This document shows positions 1 through 36,769 of a stretch of DNA of 36,769 bases, piece by piece. Each line of letters opens with the position of its first letter. Positions within the stretch are counted from its first letter, which is position 1. Source of the stretch: a virus. The translations under genes were made by a program, and so were the position numbers. The DNA lies in IMG/VR virus record IMGVR_UViG_3300029915_000079, positions 1 to 36,769 of that record; one strand, given 5' to 3'. Under the pieces are notes generated by a model. The model saw only the letters and a list, made by a program, of their open reading frames with translations, was not told the origin of the DNA and made no database searches.

Positions 1-348
1 TTGCACAGCTTCGCTTGGCTTGTCGATGTATTGAATTGCATAACCATTTTGTTGAACAGCAGCCAGTTGCACAGCTTCGCTTGGATTTCTGATGTATTCA
101 ATTGCACAACCATTTTGTTGAACAGCAACCAGTTGCACAGCTTCGCTTGGCTTGTCGATGTAGTAAATTGCACGACCATCTTGTCGAACAGCAGCCATTT
201 GCACAGCTTCGCTTGGTTTGTCGATGTATTTAATTGCACAACCATCTTGTTGAACAGCAGCCAGTTGCACAGCTTCGCTTGGCTTGCTGATGTATTGAAT
301 TGCATAACCATCTTCTTGAACAGCAGCCAGTTGTGCTTTTTCATCCAT
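1..348 (-). CDS. DUF4116-type repeat protein, 3' end outside window
   Basis: The start codon ATG is at 348 and the frame runs off the left edge, so the C-terminus is missing. The protein begins MDEKAQLAAVQ and has five complete 22-residue repeats of the form AAVQQ-x-G-x-AI-x-YI-x-KPSEAVQ, a pattern I recognise as DUF4116. The repeats are nearly identical in DNA and differ at a few codons. No enzymatic motif is visible and the function is unknown. The predicted transcription start of its promoter falls on the ATG, so the message is probably leaderless. Its repeats match those ending the window at 36769. Confidence 0.85.
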   Translation of the reverse strand, partial: MDEKAQLAAVQEDGYAIQYISKPSEAVQLAAVQQDGCAIKYIDKPSEAVQMAAVRQDGRAIYYIDKPSEAVQLVAVQQNGCAIEYIRNPSEAVQLAAVQQNGYAIQYIDKPSEAVQ

Positions 349-354
349 ATATAA

Positions 355-383
355 AGAATATCCTAAATAAATTTATTTGTCAA
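355..383 (-). promoter_or_regulatory. sigma70-like promoter of DUF4116 gene (leaderless)
   Basis: On the minus strand TTGACA (378-383), a 17-bp spacer and TATTCT (355-360) are followed by six bases and the ATG at 348. Transcription starting seven bases after the -10 box would begin at the ATG. The same promoter is repeated before the other DUF4116 genes. Confidence 0.75.
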
Positions 384-398
384 TAAGAAAATAAGTGC

Positions 399-570
399 TT
401 TGCAATCAACAATTTGTAACTACTACAAAACAAAGCACTTAAATTCGCTATACAGAGATTTTTGATTTTTGGCACTTGGACATAACCAAAGGGCTTAGAG
501 CGGTTTATAGGGCAATTTGGCCAATTTTGGCCATTTAGAATGAGTCACTTGAAAATACAAAAATCCTAAT
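399..570. repeat. Two-copy conserved non-coding element, copy 1
   Basis: This stretch between divergent promoters resembles 20980-21150. Shared blocks include AATCAACAATTTGTAAC, ACAAAACAAAG, GGCACTTGGACAT, GGGCTTAGAGCGG and TTATAGGGCA, in the same order with diverged spacers. I see no conserved reading frame. In both places it lies upstream of a DUF4116 gene's promoter. It could be a small RNA, a regulatory region or a duplicated intergenic segment. Confidence 0.5.
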
Positions 571-593
571 ACAAATCATTATATATTTTTATC

Positions 594-622
594 TTGACAT
601 TTAAACCAGTATAGACTATCAT
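594..622 (+). promoter_or_regulatory. sigma70-like promoter, leaderless spacing
   Basis: TTGACA (594-599), a 17-bp spacer and TATCAT (617-622) are followed by six bases and the ATG at 629. The predicted +1 coincides with the A of the start codon and there is no Shine-Dalgarno sequence. Confidence 0.7.
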
Positions 623-628
623 CTTTAT

Positions 629-1840
629 ATGACGACTCAATCACAAAATGTTGCAAAACGAGCAACTCGGTCATTTCTACCAAAGTTTGTAAAAACCACA
701 CAGACTCTCAAGTTCAAAGCAGACGGCGCCAAGTTTATTGGCGAAGAGGAACATCTTTATCCTTCTGTTGAAGAGCAAAAGTTGTGGAGCAAAAATGATT
801 ATGAAAATCATATGTTAATTGCATTTAATTGGTATTCAAATTCTTTGCAAGAAGATAAGAATATCAATGATTTAGCATTGTCTGCTCTCAGCGCAAGCGG
901 TCATTTTCCTGATCTAATTGTGGGGATTAAAAATAGCACTTTGCCAATCGCGCATACATCAGCTTGTTTGATTCGCATGGCGAGAATGGGATTAGTTTTG
1001 CGTTTTGCAGAGCGCAGGCGAATTGTCAAGGCGCTGCGTGAATGCTTAGACAATCAAAAAGTATCAGTGGAATCTTCTGACGCAAAAAATACAAAGCCAA
1101 ACATTCAAGAATACATTTCAGCAAAATTGAAAGTGGTAAAGGGAGAGATCGATGCTGCATTTGATCAGTTTATTGTTGCTGATTATCGAACACCAATTTC
1201 TTCACGCCCAGTAATGGCGATTCTTGCAAAACCAGAAACATCTGCTCCCAGCAATCGAATGAAAGACTTGATTGATTATGCAACTCGTTACTTGAGCGAA
1301 TATCAATTGGCTCAAACTGGAAAAGATGAACAAATTTCTGAAGCGTATTCTCATTTGGGAAAGCGAGAAATAAAAGCTGCTATCGCATGGTGGGAACAAG
1401 CTATCAATGATTTTAATAGCTTTGGGCAACTCAAGAAAAGTACACGCAAAGCACGAAAAAAGAAGATTATTGCTCCTGCTAAAGTTGTTGGTAAGTTGAA
1501 GTTTACTAAGACTTTCGCTGGGTTGAAGTTGGAAAGTTTTGATCCAACTCAGATTTTGAAGAGTTCTGAAATTTGGACATATAATACTCGCACAAAGAAG
1601 TTGGGACATTATGTTGCATTGTCCAATTCAACTCTTGATGTAAAAGGAACGCGAATTCTTAATCTCGATACAGTGAAAAGTGTTCAAAAAACTTTGCGTA
1701 AGCCAGCAGAGCAACTGAAACAATTCAATAATTATGGAAAGCCAGGCGTTATCAAGTGGTTCAATGATATTCGTGCGGTGGCAACTCGTTTGAAAGAATG
1801 CTTAAACAAAGATAGTATTTTGCTTAGGTCGGTAAAATAA
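629..1840 (+). CDS. Conserved-looking phage protein of unknown function, 403 aa
   Basis: I do not recognise this protein. It is lysine/arginine rich, mostly helical in composition, with no signal peptide or membrane segment. Around residues 270-295 it has a strongly basic stretch (KKSTRKARKKK), which suggests nucleic-acid contact. The C-terminal third (about 300-403) contains ordinary globular sequence with several aromatic residues. It is the first gene after a strong promoter whose start site falls on its ATG, so it is probably an early gene with a leaderless message. It is followed after two bases by a small protein of the W-x-x-A-W family and shortly by IF-1. Confidence 0.8.
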   Translation: MTTQSQNVAKRATRSFLPKFVKTTQTLKFKADGAKFIGEEEHLYPSVEEQKLWSKNDYENHMLIAFNWYSNSLQEDKNINDLALSALSASGHFPDLIVGIKNSTLPIAHTSACLIRMARMGLVLRFAERRRIVKALRECLDNQKVSVESSDAKNTKPNIQEYISAKLKVVKGEIDAAFDQFIVADYRTPISSRPVMAILAKPETSAPSNRMKDLIDYATRYLSEYQLAQTGKDEQISEAYSHLGKREIKAAIAWWEQAINDFNSFGQLKKSTRKARKKKIIAPAKVVGKLKFTKTFAGLKLESFDPTQILKSSEIWTYNTRTKKLGHYVALSNSTLDVKGTRILNLDTVKSVQKTLRKPAEQLKQFNNYGKPGVIKWFNDIRAVATRLKECLNKDSILLRSVK

Positions 1841-1842
1841 CT

Positions 1843-2094
1843 ATGCGTTTGGATAAATCATTTATGAAAACTTGGATGATTCCAGCAATGGAAAATCATA
1901 AGCAATTCGTGCAATCGATTTATCCAAACGCAGAATTTTGTGATGGTGCTATTTACGCAACTGGAAATGATGACGTGCAAGAAATTTTGAATAAAACCAA
2001 GTGGGATAATTCTGGAATTGAAGCTGAGTATTATGCATGGATGTGGTCGAGACAACACATCGAAGAAGAGTTGATGAGAAAGTTGGAATCATAA
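1843..2094 (+). CDS. Small paralogous protein, W-x-x-A-W family
   Basis: This 83-residue protein belongs to a family found eight times in the window. Shared features are an N-terminal FVQSIYPNAE-type motif (consensus V-L-x-x-Y-P-x-A), a variable centre, and a C-terminal amphipathic helix (Y-A-W-M-W-S-R-Q-H-I-E-E-E-L-M-R-K-L). Other members are at 2389, 2842, 17020, 17241, 17444 and 17650, plus a remnant at 3037. No known function is recognised. It starts two bases after the preceding stop codon, so translation is probably coupled. Confidence 0.7.
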   Translation: MRLDKSFMKTWMIPAMENHKQFVQSIYPNAEFCDGAIYATGNDDVQEILNKTKWDNSGIEAEYYAWMWSRQHIEEELMRKLES

Positions 2095-2132
2095 TTAAAA
2101 CAACACACGATGCAGAATTATTTAGATACACA

Positions 2133-2279
2133 ATGACTCGAAAATATAATTATTATCGTTGTGGATTTTTGTGGTTAAAAGTTAAAGTTTATGAATCGTC
2201 TTGGAATCGATCTGACACATTAGTTGGTATTTTTAATTCAATGACAGAAGCGAAAGTAGTTATAAAATTGTTATCATGA
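2133..2279 (+). CDS. Tiny protein, possible EKLSS-family member
   Basis: A 48-residue frame from ATG 2133 ends in IFNSMTEAKVVIKLLS. This resembles the C-terminal signature of the tiny-gene array at 25635-26949 (F-x-S-x-x-E-A-x-D-F-I-L-I-E-K-L-S-S). The start is uncertain because the frame stays open upstream and there is no clear ribosome-binding site. The function is unknown. Confidence 0.45.
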   Translation: MTRKYNYYRCGFLWLKVKVYESSWNRSDTLVGIFNSMTEAKVVIKLLS

Positions 2280-2388
2280 CCGGCGAACAGTTTGTAAAAC
2301 AATATATTTAGGAGTACTTTGCAAGAGACGTATATACTTTGGAGCTGGTCTTTTGAAATGTAGAAAATTTTTAGGAGAAATTTGAACC

Positions 2389-2607
2389 ATGAAAAAAGAA
2401 GTTTTCGATTCAATAGACAAACAATTTGTTTTGTCTGTAATCCCAGAAGCCAAAATGAGAATTGTAAAAAATAAAAATGTATCACTTAGATATGAGATTT
2501 ATAATTGTAGAAATATTTTAGCGGTTAGTTTTGTAAATGAGAAAACAGCTTGGATTTGGGCAAAAAAAGTTGTAAATAATCAATTAATAAATAAACTAAA
2601 TAAGTAA
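2389..2607 (+). CDS. Small paralogous protein, W-x-x-A-W family, diverged
   Basis: This 72-residue protein has the family pattern: QFVLSVIPEAK near the N-terminus, and TAWIWAKKVVNNQLINKLNK at the end. An AGGAGAAA ribosome-binding site precedes the ATG. It sits directly upstream of the IF-1 gene. No function is recognised. Confidence 0.7.
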   Translation: MKKEVFDSIDKQFVLSVIPEAKMRIVKNKNVSLRYEIYNCRNILAVSFVNEKTAWIWAKKVVNNQLINKLNK

Positions 2608-2623
2608 AATAAGAAAGGAGAAT

Positions 2624-2839
2624 ATGGCACAAGCAGATCAAGTTAGTATTAAAGGAAAAGTAGTAAAAGCATTACCAAATACAATTTGGGAAGTTGAAAT
2701 TCCAGGAGGGCAGATTGTCCTTGCTTATCTTGGTGGTCGATTACGAAAAAATAATATTAGAATTGAACCAGGAGATAATGTTCAGTTAGAATTGTCTCCA
2801 TATTCTCTTGAGAAGGCAAGAATAGTTTATCGTTTCTAA
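2624..2839 (+). CDS. infA: Translation initiation factor IF-1
   Basis: The 71-residue product matches bacterial IF-1 over its full length. It has the S1-like OB-fold strands, the ALPNTIWEVEIPGG segment (LPNT is typical), the basic GGRLRKNNIRI segment, GDNVQLELSPYSLEKARIVYRF at the end, and the usual family length. IF-1 binds the 30S A site and works with IF-2 and IF-3 during initiation. An AAGGAG ribosome-binding site precedes the ATG. The gene lies between two small phage-type paralogues, so it is part of the phage genome and not a flanking host segment. A phage-encoded IF-1 is unusual. It might favour phage messages, many of which here appear leaderless, but that is inference. Confidence 0.93.
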   Translation: MAQADQVSIKGKVVKALPNTIWEVEIPGGQIVLAYLGGRLRKNNIRIEPGDNVQLELSPYSLEKARIVYRF

Positions 2840-2841
2840 CT

Positions 2842-3033
2842 ATGAATTACCGAGAAAAAGTTCTAGCAGTATATCCCAGCGCCAAATGCACTATAATAAA
2901 ACCTGGAGTAGTATCAGTTATTGGATTGGCTGATGACTCTTATAAATTCGGAGTTGGATACAGTCCATATTGGGAGTGGAAAGATGCATGGGAAGGTATT
3001 CAAGCAGACCTTGAATACTTATTAATGCAATAA
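2842..3033 (+). CDS. Small paralogous protein, W-x-x-A-W family
   Basis: This 63-residue protein follows IF-1 after two bases. It has KVLAVYPSAK at the N-terminus and WKDAWEGIQADLEYLLMQ at the C-terminus, the same two-block layout as the members at 17020-17847 on the other strand. The function is unknown. Confidence 0.75.
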   Translation: MNYREKVLAVYPSAKCTIIKPGVVSVIGLADDSYKFGVGYSPYWEWKDAWEGIQADLEYLLMQ

Positions 3034-3036
3034 ATC

Positions 3037-3102
3037 GGTCAGTCGTGGAAAACAGCTTGGAAAGAAACTAAAAGACTATTAGCAGAAAAATTATTCTTAT
3101 AA
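3037..3102 (+). pseudogene. Remnant C-terminus of a W-x-x-A-W family gene
   Basis: Directly after the preceding gene there is an open segment with no start codon. It encodes QSWKTAWKETKRLLAEKLFL followed by TAA, which aligns with the C-terminal helix of the family. The 5' part of the gene is missing. It is best read as what is left of a tandem copy after a deletion. Confidence 0.65.
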
Positions 3103-3138
3103 AAGCAATGGCTGCATAATGCAGCCATTGCTTTTTGC
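3101..3138 (+). terminator. Rho-independent terminator
   Basis: A 16-bp perfect stem (3101-3116 with 3120-3135) has a three-base loop. Its stem ends in an A-run and a T-run, so it could act in both directions. It separates the IF-1 operon from the virion genes. Confidence 0.85.
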
Positions 3139-3145
3139 ATAAATA
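3139..3145 (+). promoter_or_regulatory. T4-type late promoter box for virion genes
   Basis: ATAAATA at 3139-3145 matches the T4-type late promoter core. It lies 19 bases before the first virion-like gene, with a GAGGAA ribosome-binding site between. Unlike the late promoters at 13689, 14378 and 15808, this one leaves a short leader. Confidence 0.6.
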
Positions 3146-3163
3146 TATTAGAGGAACTTCTAC

Positions 3164-3712
3164 ATGTCTGGATATATACCTATAGCTGTTGGTGAATTTG
3201 CTAATGATGGAACTGGCGATAATTTACGCACAGCATTTCAAAAAATTAATGCTAATTTTGCTAATGTATCAGGCAATGGCAATTTAGCAAATGTAGCTTT
3301 TTCATTTCCTAGTGGAGTCGGCACACTTGATCAAGGTTTGATTTCTTATGGAAATGGAGCTACATTTTGGGGAACATTTTCAAGTATCCAGCCAATAAAT
3401 TATACAATGGCTAATGCTCATCCTGTAATTGATCTTTCTATTAGTAATAAACAATTTATTACATTAACTAGTAATGTATCATCAAGTATTGCAATTAATG
3501 GTGTTGATGGAATAGAATATACTTTTTTAATTGAACAAGGGGTTACAGGAAATTTTAGCTGGTCTTGGCCAAATAATTTTGCAGGAGCAGGAAATATTTC
3601 AATCGGAAATGTTAATACTTCTCCCAACACATATAGCACTCAAAAATTTTTATATGCAAATATTTCAAATATATTTTATGGAACAACTCCATTAGTAACT
3701 AGCGGTAATTAA
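3164..3712 (+). CDS. Virion (baseplate/tail-fibre-like) protein
   Basis: The N-terminus contains GEFANDGTGDNLRTAFQKIN-type sequence (DGTGD-x-L-R-T-A-F-x-K-I-N-x-N-F). This module recurs in structural proteins of T4-like phages. The rest is Asn/Ser/Gly/Thr rich with beta-strand character, as in tail-fibre or baseplate appendages, and it has no catalytic motif. It is preceded by a late promoter box and followed one base later by the next structural gene, so the three virion genes probably form one late transcript. Confidence 0.65.
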   Translation: MSGYIPIAVGEFANDGTGDNLRTAFQKINANFANVSGNGNLANVAFSFPSGVGTLDQGLISYGNGATFWGTFSSIQPINYTMANAHPVIDLSISNKQFITLTSNVSSSIAINGVDGIEYTFLIEQGVTGNFSWSWPNNFAGAGNISIGNVNTSPNTYSTQKFLYANISNIFYGTTPLVTSGN

Positions 3713-3713
3713 A

Positions 3714-6368
3714 ATGTCTTCATGGATAACATCTTCTGGTTTATTGGCTAACTTAGATAGAGGAGAGTTAGCAAATATTTCGTTGCAATATCAAACAACA
3801 TATCCATTAATAAAATATTCTGTTATTTCTGGAGAATTACCTAATGGGTTGACATTATCAGCACCAGGAAATAATCAAACTCTTCCATATCCATCTATAT
3901 ACGGAATAGTTCCAACAAATGAAAATTCAAAAGAATATTCGTTTACTATTAGAGCAATAAGTAATGTTGGCATTGATGACAGGACTTTTTCATTAATAGT
4001 TAATGATGATGAAACAGGGAACATATTTCCAAATAGTAATCTTGGAATTTTTCCAGATGGATTTTGGATGTTTGCTAATGTTGCTCCTATTTCTCTATTT
4101 AATGGCAATATTTCCATAATTTCAGGAGTATTGCCTGGCAATTTATCAATAGATTCTATTGGTATGATTTCTGGTTACATAAATCCAAATAATCTTTATA
4201 CTACACCTACTGCTAATGGTTACAATAGCGCAAACACCAAATCATTTTCTTTTATGGTTGGTTATGATGCCAATATAACATCTAATTATTCAATGACCGT
4301 TATGCGGGCTGATTTATATGCTAATTCCAACGCAAACGTGTTGAGGCCAGTTTATCATGCGCCAATTTTCATCGATGCTAACTTTTATCAAAATCCAAAT
4401 TCAGCGAATATTAATTTGGGCAATATTTGTGGTGATTCTATTTACTATCAATTTATCACTGAAGATTTTGAAAATGATTTGGTAAAATATCAACTTATCA
4501 ATGGAAATGCTATTCCTGGAAATGTCAGTTTAAATTCCAATACTGGATGGCTAACAGGATATATTAATTTGAATGACGATTTAGTTTTGCCATATACTTT
4601 TGATATTAGGGCGTACAAATCAATAACTGAACCATTATCTGGTCCAAATATAAATCCATATCAAACAATAATGCCTGTTACTTTTACAATTCAATCGCCA
4701 TTAGAAAAAAGCATTCAATGGAAAACACAAACACAATTAAGTAATATTACTGCTGGAATTCCTAGCACATTACGAATTAATGCAGAAATTATAGATCCGT
4801 TTATAATCCCACCAACAATAAATCCAACTGCCTCTGCGACTTTGAAATTAGTCGGCGCAGAAATAGTGAATGGAGGGAATAATTTTAGTATTGGAGAATA
4901 TTTAAATATACCAGGAGGAAAATTTACTTATCCAGCTAACATTATAATTAGCGGGGTAAATTCTGGTGTGATAACAAATATTATTATTAAATCAGGAGTG
5001 CAAGAATATACAGAACTCCCAATATTGAATAATATTGCGTGGGAAAATTCAAATGGATACAATGCATTATTTAATTTAGATTTTGGTGTAGATAATATAA
5101 ACATTATTAATAGCGGAAGATTTTGTGATTCTGCCACCATTGGATTTAGTTATACTGGCGAAACAGTTCAAGCGCAAGCAAATGCTATTATTTTTAATAA
5201 TTCAATATCAAAAGCAATTGTAACTTTAACTGGCAACAATTATCAAGAAATCCCAGAAGTAACAATAAATGGATCAACAGTTATTAAACCAACCAATCCC
5301 ATTAGCTATAATTTATCAAATGGAACATTGCCGCTTGGACTTGAATTTTTATCTAATGGTTTGATTGTTGGATTAGCAAATGCATATTCATCATCAAACA
5401 TATATAATTTTGCTGTTACAGCATCAATTGGGACAAATAAAGAAATTAATTATACTGAACCAGATATTCCAGGGCCAGGAAATGTAGTTATAGAAGATTT
5501 TCAGACATTAGTACAATCAACTCAGAATTTTTCTCTCATAGTAAATAACTCAGAATCAATTGTCCCGCAGACCAATTTATCATTGGAATTTTTATTATCT
5601 GATAACGATTATAATACTTTGTTTAGTCCAATTAGTAATCAATCAATAATTTCAAATTTAGATATTTATAGAGACGGTGATTTTTATTTTGGGAAACAAC
5701 AAACCATGAGAATGTTAATAGCATATGGAATCCCTCCAGTATTACCAGAAAATGTTATCGTCACTATTGCCAAATATCATCATAATAAAACATTCTTATT
5801 GAATAATTTAAAGTGGGCTCGAAGTACAACAGATAATTATGAAGTAATTTATATACAACCAATTGATGAATTTACAGATATTAATGGAGCTACATATCAA
5901 GGAAATATATATCCAGCTATTTTTGCACCAGAAATAACAGTTGATTCTAATTTATATATGGCTGATTCTTATATATATAAGGTTAGTAATAATAATCAAT
6001 TGGAATTATATCCAGCAACTCTTCCCAATATGATGAATCAAATTGCAGAAACATTGGGAGCAGTAGATAATAACTTTCTCCCAACATGGATGAGAGATGT
6101 GCAGCCAGATAATAATGTAATTGGGTTTATACCAGCAATACCTTTAGTTTATGTTAATCCTGGTTGTGGAAAACGAATCTTATTCTATCTTCAGAAATAT
6201 TATAATTCAACTGGTCCAGCTTTAAATACAATTAAAGCAGAAACAGATAGATATATTTGGAACTATGGATATATTAATGAAAATAACTTTTTATATCCAG
6301 ATGAAAATAGCATTTATTTAAAATTTAAAAATTCAACTTTTGTAAATCAAAGTATCATTAGTGTTTGA
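3714..6368 (+). CDS. Large tail-fibre-like protein with Ig-like (He_PIG) domains
   Basis: The 884-residue protein contains several putative Ig-like domains of the He_PIG type. Examples are SVISGELPNGLTL followed by YSFTIRAISNVGIDDRTFSL near residues 35-95, a copy near 125-195, and NLSNGTLPLGLEF near 530. It is rich in Asn, Ile and Tyr, with no signal peptide or transmembrane helix, and reads like an extended beta-rich appendage. Such proteins occur in baseplate and tail-fibre regions of marine T4-like phages. The C-terminal 250 residues lack the Ig pattern and may mediate assembly or receptor contact. The assignment is structural only. Confidence 0.65.
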   Translation: MSSWITSSGLLANLDRGELANISLQYQTTYPLIKYSVISGELPNGLTLSAPGNNQTLPYPSIYGIVPTNENSKEYSFTIRAISNVGIDDRTFSLIVNDDETGNIFPNSNLGIFPDGFWMFANVAPISLFNGNISIISGVLPGNLSIDSIGMISGYINPNNLYTTPTANGYNSANTKSFSFMVGYDANITSNYSMTVMRADLYANSNANVLRPVYHAPIFIDANFYQNPNSANINLGNICGDSIYYQFITEDFENDLVKYQLINGNAIPGNVSLNSNTGWLTGYINLNDDLVLPYTFDIRAYKSITEPLSGPNINPYQTIMPVTFTIQSPLEKSIQWKTQTQLSNITAGIPSTLRINAEIIDPFIIPPTINPTASATLKLVGAEIVNGGNNFSIGEYLNIPGGKFTYPANIIISGVNSGVITNIIIKSGVQEYTELPILNNIAWENSNGYNALFNLDFGVDNINIINSGRFCDSATIGFSYTGETVQAQANAIIFNNSISKAIVTLTGNNYQEIPEVTINGSTVIKPTNPISYNLSNGTLPLGLEFLSNGLIVGLANAYSSSNIYNFAVTASIGTNKEINYTEPDIPGPGNVVIEDFQTLVQSTQNFSLIVNNSESIVPQTNLSLEFLLSDNDYNTLFSPISNQSIISNLDIYRDGDFYFGKQQTMRMLIAYGIPPVLPENVIVTIAKYHHNKTFLLNNLKWARSTTDNYEVIYIQPIDEFTDINGATYQGNIYPAIFAPEITVDSNLYMADSYIYKVSNNNQLELYPATLPNMMNQIAETLGAVDNNFLPTWMRDVQPDNNVIGFIPAIPLVYVNPGCGKRILFYLQKYYNSTGPALNTIKAETDRYIWNYGYINENNFLYPDENSIYLKFKNSTFVNQSIISV

Positions 6369-6378
6369 GGAGTTAACT

Positions 6379-7137
6379 ATGTCAAGTCAAATAAATCCAT
6401 ATAATATCGACTCTGCCTATCCTGTGGCTGGGGTTAACCAATCAACGCAAGGATTTAGATCAAATTTTCTTGGAATTCAAAATAATTTTATTGAAACTGA
6501 AAATGAAATTAATGATTTACTTAATAAAGTAATTGTATCAGCCCCTTTAACATATGGTTCAAATTCAAATATTAATAATTTTGCAGGTTCTCCAATTAAT
6601 AATGTTGGTATAACAGATTTTGGCTATGGAGTATTAAATCATGGCACAATATCAACATCAGGAACGATAGCATTTGATTTTACTCAAGGTTACTATCATA
6701 ATGTTGATATTGAAGGATCTGGAACTACTATTGTTGTTAATCCTGTAAATTTTCCAAATCTTGGATATTCAGAAATAGTTATTGGCGCGTCAACAACATC
6801 TGCTCCGCAATTTATTAGTTTAAATAATTTGTCAGTATCAGGAAATATTTTTGCTAATAATGTTGCTGGTTATAATTCAGTTACAAATATATTTACTTTA
6901 TCCTCTGTTAATATTCCATATGAACTTACTTTGGGAAGTATTGATGGAATTAATTGGTTATTATCTGTTAAAGATAATAGTGCTGTTGCTAAAGCATATA
7001 CTCCAGTATCAAGCCTAGGAGCAGTTGGTGATACGGCTGGGATGATTGCGTATGATGCTACTTACATTTATATATGTATTGCTAATTATAATGGAGCAAC
7101 AGAAATTTGGAAAAGACTTGCTGCATCAACTTTTTAA
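6379..7137 (+). CDS. Virion structural protein, tail/baseplate region
   Basis: The start at 6379 is chosen because GAGGAG lies just upstream and the product begins MSSQINPYNIDSAYPVAG. The N-terminal segment NQSTQGFRSNFLGIQNNF is a motif I associate with structural proteins next to baseplate genes in T4-like phages. It may be functionally equivalent to the DGTGD module of the gene at 3164. The remainder is Asn/Ser/Gly-rich beta sequence. It is the last gene of the structural block, and an early-type promoter starts three bases after its stop. Confidence 0.6.
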   Translation: MSSQINPYNIDSAYPVAGVNQSTQGFRSNFLGIQNNFIETENEINDLLNKVIVSAPLTYGSNSNINNFAGSPINNVGITDFGYGVLNHGTISTSGTIAFDFTQGYYHNVDIEGSGTTIVVNPVNFPNLGYSEIVIGASTTSAPQFISLNNLSVSGNIFANNVAGYNSVTNIFTLSSVNIPYELTLGSIDGINWLLSVKDNSAVAKAYTPVSSLGAVGDTAGMIAYDATYIYICIANYNGATEIWKRLAASTF

Positions 7138-7139
7138 TC

Positions 7140-7168
7140 TTGACATTATTATTTCTTCTATATATAAT
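7140..7168 (+). promoter_or_regulatory. Consensus sigma70 promoter
   Basis: TTGACA (7140-7145), exactly 17 bp, then TATAAT (7163-7168): a full match to the bacterial consensus. It drives the long plus-strand operon from 7222. The leader is about 45 bases and carries a GGAGAAA ribosome-binding site, so this operon is not leaderless. Confidence 0.85.
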
Positions 7169-7221
7169 TAATGTATAGATAGGAGAAATATTCCTACAAA
7201 TTAAATAATGTTGGAGAAATA

Positions 7222-8517
7222 ATGTTTTTAAATGATGTTACTGGATTTTCTGAAAAATCTCATAGAAAAATAATAGTAGAGTGCGATATTAAATTAAGCG
7301 AAAAATGTAAAAATATTTATAAATCAGATTATAGAACTGGGATGATTTGCCGAGAGAATAATAATGGAAAAGATATATGCTTGAATTGTTCAAGGCAATT
7401 AAAACATTCTGGAAGAAACAATCCAAATTGCAAATATTTATTAGATGATAATTTTTTTAATGAAATTGATTCAGAAGGGAAAGCGTATCTATTGGGATGG
7501 ATTGCAAGTTATGGAGCTATTAATAAAAATGGAGAAATAGCTATTGAAATTCATAATAAAGATACTAAAATATTTAATTCTTTTAATAAAATATTAGGAA
7601 TAAATTTTGCTGCCAAATTACATAAATCACGTCCTATGAAAACATTTAGATTTTGCTCTGGAAAAATTGTTAAAGATATTTGCAAACATTTAGAAATTCC
7701 TCCTGGAGCAAAATCATTTACAGTTCAATTTCCCAAAAGTATTTATTATAATAATTTTTTGGGTTGGGCATTTATACGAGGAGTGTTTGATGGGGATGGT
7801 TCTGTAAATAGACCATGGAATAAACAATCTCATGGATTTTCTTATCCCACAATTAATATAGCTTCAAGCTCTCCAAAATTTAGGGAAGATATATTTTCAT
7901 TTATAAATATTCCTGGAAGGAATGCTGCAAAAAGATCAATATTGGAATGGGATGGAAACAATGCATTAGATGTTTTGGGGAAAATGTATGATAATGCAAA
8001 CTATTATTTAGAAAGAAAATATGAACTTTATTTTCAATGGAAATTATGGGTCCCTGGATTGAGCGGTTCAGGAACTCATAGTAATAATATTCAATTTAAA
8101 TGTGTCAAAACTTGTCAAGATGCAATTTTGCCATCAAAAGCCAATCCAAGCGATTCTGGATATGATTTAACATTGCTTTCAAAAATTAAACAACTGGGTG
8201 ATGTTGAATATTATGATACTGGTATAAAAGCACAAATATCATATGGATATTGGCTAATGATGGCACCAAGAAGTTCCATGTCAAAAACTGGCTATACTTT
8301 TGCTAATGAACTTGGTATAATTGATCGTTCTTATGTAGGAAATATAATTGTGGCTTTGAGAAAGGTTAATAAAGATATGCCAGATATTCAGTTACCTTGC
8401 AAACTTGCTCAATTAATTCCAATTCCTGCAATTCATTGTGGCGAAGTTATAGAAGTTGAATCTTTAGAAGAAAGTAGTCGTGGTTCAGGCGGCTTTGGGT
8501 CAACTGATAGAAAATAG
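7222..8517 (+). CDS. dut: LAGLIDADG homing-endonuclease-like domain fused to dUTPase
   Basis: The C-terminal 145 residues are a trimeric-type dUTPase (dUTP to dUMP and pyrophosphate). They show motif 1 SGYDL, motif 2 PRSSMSKTG, motif 3 NELGIIDRSYVG and the C-terminal motif 5 RGSGGFGSTDRK. The first ~280 residues contain a Cys-rich segment (CDIKLSEKC, CLNC) and two LAGLIDADG-type helices, LLGWIASYGAI (about residue 90) and FIRGVFDGDGSV (about 190), typical of homing endonucleases. The fusion is in frame, with no dUTPase residues before the endonuclease, so it is not an ordinary intein. Either it is a bifunctional protein or the endonuclease has captured the start of the dUTPase gene. dUTPase activity should protect phage DNA from uracil. 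Confidence 0.88.
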   Translation: MFLNDVTGFSEKSHRKIIVECDIKLSEKCKNIYKSDYRTGMICRENNNGKDICLNCSRQLKHSGRNNPNCKYLLDDNFFNEIDSEGKAYLLGWIASYGAINKNGEIAIEIHNKDTKIFNSFNKILGINFAAKLHKSRPMKTFRFCSGKIVKDICKHLEIPPGAKSFTVQFPKSIYYNNFLGWAFIRGVFDGDGSVNRPWNKQSHGFSYPTINIASSSPKFREDIFSFINIPGRNAAKRSILEWDGNNALDVLGKMYDNANYYLERKYELYFQWKLWVPGLSGSGTHSNNIQFKCVKTCQDAILPSKANPSDSGYDLTLLSKIKQLGDVEYYDTGIKAQISYGYWLMMAPRSSMSKTGYTFANELGIIDRSYVGNIIVALRKVNKDMPDIQLPCKLAQLIPIPAIHCGEVIEVESLEESSRGSGGFGSTDRK

Positions 8518-8527
8518 GGAGGTAAAA

Positions 8528-8761
8528 ATGATTAATAAAGAATTTGAAAAATTAAACGATGAAGAATTGGAACAAAAAATCGTAAAATTGCAAAGAATAT
8601 TATATTCAACTAATATGAATTTATCTATGCAAGCCAGGGATATCTTAGAGCAGTATAAATATGAACAAGAACTTAGATTAGATAAAAAATTAACAGAACA
8701 TTTTAAAAAACGCAATAAAAATATTGAAAATAATGAAGATAGTCCCATTAATATAGGATGA
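8528..8761 (+). CDS. Small charged helical protein
   Basis: The start at 8528 follows an AGGGAGG ribosome-binding site. The 77-residue product is rich in Glu, Lys, Leu and Asn and likely forms a coiled coil (residues about 5-65). No family is recognised. It is in the operon of dUTPase and replication genes. Confidence 0.65.
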   Translation: MINKEFEKLNDEELEQKIVKLQRILYSTNMNLSMQARDILEQYKYEQELRLDKKLTEHFKKRNKNIENNEDSPINIG

Positions 8762-8765
8762 TATA

Positions 8766-9392
8766 ATGAATGTTAAACTAAGTTATGATATTGATTTTGT
8801 TGCCATTGTCATAGACGAAAGAAAAATGTTTCCAAATACATTTAATTTGCAGATTAATGTAATTACTGCCACAGACGATAGTTATGAGCAAAATGTTGCA
8901 TTTCAACGAATTTTATTTTTAATCAAAGAAATATTTAATAATAGTATTTTTATTAATTATAAAAATCCAAATTTATTGGCTATTAAGCAACTATTAGGAA
9001 ACAATCATTTTATAATTCTTCCTGAAGACCCATATGATCAAGTAATTGGTTTTATATTGTTTCATAAAATCACAGCAATTACTGAAGGTAAATTTGAAGT
9101 AGATACTATAACAATTAGCAGTAAAGACTCAGATAATATAATATATACTATAGATGATTTCAGTGATTTTGATAATTTAGAAAATGATAAAGAACAGTGG
9201 TGGGATAGATCTGACATATCGACTAATAGTATTTTAGAAGAGAATAATATTACTTGGAAAGACTTGGATTTGGCATGGAAAGTGGATGAAGATGGCACTG
9301 AAATTGTTTTTCCTGCTGATAGAAAAATTCCATCAATTTTTATTTTAGAAGGCGGGAAAGATATAAAATCAGATGATCCAGAGGAAAAATAA
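8766..9392 (+). CDS. Hypothetical acidic protein
   Basis: The 208-residue acidic protein has an alternating strand/helix N-terminal half and an Asp/Glu-rich C-terminal half (for example DDFSDFDNLENDKEQWWD). No motif is recognised. Its stop overlaps the next start (TAATG), which indicates translational coupling to the Pol III alpha-like fragment. Confidence 0.65.
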   Translation: MNVKLSYDIDFVAIVIDERKMFPNTFNLQINVITATDDSYEQNVAFQRILFLIKEIFNNSIFINYKNPNLLAIKQLLGNNHFIILPEDPYDQVIGFILFHKITAITEGKFEVDTITISSKDSDNIIYTIDDFSDFDNLENDKEQWWDRSDISTNSILEENNITWKDLDLAWKVDEDGTEIVFPADRKIPSIFILEGGKDIKSDDPEEK

Positions 9393-9913
9393 TGATAACT
9401 GACTCATATGGCAGAATGGGATTTTTTCAGGAGGAAATAATAGAAGCTCTTAGAAAAAATCCTGCTTTGGATTATAGCAACGTGTTTATTATTGACTATG
9501 ACCAATATTCTAAAGCTGAGCAAGATACTTTCATACCAATGCCAAAAACAAATAATTGGGATAGTAAAGATAACTCTGTATCTAAAGAAGAATATATTGC
9601 AACTTTGCAAAGTAATTGGTTGATGCCTAACGAATATAAAAAATTAGATATTGAAAAATATTTATTAGATAAATGTAAAAATACAAATGAAAAAGAGCGA
9701 GTTGAATTGGAATTAAATTTATATAAGAAGTTTAATTTAATTAATCTGCTTCGTTATTTAAAATATTTAAGAGATGTGGCTAAAGAAAATAATATAGTTT
9801 GGGGAGTGGGGCGCGGATCAAGTTGTAGTAGCTATTGTCTTTTTCTCCTCGACATACACAAAGTTGATAGTTTGTATTATCAATTGGACATAAATGAATT
9901 TTTAAGAAATTAG
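9392..9913 (+). CDS. DNA polymerase III alpha-like fragment
   Basis: The C-terminal part (about residues 120-173) resembles the start of the polymerase core of bacterial DnaE: a helical stretch followed by WGVGRGSSCSSY and a segment ending in LDINEFLRN. In DnaE the equivalent is GPGRGS followed by a helix and FERFLN, just before the catalytic aspartates. Here the protein stops exactly at that point, so the Asp motifs are absent and it cannot be a polymerase alone. It may bind nucleotides or act as a replisome partner. The N-terminal 110 residues are not recognised. Confidence 0.5.
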   Translation: MITDSYGRMGFFQEEIIEALRKNPALDYSNVFIIDYDQYSKAEQDTFIPMPKTNNWDSKDNSVSKEEYIATLQSNWLMPNEYKKLDIEKYLLDKCKNTNEKERVELELNLYKKFNLINLLRYLKYLRDVAKENNIVWGVGRGSSCSSYCLFLLDIHKVDSLYYQLDINEFLRN

Positions 9914-9922
9914 GAGAAAACA

Positions 9923-10171
9923 ATGACACAATATACAATTACAGCAACAGGTAAAAAATTAGACATGGAAGGTTTGAAAACTTCTCAGAAAAAAGCTACT
10001 CTAATTAAAAATGTAAGAGCAAGAACATCAACCAAACTTGAATTGAAAAATATTATAGTTAATGAGCCAGCTAAATTAAAAGCTGTGGTTCCATCCCTTT
10101 CTCCAGTAACAGTTACCGAAAAAGTGGATGAAAAACAAACTACCAAATTGAAAAAGTCTAAAGGAGAATAG
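9923..10171 (+). CDS. Small basic protein of unknown function
   Basis: The 82-residue product is rich in Lys, Thr and Val, with no cysteine and no membrane segment. AGGAGAAAA precedes the start. It lies between the Pol III alpha-like fragment and the GroES-like gene. No function is recognised. Confidence 0.6.
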   Translation: MTQYTITATGKKLDMEGLKTSQKKATLIKNVRARTSTKLELKNIIVNEPAKLKAVVPSLSPVTVTEKVDEKQTTKLKKSKGE

Positions 10172-10173
10172 TA

Positions 10174-10530
10174 ATGGATATAGAAATGAAACAGGAAGAA
10201 ATCCGTCCAGTAATTTCAGCCAAACAACTCATACCATTGCATAAAGATGTATTGGTTTATGATATGTATTTTGGAGAAACTGTCACTTCGGCTGGCATTA
10301 TTATTTTAGATGACGATAAGAAAGAACGAGGAATCCATCCTCGTTGGGCAAAAGTATATGCAGTTGGCCCAGATCAAAAAGATATCGTTTCAGAACAGTG
10401 GATTTTAATTGAGCATGGTAGATGGTCTAGGGGAATTGATATAGAAGATTTAAATATTACAGTCCGAAGAGTAGACCCAAAATGTATTTTGGGAATAAGA
10501 AATAGCGATCCAGGTATAGAAAAAGCTTGA
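10174..10530 (+). CDS. GroES-like co-chaperonin
   Basis: The 118-residue protein fits the GroES fold: IPLHKDVLVYDMYFGETVTSAGIIIL aligns with the N-terminal strand and the mobile loop that docks on GroEL. This is followed by a region with AKVYAVGP and a closing strand. T4-type phages encode similar proteins (gp31) that replace host GroES so that GroEL can fold the major capsid protein. AAAGGAG precedes the start. I judge the assignment from pattern and length, not from alignment. Confidence 0.7.
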   Translation: MDIEMKQEEIRPVISAKQLIPLHKDVLVYDMYFGETVTSAGIIILDDDKKERGIHPRWAKVYAVGPDQKDIVSEQWILIEHGRWSRGIDIEDLNITVRRVDPKCILGIRNSDPGIEKA

Positions 10531-10555
10531 TTTGTATTGAACATTTTGATACAAT
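10527..10555 (+). promoter_or_regulatory. sigma70-like promoter, leaderless spacing
   Basis: TTGATT (10527-10532, overlapping the preceding stop codon), 17 bp, TACAAT (10550-10555), then six bases to the ATG at 10562. The predicted +1 is the start codon. No ribosome-binding site is present before the clamp-loader gene. Confidence 0.55.
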
Positions 10556-10561
10556 TTAATT

Positions 10562-11500
10562 ATGAATATTGAAAATAGTTTGTGGGTTGAGAAATATAGG
10601 CCGAAAACATTATCTGAATATGTTTTCAGTAATGCGCAACAAAAATTACAAATAGAAAAATGGGTCAAAGACCAAGATATTCCGCATATTTTGGCGAGCG
10701 GTCCTGCTGGAACTGGAAAAAGTACAATTGCTTATGTTCTCATTAACGAATTGAATATTGATCCTTATGATGTATTATGGATCAATGCAAGTCGAGAAAG
10801 AAATATTGATACCATGAGAGATAGAATCACTTCATTTGTAAGTACAATTCCTTTTGGAAAAATGAGAATTGTTGTTTTGGATGAGGCAGATGGGTTGAAT
10901 CAGCTTTATGCTCAGCCAGCTTTGCGTGGAATCATGGAACAATATTCTTCTACGAGTAGATTCATTTTAACGTGTAATTATCCCCATAAAATTCTTCCAG
11001 CAATTCATTCAAGAACACAATCATTAAAAATTAATAAGATGGATGTTACAGAATTCACTGTAAAAATAGCTGAAATTTTGATGAATGAGAATGTTGAATT
11101 TGAATTAGATGTTCTAGATGATTATGTTAAAAAATATTGGCCCGACATGAGAAAAGCCATTGGGACTTGCCAATTAAATAGTATCAATAATAAACTTATA
11201 GCAGACGATGACAGTAGTACTAATACTAAAGATTATAAAATTGACGCAATAGAATTATTTAAAGCAGGAAAAATTAGAGAAGCAAGGCAATTGATTTGTA
11301 ATCAAATACGAGTAGAAGAATTAGAAGATTTTTTTAGATTTTTATACGATAATTTAGATTTATTTGGGACAACTGATCAAGAAAAAGATTCTGCAATTCT
11401 AAAAATTAGGAAAGGTTTAGTTCAGATTCCACTCGTCGCTGATGCTGAAATATTAATTTCAGCAGTATTAATAGAATTATTTCAAAAAGATAATCAATAA
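10562..11500 (+). CDS. 44: Sliding-clamp loader AAA+ ATPase (T4 gp44-like)
   Basis: The protein starts with LWVEKYRPKTLSEYVF, the hallmark of RFC-small-subunit/gp44 ATPases. It has Walker A SGPAGTGKST (about residue 46), Walker B VVLDEADGL (about 102), a sensor-1 LTCNYP and an SRTQ segment with the arginine finger (SRT). Its length of 312 residues is close to T4 gp44 (319). In T4, gp44/gp62 opens the gp45 clamp and loads it on primed DNA. I see no convincing gp62 or gp45 in the window. The promoter spacing suggests leaderless translation. Confidence 0.9.
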   Translation: MNIENSLWVEKYRPKTLSEYVFSNAQQKLQIEKWVKDQDIPHILASGPAGTGKSTIAYVLINELNIDPYDVLWINASRERNIDTMRDRITSFVSTIPFGKMRIVVLDEADGLNQLYAQPALRGIMEQYSSTSRFILTCNYPHKILPAIHSRTQSLKINKMDVTEFTVKIAEILMNENVEFELDVLDDYVKKYWPDMRKAIGTCQLNSINNKLIADDDSSTNTKDYKIDAIELFKAGKIREARQLICNQIRVEELEDFFRFLYDNLDLFGTTDQEKDSAILKIRKGLVQIPLVADAEILISAVLIELFQKDNQ

Positions 11501-11510
11501 GGAGAAACAA

Positions 11511-11801
11511 ATGTTTTTAACTGCTACATATTTAAAGAGAAGTTATAATAGCGAATTGAAAGAAGAGAGTGTTGCAATAGTTCGCAATATGCGTTTAACT
11601 GATCTCAAACGAGCAAATTTAATTCTAGATTTGAAGAAGAAAGAAGTAGTAAAGTGCAGAGATTATCAACAAGATGGAAAAGTTGTAACTGAACCAAATT
11701 ATGATAATTTATTTAATAGTTTTTATGTGCAGTATCCAAAACAATTAGATATGGCTATGAATCTTGTTAAGGAGAAAAATGATTTCCTCGCCTCTGCTTA
11801 A
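11511..11801 (+). CDS. Hypothetical protein downstream of clamp loader
   Basis: This 96-residue, Lys/Leu/Asn-rich protein follows the clamp-loader gene after ten bases with an AAGGAGAAA ribosome-binding site. T4 gene 62 occupies the equivalent position, but length and motifs do not support that identity, so I leave it unnamed. Its 3' end overlaps the GNAT gene by 23 bases. Confidence 0.65.
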   Translation: MFLTATYLKRSYNSELKEESVAIVRNMRLTDLKRANLILDLKKKEVVKCRDYQQDGKVVTEPNYDNLFNSFYVQYPKQLDMAMNLVKEKNDFLASA

Positions 11802-12210
11802 CGAAAAAACAGCAAAAACCTTAGCCAAATTGGATAAGGTTTGTTTTTTGAAGGATGCATGGTCCAAAAAAGATTGGTTATCTTATTTTTCAGATACCAT
11901 TGAAGTATATTTTATGTCTGAAAATAATAAAATTATAGGTTATATTGTTTGGGATATAAATAGAATTTCTGGAATAGCATATTTGGCAAGTATTGCTATA
12001 CTCTCAAAGTATCAAGGAAAAGGAAATGCAAAAAAATTGTTAACTTACAATATAGAAGATTTAACTAAAATGGGAATAACTACATTATTTGCTCATACAC
12101 GAATGACAAATTATCCAAGTCAAAAATTATTAAAGTCTTTTGGTTTTTCTATAAATAGTTATGCATCAGGATATTATTATGATGAAGATGGAATTGAATG
12201 GAAAAAGTAA
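11779..12210 (+). CDS. GNAT-family N-acetyltransferase
   Basis: The start at 11779 is preferred because AAGGAG lies just upstream; an ATG 15 bases earlier has none. The product has the GNAT core: a strand with IIGYIVWDI, then ASIAILSKYQGKGNAKKLL carrying the acetyl-CoA loop (Q/R-x-x-G-x-G/A as QGKGNA), then YPSQKLLKSFGFS near the end. This resembles RimI-type enzymes that acetylate protein N-termini. The substrate cannot be predicted. Phage acetyltransferases sometimes modify host proteins or defences. Confidence 0.8.
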   Translation: MISSPLLNEKTAKTLAKLDKVCFLKDAWSKKDWLSYFSDTIEVYFMSENNKIIGYIVWDINRISGIAYLASIAILSKYQGKGNAKKLLTYNIEDLTKMGITTLFAHTRMTNYPSQKLLKSFGFSINSYASGYYYDEDGIEWKK

Positions 12211-12221
12211 TGTAGAGGATT

Positions 12222-12716
12222 ATGCCAATAACCGAAATAGTTATCCATAAATCAATCATAGATAAATTTAAAAAAGCGGCGTTAAACTTTTATCCAAAAG
12301 AACATATTCAAGCAGTGCTGGGAAAACAAATAGGAAATCGTTTAAATATATGTGCTTTTTATGATATGAGTGTATCAAAAAGAATTAATAATAAAGAGGA
12401 AATATCCATATCCTATGAATGCCCAGAAATTGAATTGGAAGAAGGATCTCCTTATAAATATTTTGGAAATATTCATACTCATCCTGGCGGCCCACTGAAA
12501 TATAGTAATTGGGATGCCAAAGAATTTTTAGATAGAAGCATTAATGATTTAGCTGATGTTAATAAATATCAACATGAATTGTTATCAGGAAAAATTATGG
12601 GAATAATGCAGCTTAATAAAGTAAAGAATGGATGCCAATATGGAATTATTTTCTATAATGAAAATTTAGAAATAATTCCCATTATAATTTCTGAAACAAA
12701 GGAAAAGAGACAATGA
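12222..12716 (+). CDS. JAMM/MPN+ metalloprotease-like protein
   Basis: The 164-residue protein contains a complete JAMM zinc motif: HTHPGGPLKYSNWD (H-x-H-x7-S-x2-D) around residues 87-100, and an upstream glutamate in the PKEH segment (about residue 22). JAMM proteases remove ubiquitin-like modifiers or cleave near C-terminal glycines. Bacterial relatives include RadC-like and JAB proteins, and phage lambda tail protein K has a JAB domain. Here it is free-standing, between a GNAT gene and an unknown gene that overlaps it by four bases, so a tail role is less likely. Reversal of a host ubiquitin-like defence conjugation is possible but is inference. Confidence 0.75.
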   Translation: MPITEIVIHKSIIDKFKKAALNFYPKEHIQAVLGKQIGNRLNICAFYDMSVSKRINNKEEISISYECPEIELEEGSPYKYFGNIHTHPGGPLKYSNWDAKEFLDRSINDLADVNKYQHELLSGKIMGIMQLNKVKNGCQYGIIFYNENLEIIPIIISETKEKRQ

Positions 12717-13081
12717 AAGTATTTTATTTTGGATGTTATAAAGATCACGGCCATTTTATGAGAGCATCAGATGCTAATGGAAAATTAAGATATTCGACTG
12801 AAGAGCATGAATTTGTAGATAAAAATCCATGGGGATATGAAATTGATTCAGGTTTATGCCCAAAAACTATTGGTTATGAAACTGAAGGACTTTCTTCAAT
12901 TCATCAGAAAGATGGGTGGACTGTATTATCATTTTGGGATAGAAGCATTGATTCTAGACATAAAAGTAATAGCAATTTTCTAGCAGAAGGGACTTTTGAT
13001 TTTGCAGAAATGTTAAAAATATCGAAAGAACATTTTCCTGAAGTTTTCCAGAGATTTAAATTTGAAATAAAACAAGCATAA
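12713..13081 (+). CDS. Hypothetical protein, 122 aa
   Basis: The start ATG overlaps the JAMM gene stop (ATGA), so translation is coupled. The product begins MKVFYFGCYKDHGHFM and has the conserved-looking segment DGWTVLSFWDRSIDSRHKSN and a C-terminal F-x-E-M-L-K-I-S-K-E-H-F-P helix. I have seen this type as a hypothetical protein but do not know its function. A terminator follows. Confidence 0.75.
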   Translation: MKVFYFGCYKDHGHFMRASDANGKLRYSTEEHEFVDKNPWGYEIDSGLCPKTIGYETEGLSSIHQKDGWTVLSFWDRSIDSRHKSNSNFLAEGTFDFAEMLKISKEHFPEVFQRFKFEIKQA

Positions 13082-13107
13082 AACGGAGCCAATTGGCTCC
13101 GTTTTTA
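13081..13107. terminator. Bidirectional terminator
   Basis: A perfect 10-bp stem (13081-13090 with 13095-13104) with AATT loop is followed by a T-run. It lies between convergent genes ending at 13081 (plus) and 13105 (minus) and overlaps the stop of the latter. Confidence 0.85.
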
Positions 13108-13650
13108 TTTCCTTACAAATTGTGTAATTCCAAGTTTTTGTAATGCTCTTTGTACTCCTATGATTTGACGATAGCAATCATCAATACTATCATGAGACAC
13201 TGATGGCTGCTCGACAAATACTAGATCAAGTAAAGTACGAGAATCTCTAATTTGATGATATCCCCATGGAACTGATATATTTTGTTCATGAAATGCATGG
13301 TCAAGAACAGGTATATCCAAAGAAACTCCTTGAACCCAAATCTTATTGGTCGTATTCCAAACAAATTTAGTTAATTGTTCAAGTGCTTCTTTAAGAGAAA
13401 TTCTATTTTCATCTCCAAATATTTTATCTCTTGTTAAAGGAGATTGCTTGCTCCACCATTCAAGTGTCTCTTCAGAAATTTCTCTATTTGGTTGACTTTC
13501 TAAATCAATTAACACATCAAATTTAGGATTTAAAGAAAAGTCAGTGGTTATTTCAAATGGATCAAAAGCAACTGCTGAAATAGAAAGAATTGCAGCATTT
13601 GGTTGAGTAGAAAGTGTTTCGATATCTATCATTTTTGATGAAGTAATCAT
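13105..13650 (-). CDS. dexA: DexA-like 3'-5' exonuclease (DEDD family)
   Basis: The N-terminal segment MIDIETLSTQPNAAILSISAVAFDP carries the first DEDD acidic pair (D-x-E). Further acidic residues lie at D109 (VSLDIPVLDHAF) and in the C-terminal SIDDCYRQI helix. This arrangement fits the T4 DexA/RNase-T-like exonuclease group. The gene has its own consensus promoter whose predicted +1 is the ATG at 13650, so the message is likely leaderless. It is divergent from the late cluster at 13701. Confidence 0.82.
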   Translation of the reverse strand: MITSSKMIDIETLSTQPNAAILSISAVAFDPFEITTDFSLNPKFDVLIDLESQPNREISEETLEWWSKQSPLTRDKIFGDENRISLKEALEQLTKFVWNTTNKIWVQGVSLDIPVLDHAFHEQNISVPWGYHQIRDSRTLLDLVFVEQPSVSHDSIDDCYRQIIGVQRALQKLGITQFVRK

Positions 13651-13656
13651 ATTATG

Positions 13657-13685
13657 ATTATATACATTTCAATAATTAATGTCAA
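13657..13685 (-). promoter_or_regulatory. Consensus sigma70 promoter, leaderless spacing
   Basis: TTGACA (13680-13685), 17 bp, TATAAT (13657-13662), then six bases to the ATG at 13650. Its -35 box lies four bases from the divergent late box at 13689. Confidence 0.85.
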
Positions 13686-13688
13686 GCA

Positions 13689-13696
13689 ATAAATAC
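13689..13696 (+). promoter_or_regulatory. T4-type late promoter box, leaderless
   Basis: ATAAATAC followed by four bases and the ATG at 13701. If transcription starts six bases after the last A of ATAAATA, as is usual for T4 late promoters, +1 is the A of the ATG. Confidence 0.65.
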
Positions 13697-13700
13697 ATAT

Positions 13701-14381
13701 ATGCGCCTAAATGAACTAATGAAACAAATTGATATGAAGAAGGACAAGCTTGATGTTTGGTCAGCTGGCTATGGCGGATTTAATAATCACGAAGAAGAAA
13801 AAGATGAAAAAATCGTTAAGTTCATAGAAAAGAATTGTTCTAAATTTTTAAGAGAAATGAGAAGAACTGGAAATTTCTTGTATAGAGGTATTGATAAACT
13901 AGAAAAAGTTCCAGTAGTATACTTGGCTACCACTCCATTACATAGAGTTCCTATAGGGCAGAGTACTAAAGCACAACATATTTTGGATAGAATATTCAAA
14001 CTAGTTGGATTTAAGGCTTTGCGTATTAATTCTGTCCCATGCACTTCAGATATAAAAAATGCCTCAAAATGGGGAAATTTGCATATTATATTTCCAATCA
14101 ATGGTTTTGATTATATGTGGTGCGAAAATATACATGATATTGGCGGAGATTTTTCTTTGGAAAGATCGCTTATGGACTTTACTAAAGAGAGTGGAAGAAT
14201 TCAAACTCCATTAAACAAACAAACAGCTAGAGCTTTTGTGGAAAAATGGGGATTTACAAATGAAGATTTTGTAGAAGCTATGTCAGCAGAAACAGAAATT
14301 TCAATTCATGGTCAATATGTTGGAATTCAACGTGATGAAATAATGGGATCAAAAATATTAATGAAAGCATTTACGGAATAA
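13701..14381 (+). CDS. Putative ADP-ribosyltransferase-like protein, paralogue 1
   Basis: One of three paralogues (also at 15085 and 15820). The shared order is: N-terminal MRLNEL-type start; an N-terminal helix; FLYRGID (Arg); RINSVPCTSD (Ser/Thr-containing motif); IIFPINGFDYMW; and a C-terminal E-I-S-I-H-G-Q-Y-V-G-I strand with Glu. Arg, Ser/Thr and Glu in this order suggest the R-S-E class of ADP-ribosyltransferases, but this is a motif-level guess. T4 packages ADP-ribosyltransferases (Alt) into its head. Here the late promoter and shared N-terminal motif fit a virion-delivered effector, which is inference. Confidence 0.6.
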   Translation: MRLNELMKQIDMKKDKLDVWSAGYGGFNNHEEEKDEKIVKFIEKNCSKFLREMRRTGNFLYRGIDKLEKVPVVYLATTPLHRVPIGQSTKAQHILDRIFKLVGFKALRINSVPCTSDIKNASKWGNLHIIFPINGFDYMWCENIHDIGGDFSLERSLMDFTKESGRIQTPLNKQTARAFVEKWGFTNEDFVEAMSAETEISIHGQYVGIQRDEIMGSKILMKAFTE

Positions 14382-14385
14382 ATAC
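14378..14385 (+). promoter_or_regulatory. T4-type late promoter box, leaderless
   Basis: ATAAATAC contains the TAA stop of the preceding gene. Four bases later is the ATG at 14390, the same spacing as at 13689 and 15808. Confidence 0.6.
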
Positions 14386-14389
14386 AAAT

Positions 14390-15100
14390 ATGAATCCAGA
14401 AGAAATAAAATTCGACGTATTAGATGAAGGCGTTCATGATCCATACGTTTTCAAGGCTATTTTTGTCGTCGGCGCTCCGGGTAGCGGAAAATCAACTATA
14501 GAAAGAAATTTGGGACTTGAAGCTCGTGGCTTAAAATCTTTGAATGCTGATAGCACTATGCTACGATTGAAAAATATTCGACCATCAATGAATAATCAAG
14601 ATTACCCACATGCTGGTGCCACCACTGAAAGAAGATTTCATGTATGGAGAAATGATTATTTGGGATTGGTACTCAATACTACTGGAAGAAATTTAAATAC
14701 AATTTCAAAATTAAATGAAAACTTGAAATCATCTTATTATAATACTTTTATGCTGTATGTAGATGTAGATGAAAAAATAGCAAAAGAAAGGATTTTATCT
14801 AGGCAAATGACTACTACAAGTCCAGAAGATAAAAATAGACAAGTAGATATGGATTATTTTAATACAGCATATTCTTCAGTTAAAAATAATTTAAAGCAAT
14901 ATTCATCTATGTTTGAAGAAAGAAATTTTGCATTAGTAAGAAATGATGATTTTAATTTACTTGCTCCAGATTTTGAAGTGGCCAGAAAGAAATTAAATAA
15001 ATTTTTATTAACTCCTGCAAGTCCAGAAGCACAAGCTATTCTCAAAGGTATTTCCAATAAACAGTATGATGGATTAGGAAGGCGTTATGCTAAAATTTGA
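14390..15100 (+). CDS. P-loop kinase, zeta-toxin/polynucleotide-kinase-like
   Basis: Walker A is VGAPGSGKST at about residues 26-35, preceded by DPYVFKAIFV. Later come LNADSTMLRL, a conserved Arg/His segment (TTERRFHVWRNDY) and a lid-like region ERILSRQMTTTSPED. This layout matches small kinases of the zeta-toxin/PNK type that occur in T4-like phages. The substrate is unknown: a nucleotide, a nucleic-acid end or a sugar nucleotide are all possible. Its leaderless late promoter groups it with the flanking ART-like genes. Its end overlaps the convergent gene at 15085 by 16 bases. Confidence 0.72.
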   Translation: MNPEEIKFDVLDEGVHDPYVFKAIFVVGAPGSGKSTIERNLGLEARGLKSLNADSTMLRLKNIRPSMNNQDYPHAGATTERRFHVWRNDYLGLVLNTTGRNLNTISKLNENLKSSYYNTFMLYVDVDEKIAKERILSRQMTTTSPEDKNRQVDMDYFNTAYSSVKNNLKQYSSMFEERNFALVRNDDFNLLAPDFEVARKKLNKFLLTPASPEAQAILKGISNKQYDGLGRRYAKI

Positions 15101-15759
15101 TAAATTAATTTTCCTTCAGTTTGTCTAATTGCAACATATGATCCGTGAATCCAAACTTCATGCTTTTTCATAATTGCTGTCTTGATATCAAAATTTCTAG
15201 GTTCGTAGCGATCAAGTATTTTTTGCAAATATTCATCTTTTATTTTATTATTTTCAATAATTTCGTTTTTTAATTTTTTCCCAGCAGCATCACGCATTTT
15301 ACCGCCAGTCATAGTAGGATCTATATTGAAATCAATTTTCAATGATATTAGCATTCTATTATTTGTTATTACCATATCATCTTCTGATGCAGACCAACAA
15401 TAATCAAATCCATTAATTGGAAATATGGCGAAAATTTGATTTGTGTCTCTGGTGTATGAATTTGCTCTCACTAAATGAGCAACTGTAAAGATACTATTAC
15501 TTCTCAACGCTCTTATGCCATCTTGCTTCAATGCCATATCAAATATTTTAGATGCTATTTCTGAAGAGTCTATTGGCTTTCTTTTTATTGGAGATTCTGA
15601 AATAAAAACATCTTTTTCAATTGGAATTTTAAATCCACGATATAATAATCTTTCAGTGTCGTTATATGTGTCAATTATATTAGAGCATTTTTCTTGAACA
15701 AATTCTACAACATTGTTATGTGGAAGATCAGTTGGTTCAAACAATTCAGTTAAATTCAT
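15085..15759 (-). CDS. Putative ADP-ribosyltransferase-like protein, paralogue 2
   Basis: The protein has MNLTELFEP at its start, LLYRGFKIP, ALRSNSIFTVAH, FAIFPINGFDYCWS and a final E-V-W-I-H-G-S-Y-V-A-I. These match the motif order of the paralogues at 13701 and 15820. It is encoded on the opposite strand, in between them. A GGAGG ribosome-binding site precedes its ATG, so unlike its siblings it has a leader of about 25 bases downstream of its late box. Function as for paralogue 1, with the same uncertainty. Confidence 0.6.
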   Translation of the reverse strand: MNLTELFEPTDLPHNNVVEFVQEKCSNIIDTYNDTERLLYRGFKIPIEKDVFISESPIKRKPIDSSEIASKIFDMALKQDGIRALRSNSIFTVAHLVRANSYTRDTNQIFAIFPINGFDYCWSASEDDMVITNNRMLISLKIDFNIDPTMTGGKMRDAAGKKLKNEIIENNKIKDEYLQKILDRYEPRNFDIKTAIMKKHEVWIHGSYVAIRQTEGKLIYQILA

Positions 15760-15790
15760 TTTCCTCCAAAAATTTACAATTGCTATATTA

Positions 15791-15815
15791 GTATTTATTC
15801 AAAAGCAATAAATAC
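15791..15815. promoter_or_regulatory. Divergent palindromic pair of late promoter boxes
   Basis: GTATTTAT (15791-15798, minus strand ATAAATAC) and ATAAATAC (15808-15815, plus) are the cores of a near-perfect inverted repeat, AATAAATACTAATA on each arm around a seven-base centre. The minus box serves the gene starting at 15759, the plus box the gene at 15820. Confidence 0.7.
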
Positions 15816-15819
15816 TAAT

Positions 15820-16452
15820 ATGAGAATTAATGAGATAAAAGAATTATCAGAAAAAGATGTCATTGCTTGTTGTCGAAAGATAATCGTTCAATGTTCTCAA
15901 TTTGTTTCTGATATGAAAAAAGCACAGATGTTTTTATATCGCGGAGTTGATTATTCAATTACTCCTTCTCCAATTTTTATGGCTAATTCTCCAGAAAATA
16001 GATTGCCAAAAGGACAAACTTTTCATGAACAGCGTATATTGGATTTGCTTTTGTCTTTGTCTGGATATGAAGCTGTGCGATCTAATAGTGCATCTTGCTC
16101 ATCCACATTGGCTGAAATCTCAAGATTCGGCAGACCTTATATAATATTTCCAATTAATGGATTTGATTTTACTTGGAGCAAATTAATATCCGATGTGGGA
16201 AGTAATGAAATATTGTCAAGATCATTGGATATATGGGATGCTTCTCATGCTGCCAAAATAAGGGCAAATAAAGAAAAAGTAGCTGAGTGGGGAGCAGAAG
16301 AATTTGTGAATAAGTGGGAATTTCAAAATGAAAATATGGTTGCTGCTTTAGAATCAGGAAATGAAATTTCTATTCATGGAAAATATTTTGCTATTAGTCG
16401 ATATTATGTTGATATAGTTTCAAATTTTTTTAAAGTTGATGAAGGCGCATAA
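15820..16452 (+). CDS. Putative ADP-ribosyltransferase-like protein, paralogue 3
   Basis: The motif order matches the paralogues: MRINEIKEL at the start, FLYRGVDYS, VRSNSASCSST, IIFPINGFDFTWS and a final NEISIHGKYFAISR. The segment between FPINGF and the Glu motif is helical and Lys/Ala-rich. ATAAATAC ends five bases before its ATG and there is no ribosome-binding site, so the late message should be leaderless. ADP-ribosylation is only suggested by the R, S and E positions. Confidence 0.6.
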   Translation: MRINEIKELSEKDVIACCRKIIVQCSQFVSDMKKAQMFLYRGVDYSITPSPIFMANSPENRLPKGQTFHEQRILDLLLSLSGYEAVRSNSASCSSTLAEISRFGRPYIIFPINGFDFTWSKLISDVGSNEILSRSLDIWDASHAAKIRANKEKVAEWGAEEFVNKWEFQNENMVAALESGNEISIHGKYFAISRYYVDIVSNFFKVDEGA

Positions 16453-16482
16453 AAAAGCTGACCAAATTTGGTCAGCTTTTTT
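16451..16482. terminator. Bidirectional terminator
   Basis: A perfect 16-bp inverted repeat (16451-16466 with 16467-16482) contains an A-run on one side and a T-run on the other. It lies between convergent genes ending at 16452 and 16504. Confidence 0.88.
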
Positions 16483-16503
16483 ATTTCCTGAATTTATGCA
16501 ATC

Positions 16504-17019
16504 TTAAATAATTTCCTTTAACTGTGTGATAGAAACAGGACTATAATTCCAAGCGTCTACGCCAATATTAATATTATTTACTTTTGAATTTTCTTTTGCA
16601 ATTGTTGAATGTGTATGCCCAAATAAGTAAACTCTATCATCTTTGATATCTCTTGGAATTGGACAATGACTCATGACAAATGGAATTCCTTCAAGTTCAA
16701 TTTCATATCGTTTTGTTGGCGAATATTTAATTATAGTTTCTGCTAGTGACGGAATTTTAACCATTGAATTTCTATCGTGATTCCCTGCTAAAAATAGTTT
16801 CCAAATTCCATTCATTCTTTCTCGATATGGCATTAATTTTTCGGGGCCAGCCAAACCAAAATCACCCAAATAATAAACATGATCTTCAGGTTCGACTACA
16901 CTATTCCATTCGTTGATTAAAAATTCGTTCATTTCATTTATTTCGTGAAATGGACGAGAACAATATTCACATATTCTAAAATGTGACATGTGTGCATCTG
17001 ACGATATCCAAGTATTCAT
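16504..17019 (-). CDS. Calcineurin-like metallophosphoesterase
   Basis: The metal-binding motifs of the family appear in order: ISSDAHMSH (D-x-H), YLGDFG (GD), LAGNHDRN (GNHD), MSHCP (H) and LFGHTHS (GHTH). Its 171-residue length matches small phosphoesterases found in phages. The substrate is unknown; small nucleotides or RNA phosphates are possible. It is the last gene of a minus-strand operon of small paralogues, with GAGG before its start. A second unrelated phosphoesterase is at 35592. Confidence 0.88.
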   Translation of the reverse strand: MNTWISSDAHMSHFRICEYCSRPFHEINEMNEFLINEWNSVVEPEDHVYYLGDFGLAGPEKLMPYRERMNGIWKLFLAGNHDRNSMVKIPSLAETIIKYSPTKRYEIELEGIPFVMSHCPIPRDIKDDRVYLFGHTHSTIAKENSKVNNINIGVDAWNYSPVSITQLKEII

Positions 17020-17244
17020 TTATTCCTCTAATTTCTTTATTAATTTTTCTTGTATTCTTTTCCATGTATCTATCCATGCCCTTTCAGAATTGGGTTGCCA
17101 TCTTCCTTCAAGAGATTTGTTTAGATAACATGTAATTAAAACGTCTTCTGACAATTTATCCATTGCTACATAGTATCTATATTCATGTGCATCAGGATAT
17201 ATTTTGAGAACTTTTTGTTTTGCTTCTTCTGCTTCTGAAATCAT
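17020..17244 (-). CDS. Small paralogous protein, W-x-x-A-W family
   Basis: This 74-residue protein has KQKVLKIYPDAHEY near the start and SERAWIDTWKRIQEKLIKKLEE at the end. It overlaps the preceding paralogue by four bases (ATGA). It is one of four in tandem. The function is unknown. Confidence 0.8.
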   Translation of the reverse strand: MISEAEEAKQKVLKIYPDAHEYRYYVAMDKLSEDVLITCYLNKSLEGRWQPNSERAWIDTWKRIQEKLIKKLEE

Positions 17245-17447
17245 TCAGATAATTTCTCCATAATTTTTTCTTGAATATATTTCCATCCTTCCTCCCATAT
17301 TGATTCTGGGCAATACGTCCACAAACCATTTTGGGGATTTTTATCTTGATCAAAGATGAGAACTTGAGCAGAATTTTTATTTCCTACATAAGCTTTAGCG
17401 TTTGGATAAATTTTTAGCACTTGCTCTTTGTAATATGCAGAAGTCAT
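17241..17447 (-). CDS. Small paralogous protein, W-x-x-A-W family
   Basis: 68 residues with YKEQVLKIYPNAKAY and a C-terminal WEEGWKYIQEKIMEKLSE helix. It has four-base overlaps on both sides within the tandem set. The centre (about residues 18-45) is unrelated to that of its neighbours, while the ends are conserved. Confidence 0.8.
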   Translation of the reverse strand: MTSAYYKEQVLKIYPNAKAYVGNKNSAQVLIFDQDKNPQNGLWTYCPESIWEEGWKYIQEKIMEKLSE

Positions 17448-17653
17448 TTAGATAATTTCTCTATTATTTTTTGTTGAATTGCATACCAAGCATCTATCCA
17501 TGCTTTTTCTTCTGAAGTATTCCAATAACTAATTGGACAAAATTTTGTACTAATATACACGTCTGGATTCCCAGCACCATCCCAAATATGTTCTATGGCA
17601 TCTGGATAATATTCCAAAACTTTTTGTTTTGCGTGATTTGCTTCTTCTGTCAT
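17444..17653 (-). CDS. Small paralogous protein, W-x-x-A-W family
   Basis: 69 residues with AKQKVLEYYPDAIEH and EEKAWIDAWYAIQQKIIEKLSK. It is tandem and translationally coupled by four-base overlaps. The closest sibling by eye is the gene at 17020. Confidence 0.8.
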   Translation of the reverse strand: MTEEANHAKQKVLEYYPDAIEHIWDGAGNPDVYISTKFCPISYWNTSEEKAWIDAWYAIQQKIIEKLSK

Positions 17654-17847
17654 TGTGTTAATTTCCCTTCAAGATTAACGAGCATTTGCTTATAAGCATC
17701 TATCCGAGCGTTTTCTGTATCTGACGCAGACCCCAAAATCATACAATCAGAAGATAGATCAGATAGAATATAATTTCTATTATTATGTTTATAAAAATAC
17801 TCATTTGCTTCAGGAAATATTTTTAGCACTTTTATTTTTTCATTCAT
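17650..17847 (-). CDS. Small paralogous protein, W-x-x-A-W family, diverged
   Basis: The start at 17847 is chosen because its ATG overlaps the stop of the preceding gene (ATGA); a start at 17883 would overlap it by 40 bases. The product begins MNEKIKVLKIFPEANEY and ends ARIDAYKQMLVNLEGKLTQ, keeping the ends of the family but losing the tryptophans. Confidence 0.7.
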   Translation of the reverse strand: MNEKIKVLKIFPEANEYFYKHNNRNYILSDLSSDCMILGSASDTENARIDAYKQMLVNLEGKLTQ

Positions 17848-18125
17848 GACATTATCTTCGCTAATAGTTTCGCTTCTTTGCATGGTTTTCTAATATAGTT
17901 AATTGCATAAACATCTTTTTGAATAGCTGCGAGTTGTAATTCTTTTATTGGATTATTTATGTAAATGATATCATAATTTTTCTGATCAAATTCTTCCAAC
18001 ATAAGTTCGTCACATGATTTTTGTTTATCATTGTTCGTTACAAATATATAATTCTGCAAAGCATTTAACTTCTCATGCTTGTTGATCATTTTTTGATCAT
18101 AATGTGAAATTAATTTTTTATTCAT
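17844..18125 (-). CDS. DUF4116-related protein, single repeat
   Basis: The C-terminal half reads PIKELQLAAIQKDVYAINYIRKPCKEAKLLAKIMS. This is a diverged DUF4116 repeat plus the same closing helix (K-L-M-A-K-L-L-S type) as the genes at 19863, 20564 and 31728. The N-terminal half is not a repeat. It forms the upstream part of the small-paralogue operon and overlaps its neighbours by four bases. Confidence 0.65.
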   Translation of the reverse strand: MNKKLISHYDQKMINKHEKLNALQNYIFVTNNDKQKSCDELMLEEFDQKNYDIIYINNPIKELQLAAIQKDVYAINYIRKPCKEAKLLAKIMS

Positions 18126-18424
18126 GACAGCAGCTTTATGTAAATTTGTAAATCGATATTTGCTCTTAGGATTAATTTTTGGGGAACAGATTTCACACTT
18201 CTCTTGAATCCTTGCTCTTCATATTTTATAATTCTTTCTCTCAGTTTTAATCCATTGCCGCCGTTGTCTAATTCAAATGATAAATTTTCTGGTTTTCCAG
18301 AAAATGTTCCATACCAATTTACTCCATCTTCTGCCCTAAAAAACAAAAGATGTACGACTTCATCATCTTTTGTTAAGAGCCAAGAATTTGTAAAACTGAT
18401 ATCGGATTTATTTTTATTCATCAC
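18122..18424 (-). CDS. Hypothetical protein, first gene of operon
   Basis: The product is about 100 residues, with strand-rich sequence (SFTNSWLLTKDDEVVHLLFF, WYGTFSGKPENLSFEL). The first codon at 18424 is GTG, directly followed by ATG at 18421. The promoter's predicted +1 is the GTG, so translation starts at or within three bases of the 5' end. No family is recognised. Confidence 0.65.
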   Translation of the reverse strand: MMNKNKSDISFTNSWLLTKDDEVVHLLFFRAEDGVNWYGTFSGKPENLSFELDNGGNGLKLRERIIKYEEQGFKRSVKSVPQKLILRANIDLQIYIKLLS

Positions 18425-18430
18425 TAAATT

Positions 18431-18459
18431 AGTGTATCAGATATCAAAAATAAAGTCAA
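18431..18459 (-). promoter_or_regulatory. sigma70-like promoter, leaderless spacing
   Basis: TTGACT (18454-18459), 17 bp, TACACT (18431-18436). The +1 predicted seven bases downstream is at 18424, the first base of the GTG/ATG start. Confidence 0.7.
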
Positions 18460-18507
18460 ATTTATATTTGTTAGAATAAATAATGAAGTGTGCAACATAC
18501 TATGCAC

Positions 18508-18537
18508 AAAAAGCAGAGACTTTTATCTCTGCTTTTT
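18508..18537. terminator. Rho-independent terminator
   Basis: A perfect 12-bp stem (18508-18519 with 18526-18537) with a six-base loop lies just after the AAA ATPase gene (minus strand). Both sides carry A/T runs. Confidence 0.85.
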
Positions 18538-18548
18538 TGTTTTTGTTT

Positions 18549-19628
18549 TTAGATTATATTTCCCATAAGACTCATACGAGCAACATCCATCCACTCGTCA
18601 TTATCTTCAAAAGTTCGGGCTAATCCAGAAAGTTTAATTACGGTGCGAAGAGATAATTCGTTGAACTCAGCGGCATGATCACGAATGAACTTCATAACTT
18701 TTGCTGAAGTTTTATCAGAAAGCTTAAACTGCTTCAGCATTCCTTTGTTAGTAACCAAGTCTTCAATACGAAGCAGCTTTTCGCGGTCAGTACTGATAGT
18801 CAAGTCCAAAAAATGACTTCTCGAAGCAAGGGCAGTGATGTGGCCGCGCATACGTTCAGAGCGAATCTTGCGGAAGTTAACGTTTGAAATGAAGATCACG
18901 CTTCCTTTGAATTCAAATGAATTCGGCACATCGCCACGGCGAAGAGAAACTGAATCCACATTCCAGTGAATCATGCGCTTTGCAGAGGTGTCCAAAGCAG
19001 CTTTCATAAGATTCAGCATTAATTCGTCTGTGAAAATAGAATCACAATCGTCAAAAACAAGAACGTTGTTATCTTCACGGAATTCATAAAGCTTCATATA
19101 CAACCCAACTGCACTAGCTGCGCCAGAAATAATTTGAAACTTTTTTGATTCTCCAGAAAATGTTTCGATCAAGCCAGCGTCTTCAAGAGTCTTTTCGACT
19201 CCGTACGTTTTGCCAACACCAGGAGCGCCAACAACAAAGAGAGCGCGAATATCTCCATTACGTGCGCCAAGAGTCATCTTGTTGAGAATATCAAAACGTT
19301 TGCTGATGCGAGTCAAAATTTCTTCATCAGTCTCAGTGGATTCTGGCTCAGGCTCAATTTCAAGCTGGCGATCAACAATAGATACGCTGCCAGTTGTTGC
19401 ATTCACTGCATTTGGCTTGCGGCCGCGCTTTCCAGATGCTTCTCCATTTACCACAAAATCATTACGACCAACTTTGACACGAGCGGCAGTCCGACCAGTA
19501 AGTGATGTGCCATCAACAGTTACGAAACCAATTCCGTGCTCAATTTTAAAGCCTTGAATGAGACGGAAAGTTTGGTTCTTGATTCGTTGACCTTTACACG
19601 AGCCATTCATGATTGTTACTGTAGCCAT
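18549..19628 (-). CDS. AAA-family ATPase
   Basis: The start at 19628 (MATVTIMNG) follows GGAGAAAA; upstream in-frame codons lie inside the promoter. An N-terminal beta domain (about 1-85) is followed by a linker rich in Glu/Pro/Ser and an ATPase domain with VVGAPGVGKTYGVEK (Walker A, about 150), NNVLVFDDCDSIF (Walker B) and VIFISNVN (sensor 1). The C-terminus is helical. Related ATPases occur in many phages; the role is unknown. GC content is visibly higher than in the neighbouring genes, which suggests separate acquisition. Confidence 0.82.
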   Translation of the reverse strand: MATVTIMNGSCKGQRIKNQTFRLIQGFKIEHGIGFVTVDGTSLTGRTAARVKVGRNDFVVNGEASGKRGRKPNAVNATTGSVSIVDRQLEIEPEPESTETDEEILTRISKRFDILNKMTLGARNGDIRALFVVGAPGVGKTYGVEKTLEDAGLIETFSGESKKFQIISGAASAVGLYMKLYEFREDNNVLVFDDCDSIFTDELMLNLMKAALDTSAKRMIHWNVDSVSLRRGDVPNSFEFKGSVIFISNVNFRKIRSERMRGHITALASRSHFLDLTISTDREKLLRIEDLVTNKGMLKQFKLSDKTSAKVMKFIRDHAAEFNELSLRTVIKLSGLARTFEDNDEWMDVARMSLMGNII

Positions 19629-19650
19629 CGTTGTTTTCTCCAGTGTTTTA

Positions 19651-19679
19651 ATCATAACAAAGTTGGTGGTGTTTGTCAA
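19651..19679 (-). promoter_or_regulatory. sigma70-like promoter of AAA ATPase
   Basis: TTGACA (19674-19679), 17 bp, TATGAT (19651-19656). A leader of about 17 bases contains GGAGAAAA before the ATG at 19628. Confidence 0.8.
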
Positions 19680-19704
19680 CCTAAAAATTCAGAATTTTCA
19701 GATT

Positions 19705-19785
19705 TTAGGTAAACGCAGCAAACAGAATGGTAGCGAGTGTAAGAATTGCCAAAATCTTGATTTCTTTGATCAGAAAAGTCGTCAT
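19705..19785 (-). CDS. 26-residue single-pass membrane peptide
   Basis: The sequence is MTTFLIKEIKILAILTLATI followed by LFAAFT. A hydrophobic helix (about residues 9-24) follows a short N-terminus with two lysines. It has its own promoter (19804-19832), a GGAGGA ribosome-binding site and no room for anything else in the interval, so it is a credible very small gene. Possible roles are a membrane effector or a toxin-like peptide; neither is shown. Confidence 0.6.
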   Translation of the reverse strand: MTTFLIKEIKILAILTLATILFAAFT

Positions 19786-19803
19786 GTGTTCCTCCATATA
19801 AAG

Positions 19804-19832
19804 ATAATACCAAAGTTTGGGTTGTTTGTCAA
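19804..19832 (-). promoter_or_regulatory. sigma70-like promoter of membrane peptide
   Basis: TTGACA (19827-19832), 17 bp, TATTAT (19804-19809). Upstream it carries the shared CACTTATTTTCTTATTGAC block. Confidence 0.8.
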
Positions 19833-19862
19833 TAAGAAAATAAGTGCTTTGCTTTGAATATG

Positions 19863-20498
19863 TTAAGACAGCAATTTAGCCATTAATTTGACATTAATTG
19901 TTGGCTTTTTTATGCATTCAATTGCACAACCATTTTGTTGAACAGCAGCCATTTGCACAGCTTCGCTTGGCTTGCTGATGTATTTAATTGCACAACCATC
20001 TTCTTGAACAGCAGCCAGTTGCACAGCTTCGCTTGGTTTGTCGATGTGTTGAATTGCACGACCATCTTGTTGAACAGCAGCCAGTTGCACAGCTTCGCTT
20101 GGCTTGTCGATGTAGTAAATTGCACAACCATATTGTTGAACAGCAGCCATTTGCACAGCTTCGCTTGGCTTGTCGATGTATTGAATTGCACGACTAGTTT
20201 GTTGAACAGCAGCCAGTTGCACAGCTTCGCTTGGCTTGTCGATGTAGTAAATTGCACGACCATATTGTTGAACAGCAGCCATTTGCACAGCTTCGCTTGG
20301 CTTGTCGATGTAGTAAATTGCACGACCATATTGTTGAACAGCAGCCATTTGCACAGCTTCGCTTGGCTTGCTGATGTATTTAATTGCCCAACCATCTTGT
20401 CGAACAGCAGCCATTTGCACAGCTTCGCTTGGCTTGTCGATGTATTTAATTGCACGACCATCTTGTCGAACAGCAGCCAGTTGTGCTTTTTCATCCAT
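19863..20498 (-). CDS. DUF4116 repeat protein, nine repeats
   Basis: The 211-residue product starts MDEKAQLAAVRQDGRAI and consists of nine 22-residue DUF4116 repeats. It ends PTINVKLMAKLLS, a closing helix shared with the genes at 20564 and 31728. Variation between repeats is concentrated at the residues after AAVQ, around x-G-x-AI-x-YI-x, while DNA elsewhere is almost identical. Such a pattern suggests recombination among copies with selection at exposed positions. The message is probably leaderless. Long open frames on both strands here are by-products of the periodicity. Confidence 0.85.
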   Translation of the reverse strand: MDEKAQLAAVRQDGRAIKYIDKPSEAVQMAAVRQDGWAIKYISKPSEAVQMAAVQQYGRAIYYIDKPSEAVQMAAVQQYGRAIYYIDKPSEAVQLAAVQQTSRAIQYIDKPSEAVQMAAVQQYGCAIYYIDKPSEAVQLAAVQQDGRAIQHIDKPSEAVQLAAVQEDGCAIKYISKPSEAVQMAAVQQNGCAIECIKKPTINVKLMAKLLS

Positions 20499-20504
20499 AT
20501 ATAA

Positions 20505-20533
20505 AGAATATCCTAAATAAATTTATTTGTCAA
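20505..20533 (-). promoter_or_regulatory. sigma70-like promoter of DUF4116 gene (leaderless)
   Basis: TTGACA (20528-20533), 17 bp, TATTCT (20505-20510), six bases, ATG at 20498. The sequence is identical to 355-383. Confidence 0.78.
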
Positions 20534-20563
20534 TAAGAAAATAAGTGCTTTGCTTTGAATATG

Positions 20564-20935
20564 TTAAGACAGCAATTTAGCCATTAATTTGACATTAATT
20601 GTTGGCTTTTTTATGAATTGAATTGCCCAACTATCTCGTTGAACAGCAGCCATTTGCACAGTTTCGCTTGGCTTGTCGATGTAGCAAATTGCCCGACTAG
20701 TTTCTTGAACAGCAGCCATTTGCACAGCTTCGCTTGGCTTGTCGATGTGTTGAATTGCACGACCATCTTGTTGAACAGCAGCCAGTTGCACAGCTTCGCT
20801 TGGCTTGTCGATGTAGTAAATTGCACGACCATATTGTTGAACAGCAACCATTTGCACAGCTTCGCTTGGCTTGTCGATGTATTGAATTGCACGATAATTT
20901 CGTTGAACAGCAGCCAGTTGTGCTTTTTCATTCAT
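20564..20935 (-). CDS. DUF4116 repeat protein, five repeats
   Basis: The 123-residue product starts MNEKAQLAAVQRNYRAI and has five DUF4116 repeats with the closing PTINVKLMAKLLS helix. One repeat has KPSETV in place of KPSEAV, shared with the last repeats of the gene at 21645, so the two are recent relatives. The promoter and start have the same leaderless arrangement. The function is unknown. Confidence 0.84.
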   Translation of the reverse strand: MNEKAQLAAVQRNYRAIQYIDKPSEAVQMVAVQQYGRAIYYIDKPSEAVQLAAVQQDGRAIQHIDKPSEAVQMAAVQETSRAICYIDKPSETVQMAAVQRDSWAIQFIKKPTINVKLMAKLLS

Positions 20936-20941
20936 ATATAA

Positions 20942-20970
20942 AGAATATCCTAAATAAATTTATTTGTCAA
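20942..20970 (-). promoter_or_regulatory. sigma70-like promoter of DUF4116 gene (leaderless)
   Basis: TTGACA (20965-20970), 17 bp, TATTCT (20942-20947), six bases, ATG at 20935. Confidence 0.78.
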
Positions 20971-20979
20971 TAAGAAAAT

Positions 20980-21150
20980 AAGTGCTTTGCAATCAACAAT
21001 TTGTAACAAACACAAAACAAAGAGCTTAAAAATGCCTTTTAAGCAATATTATTTGATATATGGCACTTGGACATGTCTGAGGGGCTTAGAGCGGGTTATA
21101 GGGCATTTTTCTTGTTTTTGGGTCTTTAGAATCAATGACTTAAAAAGGTA
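20980..21150. repeat. Two-copy conserved non-coding element, copy 2
   Basis: This stretch shares ordered blocks with 399-570 (AATCAACAATTTGTAAC, ACAAAACAAAG, GGCACTTGGACAT, GGGCTTAGAGCGG, TTATAGGGCA). The longest open frames over it are not conserved with copy 1. It lies between a terminator and the promoter of the DUF4116 gene at 20935. A regulatory RNA or a duplication scar are both possible. Confidence 0.5.
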
Positions 21151-21164
21151 TTTTGGCGTAGCAG

Positions 21165-21193
21165 AAAGCCCCATGACAATCTCATGGGGCTTT
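21165..21193 (-). terminator. Rho-independent terminator
   Basis: A perfect 12-bp stem (21165-21176 with 21182-21193) with a five-base loop lies downstream of the gene ending at 21236. It has T-rich tails on both strands. Confidence 0.75.
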
Positions 21194-21235
21194 TGTTTAC
21201 TTTATGGATGGATTATATATGATAATATGTATAAT

Positions 21236-21547
21236 TTAAATATGAGTATAAAGAGCTGTCTCTTCAGTGAAGATTTTTTGAAGTTGATCACAATAAACAT
21301 CATCAAATGAACTGATAATTTCACGTTTTAACCCATGCGCCGCCATTCGGCAATTTATGAATTCCATCTTGTAAGTATCTGAAGGCATTATAGTTATAAT
21401 CACTTGTGTAATCTTCTTTGCGGCATTTGGAACTTTGAAACTAAGAGAATTTTCGGAGCCAACCAGACCACGAGCGCCAGTCATTACCAAAAAACGAGGG
21501 CCGCCGAGCTGTTCTAGAATCGTCTTTGCAACTGTCATATCAGTCAT
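21236..21547 (-). CDS. Conserved hypothetical protein
   Basis: The 103-residue product has the segments EQLGGPRFLVMTGARGLV, LSFKVPNAAKKITQVIITIMPSDTYKMEF and a C-terminal DDVYCDQLQKIFTEETAL. I recognise this as a hypothetical protein family common on phages and plasmids, with no known function. It has its own promoter, a GGAGAG ribosome-binding site and a terminator, so it is an independent single-gene unit between DUF4116 genes. Confidence 0.8.
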   Translation of the reverse strand: MTDMTVAKTILEQLGGPRFLVMTGARGLVGSENSLSFKVPNAAKKITQVIITIMPSDTYKMEFINCRMAAHGLKREIISSFDDVYCDQLQKIFTEETALYTHI

Positions 21548-21565
21548 ATACTCTCCAATAAATAT

Positions 21566-21594
21566 ATTGTATCAAAGGTTAAGAGTAAAGTCAA
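21566..21594 (-). promoter_or_regulatory. sigma70-like promoter
   Basis: TTGACT (21589-21594), 17 bp, TACAAT (21566-21571), with the shared CACTTATTTTCTTATTGAC block ending in its -35 box. Confidence 0.75.
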
Positions 21595-21644
21595 TAAGAA
21601 AATAAGTGCTTTGTTTTGAATATTTTAAGACAGCAATTTAGCCA

Positions 21645-22127
21645 TTAATTTGACATTAATTGTTGGCTTTTTATGAATTGAATTGCCCAATAATTTCGTT
21701 GAACAGCAGCCATTTGCACAGTTTCGCTTGGCTTGTCGATGTAGCAAATTGCCCAACTATCTTCTTGAACAGCAGCCATTTGCACAGCTTCGCTTGGCTT
21801 GCTGATGTATTCAATTGCACGACCATATTGTTGAACAGCAGCCATTTGCACAGCTTCGCTTGGCTTGTCGATGTATTCAATTGCATAACCATTTTGTTGA
21901 ACAGCAGCCAGTTGCACAGCTTCGCTTGGCTTGTCGATGTAGTAAATTGCCCGACCATTTTGTTGAACAGCAGCCATTTGCACAGCTTCGCTTGGCTTGC
22001 TGATGTATTCAATTGCACAACCATTTTGTTGAACAGCAGCCATTTGCATAGCTTCGCTTGGCTTGTCGATGTATTGAATTGCATAACCATTTTGTTGAAC
22101 AGCAGCCAGTTGTGCTTTTTCATTCAT
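21645..22127 (-). CDS. DUF4116 repeat protein, frameshifted C-terminus
   Basis: This gene has seven DUF4116 repeats from ATG 22127. Its last residues are IKSQQLMSN instead of the usual IKKPTINVKLMAKLLS. The cause is visible: a run of five T at 21668-21672 where the sister genes have six. Restoring one base would extend the frame to a stop at 21625 and give the standard ending. It is either a real frameshift or a homopolymer sequencing/assembly error. Promoter and start are as in the sister genes. Confidence 0.8.
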   Translation of the reverse strand: MNEKAQLAAVQQNGYAIQYIDKPSEAMQMAAVQQNGCAIEYISKPSEAVQMAAVQQNGRAIYYIDKPSEAVQLAAVQQNGYAIEYIDKPSEAVQMAAVQQYGRAIEYISKPSEAVQMAAVQEDSWAICYIDKPSETVQMAAVQRNYWAIQFIKSQQLMSN

Positions 22128-22133
22128 ATATAA

Positions 22134-22162
22134 AGAATATCCTAAATAAATTTATTTGTCAA
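22134..22162 (-). promoter_or_regulatory. sigma70-like promoter of DUF4116 gene (leaderless)
   Basis: TTGACA (22157-22162), 17 bp, TATTCT (22134-22139), six bases, ATG at 22127. Confidence 0.78.
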
Positions 22163-22198
22163 TAAGAAAATAAGTTCTTTAGAATCAACCAAATGTCG

Positions 22199-22226
22199 AA
22201 AATCCAGAGCAAATGCTCTGGATTTT
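22199..22226 (-). terminator. Rho-independent terminator
   Basis: A perfect 12-bp stem (22199-22210 with 22215-22226) with AAAT loop lies downstream of the minus-strand gene ending at 22302. Confidence 0.75.
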
Positions 22227-22301
22227 GGCGTTATATGCATATCTATGAGTGGTTTATTTACTCACTGAAGTAATAGTATCATGATAAACATGAAATGCCA
22301 A

Positions 22302-22505
22302 CTAAAAACGTACAGTTTTTATTCCACTTCCGTTACAAGACCAACATTCTTTCCAATCTCCTTCATCTGTCACAAAACAACTATGTCGCCATCGATATAT
22401 ACCAAGGCCATCGCACTGTTTGCATCTATGTTCTTCAGGAATTTTCTCTCGACGATCATAGTGATATTCAATAGGACCTGTCACATTTGTTGGATTAATC
22501 CACAT
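22302..22505 (-). CDS. Small DnaJ-type zinc-finger protein
   Basis: The 67-residue product carries two C-x-x-C-x-G-x-G motifs (CKQCDGLG and CWSCNGSG) separated by about 20 residues, as in the DnaJ central zinc domain. The start overlaps the end of the QueD gene by 11 bases. In phages such stand-alone fingers have no assigned role; zinc or protein binding is likely. Confidence 0.7.
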   Translation of the reverse strand: MWINPTNVTGPIEYHYDRREKIPEEHRCKQCDGLGIYRWRHSCFVTDEGDWKECWSCNGSGIKTVRF

Positions 22506-23046
22506 AATTTCCTTTGTATTCAGCGCCAGAAGTAGGAGTTTCTTTGAATACTATAGAATCTAGTCGTGCTTGATTGTTTGTAGCAACTAAAATTTTTGGT
22601 CTTAAAATTTCAAAAAAATGTTTGGCCAAAGATTCTGCTGTTGGGTAATCTGCTATGATATATGTTTTTCCAAAATTTGTTTGACCAAACCAAAAACTAT
22701 CAATTTTAATTGATTTTTTGATATTATTATGCCAATCTATATAAATTTCTTTAGTCAATCGATCACTATATGCCATTCCCATAAATTTTTCATCTTTAAA
22801 CGACAATATCATAGCATGATCGCAATGAGCATCAATATTTTCAACAAGTAAATTTTTTAGAAAACCATAATCAAAAATCATTTGAGTTTGGGGGCCACTC
22901 TCAAATAATTTTCCAGAAAGATAAGCAATCACTTTCCCTCTGTGGCCATGACATGAACTACATTTTCCTGGCTTGCCGTCAAAAGTTTCATGTAGTGCAA
23001 CTCTATGTCCATAATCAAATTCAATTTCTTTATATATAATATTCAT
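22495..23046 (-). CDS. queD: QueD/6-pyruvoyltetrahydropterin synthase family
   Basis: The protein has the family features: an N-terminal strand with a histidine (FDYGHRV), a cysteine and the HxH zinc ligand (KCSSCHGHRGKV), FDYGFLKNLL, an IDAHCDHAM segment with the Asp/His pair, and PTAESLAKHFFEIL near the end with the substrate-binding Glu. QueD makes 6-carboxy-tetrahydropterin in the queuosine/7-deazaguanine pathway. No QueC, QueE, FolE or transglycosylase is visible here, so the product would feed a host pathway or phage genes elsewhere (tRNA or DNA deazaguanine modification). Confidence 0.85.
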   Translation of the reverse strand: MNIIYKEIEFDYGHRVALHETFDGKPGKCSSCHGHRGKVIAYLSGKLFESGPQTQMIFDYGFLKNLLVENIDAHCDHAMILSFKDEKFMGMAYSDRLTKEIYIDWHNNIKKSIKIDSFWFGQTNFGKTYIIADYPTAESLAKHFFEILRPKILVATNNQARLDSIVFKETPTSGAEYKGNYVD

Positions 23047-23091
23047 TTATTCCTCTTAATTTATCATACATATAAATTTTCATAATGTCAA

Positions 23092-23532
23092 TTATAAAAA
23101 CATACAATCGTATCTCGTACCTCGTATTTTATTTTCAATATTTTCATCTTTACAATTTAAAAAATGGCACATTGGCCCTGAATAAAAATCAATAAAATTT
23201 CTTGTTTTATTTGCGATTTTTATATGTGGATTATCAACTGAGTTGCAGATATTATATATTTCGTTATATTTATATTCATCACCAACAATCAAAATATTAA
23301 AATATTCTCTTTCTCGTACTGTATCAATTATTGTAGAAATATTCCATTCACCAGGATAAAAAATTTTAGCGTGTCCAGAAGCACAACTTCTAATAAAAGG
23401 ATCAGCAATTTTTTCTTTTAGAATATTATTAATATTCTCGAATTCTTCGCTTTCCCATTCTTGTGGATTAGTAAATGGACTCAATGCTTTTAATAAAGTA
23501 GCAAGTTCGGAATGATATAATTCTATTTTCAT
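23092..23532 (-). CDS. Hypothetical protein, 146 aa
   Basis: No family is recognised. It starts MKIELYHSELATLLKALSPF and contains GDEYKYNEIYNICNS and a Cys-rich end (MCHFLNCKDEN). Its ATG overlaps the stop of the small gene at 23529 (ATGA), so it is translated within the exonuclease-amidoligase operon. Confidence 0.7.
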   Translation of the reverse strand: MKIELYHSELATLLKALSPFTNPQEWESEEFENINNILKEKIADPFIRSCASGHAKIFYPGEWNISTIIDTVREREYFNILIVGDEYKYNEIYNICNSVDNPHIKIANKTRNFIDFYSGPMCHFLNCKDENIENKIRGTRYDCMFL

Positions 23533-23627
23533 TTTTTATCCGCCAACTCTCCATTAAGATACCAAAGAAATGCATCTTCTTCTGTTGTTGCTTCCATTGG
23601 AATAATACTGTCTATATCTTCTATCAT
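23529..23627 (-). CDS. 32-residue acidic peptide
   Basis: The product is MIEDIDSIIPMEATTEEDAF followed by LWYLNGELADKK. The ATG overlaps the exonuclease stop (TAATG) and its own stop overlaps the next ATG (ATGA), which argues for a real coupled gene. The C-terminal part (EEDAFLWYLNGELA) resembles the helix of the EKLSS tiny-gene family weakly. Confidence 0.55.
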   Translation of the reverse strand: MIEDIDSIIPMEATTEEDAFLWYLNGELADKK

Positions 23628-24202
23628 TATTTCTCTCTCAATCTCTTCATCATTTCTATGTGCAAATCAGCCAATGAAGCAGCATCCCAAACAGCATTAT
23701 GAGGAGTGCCATTAAAAGGCACATTTAAAAATTCCAATGCTTTTCCCAAAGCAAGTTTTCGTTTCAATAAGAATGTACTTTGAAATATAATTCCTAAATC
23801 CCAAATTCCTGTATTTTGCCATGGATTATAACAGTTATAATCTTTACAATGACTTATGATTGCATCATTGTCTGATCCCCAAGAATATGATACTTTATTC
23901 CTGGGGCTGAATTCATTTTTTATCGTCTGCATTACATCCGAAAATCTTCGTCCTTCTGAAATAATTTTTTCTTTGGTAATACCAGTAAGATTTGTACAAT
24001 AATTACTAATATCAAAATTTTTATTTTTTGGTCTGATATAATAATTTTCTTGACGAATTATCACTAGGTCAGTTGCATCAACTTCAACTAATCCAATTTG
24101 AATTATATGATTTGTTTGATCTATGGGGCAATTTCCATCTTCCCAACATTGCATTTCTAAATCCATATATTGGATTTTAGTGGATGATAATTTTTGCGAC
24201 AT
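23627..24202 (-). CDS. DEDDh 3'-5' exonuclease (ERI1/KapD-like)
   Basis: Motif I is YMDLEMQCWEDG (D-x-E), motif II lies in the YSWGSDNDAI segment, and motif III is HNAVWDAASLADLH (H-x5-D). This is the DEDDh pattern of RNase/DNase exonucleases, and the spacing resembles ERI1/KapD proteins, including CTNLTGITKEKI. ATG 24202 is used; a TTG at 24211 overlapping the amidoligase stop is an alternative start. It is the second DEDD exonuclease in the window besides the DexA-like one. Confidence 0.83.
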   Translation of the reverse strand: MSQKLSSTKIQYMDLEMQCWEDGNCPIDQTNHIIQIGLVEVDATDLVIIRQENYYIRPKNKNFDISNYCTNLTGITKEKIISEGRRFSDVMQTIKNEFSPRNKVSYSWGSDNDAIISHCKDYNCYNPWQNTGIWDLGIIFQSTFLLKRKLALGKALEFLNVPFNGTPHNAVWDAASLADLHIEMMKRLREK

Positions 24203-24207
24203 GTATT

Positions 24208-25623
24208 TCAACTTTCTATTGTAGGTTTATATTTGGTATAATTTCTATTAGATTGTATTTGTTTTATGATTGATACTAATTCTTCTTTGCTTAATTTTCC
24301 AGCAGCGTACTGAGAAAAATATGAAATAGTATCAGAGTTTTCATCAGTAGGTGTAGATCCTTGAATTAATTTATATAATTTTGTTGCGTATTCTTTTTGA
24401 TATTTAGTGGGATCACATGCAGCATCTAATGCAACAATAAATCTGGCAATGGTTGATTGAAGCACCGTAATATCTTCTTTTAACCAATTTCCGCCTGGAC
24501 TTCTAAATTCAACATAACCGCTTTTTAAATTGATGCTGGTGTACTTGTCTGTAGTTGTTATAAGTTTCATAGAAAAATTATTTAATTGTTGTTTCATTTG
24601 CATTAAATAATTTCTAATCATTTCTGGATGAAGCTTAATCGCAGCATTAATCTTTCCCAATGCTGGTCTACAGTAGCTATTTGCTCCTCTGCCAAATTTA
24701 TCTAGAATATAATTATCACCAAGCAATAGAACTAATTTGACATAATCTATGTTGAGCAATTTACCATTTTTTATACTTACGTTAACATGCAGTCCAGTAG
24801 ATTTATTAGTATAATAGTTATTGCTCGTTGCCCATGAAATAATTTTGTTAATAGAAACTACCATTTCTAAAAATGGCATTGGAGGAGATACAAATTCCAA
24901 GCCAGTTGAATCATTCCCGCTGGGAATAATACTTTCATCAGGCTCTAGATACCAACTATCCAATCTTTTGGTTTGATTATGATATTCATTATTGACTGAT
25001 ACTTTATTTTGAATTACATATTCAAATTCATCAGCCAAATCATCTAAATCCAAATCTCCTCCTGAATTAACTTCAAGAAAGTATGGCCAGTCAATATCAT
25101 GTTCTCTGTTTACTTCTTCCATAGTTACATAGCCAGCATCGTCCAACCAATCAGATTCCAGAGAATATTTATTATCTAGAATCCACTCTTGAATCCAATC
25201 TTCTTTAATATTAAAAAACTCTCTGCTTTTTCCACGAAGAAGATCGTTATATAACTCCTCGCATTCTTCGTCTTCTCCAGTTTGTTCTTCAGCATATTTA
25301 TGAAGAACAATATCTTCTTCTTTATCCCAGTTTTTGTCAGCTTTATTCTCAAGATATTCTCTAAAATTTGTTTCAAGGCTAGTTCGTAAATATCGCAAAT
25401 CATGAGGCGAATTTATTTGATCATGATCAAAGAAATCTACAATTTGATCAATTGATGTACAATAAACATCAGCATCACTATCGCGTTCTTTTACAAGTTT
25501 CTTCAAAATTCCTGGAACTATCATTTCAAATTCAATTCCAACCCTAGCATCTATTTGAGATGCTAAATTTATCAAATTTGATGGACTTGAATTGTATTCC
25601 GTTAATAGTTCATTGAATCTCAT
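24208..25623 (-). CDS. Amidoligase-family (COOH-NH2 ligase) protein
   Basis: Start ATG 25623 (MRFNELLTEYN). An in-frame TTG at 25638 lies within the late promoter. Motifs are ARVGIEFEMIVPG, SGNDSTGLEFVSPPMP, STGLHVNVSI and SGYVEFRSPGGNW, which are the glutamate- and His-containing signatures of the putative amidoligase family related to glutamine-synthetase-like/ATP-grasp ligases. These enzymes are predicted to form amide or peptide bonds on small molecules or proteins. A long acidic insertion (about 60-215) separates the first two motifs. The N-terminal MRFNEL matches those of the ART-like late genes. Confidence 0.72.
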   Translation of the reverse strand: MRFNELLTEYNSSPSNLINLASQIDARVGIEFEMIVPGILKKLVKERDSDADVYCTSIDQIVDFFDHDQINSPHDLRYLRTSLETNFREYLENKADKNWDKEEDIVLHKYAEEQTGEDEECEELYNDLLRGKSREFFNIKEDWIQEWILDNKYSLESDWLDDAGYVTMEEVNREHDIDWPYFLEVNSGGDLDLDDLADEFEYVIQNKVSVNNEYHNQTKRLDSWYLEPDESIIPSGNDSTGLEFVSPPMPFLEMVVSINKIISWATSNNYYTNKSTGLHVNVSIKNGKLLNIDYVKLVLLLGDNYILDKFGRGANSYCRPALGKINAAIKLHPEMIRNYLMQMKQQLNNFSMKLITTTDKYTSINLKSGYVEFRSPGGNWLKEDITVLQSTIARFIVALDAACDPTKYQKEYATKLYKLIQGSTPTDENSDTISYFSQYAAGKLSKEELVSIIKQIQSNRNYTKYKPTIES

Positions 25624-25627
25624 ATTA

Positions 25628-25635
25628 GTATTTAT
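25628..25635 (-). promoter_or_regulatory. T4-type late promoter box, leaderless
   Basis: Minus-strand ATAAATAC (25628-25635), then TAAT, then ATG at 25623. The arrangement is base-for-base the same as at 15808-15820. Confidence 0.65.
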
Positions 25636-25892
25636 CAACTTATGAGTTTATCTATTACTGAAAAAATTTCAGCTTCTTTTTTGGAGGTGAATTCTGCTGT
25701 AAATAATGTTCCCAGTAAGAATGAAACACCATAGTTTCTTTTAGTATCCTCGCTATTTAATTCAAACCATGTTTTGTAAAGAAATTTTTCTGGTTCATAA
25801 ATTTTTGGTTCAATTTTCCATTTTCTGATTGGATTATATTCTCCAAAATCACTCGCTGATTTTGTTGGCGTGCATAAAATTTTCATTGACAT
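25635..25892 (-). CDS. EKLSS-family tiny gene, longest member
   Basis: 85 residues; the C-terminus FTSKKEAEIFSVIDKLIS matches the family signature. The N-terminus MSMKILCTPTKSASDFGEYN is unique. Just upstream, 25893-25919 still encodes ETKKEAEKLCQ in another frame, a fragment of the same motif, which suggests a recombination scar at the boundary. Confidence 0.7.
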   Translation of the reverse strand: MSMKILCTPTKSASDFGEYNPIRKWKIEPKIYEPEKFLYKTWFELNSEDTKRNYGVSFLLGTLFTAEFTSKKEAEIFSVIDKLIS

Positions 25893-25916
25893 AATTTTTC
25901 TGCCTCTTTCTTAGTT

Positions 25917-26057
25917 TCATGATGATAATTTTTCTATTAAAATGAAATCTTCTGCTTCTTTCTTAGAATCAAATGAATATAAAAGAGGGCATAAACTTTC
26001 AGCCCATACTTCTACATACCATTTTGTAAGATGATAAAGATTATATTTTCGTTTCAT
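25917..26057 (-). CDS. EKLSS-family tiny gene (46 aa)
   Basis: The product starts MKRKYNLYHLTKWYVEVW and ends FDSKKEAEDFILIEKLSS. Its ATG overlaps the previous stop by four bases. It is shorter than usual gene-calling limits but clearly a member of the array by its C-terminal 17 residues. Confidence 0.72.
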   Translation of the reverse strand: MKRKYNLYHLTKWYVEVWAESLCPLLYSFDSKKEAEDFILIEKLSS

Positions 26058-26239
26058 GATGATAATTTTTCTATTAAAATGAAATCTTCTGCTTCTTTCT
26101 TAGAATCAAATATATAAACTTTAGGAATTTTAAGTTCAATGGTATTAATCACACATTCAGTATCTCCAACATATAGTCTTTCCCGGACTATCCATTTATC
26201 ATTGTATTCCTGTGGAGGGATGATTGTATATTTTTTCAT
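26054..26239 (-). CDS. EKLSS-family tiny gene (61 aa)
   Basis: Starts MKKYTIIPPQEYNDKWIV and ends FDSKKEAEDFILIEKLSS, identical at the C-terminus to the gene at 25917. The DNA of the last 50 bases is almost the same in both, so the copies are recent. Confidence 0.75.
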   Translation of the reverse strand: MKKYTIIPPQEYNDKWIVRERLYVGDTECVINTIELKIPKVYIFDSKKEAEDFILIEKLSS

Positions 26240-26409
26240 TCTGCCAACTTTTCTATTAAAATGAAATCTTCTGCTTCTTTTCTATTTGAAAACCAAAACA
26301 TATTTGTTCTTGCCTCTTGACGAAGAAATGCATCTTGCGGAGTTTTTTGCTGCCGCGCAGCTACTCCCCATCCATTATCTAATTCAAGTAGCTCATATGT
26401 TATTTTCAT
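26236..26409 (-). CDS. EKLSS-family tiny gene (57 aa)
   Basis: Starts MKITYELLELDNGWGVAARQ and ends FSNRKEAEDFILIEKLAE. Four-base overlaps on both sides place it in a continuous polycistron. Confidence 0.75.
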   Translation of the reverse strand: MKITYELLELDNGWGVAARQQKTPQDAFLRQEARTNMFWFSNRKEAEDFILIEKLAE

Positions 26410-26597
26410 GATGATAATTTCTCTATTAGAACAAAATCTTTGGCTTCTTGCTCAGTTTCAAAATAAAAACTTTCTGATAATAAATTCCACGCCCACGAAT
26501 TGTTATTGTTTGGATGAGAATAATTTGAATATTTTCTAACTGACCATTGAAAGATTGTTCTATATTTAATATGATCTATACGATATGAGTATTTCAT
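26406..26597 (-). CDS. EKLSS-family tiny gene (63 aa)
   Basis: Starts MKYSYRIDHIKYRTIFQW and ends FETEQEAKDFVLIEKLSS. The middle contains NNNNSWAWNLLSESFY, unlike the neighbours. The function is unknown. Confidence 0.75.
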   Translation of the reverse strand: MKYSYRIDHIKYRTIFQWSVRKYSNYSHPNNNNSWAWNLLSESFYFETEQEAKDFVLIEKLSS

Positions 26598-26770
26598 GAT
26601 GCTAACTTTTCTAATAAAATGAAATTTTCAGCTTCTTGCTCAGATTCAAATCTGTAAAATCTTGGTATTTTATAATCTACACATGCATCCTGTGATGATA
26701 TCCATCTTTTCATAACCATCCATTTCATTTCTTCTTCAAATGGAGGGACGATTGTATATATTATTTTCAT
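26594..26770 (-). CDS. EKLSS-family tiny gene (58 aa)
   Basis: Starts MKIIYTIVPPFEEEMKWMVM and ends FESEQEAENFILLEKLAS. Its N-terminal IVPP and W-M-V resemble the member at 26054 (IIPP...KWIV), so the two share ancestry over the whole length. Confidence 0.75.
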   Translation of the reverse strand: MKIIYTIVPPFEEEMKWMVMKRWISSQDACVDYKIPRFYRFESEQEAENFILLEKLAS

Positions 26771-26949
26771 GCTGCCAACTTTTCTATTAGAATAAAATCT
26801 TTGGCTTCTTGCTCAGTTTTAAAAAATTCTATATGTTCCACATGCTCAGGAAAGTCATCAACCATAGTGGTTCCTTCTAAAAAGTTATATACAACATATG
26901 GATAAAGGAAACCAAGATCAAAACGAATTTTATATATTAATTTTTTCAT
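26767..26949 (-). CDS. EKLSS-family tiny gene (60 aa), first intact in array
   Basis: Starts MKKLIYKIRFDLGFLYPYVV and ends FKTEQEAKDFILIEKLAA. Its ATG overlaps the stop of a decayed copy at 26946-27002. Confidence 0.75.
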   Translation of the reverse strand: MKKLIYKIRFDLGFLYPYVVYNFLEGTTMVDDFPEHVEHIEFFKTEQEAKDFILIEKLAA

Positions 26950-27002
26950 GATGATAACTTATCTATAAGAATGAAATATCTACATTATTTTCTAGATGCA
27001 AA
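26946..27002 (-). pseudogene. Decayed EKLSS-family copy
   Basis: In the frame that ends at the TGA overlapping the next ATG, the DNA reads FASRK, stop, CRYFILIDKLSS, stop. The C-terminal signature is intact but an in-frame TAA and loss of the N-terminus have inactivated the copy. Confidence 0.7.
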
Positions 27003-27039
27003 ATAAAATTGTCCTATATGCAGTGATCTACTGAGTTGT

Positions 27040-27372
27040 TAAAGGAAATTTTATAGTTCCGTTTCTTTTACAAGGACGGAACAACTCCTCGGAGTAAAGC
27101 TTATTAGGCGTTTACTAGCTCAGTGTTGCGGAGATTCACAGAATACGTGAAAATCTTTGCACTGCCATTGATACCAGAGGTAGCAATTATTGTTTATGTG
27201 TCCATTTACGATGGCCACACCAGTCGGCTCGTCAGTAGTCCAACCACACGTCAATCGATACCATGACAGGCCCAAATAAAACATTGAATCATAAATTTGG
27301 TGGACCTGACCGGAGTTGAACCGGTGTGTTGTCCGTTGATTTTATACTGTCCTTTCACGAGCGTTATTTAAC
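27040..27372 (-). ncRNA. ssrA: Circularly permuted tmRNA
   Basis: On the minus strand the 3' half comes first: T-arm 27309-27325 (ACCGG, loop TTCAACT, CCGGT), acceptor strand CAGGTCC (27302-27308), A73, and encoded CCA (27298-27300). A 24-base AT-rich spacer follows, then the 5' half: GGGCCTG (27267-27273), which pairs with CAGGTCC in seven pairs including G3-U70, the alanine identity element. Next come GGTATCGATTGACG, resembling the tmRNA D-loop region, and a hairpin near 27197-27220. Then an 18-codon tag frame (27101-27160) from GCA ends in TAATAA inside a stem-loop (AGTAAA/TTTACT), and a last hairpin at 27056-27082. This order is that of two-piece permuted tmRNAs. The ends are approximate. 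Confidence 0.82.
27101..27160 (-). other. tmRNA tag reading frame
   Basis: From resume codon GCA (27158-27160) the frame encodes AKIFTYSVNLRNTELVNA and ends in two TAA codons. The stop codons lie in the loop closed by AGTAAA/TTTACT. The tag is longer than that of E. coli, and its ending -LVNA differs from the common -LAA. Confidence 0.65.
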
Positions 27373-27376
27373 ACTT

Positions 27377-27384
27377 GTATTTAT
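27377..27384 (-). promoter_or_regulatory. T4-type late promoter box before tmRNA
   Basis: Minus-strand ATAAATAC at 27377-27384, overlapping the stop codon of the upstream gene. Transcription starting about six bases after the last A of the ATAAATA core would begin near 27372, just before the tmRNA 3' half. Confidence 0.55.
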
Positions 27385-28013
27385 TCCTTAAAAACTTTTT
27401 GCTTTGCAGCCAAATCATATGTCTCATCACTTACATATGATAATTCACCAAATCCGTCCAATGAATATCCAATCAGTTGAGCAAATTGCTCACGATCTTC
27501 ATTTGAGAAATTCATAATAGCCAGAGAATTCATGTCTGCTATGCCTTTTTGTGTTGCAATGTCAATAAGATAGCTAACAATAGCATTTTCTTTAAATCTG
27601 GTTGTTCCAACTTTGTCGCTAACTAATGGTTGTATTGGATGAGTTGCTTTCATTATTTTTACACCAAGTTCTTTCTTTAAAGCATTAAATTCTTCTAATT
27701 TTATTGAACGTTCAGACTTTTTCTTGCTATTATCAAGATCATTTTTATAAATTTTTGCGACGGCAACAGGATCAGCAGCATCAAAAATTGACTTTGGGAG
27801 AGTAATAGAATCTGAGCAGTTACATCCAGCAGCCCTCCAGCTATAGTTCACAATTACATGAGTTTCATTTGACCATACATCGTCGTAATGATCATTATTC
27901 AAATTAAATACAGACAATACTTCTGTGATTAAACCATAAAATTCTTCACGTTTAATAGAAGCATTTTCCTCTGCTTTATCTAATTGTTTCTTCAGTTTAT
28001 CAAAGTTACTCAT
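27381..28013 (-). CDS. Hypothetical protein, 210 aa
   Basis: An N-terminal coiled coil (FDKLKKQLDKAEENASIKRE) precedes a domain with WSNETHVIVNYSWRAAGCNC; a long helix with Lys/Glu follows. No known family is recognised. It overlaps the RlmN-like gene by four bases (ATGA) and is co-transcribed with it. Confidence 0.7.
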   Translation of the reverse strand: MSNFDKLKKQLDKAEENASIKREEFYGLITEVLSVFNLNNDHYDDVWSNETHVIVNYSWRAAGCNCSDSITLPKSIFDAADPVAVAKIYKNDLDNSKKKSERSIKLEEFNALKKELGVKIMKATHPIQPLVSDKVGTTRFKENAIVSYLIDIATQKGIADMNSLAIMNFSNEDREQFAQLIGYSLDGFGELSYVSDETYDLAAKQKVFKE

Positions 28014-28978
28014 AAATAAGTCTCTTTATAATCAACCAGCGGAAGCGTTCCACTTAAAATGGCATTTCCACAAGTGATCCTACCTAAATCCTCTTCTACG
28101 GAAGCGATGAAAGTGAGCACATCATACCCTGCCTTCTTCAAAGCATCCTCGTGGTGGATGTACGGATGGAAGTCAGTGTAATCACCTTCCGTTTGAATCC
28201 CGTTATCAAGAGCAGTGTGCGTCTTATGCATCGGAGTTAGCTTGCACACGTAAAGCGATGGATCGAAGTAGTTCAATAGCACGGTTGGATCAATCTCGTA
28301 ACCGGCAACAGCGAAATTGAGAGTGATCTTTCTTCCTACAGGAATAATTCCTTCCATAATCCTTGCGATCTCTTCAAACGTGCAAGCGTTGTTATGAAAC
28401 ATCTTGTCGCGCTCACTCTTACTCGTTGAGTTGATCGACAGTTGAAGTCCTGCATTTCCGTTGTACAAACGGTTCTTCATCCTCATCCAGTTGTGGATGA
28501 ATGTCTTCAACCAGATATTCCTACGCGGCATCATTGTTGACACTACTGGATGAATATGAAAAGTGTCGTTCATGTGAGTATGGAGCCACTTTCCACAATC
28601 AAGGACGTTAGGATTCCAAGTAGGTTCTCCCATTCTGGCGAAGTGAACATTCAATCTCTTTGTGCCAGTAATTTCTGGATGAAGTTTTAGCGCACACAAA
28701 ATTTGACCAGTGAGATCGTAAAAAGACGCATTCTTTCCAGGTCCAACTTTGGGGCAATCGCAAAAACTACATCCCATACTGCACCCAAATTGCGTTGACA
28801 CTGTAATTACCCATTTTTCTGTTAAAGGCATAATTTCTTGGTGAGCAACAGCTTTGTGTTGATTCAAATTTACATCTTGCCCATAATCTCCGAGAGATAA
28901 AAATTCAATTTTCCCTTCACTACCTTGAGCAATACAAATATGGCCAGTTGGAACTTCAAGCAATCTTTCGATCTTCAT
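28010..28978 (-). CDS. RlmN/Cfr-like radical SAM enzyme
   Basis: The 4Fe-4S motif is CSMGCSFC (C-x3-C-x2-C), as in RlmN/Cfr. Other features are HFARMGEPTWN (MGEP motif), PVVSTMMPRRN, LQLSINST, LTPMHKTH and a C-terminal DLGRITCGNA segment, whose cysteine corresponds to the methyl-carrying cysteine of RlmN. RlmN methylates A2503 of 23S rRNA and A37 of some tRNAs. At 322 residues it is shorter than host RlmN at the N-terminus, so the target may differ. GC content is higher than in its neighbours. Confidence 0.82.
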   Translation of the reverse strand: MKIERLLEVPTGHICIAQGSEGKIEFLSLGDYGQDVNLNQHKAVAHQEIMPLTEKWVITVSTQFGCSMGCSFCDCPKVGPGKNASFYDLTGQILCALKLHPEITGTKRLNVHFARMGEPTWNPNVLDCGKWLHTHMNDTFHIHPVVSTMMPRRNIWLKTFIHNWMRMKNRLYNGNAGLQLSINSTSKSERDKMFHNNACTFEEIARIMEGIIPVGRKITLNFAVAGYEIDPTVLLNYFDPSLYVCKLTPMHKTHTALDNGIQTEGDYTDFHPYIHHEDALKKAGYDVLTFIASVEEDLGRITCGNAILSGTLPLVDYKETYL

Positions 28979-29150
28979 TTTTCTTTTCCTTTACTGTTGT
29001 TTTTGGGATATATGTTACAAGCCAATTATATGTTTTGTCCTTGTTCAAGAAACAATTTAGTAAACCATTAATTTTTTGGTTTTCCAGAGCAGTGATAAAA
29101 TCCAATGCTTCTTTTGTTGATGAGAAATCTTTCGTTACTTTCTTCTCCAT
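28956..29150 (-). CDS. EKLSS-family-like tiny gene, motif at N-terminus
   Basis: The product (64 aa) begins MEKKVTKDFSSTKEALDFIT, so the F-S-S-x-x-E-A-x-D-F-I signature is near its start instead of its end. An AAAGG ribosome-binding site is present. It overlaps the RlmN-like gene by 23 bases. The function is unknown. Confidence 0.6.
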   Translation of the reverse strand: MEKKVTKDFSSTKEALDFITALENQKINGLLNCFLNKDKTYNWLVTYIPKTTVKEKKNEDRKIA

Positions 29151-29159
29151 ATTACCTTT

Positions 29160-29378
29160 CTATTCTGATAAAGAGCATTCTAATGCCAATAATGTTGCTT
29201 CTTGTTTTGAAGAACATTTTACATACGAATTAGTTGCAAGGAATGTTCGTGAAATATGTGTTACTTTAACACACCAAAAACTTCTATATAAGTCAACAGA
29301 AAACTTTCTTCTCCAAGCGTTACCGATATGAAAATCAATATTGTGAAAATCACAATCGTCTTGTAGATCAATTTTCAT
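29160..29378 (-). CDS. EKLSS-family tiny gene, diverged
   Basis: 72 residues, starting MKIDLQDDCDFHNIDFHIGN and ending CSSKQEATLLALECSLSE, the diverged family signature. The ATG overlaps the previous stop by four bases. Confidence 0.65.
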   Translation of the reverse strand: MKIDLQDDCDFHNIDFHIGNAWRRKFSVDLYRSFWCVKVTHISRTFLATNSYVKCSSKQEATLLALECSLSE

Positions 29379-29557
29379 GTTGATAATTTCACCAAAAGTA
29401 CTGCATCTTTAGCTTCTTGATTAGATGAAAATTTAAAAGTTTCAATTATACTACCTATTTCAGAAGAAGAAGTTAAACAAACTATTGTGCCAAAAATTTC
29501 AAATTTTCGGTTTGGAGCGTGTGAACGAATTGCAAACATCTCTTCTGGAATATACAT
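29375..29557 (-). CDS. EKLSS-family tiny gene
   Basis: 60 residues, starting MYIPEEMFAIRSHAPNRKFE and ending FSSNQEAKDAVLLVKLST. It is coupled to the gene at 29558, which ends directly before its start. Confidence 0.68.
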   Translation of the reverse strand: MYIPEEMFAIRSHAPNRKFEIFGTIVCLTSSSEIGSIIETFKFSSNQEAKDAVLLVKLST

Positions 29558-29827
29558 TTACTTCACTCCAGTCAGCCATCCCAAATTGATTCGACTAATA
29601 TTTTCCACACTTTCTCCATTATCAATCAATCCATTCCAAATTAATGCAAATTCGCTTGCGGTCTTTTCTGAAACATTAGTGGCAATAAATTGGCAGGTAT
29701 TTCCGTCAAATACATCGAATGTATCGATTGGAGCAGAGACATTTTGAGCAGGAATTACCACAACATGCTTGCCAGCTTCTCGAATTTTTTTATTGCTTTC
29801 AATGGTAATAGCGTCAATCCAATTCAT
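29558..29827 (-). CDS. Hypothetical protein, distant EKLSS relative
   Basis: The start at 29827 (MNWIDAITIE) is preferred because GAGGTGG lies just upstream. The 89-residue product contains TCQFIATNVSEKTASEFALI, resembling the family signature at a different position, and then a unique C-terminus. It is the first gene of this tiny-gene operon after a late promoter box. Confidence 0.6.
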   Translation of the reverse strand: MNWIDAITIESNKKIREAGKHVVVIPAQNVSAPIDTFDVFDGNTCQFIATNVSEKTASEFALIWNGLIDNGESVENISRINLGWLTGVK

Positions 29828-29854
29828 TTTCCACCTCATACTAACAGTGTATCA

Positions 29855-29862
29855 GTATTTAT
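29855..29862 (-). promoter_or_regulatory. T4-type late promoter box
   Basis: Minus-strand ATAAATAC (29855-29862) lies 27 bases before the ATG at 29827; the leader contains GAGGTGG. Confidence 0.5.
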
Positions 29863-29886
29863 CGTGAAAGTCAATGATATCCCAAA

Positions 29887-30099
29887 TTATTGTTTATTTT
29901 TAATAAAATATGTAATGAGAATTGGCCCCCAACCAACTACAAAAAACAAAATTAAAACTGATCTATATATAAAAATGGATTTTTGAACTAATTCTGTCAG
30001 TTCAGGCTTTTGATCCAACGTAGTTTTAATAGTCAAATCAGTTGCTAGTCCAGCCACAGTAAAACCGATGAATACATAAATTATTACAAGATAAAGCAT
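29887..30099 (-). CDS. Small two-helix membrane protein
   Basis: Start 30099 follows AAAAGGAGAAAC. Hydrophobic segments are MLYLVIIYVFIGFTVAGLA and SVLILFFVVGWGPILITYF, with a polar loop between. No signal peptidase site is obvious. Such small membrane proteins in phages can act on lysis or superinfection; nothing specific is visible here. Confidence 0.65.
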   Translation of the reverse strand: MLYLVIIYVFIGFTVAGLATDLTIKTTLDQKPELTELVQKSIFIYRSVLILFFVVGWGPILITYFIKNKQ

Positions 30100-30149
30100 T
30101 GTTTCTCCTTTTAACTGTTTTGAACTCAACGTAAGTGATGGCTCATATA

Positions 30150-30293
30150 TTACCACCACATCCAATTTGGCAAAGTCCCGTCCTTTGCACAGAAAAATGC
30201 TTCAGTTCTCTCAACAAACGTGGGATGTTTTCCAGTCTTGTTTTGGTACACATTCAAGAAGTATGAATAATCTTTATTGGTTTTAATTAGCAT
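30150..30293 (-). CDS. Small hypothetical protein (47 aa)
   Basis: The frame begins MLIKTNKDYSYFLNVYQNKT and ends DGTLPNWMWW, with GGAGG before the ATG. It lies between the CCA enzyme's terminator and the membrane protein gene. No family is recognised. Confidence 0.55.
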   Translation of the reverse strand: MLIKTNKDYSYFLNVYQNKTGKHPTFVERTEAFFCAKDGTLPNWMWW

Positions 30294-30310
30294 TATTCCT
30301 CCAAAATAAA

Positions 30311-30337
30311 GCGGAGACAGGATTTACCTGTCTCCGC
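30311..30337 (-). terminator. Terminator overlapping end of CCA-enzyme gene
   Basis: An 11-bp perfect stem (30311-30321 with 30327-30337) is followed on the minus strand by TTTATTTT. Its 5' arm encodes the last residues (GGDR) and the stop codon is in the loop. Confidence 0.75.
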
Positions 30338-31649
30338 CAGTCAAAGATTCAACGAAAAATACAGCTTCGTCACGAGTTGTTACACGCCCGTCAAGCTGCG
30401 CATTTTCGAGTGCAGTAAGCAAAGTCTTAAACATCGGGCCAGGCTTCAACCCCATTGCCTGCAAATCGTTTCCAGTAAGCAGACGAACAGGATTCAAAGA
30501 CTCTTCAGTGACACTTGCAAGAAAATCAACAGCAAAATTGAAATCAGTGAGATCACCATTACTGCAAAGACTATCAAGACGATTCAGTTCAAGCAATTCG
30601 CTGAAATTTTCCTGACGAACGAATCTCTTCAACTTGGAATCATTCATCTTCGTTACGTTGAAAAACTTCATGTGCTGAGAAACAAGGCTGCTAACAGCAT
30701 CTACAACTTCATTTGAAAATCGAAGATTGCGAAGCATCTTTGCAGCCATTTCAGCACCGACTGTTTCGTGGCCAAAAAACTGATTTTCACCAGTCTTTAC
30801 GTTACGAACAGCAGTTGTTGGTTTTGCCACATCATGAAGAAGGACAGACAAGGCAAGAGTGACGCTGCAATTCGCAGGAAGCTTAGACAGCATGAGCAGA
30901 GTATGCTGAAAAACATCTCCTTCTGGATGAAATTTGCTATTTTGATCCACACCACGCATTGCATTGACTTCAGGCAAAACATGCTGAAGCAATCCAGTGT
31001 TGTCCATAAGCTTGAAAGCAACATTGACATTGCCACCAGTCAGCATCTTGACAAGTTCTCCGCTAACACGATCAGGCGGAAGAGTTTCAACAGAAAAAGC
31101 CCTCTTTTCTATTGCTTCATGAGTTTCCCGATCAAATCGAAGATTAAATCGCGCTGCGAAACGGACAGCTCGAAGTAAACGCAATGCATCTTCAGTGAAA
31201 CGAGTTTCAGGATTTCCAACAGCCCGGAGCAAACCATTCTGCAAATCAGTCTGTCCACCAACAAAATCGTAAACATTTCCGTTTCGATCCATGAGCAAAG
31301 CATTCATGGTAAAATCTCTTCTAGCAACATCTTCTTCAGCAGACAAAGTGAAGTCCACAAAATCTGGGCGGCGATTATCGCTATAATCTCCATCACGACG
31401 GAATCGCGCAACTTCAAATGTTTCTCCATTGTATTCAACAAGAGAAACGCCAAAATTTTCTCCCACCATCTTTGTATTGGGAAAGAGAGAATCCACGACT
31501 TCAGCAGGGGCAGAAGTAGTTACATCCCAATCGTGTGGAGTCAAGCCAAGAAGCAAATCTCTGACCGCGCCCCCGCATAAAAAGGCATCGTACCCTGCAT
31601 TTTCAAGAGTCTCCATTACTGCCAGCGCATTTTGATTCATCTTGGTCAT
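30324..31649 (-). CDS. cca: CCA-adding tRNA nucleotidyltransferase with HD domain
   Basis: Start 31649 (MTKMNQNALAV) has GGAGAAAA upstream. The head domain shows FLCGGAVRDLL and HDWDVTT (metal-binding D-x-D), RRDFTMNAL and the EDALRLLRAVRFAARF motif. These are signatures of class II CCA-adding enzymes. The C-terminal half contains an HD domain (LLHDVAKP), which acts as a phosphohydrolase in related enzymes. It would repair or add the CCA end of tRNAs, and possibly the tmRNA here, although that gene encodes its own CCA. GC content is higher than in its neighbours. Confidence 0.93.
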   Translation of the reverse strand: MTKMNQNALAVMETLENAGYDAFLCGGAVRDLLLGLTPHDWDVTTSAPAEVVDSLFPNTKMVGENFGVSLVEYNGETFEVARFRRDGDYSDNRRPDFVDFTLSAEEDVARRDFTMNALLMDRNGNVYDFVGGQTDLQNGLLRAVGNPETRFTEDALRLLRAVRFAARFNLRFDRETHEAIEKRAFSVETLPPDRVSGELVKMLTGGNVNVAFKLMDNTGLLQHVLPEVNAMRGVDQNSKFHPEGDVFQHTLLMLSKLPANCSVTLALSVLLHDVAKPTTAVRNVKTGENQFFGHETVGAEMAAKMLRNLRFSNEVVDAVSSLVSQHMKFFNVTKMNDSKLKRFVRQENFSELLELNRLDSLCSNGDLTDFNFAVDFLASVTEESLNPVRLLTGNDLQAMGLKPGPMFKTLLTALENAQLDGRVTTRDEAVFFVESLTGGDR

Positions 31650-31668
31650 AGTTTTCTCCACTAAAATA

Positions 31669-31697
31669 AGTATACTAAACTTTAGGTGATTTGTCAA
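31669..31697 (-). promoter_or_regulatory. sigma70-like promoter of CCA enzyme
   Basis: TTGACA (31692-31697), 17 bp, TATACT (31669-31674). The leader is about 13 bases with GGAGAAAA. The shared CACTTATTTTCTTATTGAC block is upstream. Confidence 0.82.
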
Positions 31698-31727
31698 TAA
31701 GAAAATAAGTGCTTTGTTTTGAATATG

Positions 31728-31901
31728 TTAAGACAGCAATTTAGCCATTAATTTGACATTAATTGTTGGATTGTCGATAAATTCAATTGCATGACCATCT
31801 TGTTGAACAGCAGCCAGTTGCACAGTTTCGCTTGGATTTCTGATGAATTGAATTGCCCAACCATTTCGTTGAACAGCAGCCAGTTGTGCTTTTTCATCCA
31901 T
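31728..31901 (-). CDS. DUF4116 repeat protein, two repeats
   Basis: The shortest family member (57 aa) starts MDEKAQLAAVQRNGWAIQF, has two 22-residue repeats, and ends in PTINVKLMAKLLS. It shows the minimal architecture: start, repeats, closing helix. The promoter is leaderless as in the other copies. Its short length suggests that repeat number varies by recombination. Confidence 0.78.
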   Translation of the reverse strand: MDEKAQLAAVQRNGWAIQFIRNPSETVQLAAVQQDGHAIEFIDNPTINVKLMAKLLS

Positions 31902-31907
31902 ATATAA

Positions 31908-31936
31908 AGAATATCCTAAATAAATTTATTTGTCAA
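31908..31936 (-). promoter_or_regulatory. sigma70-like promoter of DUF4116 gene (leaderless)
   Basis: TTGACA (31931-31936), 17 bp, TATTCT (31908-31913), six bases, ATG at 31901. Confidence 0.78.
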
Positions 31937-32040
31937 TAAGAAAATAAGTTCTTTATTTTGTTGAATATACCATTTTTTAGCTAAAGATATTACTTTTGGT
32001 AGAAAATTTATGAAAAGGATAAAGCAGGAAAATTTTCAAT

Positions 32041-32082
32041 AACCAAAAAAATCCCAGCCATTTGGCTGGGATTTTTTTGGTT
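32041..32082. terminator. Strong terminator
   Basis: A perfect 19-bp stem (32041-32059 with 32064-32082) with ATTT loop and internal A and T runs lies immediately downstream of the SPFH gene on the minus strand. Confidence 0.88.
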
Positions 32083-32090
32083 ATTTTTAA

Positions 32091-32971
32091 TTACTTTCTG
32101 CCAACATCGATCACTGGATTTGGCCCGCCGCTAATGAAAAATGTGCAAGTTGTTCCATGTGAGCAAACATCGCGCTGCATCTTAATACGTTCCAGTTGTA
32201 AAAATTGATCTGGTGACAACTCCATATCTTTCCTGTAAGCGTTGTCTGCGCTGGCTCTACTTTGCTCTGCTGCTTTTCGTTGATCTTCAGCAAGCTTAGT
32301 TTGTTGTTCAGTAATTGCTCTCTGCTCCTGAGCAGCAGTTTCAATTCGTTAATTTTTAATAGCATCAGGAGGATTTACACGACCAACATTAATGGCAGAG
32401 AATAGAATTGGAACTCCAGTTTGCTGAACAATTTTAATAGCTGCTGCTGAAATTTCAACTCCAACTACATCTGCCGCAGTTTGTGAAATTGCCATTTCTT
32501 GCATATCGCGTTTCTTCACTGAATCACGAACAGCAGTACGAAGAGGCTGATCGATGTTTCGATCCCAGAAACCCCAGCCTTCTGGCTCTCCATTGCAACT
32601 CTCTCCAGCTTTTGGACATTGCCAAGATAGCCATTCCCTGTCAGCACCATAATGGCTTACAAGCTTTACAGAATCAATAATAGTAAATGTTGCGACCACA
32701 TGAAAATTCACTGGAACACCACTCTTGGTCATCATGTCGTCAAATTCCATATCCATTCGCTGAGGTAGCATATTTACATCAATAGCATCGCTCGTAAAAG
32801 CACCATATTCACGCCCAGCTTGCACTGGATTTGCATCAACTCCGCCATGACCAAAAACATTGGTTTTTCCATCCATACTGCTTGATGCCCAGCATCTGGT
32901 GTAGCAACAGAACATCCCATAACTCCATATGATACAATAGCCAACATAATAATTGTAAATAATTTTCGCAT
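32091..32971 (-). pseudogene. SPFH/prohibitin-like lipoprotein gene with two lesions
   Basis: Start ATG 32971 (AAAGG upstream). The N-terminus MRKLFTIIMLAIVSYGVMGC is a lipoprotein signal with lipobox VMGC. The SPFH domain follows in another frame (FGHGGVDANPVQAG, IDVNMLPQRMDMEFDDM, INVGRVNPPDAIKN). The frame is broken at a five-T run (32853-32857), where six T would restore KPMFFGHGG. A TAA at 32349-32351 interrupts the coiled-coil part, but the same frame continues with RIETAAQEQRAITEQQ up to the stop at 32091. The intact protein would be about 293 residues. It is either a real pseudogene or partly sequencing error. Confidence 0.72.
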
Positions 32972-33009
32972 AATACCTTTCAATACAGCTTCTCTGCTGT
33001 CGGTTAAAT

Positions 33010-33720
33010 TTAATTAGATAATAGAAAAACTAAAAGTTGTTGTTCGTTTAACAAAGATGAATTGTGAGAATATGCAGAATATGTGCGCCCTTTTTTATCT
33101 TTTAATCCAAGAGTCTTTTCATTGAATTTTATAATTTTTGCAACATTAATAGTGTTGTGTTTAACGAATGCAACCCAATCTCCAATTTTTAAATCAGTGC
33201 CAATAACATCTGGCATCGATGTAATTTTAATTTTAGTTTTTATTATTTTTTGGTTTTCAAGTTTTACTGATGCTTTTATTTTTTTAATAATTGGATCATT
33301 TATTGGTGTAGCCAAATATAATTTTCCAATTTTTTTTCTATATTCAGATTCAATCATTGCAGTTTGCTTTTTATTATTTTCTAAATAGATTTTGGTTGGA
33401 TAACTTCCTTCTGTTTTTGTAATTACAAAATTTTCAGAATATAGAACACGCAAAATTTCATCACTGGGATAATTTTTTAAGGCCTGAATATCTGTATGTA
33501 AAACACCAGCAAATGTCCTAACATTAAATTTATTAATAATAAATGATGGATCATTATATTCCAGAATATAATTATAACATGCGTTGCCACATTCTGGGCA
33601 TAATCTAGGAACCATCTTTTCTAGTTCGCCTCGATTATTAAAAGATGTTGATTTTTCCAGAGAAGTTGTTCTGCCTTCCCATGTATGATTATTCCAACAT
33701 TTTGCAAGAATATAATGCAT
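33010..33720 (-). CDS. Hypothetical protein with N-terminal zinc-ribbon-like segment
   Basis: The first 50 residues contain CWNNHTWEGRT and RLCPECGNACYNY; these cysteines could bind zinc. The middle is beta-rich with many lysines. The end (GTDLKIGDWVAFVKHNTINV) resembles a small SH3-like strand set. I do not recognise a family. It is followed by small membrane protein genes upstream in the same operon. Confidence 0.65.
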   Translation of the reverse strand: MHYILAKCWNNHTWEGRTTSLEKSTSFNNRGELEKMVPRLCPECGNACYNYILEYNDPSFIINKFNVRTFAGVLHTDIQALKNYPSDEILRVLYSENFVITKTEGSYPTKIYLENNKKQTAMIESEYRKKIGKLYLATPINDPIIKKIKASVKLENQKIIKTKIKITSMPDVIGTDLKIGDWVAFVKHNTINVAKIIKFNEKTLGLKDKKGRTYSAYSHNSSLLNEQQLLVFLLSN

Positions 33721-33909
33721 TTAATTTCTCCCAGACATAAAAATAATTGGCCAAAAAAATACAATTAAACTAACTACAAATAATTTCAATGAAAAATTAT
33801 TTGTATACTTTGTTGAGTCAAGATTAATTAAATAATCAATGACTCCATCTAAAATAGTCGCAGATATTCCTGCACCAACCATCAAATAAACTGTGAGAAA
33901 AAATATCAT
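33721..33909 (-). CDS. Small two-helix membrane protein
   Basis: Start 33909 (MIFFLTVYLMVGAGISATIL) is chosen because AGGAAAG is just upstream. A second hydrophobic segment LFVVSLIVFFWPIIFM lies near the C-terminus. It resembles the membrane protein at 29887 in size and layout but not clearly in sequence. Confidence 0.6.
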   Translation of the reverse strand: MIFFLTVYLMVGAGISATILDGVIDYLINLDSTKYTNNFSLKLFVVSLIVFFWPIIFMSGRN

Positions 33910-33920
33910 TTTTGTCTTTC

Positions 33921-34091
33921 CTAAAGAAATGTTAATATAAACATAGCTAATATTAACCCAATGGTTGTAATCCAATGATTTATAATTTTTGTTCTGAATA
34001 ACTTATCATTTTTATCACGACGAAAAGAAATGATTTCAAATGGCAATTTGATAAGTATTAAAATCGCAAATACTATATAAATTAGATTCAT
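33921..34091 (-). CDS. Small membrane protein (56 aa)
   Basis: The frame starts MNLIYIVFAILILIKLPFEI and ends ITTIGLILAMFILTFL, with two hydrophobic segments flanking a basic centre (SFRRDKNDK). Its ATG overlaps the previous stop (TAATG). No function is recognised. Confidence 0.6.
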   Translation of the reverse strand: MNLIYIVFAILILIKLPFEIISFRRDKNDKLFRTKIINHWITTIGLILAMFILTFL

Positions 34092-34273
34092 TTATTATCT
34101 TCATTTTCATAATCATCACGCAGCAAATCTCTCAGTGATGGCTTATAACGAGCAGGTTTTTCACTTTTGGGAGTAATGACAAAAGAGGACTTTGGCATAC
34201 CTATTCTATCACGGGCGTTTGATTTCACAGCCGCCACTTTGCTGAAAACGTCTTTTTTCTTTGATCTGCTCAT
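34088..34273 (-). CDS. Small basic hypothetical protein
   Basis: Start 34273 (MSRSKKKDVFSKVAAVKSNA) follows GGAGAAAA. The 61-residue product is basic at its N-terminus and acidic at its C-terminus (DDYENEDNK). It is the first gene of the small membrane-protein operon. No family is recognised. Confidence 0.65.
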   Translation of the reverse strand: MSRSKKKDVFSKVAAVKSNARDRIGMPKSSFVITPKSEKPARYKPSLRDLLRDDYENEDNK

Positions 34274-34292
34274 AATTTTCTCCAGTAAATTA

Positions 34293-34321
34293 CATATAAC
34301 AAAGTTTGGAATGATTTTCAA
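34293..34321 (-). promoter_or_regulatory. sigma70-like promoter
   Basis: TTGAAA (34316-34321), 17 bp, TATATG (34293-34298). The leader contains GGAGAAAA before 34273. Confidence 0.6.
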
Positions 34322-34436
34322 CCTAAATTTTTAATTATAAGTAATTATTATTTTTACCTCAAATATACCAAATTTCTAGTATTTCACTTTGATCTATAAT
34401 TTATTTTTGGGATTTGGTACTTATATACTTGATTCC

Positions 34437-34901
34437 TTACGCTGCAAAAGTTTCCTTTTCGATCACTTCGTACACCCAAACATGCTCATTTTTGTGGTTT
34501 AGAGCCATTGGGATGATCCAACTAAGATTAGGAACAATAGCCGGTAGCTCATCGAGGTGCCAAACCATCACTTGTTCTTGCTCCATTGTCTTAACTTGAG
34601 CGAGTTTTTCAGTGCTGAAAGCGTGGAAGAAATCCACTTGCCATTCAGGGTTCGGCCCCCTCGCCTTGAGAATCAAAAATGGTTCCCAATTCTCGATATA
34701 GACACCTGCTTCCTCTGCGAATTCGCGCCACATCGCCGCTGCGCTGCTTTCGTCAGGGAGGCCCAAGTCGTGATTGTCTATCCGCTTGCCGCCGATAGCG
34801 TTCCACTTTCCGACAAGCACCGCAGGGCCACGATTTTTAAGAATCAGCGCTACATGGTTCTGCTCTTCATCAAACAAAAATCCTGCCACGTACTTAATCA
34901 T
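34437..34901 (-). CDS. Nudix hydrolase
   Basis: The Nudix box is present: GG followed by E-S-S-A-A-A-M-W-R-E-F-A-E-E-A-G-V (E-x7-R-E-x-x-E-E-x-G). The insertion between GG and the first Glu is longer than the usual five residues. It should hydrolyse a nucleoside diphosphate derivative. The gene starts with AAGGAAAG upstream, overlaps the small gene at 34898 by four bases, and has higher GC content than its neighbours. Confidence 0.85.
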   Translation of the reverse strand: MIKYVAGFLFDEEQNHVALILKNRGPAVLVGKWNAIGGKRIDNHDLGLPDESSAAAMWREFAEEAGVYIENWEPFLILKARGPNPEWQVDFFHAFSTEKLAQVKTMEQEQVMVWHLDELPAIVPNLSWIIPMALNHKNEHVWVYEVIEKETFAA

Positions 34902-35050
34902 CGTTTCTTTCCTTCAAAAGAGTAATTCTCAATTATTTCATAAAATGTTGGATGATCATTGATGCCAGAAAGATTGATATACGCTGTTTGATCGTGCCAT
35001 ACTTTCATTAATTCACGATAACGTAATGCGTCTTCAGATATAAAATTCAT
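34898..35050 (-). CDS. Small hypothetical protein (50 aa)
   Basis: The frame begins MNFISEDALRYRELMKVWHD and continues to a basic end (FEGKKR). Its stop overlaps the Nudix start (ATGA). No family is recognised. Confidence 0.6.
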   Translation of the reverse strand: MNFISEDALRYRELMKVWHDQTAYINLSGINDHPTFYEIIENYSFEGKKR

Positions 35051-35052
35051 AA

Positions 35053-35457
35053 TTATTTATCTACAAAAATTTTTGCAGCATTTTTTACACTTTGGAATGG
35101 TTCTCGAATATATCGAATTGCCAATTTATTTTGATTAATCGCTACTAGTTGAACAGCTTCAGATGGATTCCTCAAATAACGAATACATTCTCCATCTTTT
35201 TGGACAGCAATCAATTGAACTTTTTCAGACGGATTTTTAATAACTTGAAGAATTCTTCCATCTTTATAATCCTTTGTTGATGTTGAATTAATTGCTGCAA
35301 TTTGAATATCATCATTGGAATTATAAATCCATGCTAATAAACTCGGATCTTCATTTACTGCCGCACAAAGAGTATTAATTTCTTCAATGGATAAAATTAA
35401 AGAAATATTATCATTATAATAGCTTTTTTTAATAATTTCAAATGATTGTAAGTTCAT
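35053..35457 (-). CDS. Diverged DUF4116-related protein
   Basis: Start 35457 (MNLQSFEIIKKSYY) follows GGAG. Three diverged repeats are visible: AAINSTSTKDYKDGRILQVIKNPSEKVQ, IAVQKDGECIRYLRNPSEAVQ and VAINQNKLAIRYIREPFQSV, then a closing helix KNAAKIFVDK. Nucleotide identity to the other DUF4116 genes is low, so it is an older member. It shows that NPSE-x-VQ is the conserved core. Confidence 0.75.
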   Translation of the reverse strand: MNLQSFEIIKKSYYNDNISLILSIEEINTLCAAVNEDPSLLAWIYNSNDDIQIAAINSTSTKDYKDGRILQVIKNPSEKVQLIAVQKDGECIRYLRNPSEAVQLVAINQNKLAIRYIREPFQSVKNAAKIFVDK

Positions 35458-35591
35458 ACTACTCCAATTCATTAATAATTTTTAATAATTAAAAGCAATA
35501 GAAATAAAAAATGCCAAAATTTGTGAACATTGCAATAATACAATATATTGTTCAAGTTATACAAGATTTCACGGAAATAAATGTAAAACTC

Positions 35592-36212
35592 TTAAACATT
35601 TGTAAGTTCCAGTGATTCTAATTCGTTTAAGCAAATAAATTTTGTTCCTTTGATAATTTCAGTAACAGAAGCATGATAATGACCGCAAACCCAAAGTTTT
35701 GGTTGATAAGCTTCAAACATAGCAGATAATGCTTGACCAGTTCTCGTAGGATAAACAAGTCCGTCACCCATAATTGAATATTTTGACAATATTTTGGATG
35801 CAAACGGTCCAGCAGTATCATGAGTTAGCATGACATCTGGTTTGACTTTTAGATATTGCTCCATCGCAGTTTCAAGTTCTCTGATTGACAATTCTTCGTC
35901 TTCCCACCAAGTCCATCCAGGAATTCTAAATTGTTGATCAATGCTCCAACTTCCAGCCACCCAAAAAATCTTTATTCCGTCAATAATTTTTGATCCGAAG
36001 TCTCCTAAATGATTGGGGTGATTTTTTGCAGTATCAGGATTATCATGATTTCCTCTAAACCAAAATGCATTTTTTGGTAATATTAATTCTGGTGATTTTG
36101 GGAAGCCAACACCACAGTCGCCGATTTGAATACTTATTTCATTTGGATATTTATTGAGTATTTTACTATACTCATTCCATTTTCCATGAACATCGCCTAT
36201 AATTACAATCAT
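35592..36212 (-). CDS. Metallophosphoesterase
   Basis: The motifs GDVHGKW (D-x-H), QIGDCG (GD), FRGNHDNP (GNHD), LTHDTAG and CGHYHAS (GH-x-H) appear in order, all ligands present. It resembles phage proteins of the ApaH/serine-threonine phosphatase-like type; the substrate is unknown. It is distinct from the phosphoesterase at 16504. A DUF4116 gene ends four bases before its start. Confidence 0.88.
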   Translation of the reverse strand: MIVIIGDVHGKWNEYSKILNKYPNEISIQIGDCGVGFPKSPELILPKNAFWFRGNHDNPDTAKNHPNHLGDFGSKIIDGIKIFWVAGSWSIDQQFRIPGWTWWEDEELSIRELETAMEQYLKVKPDVMLTHDTAGPFASKILSKYSIMGDGLVYPTRTGQALSAMFEAYQPKLWVCGHYHASVTEIIKGTKFICLNELESLELTNV

Positions 36213-36216
36213 AATA

Positions 36217-36769
36217 TTATCTTTTCCTTATGTATTTAATTGGACGACCATATTGTTGAACAGCAGCCATTTGCACAGCTTCGCTTGGTTTGTCGATGTA
36301 TTTAATTGCACGACCATCTTGTTGAACAGCAGCCAGTTGCACAGCTTCGCTTGGCTTGTCGATGTATTGAATTGCATAACAATCTTGTTGAACAGCAGCC
36401 AGTTGCACAGCTTCGCTTGGCTTGTCGATGTATTGAATTGCATAACAATATTGTCGAACAGCAGCCAGTTGCACAGCTTCGCTTGGATTTCCGATGTATT
36501 CAATTGCACAACTATTTCGTTGAACAGCAGCCAGTTGCACAGCTTCGCTTGGATTGCTGATGTGGTAAATTGCATAACCATTTTGTTGAACAACAGCCAG
36601 TTGCACAGCTTCGCTTGGCTTGTCGATGTATTTAATTGCACGACCATTTTGTTGAACAGCAGCCAGTTGCACAGCTTCGCTTGGCTTGCTGATGTATTGA
36701 ATTACCCAACCATTTTGTTGAACAGCAGCCAGTTGCACAGCTTCGCTTGGCTTGTCGATGTATTTAATT
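36217..36769 (-). CDS. DUF4116 repeat protein, 5' end outside window
   Basis: The frame is open to the right edge. Eight full repeats and part of a ninth are visible, and the C-terminus is GRPIKYIRKR without the usual PTINVKLMAKLLS helix. Repeats use DKP, SKP, SNP and GNP before the SEAV core. Its end lies four bases before the phosphoesterase gene. It may be truncated at its 3' end by recombination with that gene's upstream region. Confidence 0.82.
   Translation of the reverse strand, partial: IKYIDKPSEAVQLAAVQQNGWVIQYISKPSEAVQLAAVQQNGRAIKYIDKPSEAVQLAVVQQNGYAIYHISNPSEAVQLAAVQRNSCAIEYIGNPSEAVQLAAVRQYCYAIQYIDKPSEAVQLAAVQQDCYAIQYIDKPSEAVQLAAVQQDGRAIKYIDKPSEAVQMAAVQQYGRPIKYIRKR

Follow-up and report, generated by a model that had tools for sequence, protein, structure and literature searches.

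An old and stably placed gene for translation initiation factor IF-1 in a clade of jumbo phages

The window, by which we mean the whole stretch of viral DNA analysed here (36,769 nucleotides, IMG/VR record IMGVR_UViG_3300029915_000079), carries a gene for translation initiation factor IF-1 between small phage genes. The features used below are these:

2389..2607, + strand: small YPxA-type paralogue directly 5′ of infA (HMM, 39.1 bits)
2612..2623, + strand: Shine-Dalgarno region of infA, AAAGGAG directly 5′ of the ATG (sequence)
2624..2839, + strand: infA, 71-aa translation initiation factor IF-1 (Pfam, NCBIfam, phmmer, AlphaFold, Foldseek)
2842..3033, + strand: small YPxA-type paralogue directly 3′ of infA (HMM, 31.4 bits)
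3164..3712, + strand: gene with the motif NDGTGDxLRxAF, putatively tail-type
7222-8517, + strand: endonuclease-like N-terminal part joined to a dUTPase domain (phrog_135 and phrog_4645)
10174-10530, + strand: GroES-like or head-morphogenesis gene, immediately 5′ of the clamp loader (PHROGs)
10562..11500, + strand: sliding-clamp loader of T4 gp44 type, 7.9 kb downstream of infA (phrog_168, 2.2e-76)
22495..23046, − strand: QueD-like protein of the 6-pyruvoyl-tetrahydropterin synthase family (phrog_2389)
27157..27362, − strand: permuted tmRNA (RF04321, 73-75 bits, gathering 47)
28010..28978, − strand: radical-SAM-like protein with a short RlmN/Cfr-like stretch (phrog_24834)
30324..31697, − strand: CCA tRNA nucleotidyltransferase, start codon uncertain (PHROGs and NCBIfam matches)

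The infA ORF runs from an ATG to a TAA over 71 codons, and reading of the opposite strand is interrupted by stop codons. Its product scored 71.2 bits (E 5.5e-20) against Pfam eIF-1a PF01176, whose cut-off is 30.2, and 78.5 bits (E 2.7e-22) against the NCBIfam infA equivalog TIGR00008, exceeding the curated cut-off of 61.15, and phmmer aligned it with E. coli IF-1 (9fco_I) from residues 1-70 to residues 1-70 without a gap (E 1.8e-18). RsgA_N and TOBE_2 were weak Pfam matches, and the sole match in PHROGs was phrog_30201, which is filed there under unknown function. Judged on these alignments, the ORF is a full-length bacterial-type IF-1, as a sequence-only reading of the window had proposed, and it is the only copy in the 36.8-kb window. 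The same reading predicted leaderless mRNAs, and for infA this fails because a Shine-Dalgarno sequence precedes the gene. Candidate leaderless starts do exist elsewhere on the + strand, at 13701, 14390 and 15820, where AATAAATAC boxes, candidates for late-promoter-like elements, stand a few bases 5′ of the ATG and no Shine-Dalgarno sequence is present.

The AlphaFold model of the product (mean pLDDT 90.8) is a predicted five-strand OB fold with a short helix between strands 3 and 4 (E8-17, E21-25, E31-36, H38-42, E52-57 and E64-70), and this order of elements is the one given for C. difficile IF-1 in the available part of PMC10913371. When the model was searched against the PDB with Foldseek, the best 12 matches were all bacterial IF-1, with TM scores of 0.91 for E. 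coli IF-1 on the 30S subunit and 0.88 for 1hr0 (IF1 on 30S), and the window IF-1 is 41-48% identical to these twelve solved structures. In the same part of PMC10913371, K39 and M42 contact G530, R41 and R46 contact A1492/A1493, H35, Y60, R64 and R66 contact S12, and R70 is critical; a preprint, as far as its available text goes, places IF1 in the A site, with h44 and uS12 on either side, where it contacts A1492 and A1493 (PMC13345285). The window IF-1 keeps R41, R46, Y60, R66 and R70 in the alignment, and hence both arginines that contact A1492/A1493, so that neither ground named earlier against IF-1, lack of a significant profile match or loss of contact residues, applies. Its substitutions at contact positions are K39 to R, M42 to K, H35 to Y and R64 to K; R39 and K64 are conservative changes, and K42 is also the residue of E. 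coli. Comparisons with the IF-1 genes of loci L009, L010 and L012 gave pN of 0.17-0.23 and pS of 0.67-0.85, the latter near saturation, which indicates purifying selection.

The small paralogues seen on both sides of infA were borne out by an HMM built only from the small proteins of L001, L002 and L004, which gave further matches at 1843-2094 and in four ORFs within 17020-17883, and no match to IF-1 itself. This YPxA-type family also surrounds IF-1 in related IMG/VR contigs, and the stretch L004:1-10126, from a 360-kb phage contig, holds a long array of such paralogues around IF-1. Among the stretches of 54 loci examined, the putative tail-type gene, with its motif as NDGTGDxIRxAF, was found 0.6-4.6 kb downstream of IF-1 on the same strand in 21, several of them near-copies, and never upstream or on the opposite strand. 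Elsewhere in the window, the product of 7222-8517 is possibly a homing-endonuclease or intein fusion, and proteins with PSEAVQLAAVQ-type repeats, which yield ORFs on both strands, occur at 1-354, 19863-20498, 20564-20935, 21645-22127, 31728-31901 and 36217-36738. Near the clamp loader of PA5oct, GAP32 and CBB, too, the annotation gives a chaperonin or head-morphogenesis gene.

Close IF-1 relatives, with 68-79% identity, lie in IMG/VR contigs, one of them of 359,890 bases. To avoid circularity, relatives were recruited with the clamp loader instead of IF-1, and of the 80 clamp-loader loci, IF-1 was searched in the 20 that lie on contigs >100 kb and outside the IF-1 set. IF-1 exceeded the Pfam cut-off in 15 of these 20 contigs; in this clade it is common, and the earlier view of viral initiation factors as rare is wrong here. 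In three of the remaining five contigs, the sequence upstream of the clamp loader, where IF-1 is to be expected, extends for no more than 11.5 kb; in G040 and G041 IF-1 is absent despite 43 and 72 kb upstream, and these two look like real absences. With both recruitment sets pooled, 31 of 35 records have IF-1 on the strand of the clamp loader and 7-30 kb upstream of it. Lak-C1 and LR756508, which have weak clamp-loader matches, were omitted from this count, from the co-divergence test, from the clamp-loader tree and from the tally of three genes below; their IF-1 is not upstream and near that match, and with both included the count is 31/37. Moreover, IF-1 and the clamp loader were correlated in their pairwise distances (Mantel r 0.78, permutation p 0.0001) over 33 records that exclude G009, G021 and G016, whose IF-1 is identical to another row, and without the window's clade the correlation was 0.73 (30 records, permutation p 0.0001).

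In a clamp-loader tree with 46 rows, a clade of 42 records separates from GAP32, CBB, XbC2 and XaC1. IF-1 is present in 35 of the 42, and 20 of these 35 are the window or records recruited through IF-1; 3 are cut by contig ends and 4 are without IF-1 (PA5oct, Atu_ph07, G040 and G041). HMM searches of seven named relatives found IF-1 in Phosso alone. Its absence from the other six (PA5oct, Atu_ph07, GAP32, CBB, XbC2 and XaC1), as well as from G040 and G041, indicates that the gene is dispensable for some members. From the clade-wide presence, the synteny and the co-divergence with the clamp loader, we conclude that the window IF-1 is an old, stably placed phage gene and no recent pick-up; that it was ancestral in the clade and then lost in some members is the simplest reading of these data, and is not a proof.

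Concerning the company of IF-1, 22 of the 48 IF-1 loci served as handles in the surveys of IF-3, tmRNA and IF-1 copies, and exactly one IF-1 was found in each of 28 records. The window tmRNA matches RF04321 over model positions 1-213 of 213, with 73.1 bits in one search and 75.5 bits in a second, above the gathering score of 47, and its tRNA-like halves are in permuted order. A permuted tmRNA exceeded that gathering score in 13 of 28 IF-1 records and in 14 of 20 clamp-recruited contigs. ARAGORN reads an unusual tag of 26 residues in the window tmRNA, which ends in LVNA; most readable tags of relatives end in ALAA. The ribosomal protein bS21 is present in 24 of 48 records and was not found in the window's 36.8 kb or in the near relatives G001-G004. 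By a hand tally, IF-1, bS21 and permuted tmRNA occur together in 15 of the 17 clade records of at least 200 kb, and in 8 of 9 in the clamp-loader-recruited subset; the window has two of the three, IF-1 and the tmRNA. SmpB appears in only 1/28 records, and thus most of these tmRNAs would need SmpB of the host. IF-3 exceeded the cut-off in 2 of 27 IF-1 records.

In the sequence-only reading, IF-1, the tmRNA, a CCA enzyme, an RlmN-like protein and QueD together suggested takeover of several steps of translation, and of this package only the tmRNA holds up as a companion. The CCA enzyme is genuine but occurs sporadically (over cut-off in 6/28 records). The RlmN-like protein reached 39.1 bits against TIGR00048, far from the RlmN cut-off of 290, and its family is present in one of 48 records, which is the window. 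The QueD-like protein scored 51.8 bits, short of the 89.25 bits required by its equivalog model, although its match to a QueD-like PHROG stands; two QueD genes and bS21 are present in PA5oct, which has no IF-1.

In the IF-1 tree (125 rows by 72 columns, with the partial L054 and L056 and IF-1 rows of identical protein dropped), a stem of 0.93 carries the window together with L009, L011 and L012 (100*). The rows next to this clade were Helicobacter in one sampling and Verrucomicrobiota/Eubacterium in the other, and because they differ between samplings, the comparison with bacterial infA names no donor. A single phage IF-1 clade (p-AU 0.512) and a union of the window clade with the main phage group (p-AU 0.688) were both not rejected, 72 columns being too few to decide. 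The search included 32 named phage records with IF-1. Two records of Acinetobacter phage MD-2021a (one inspected) are host DNA by their neighbours; L138 (CAKLQH020000005.1), which bears this name, has truA, leuB and leuD beside infA, which is bacterial chromosome. Six unverified Listeria, Enterococcus and Staphylococcus records and three named ‘Bacteriophage sp.’ look like host or unsorted DNA (3 of these 9 IF-1s inspected). L138 and L143-L145 were grouped with bacteria in the trees and dropped from the residue comparison. Lysine-rich N-terminal extensions, for a total of 81-101 residues, occur on the IF-1 of L043, L044, L049, L050, L052 and L141 (Bacteroides phage DAC19).

Bacterial infC is autoregulated through its start codon. 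An equivalent control of phage IF-1 was considered and rejected: bacterial infA is similar in its start codons, and the window gene uses ATG. UUG or GUG starts were found in 9 of 15 clamp-recruited phage IF-1s and in 19 of 45 pattern-recruited ones, plus one AUA (rows L009-L055, L249-L258 and L290-L294). Non-ATG starts were found in 14 of 89 clamp-loader genes and 34 of 92 bacterial infA (phage versus bacterial infA, p 0.18), counts made with a crude start picker that gave unusual codons in 5 of the 34 bacterial and 5 of the 14 clamp-loader non-ATG rows.

IF-1 is the smallest initiation factor. We think it probable that the gene encodes a functional phage IF-1 that acts on the host 30S subunit to support initiation, where binding, timing and benefit are what we infer. 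The IF-1 sequence, the predicted fold, the kept decoding-centre contacts, the purifying selection and the fixed genomic place in one clade support this. During infection, the protein would be translated from its own Shine-Dalgarno sequence and would bind in the host 30S A site, where helix 44, the 530 loop and uS12 surround it; together with host IF2 and IF3, it would make start-site selection faster and checked, so that initiation would not be limiting while much phage mRNA is translated. It may act late, since infA is just upstream of tail-type genes and late expression is reported for phage bS21 in the available text of PMC9723584.

The residues that face the ribosome also bear on two other readings. 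H35 is found in 72 of 79 bacteria and in 2 of 15 clamp-recruited phages, and an aromatic residue (F/Y/W) at position 44 in 54 of 79 bacteria and in none of the 15, which are related and non-independent rows; the window has Y35, G37 and N44 where bacterial IF-1 usually has H, S and F/Y. That the window and these phages depart alike at 35 and 44 speaks against a plain host copy, though it may be one ancestral change, the phages being kin. N44 as a mark of phages was judged from these 15 rows, as many viral loci were recruited with a pattern that contains N44. Such differences near the ribosome-facing loop would suit an OB-fold RNA-binding protein that no longer serves initiation and instead works in phage gene expression, as an RNA chaperone or an antiterminator; the OB fold is common to IF-1 and other RNA-binding proteins, RsgA_N and TOBE_2 matched weakly, and IF1 moonlights in antitermination. 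This reading is unlikely: neither the 15 phages nor the window clade show any change at R41, Y60, R66 and R70, as would be expected if the ribosome constrains them. Variation at other contacts tells against the functional IF-1 that we think probable: position 46 is K, Q or N in 13 of the 15 clamp-recruited phages, and position 64 is K, Q, L or M inside the window's own clade. We are similarly doubtful that the phage protein is a competitor which displaces host IF-1 and thereby slows initiation on host mRNAs or shifts start choice to phage mRNAs. The clade-specific residues 35, 37, 42 and 44 do lie on the side facing uS12 and the 530 loop, and bS21, which is also related to initiation, accompanies IF-1 in related phages, but the window retains both A1492/A1493-contacting arginines and its K42 is that of E. 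coli.

An IF-1 ORF could also have a more trivial source, such as a host gene captured not long ago that plays no lasting part, or bacterial DNA that entered the assembly, and the Acinetobacter records above show that some ‘phage’ IF-1s are host DNA. For the window this is very improbable: phage-type neighbours stand on both sides, the clamp loader is 7.9 kb away, synteny and co-divergence tie IF-1 to it, and among the 80 bacterial IF-1s kept of 114 found, none is closer than 57%.

The reading we prefer, a functional phage IF-1 supporting initiation on host 30S, can be extended tentatively to the clade. The jumbo-phage clade that includes the Arenbergviridae phage PA5oct could have inherited a near-core set of IF-1, bS21 and permuted tmRNA without SmpB, and its IF-1 could have diverged on the side facing uS12 and the 530 loop, tuning host ribosomes to phage mRNAs; the sister GAP32/CBB group has IF-3. 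That a lineage has long kept its own IF-1 at a constant site, and mostly in the company of bS21 and tmRNA, suggests that the supply or quality of IF-1 may limit infection. Phage IF-1s are natural variants for a direct test of that limit, and the IF-1-carrying and IF-3-carrying sister groups form a natural comparison.

Compared with bacterial IF-1 (TIGR00008, PF01176), the window protein has the same length, fold and core contacts and aligns without gaps, whereas its gene stands beside tail-type genes rather than within a ribosomal or host operon. Al-Shayeb et al. (2020, PMC7162821) already published IF1 in huge phages and proposed that it redirects host translation; in the available text of that paper, tmRNA and S21 are listed too, IF1 is one item of a list, and clade-wide retention, position and co-divergence do not appear. 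The accessible part of PMC12363816 gives IF-1A as one of 39 conserved single-copy genes of Jug phages, a huge-phage group with an IF-1-family gene, whose predicted hosts are Bacteroides/Phocaeicola. Phages of the GAP32/CBB type, a sister group by the clamp loader, also carry an initiation factor, but it is IF-3, listed for CBB, GAP32, 121Q, PBECO4 and Rak2 in the available text of PMC5259590; HMM searches detected no IF-1 in GAP32, CBB, XbC2 and XaC1 and, conversely, IF-3 is scarce in IF-1 records. AP-J-162 has IF-3, S21 and a tmRNA (PMC11242549, available in part). Sinorhizobium phage Phosso (PV764938.1) has an annotated IF-1, a permuted tmRNA, bS21 and a related clamp loader, but its IF-1 is 16 kb downstream of the clamp loader and IF-3 is present too. 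A literature search, which covered partial texts and few subscription journals, found no report of clade-wide IF-1 synteny or of the set of IF-1, bS21 and permuted tmRNA. Phage-encoded IF-1 is thus already known, and what is added here is its presence at the level of a clade, its position, its co-divergence with the clamp loader and the set of three in which it occurs.

Follow-up and report, generated by a model that had tools for sequence, protein, structure and literature searches.

A permuted (two-piece) tmRNA gene lies on the minus strand of a 36,769-nucleotide viral stretch (IMG/VR record IMGVR_UViG_3300029915_000079, the whole of which is called the window here), and the evidence supports the reading that a phage encodes a tmRNA of this permuted form. 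In our judgement the locus is probably a circularly permuted ssrA gene, complete in its parts and belonging to a large tailed phage, where it most likely forms part of a translation kit. ARAGORN, which is independent of the Rfam model, calls a tmRNA* at 27394-27013 with the tag ATSGINGSAKIFTYSVNLRNTELVNA followed by two stops, and RF04321 (tmRNA_permuted), the unified permuted tmRNA model of Rfam, matches at 73.1 bits against a curated cutoff of 47 bits (E 2.3e-12 for the whole window plus the library). Both results agree with the first-pass annotation, which had read a circularly permuted tmRNA on this strand; it had placed the gene at 27040-27372, the right locus, although the RNA extent is slightly different (about 27365 to 27020).

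The search with tmRNA covariance models that had been proposed puts the gene above the cutoff of RF04321 and below that of beta_tmRNA (RF01850), the best of the older subtype models, which scores 39.2 bits over the tRNA-like core against its cutoff of 84 bits; because of this score, the gene is not assignable to the bacterial beta lineage. Permuted order and a tRNA-like domain are common to both models and the gene. On the post-tag part, beta_tmRNA gives a weak match (13.3 bits, E 0.094) in the right order relative to the core. The standard one-piece model RF00023 reaches 15.3 bits against a cutoff of 47, with no full-length match in standard order.

Read along the minus strand, the P2 5' strands come first, then the T-arm and the acceptor 3' strand with ACCA; a 24-nt spacer separates these from the acceptor 5' strand, after which come a D-loop-like segment, the P2 3' strands, a PK1-like region, the tag ORF and the post-tag stem-loops. 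The features are as follows.

About 27365-27020, minus: permuted (two-piece) tmRNA gene (ARAGORN and RF04321).
27298..27365, minus: tRNA-like (3') piece, with P2 5' strands, T-arm, acceptor 3' strand, A73 and encoded CCA (RF04321 alignment, coordinates, pairing).
27357..27362, minus: P2a 5' strand GCUCGU, pairing with ACGAGC (27232-27227).
27345..27349, minus: P2b 5' strand CAGUA, pairing with UACUG (27237-27233).
27339-27335, minus: next P2 segment UCAAC, pairing with GUUGG (27244-27240).
27309..27325, minus: T-arm, canonical, with stem ACCGG/CCGGU and loop UUCAACU (RF04321 alignment, pairing).
27302..27308, minus: acceptor 3' strand CAGGUCC, followed by A73 (27301) and CCA (27300-27298).
27274..27297, minus: intervening segment, 24 nt (coordinates), the expected target of tRNA-processing enzymes, leaving two RNA pieces.
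27267..27273, minus: acceptor 5' strand GGGCCUG, with the G3-U70 wobble (RF04321 alignment, pairing).
27020..27273, minus: mRNA-like (5') piece, with acceptor 5' strand, D-loop-like segment, P2 3' strands, PK1-like region, tag ORF and post-tag stem-loops (3' end approximate).
27197..27221, minus: PK1-like region GGUGUGGCCAUCGUAAAUGGACACA, common to phage Tunturi_5.
27107..27184, minus: tag reading frame ATSGINGSAKIFTYSVNLRNTELVNA, 26 codons, first codon GCU at 27184 (ARAGORN, translation).
27101..27106, minus: tandem stops UAA UAA (sequence).
27033..27087, minus: post-tag stem-loops GUUCCGU/ACGGAAC, or alternatively GAGUUGUU/AACAACUC, with CCUUGU; this stretch bears a weak resemblance to the 3' part of beta_tmRNA.
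30324..31697, minus: gene for a CCA-adding enzyme (tRNA nucleotidyltransferase), as context.

The encoded order is thus a tRNA-like 3' half, the spacer and a 5' half with the tag frame, and acceptor stem, T-arm, P2 and tag frame are all intact. That T-arm, acceptor strand and CCA come ahead of the 5' acceptor strand had been noticed in the first-pass annotation, and the pairing that it gave is complete: GGGCCTG (27273-27267) and CAGGTCC (27308-27302) pair at seven of seven positions, with the G3-U70 wobble and A73 both present as described. The T-stem pairs at 5 of 5 positions, and the P2 helix joining the two pieces is long, with perfect segments. The tmRNA-like D-loop sequence reported for the 5' half was also found, as the D-loop-like segment UGGUAUCGA after the acceptor 5' strand. 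In viral relatives the spacer measures 10-38 nt (the scan pattern allowed 10-40).

The tag is placed from GCU 27184 on the grounds that the resume context there, AAUAAUUGCU, lines up with the consensus. An 18-codon tag from GCA had been read previously; this GCA (27160) is in frame but eight codons late, and the tag has 26 codons, with the TAATAA end of the frame standing as read. The tag ends in ...VNA, the usual ending being AA, and an NA ending also occurs in other viral permuted tmRNAs (L063, L130). Unusually long tags (24-34 aa) are seen in a subset of viral permuted tmRNAs (L049, L080, L097, L099, L101, L116 and others); several of these contain a motif resembling AKV(L/I)xF or VKVSMG, and a typical viral tag has about 10-15 aa. 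A 'late promoter box' had also been claimed just before the gene. The sequence concerned, AATAAATA at 27385, is one mismatch from TATAAATA and not above chance; it is no evidence for such a box, because exact TATAAATA is not enriched in the window (8 copies against about 11.6 in shuffles) and 183 sites match it with at most one mismatch. A sigma-70 scan gave 3 promoter-like sites against 3.4 in shuffles, a terminator scan found none, and no riboswitch match was found at the gene.

Thermodynamic folding gives a different picture from the covariance model. Folded as a single strand, the precursor core reaches a minimum free energy (MFE) that does not improve on shuffles (z -0.76), with a preferred fold that has no T-arm, and in cofolding an alternative structure is favoured by about 4 kcal/mol; tRNA-like folds and pseudoknots are poorly predicted by both methods. 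Since the tmRNA fold does not stand out in single-strand folding, the case for a permuted tmRNA is built on the covariance model and on comparative pairing rather than on MFE. The comparative pairing was obtained by scanning viral contigs for a pattern in which invariant bases alone were fixed. At least 119 viral stretches carry the permuted signature, which is a sign of abundance and not a number of lineages, the collection being not dereplicated and possibly including prophages or some bacterial DNA; ARAGORN finds a tmRNA in 103 among the matches listed. The acceptor and T-stem positions that the pattern left free are paired in all 55 distinct viral combinations listed, against ~24-37 in shuffles.

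The first-pass annotation had suggested that a permuted tmRNA in a phage would be new. Alongside the viral contigs just described, two-piece tmRNAs have already been published for dozens of phages besides Methylophilales phage Melnitz, which has one too (PMC9004378); the window gene is a new example, not a new kind. In that 2022 study, 402 of 18,146 phages carried a tmRNA, with 133 unique structures of which 53 were two-piece by ARAGORN (2021 phage database), and the two-piece structures were mostly marine or aquatic (PMC9004378). The tmRNA of Melnitz is phage-encoded and permuted, as in the window, and is of a type unlike its host's; it differs in being of the alphaproteobacterial type and reported under a glutamine riboswitch (PMC9004378), whereas the window gene has beta_tmRNA as its best older model, a 26-aa tag and no riboswitch match. 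RF04321 itself comes from a study listing 79 phage tmRNA sequences (PMC11915505). Alcaligenes phage QDWS595 (L329; tag ANDNVYAAAA) and Acinetobacter phage BUCT628 (L330; tag ANDNVFGAKTLAA) were also seen to have permuted tmRNAs, each scoring over the cutoffs of RF04321 and of beta_tmRNA alike, and the Brevundimonas jumbo phages Kikimora and Kabachok (L328, L331) score 57-58 bits with RF04321 without an ARAGORN call; all four are unannotated in the stretches examined.

The window overlaps a separate 127-kb viral contig at 99.99-100% identity, with an essentially identical tmRNA copy, and the phage is large, at least 127 kb in size. This contig has 29 tRNA genes. A T4-type clamp loader gene elsewhere in the window is most similar to those of PA5oct-like jumbo phages. 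No match to SmpB (PF01668) was found in the 127-kb contig, whose genome is possibly incomplete, or in 11 other phage records; because no phage SmpB gene was found, use of the host's SmpB is presumed. Elsewhere in the window, the plus-strand frame at 7222-8517 (431 aa) encodes a dUTPase with an N-terminal LAGLIDADG-endonuclease-like region, either intein-like or a fused homing endonuclease. The two contig ends and a central stretch (1-410, 19800-22130, 36228-36769) have repetitive frames with long similar repeats in common, about 87-93% identical, which are probably the reason why the assembly stops where it does. The minus-strand frame at 28010-28978 encodes a conserved phage protein (phrog_24834) with 48.5% identity to a Bacteroides phage Versailles protein annotated as radical SAM. 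Two phage contigs (L150/L151, from G002 and G005) have this protein at 77-78% identity and a standard one-piece tmRNA with the tag AEFEELPLAA beside a tRNA array; among the relatives searched via this protein, a standard tmRNA over the cutoff was found only in these two. Sharing about 10 proteins, these contigs are too remotely related for a test of conservation.

The closest subtype mates of the window tmRNA are those of Acidobacteriota phage Tunturi_5 and of one 20-kb contig (L097), the third member of the subtype. Among cultured phages, Tunturi_5 (309 kb, Acidobacteriota host) comes nearest in both tmRNA subtype and CCA enzyme. Its permuted tmRNA is unannotated, lies at L003:3860-4156 (PP885688.1), scores 86.4 bits with RF04321 and is missed by ARAGORN; its tag, read by hand, is AKNSPVVRGTAKVLSFARKFVPAVSSTRAFAMAA. 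The two genes have in common a 53-nt P2/PK1 segment at 88.7% identity, a GCUxGU/ACxAGC helix in which P2a GCUAGU/ACUAGC against GCUCGU/ACGAGC is a compensatory change, and long tags with a similar GTAKV/GSAKI motif, and the CCA-adding enzymes are 44.7% identical. Tunturi_5 differs in its 34-aa tag ending AMAA, against the window's 26-aa tag ending VNA, and in its gene neighbourhood, with only about 14 proteins common to the 127-kb contig at about 42% identity. A search of the species genomes of 84,980 bacteria and archaea for the shared subtype motif GGTGTGGCCNNCGTRAANGGACA found no exact copy. The host family of Tunturi_5 was sampled through Edaphobacter lichenicola, which we take to be linked to Tunturiibacter by reclassification. 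The tmRNA form of Tunturi_5 differs from that of this host family, since none of 150 genomes has a permuted match and the genomes examined have a one-piece tmRNA, mostly with the tag AEPQFALAA.

Three other readings of the locus have to be weighed. It is very improbable that the RF04321 match is a model artefact, in which an ordinary tRNA stands ahead of a standard tmRNA's 5' half, even though this decoy is real: eight inspected Acidobacteriota loci (L320-L327) proved to be standard tmRNAs scoring 55.5-71.7 bits, with a tRNA-Asp directly upstream in seven and no neighbouring tRNA in one. An apparent permuted tmRNA in 13 of 396 Acidobacteriota genomes was accordingly rejected, since 8 of the 13 were inspected and were these standard tmRNAs, 7 of them beside a tRNA. 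The artefact is excluded for the window because ARAGORN finds no other tRNA or tmRNA there, upstream or elsewhere, because no further T-loop motif or second T-arm lies near the gene or downstream of the tag, and because the acceptor strand of the T-arm matches the 5' end of the tmRNA at 7 of 7 positions. A recently captured, decaying gene, a passenger or pseudogene without function, is improbable rather than negligible. Many other viral permuted tmRNAs score above 100 bits with RF04321 and the window gene is well below them, lower than most viral relatives tested, and an almost identical copy is its only sequenced close relative; against decay, the seven acceptor pairs, five T-stem pairs, P2 segments and open tag frame with two stops are all intact, the P2a change relative to Tunturi_5 is compensatory, and the phage has kept 29 tRNAs and a CCA enzyme.

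The remaining reading accepts a genuine permuted tmRNA and makes interference its main role: it would compete with the host's own tmRNA for stalled ribosomes or for SmpB, or would add a tag poorly handled by host proteases so that tagged proteins escape normal degradation. We regard it as unlikely, though not far-fetched. The length of the window tag and its VNA ending in place of the usual AA would fit, as would the gene form of Tunturi_5, the closest subtype relative, being unlike its host family's. A precedent is the phage-encoded tmRNA derivative of DS6A, reported in PMC11915505 to be a gene without a tag frame that inhibits endogenous tmRNA in E. coli. Unlike that DS6A gene, the window gene keeps a complete tag frame with tandem stops, and the tags of Tunturi_5 and L097 end in the usual type, MAA. 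A related proposal, which we hold to be speculative and rather unlikely, is that the window phage, Tunturi_5 and L097 form a phage-specific permuted sub-lineage with long tags, diverged from bacterial tmRNAs and working in hosts with one-piece tmRNAs, where it might mark proteins for some fate that is not normal degradation or might take the place of the host's tmRNA.

The likely function of the window tmRNA is to rescue ribosomes together with the host's SmpB. In the established pathway of two-piece tmRNAs, cuts in the precursor at the CCA and the acceptor G yield two pieces that remain paired. The RNA is then charged by alanyl-tRNA synthetase and carried by SmpB and EF-Tu to stalled ribosomes, where translation resumes on the first tag codon and the tag is added. 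For the window gene, a single precursor would carry the tRNA-like 3' half, the spacer and then the 5' half. We infer that tRNA-processing enzymes, supplied by host or phage, would remove the 24-nt spacer and that the two RNAs would stay joined through the acceptor stem and P2. The host alanyl-tRNA synthetase would then charge the RNA through G3-U70, and host SmpB and EF-Tu would bring it to ribosomes stalled in infection, where translation may resume on GCU, add the 26-residue tag ending ...VNA and leave the ribosome free. The tmRNA would most likely act within the phage's translation kit of 29 tRNAs and a CCA-adding enzyme, keeping ribosomes usable while host RNAs are degraded.

The decoy pattern should be useful as a filter in automated RF04321 annotation. 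The window gene adds a well-supported case of a phage-carried ribosome-rescue RNA, and the pair that it makes with Tunturi_5 suggests that there is a group of large phages with a permuted, long-tag tmRNA whose motif has no exact match in the bacterial genomes scanned. It also raises a testable question, namely why a phage should carry a tmRNA when its host already has one.
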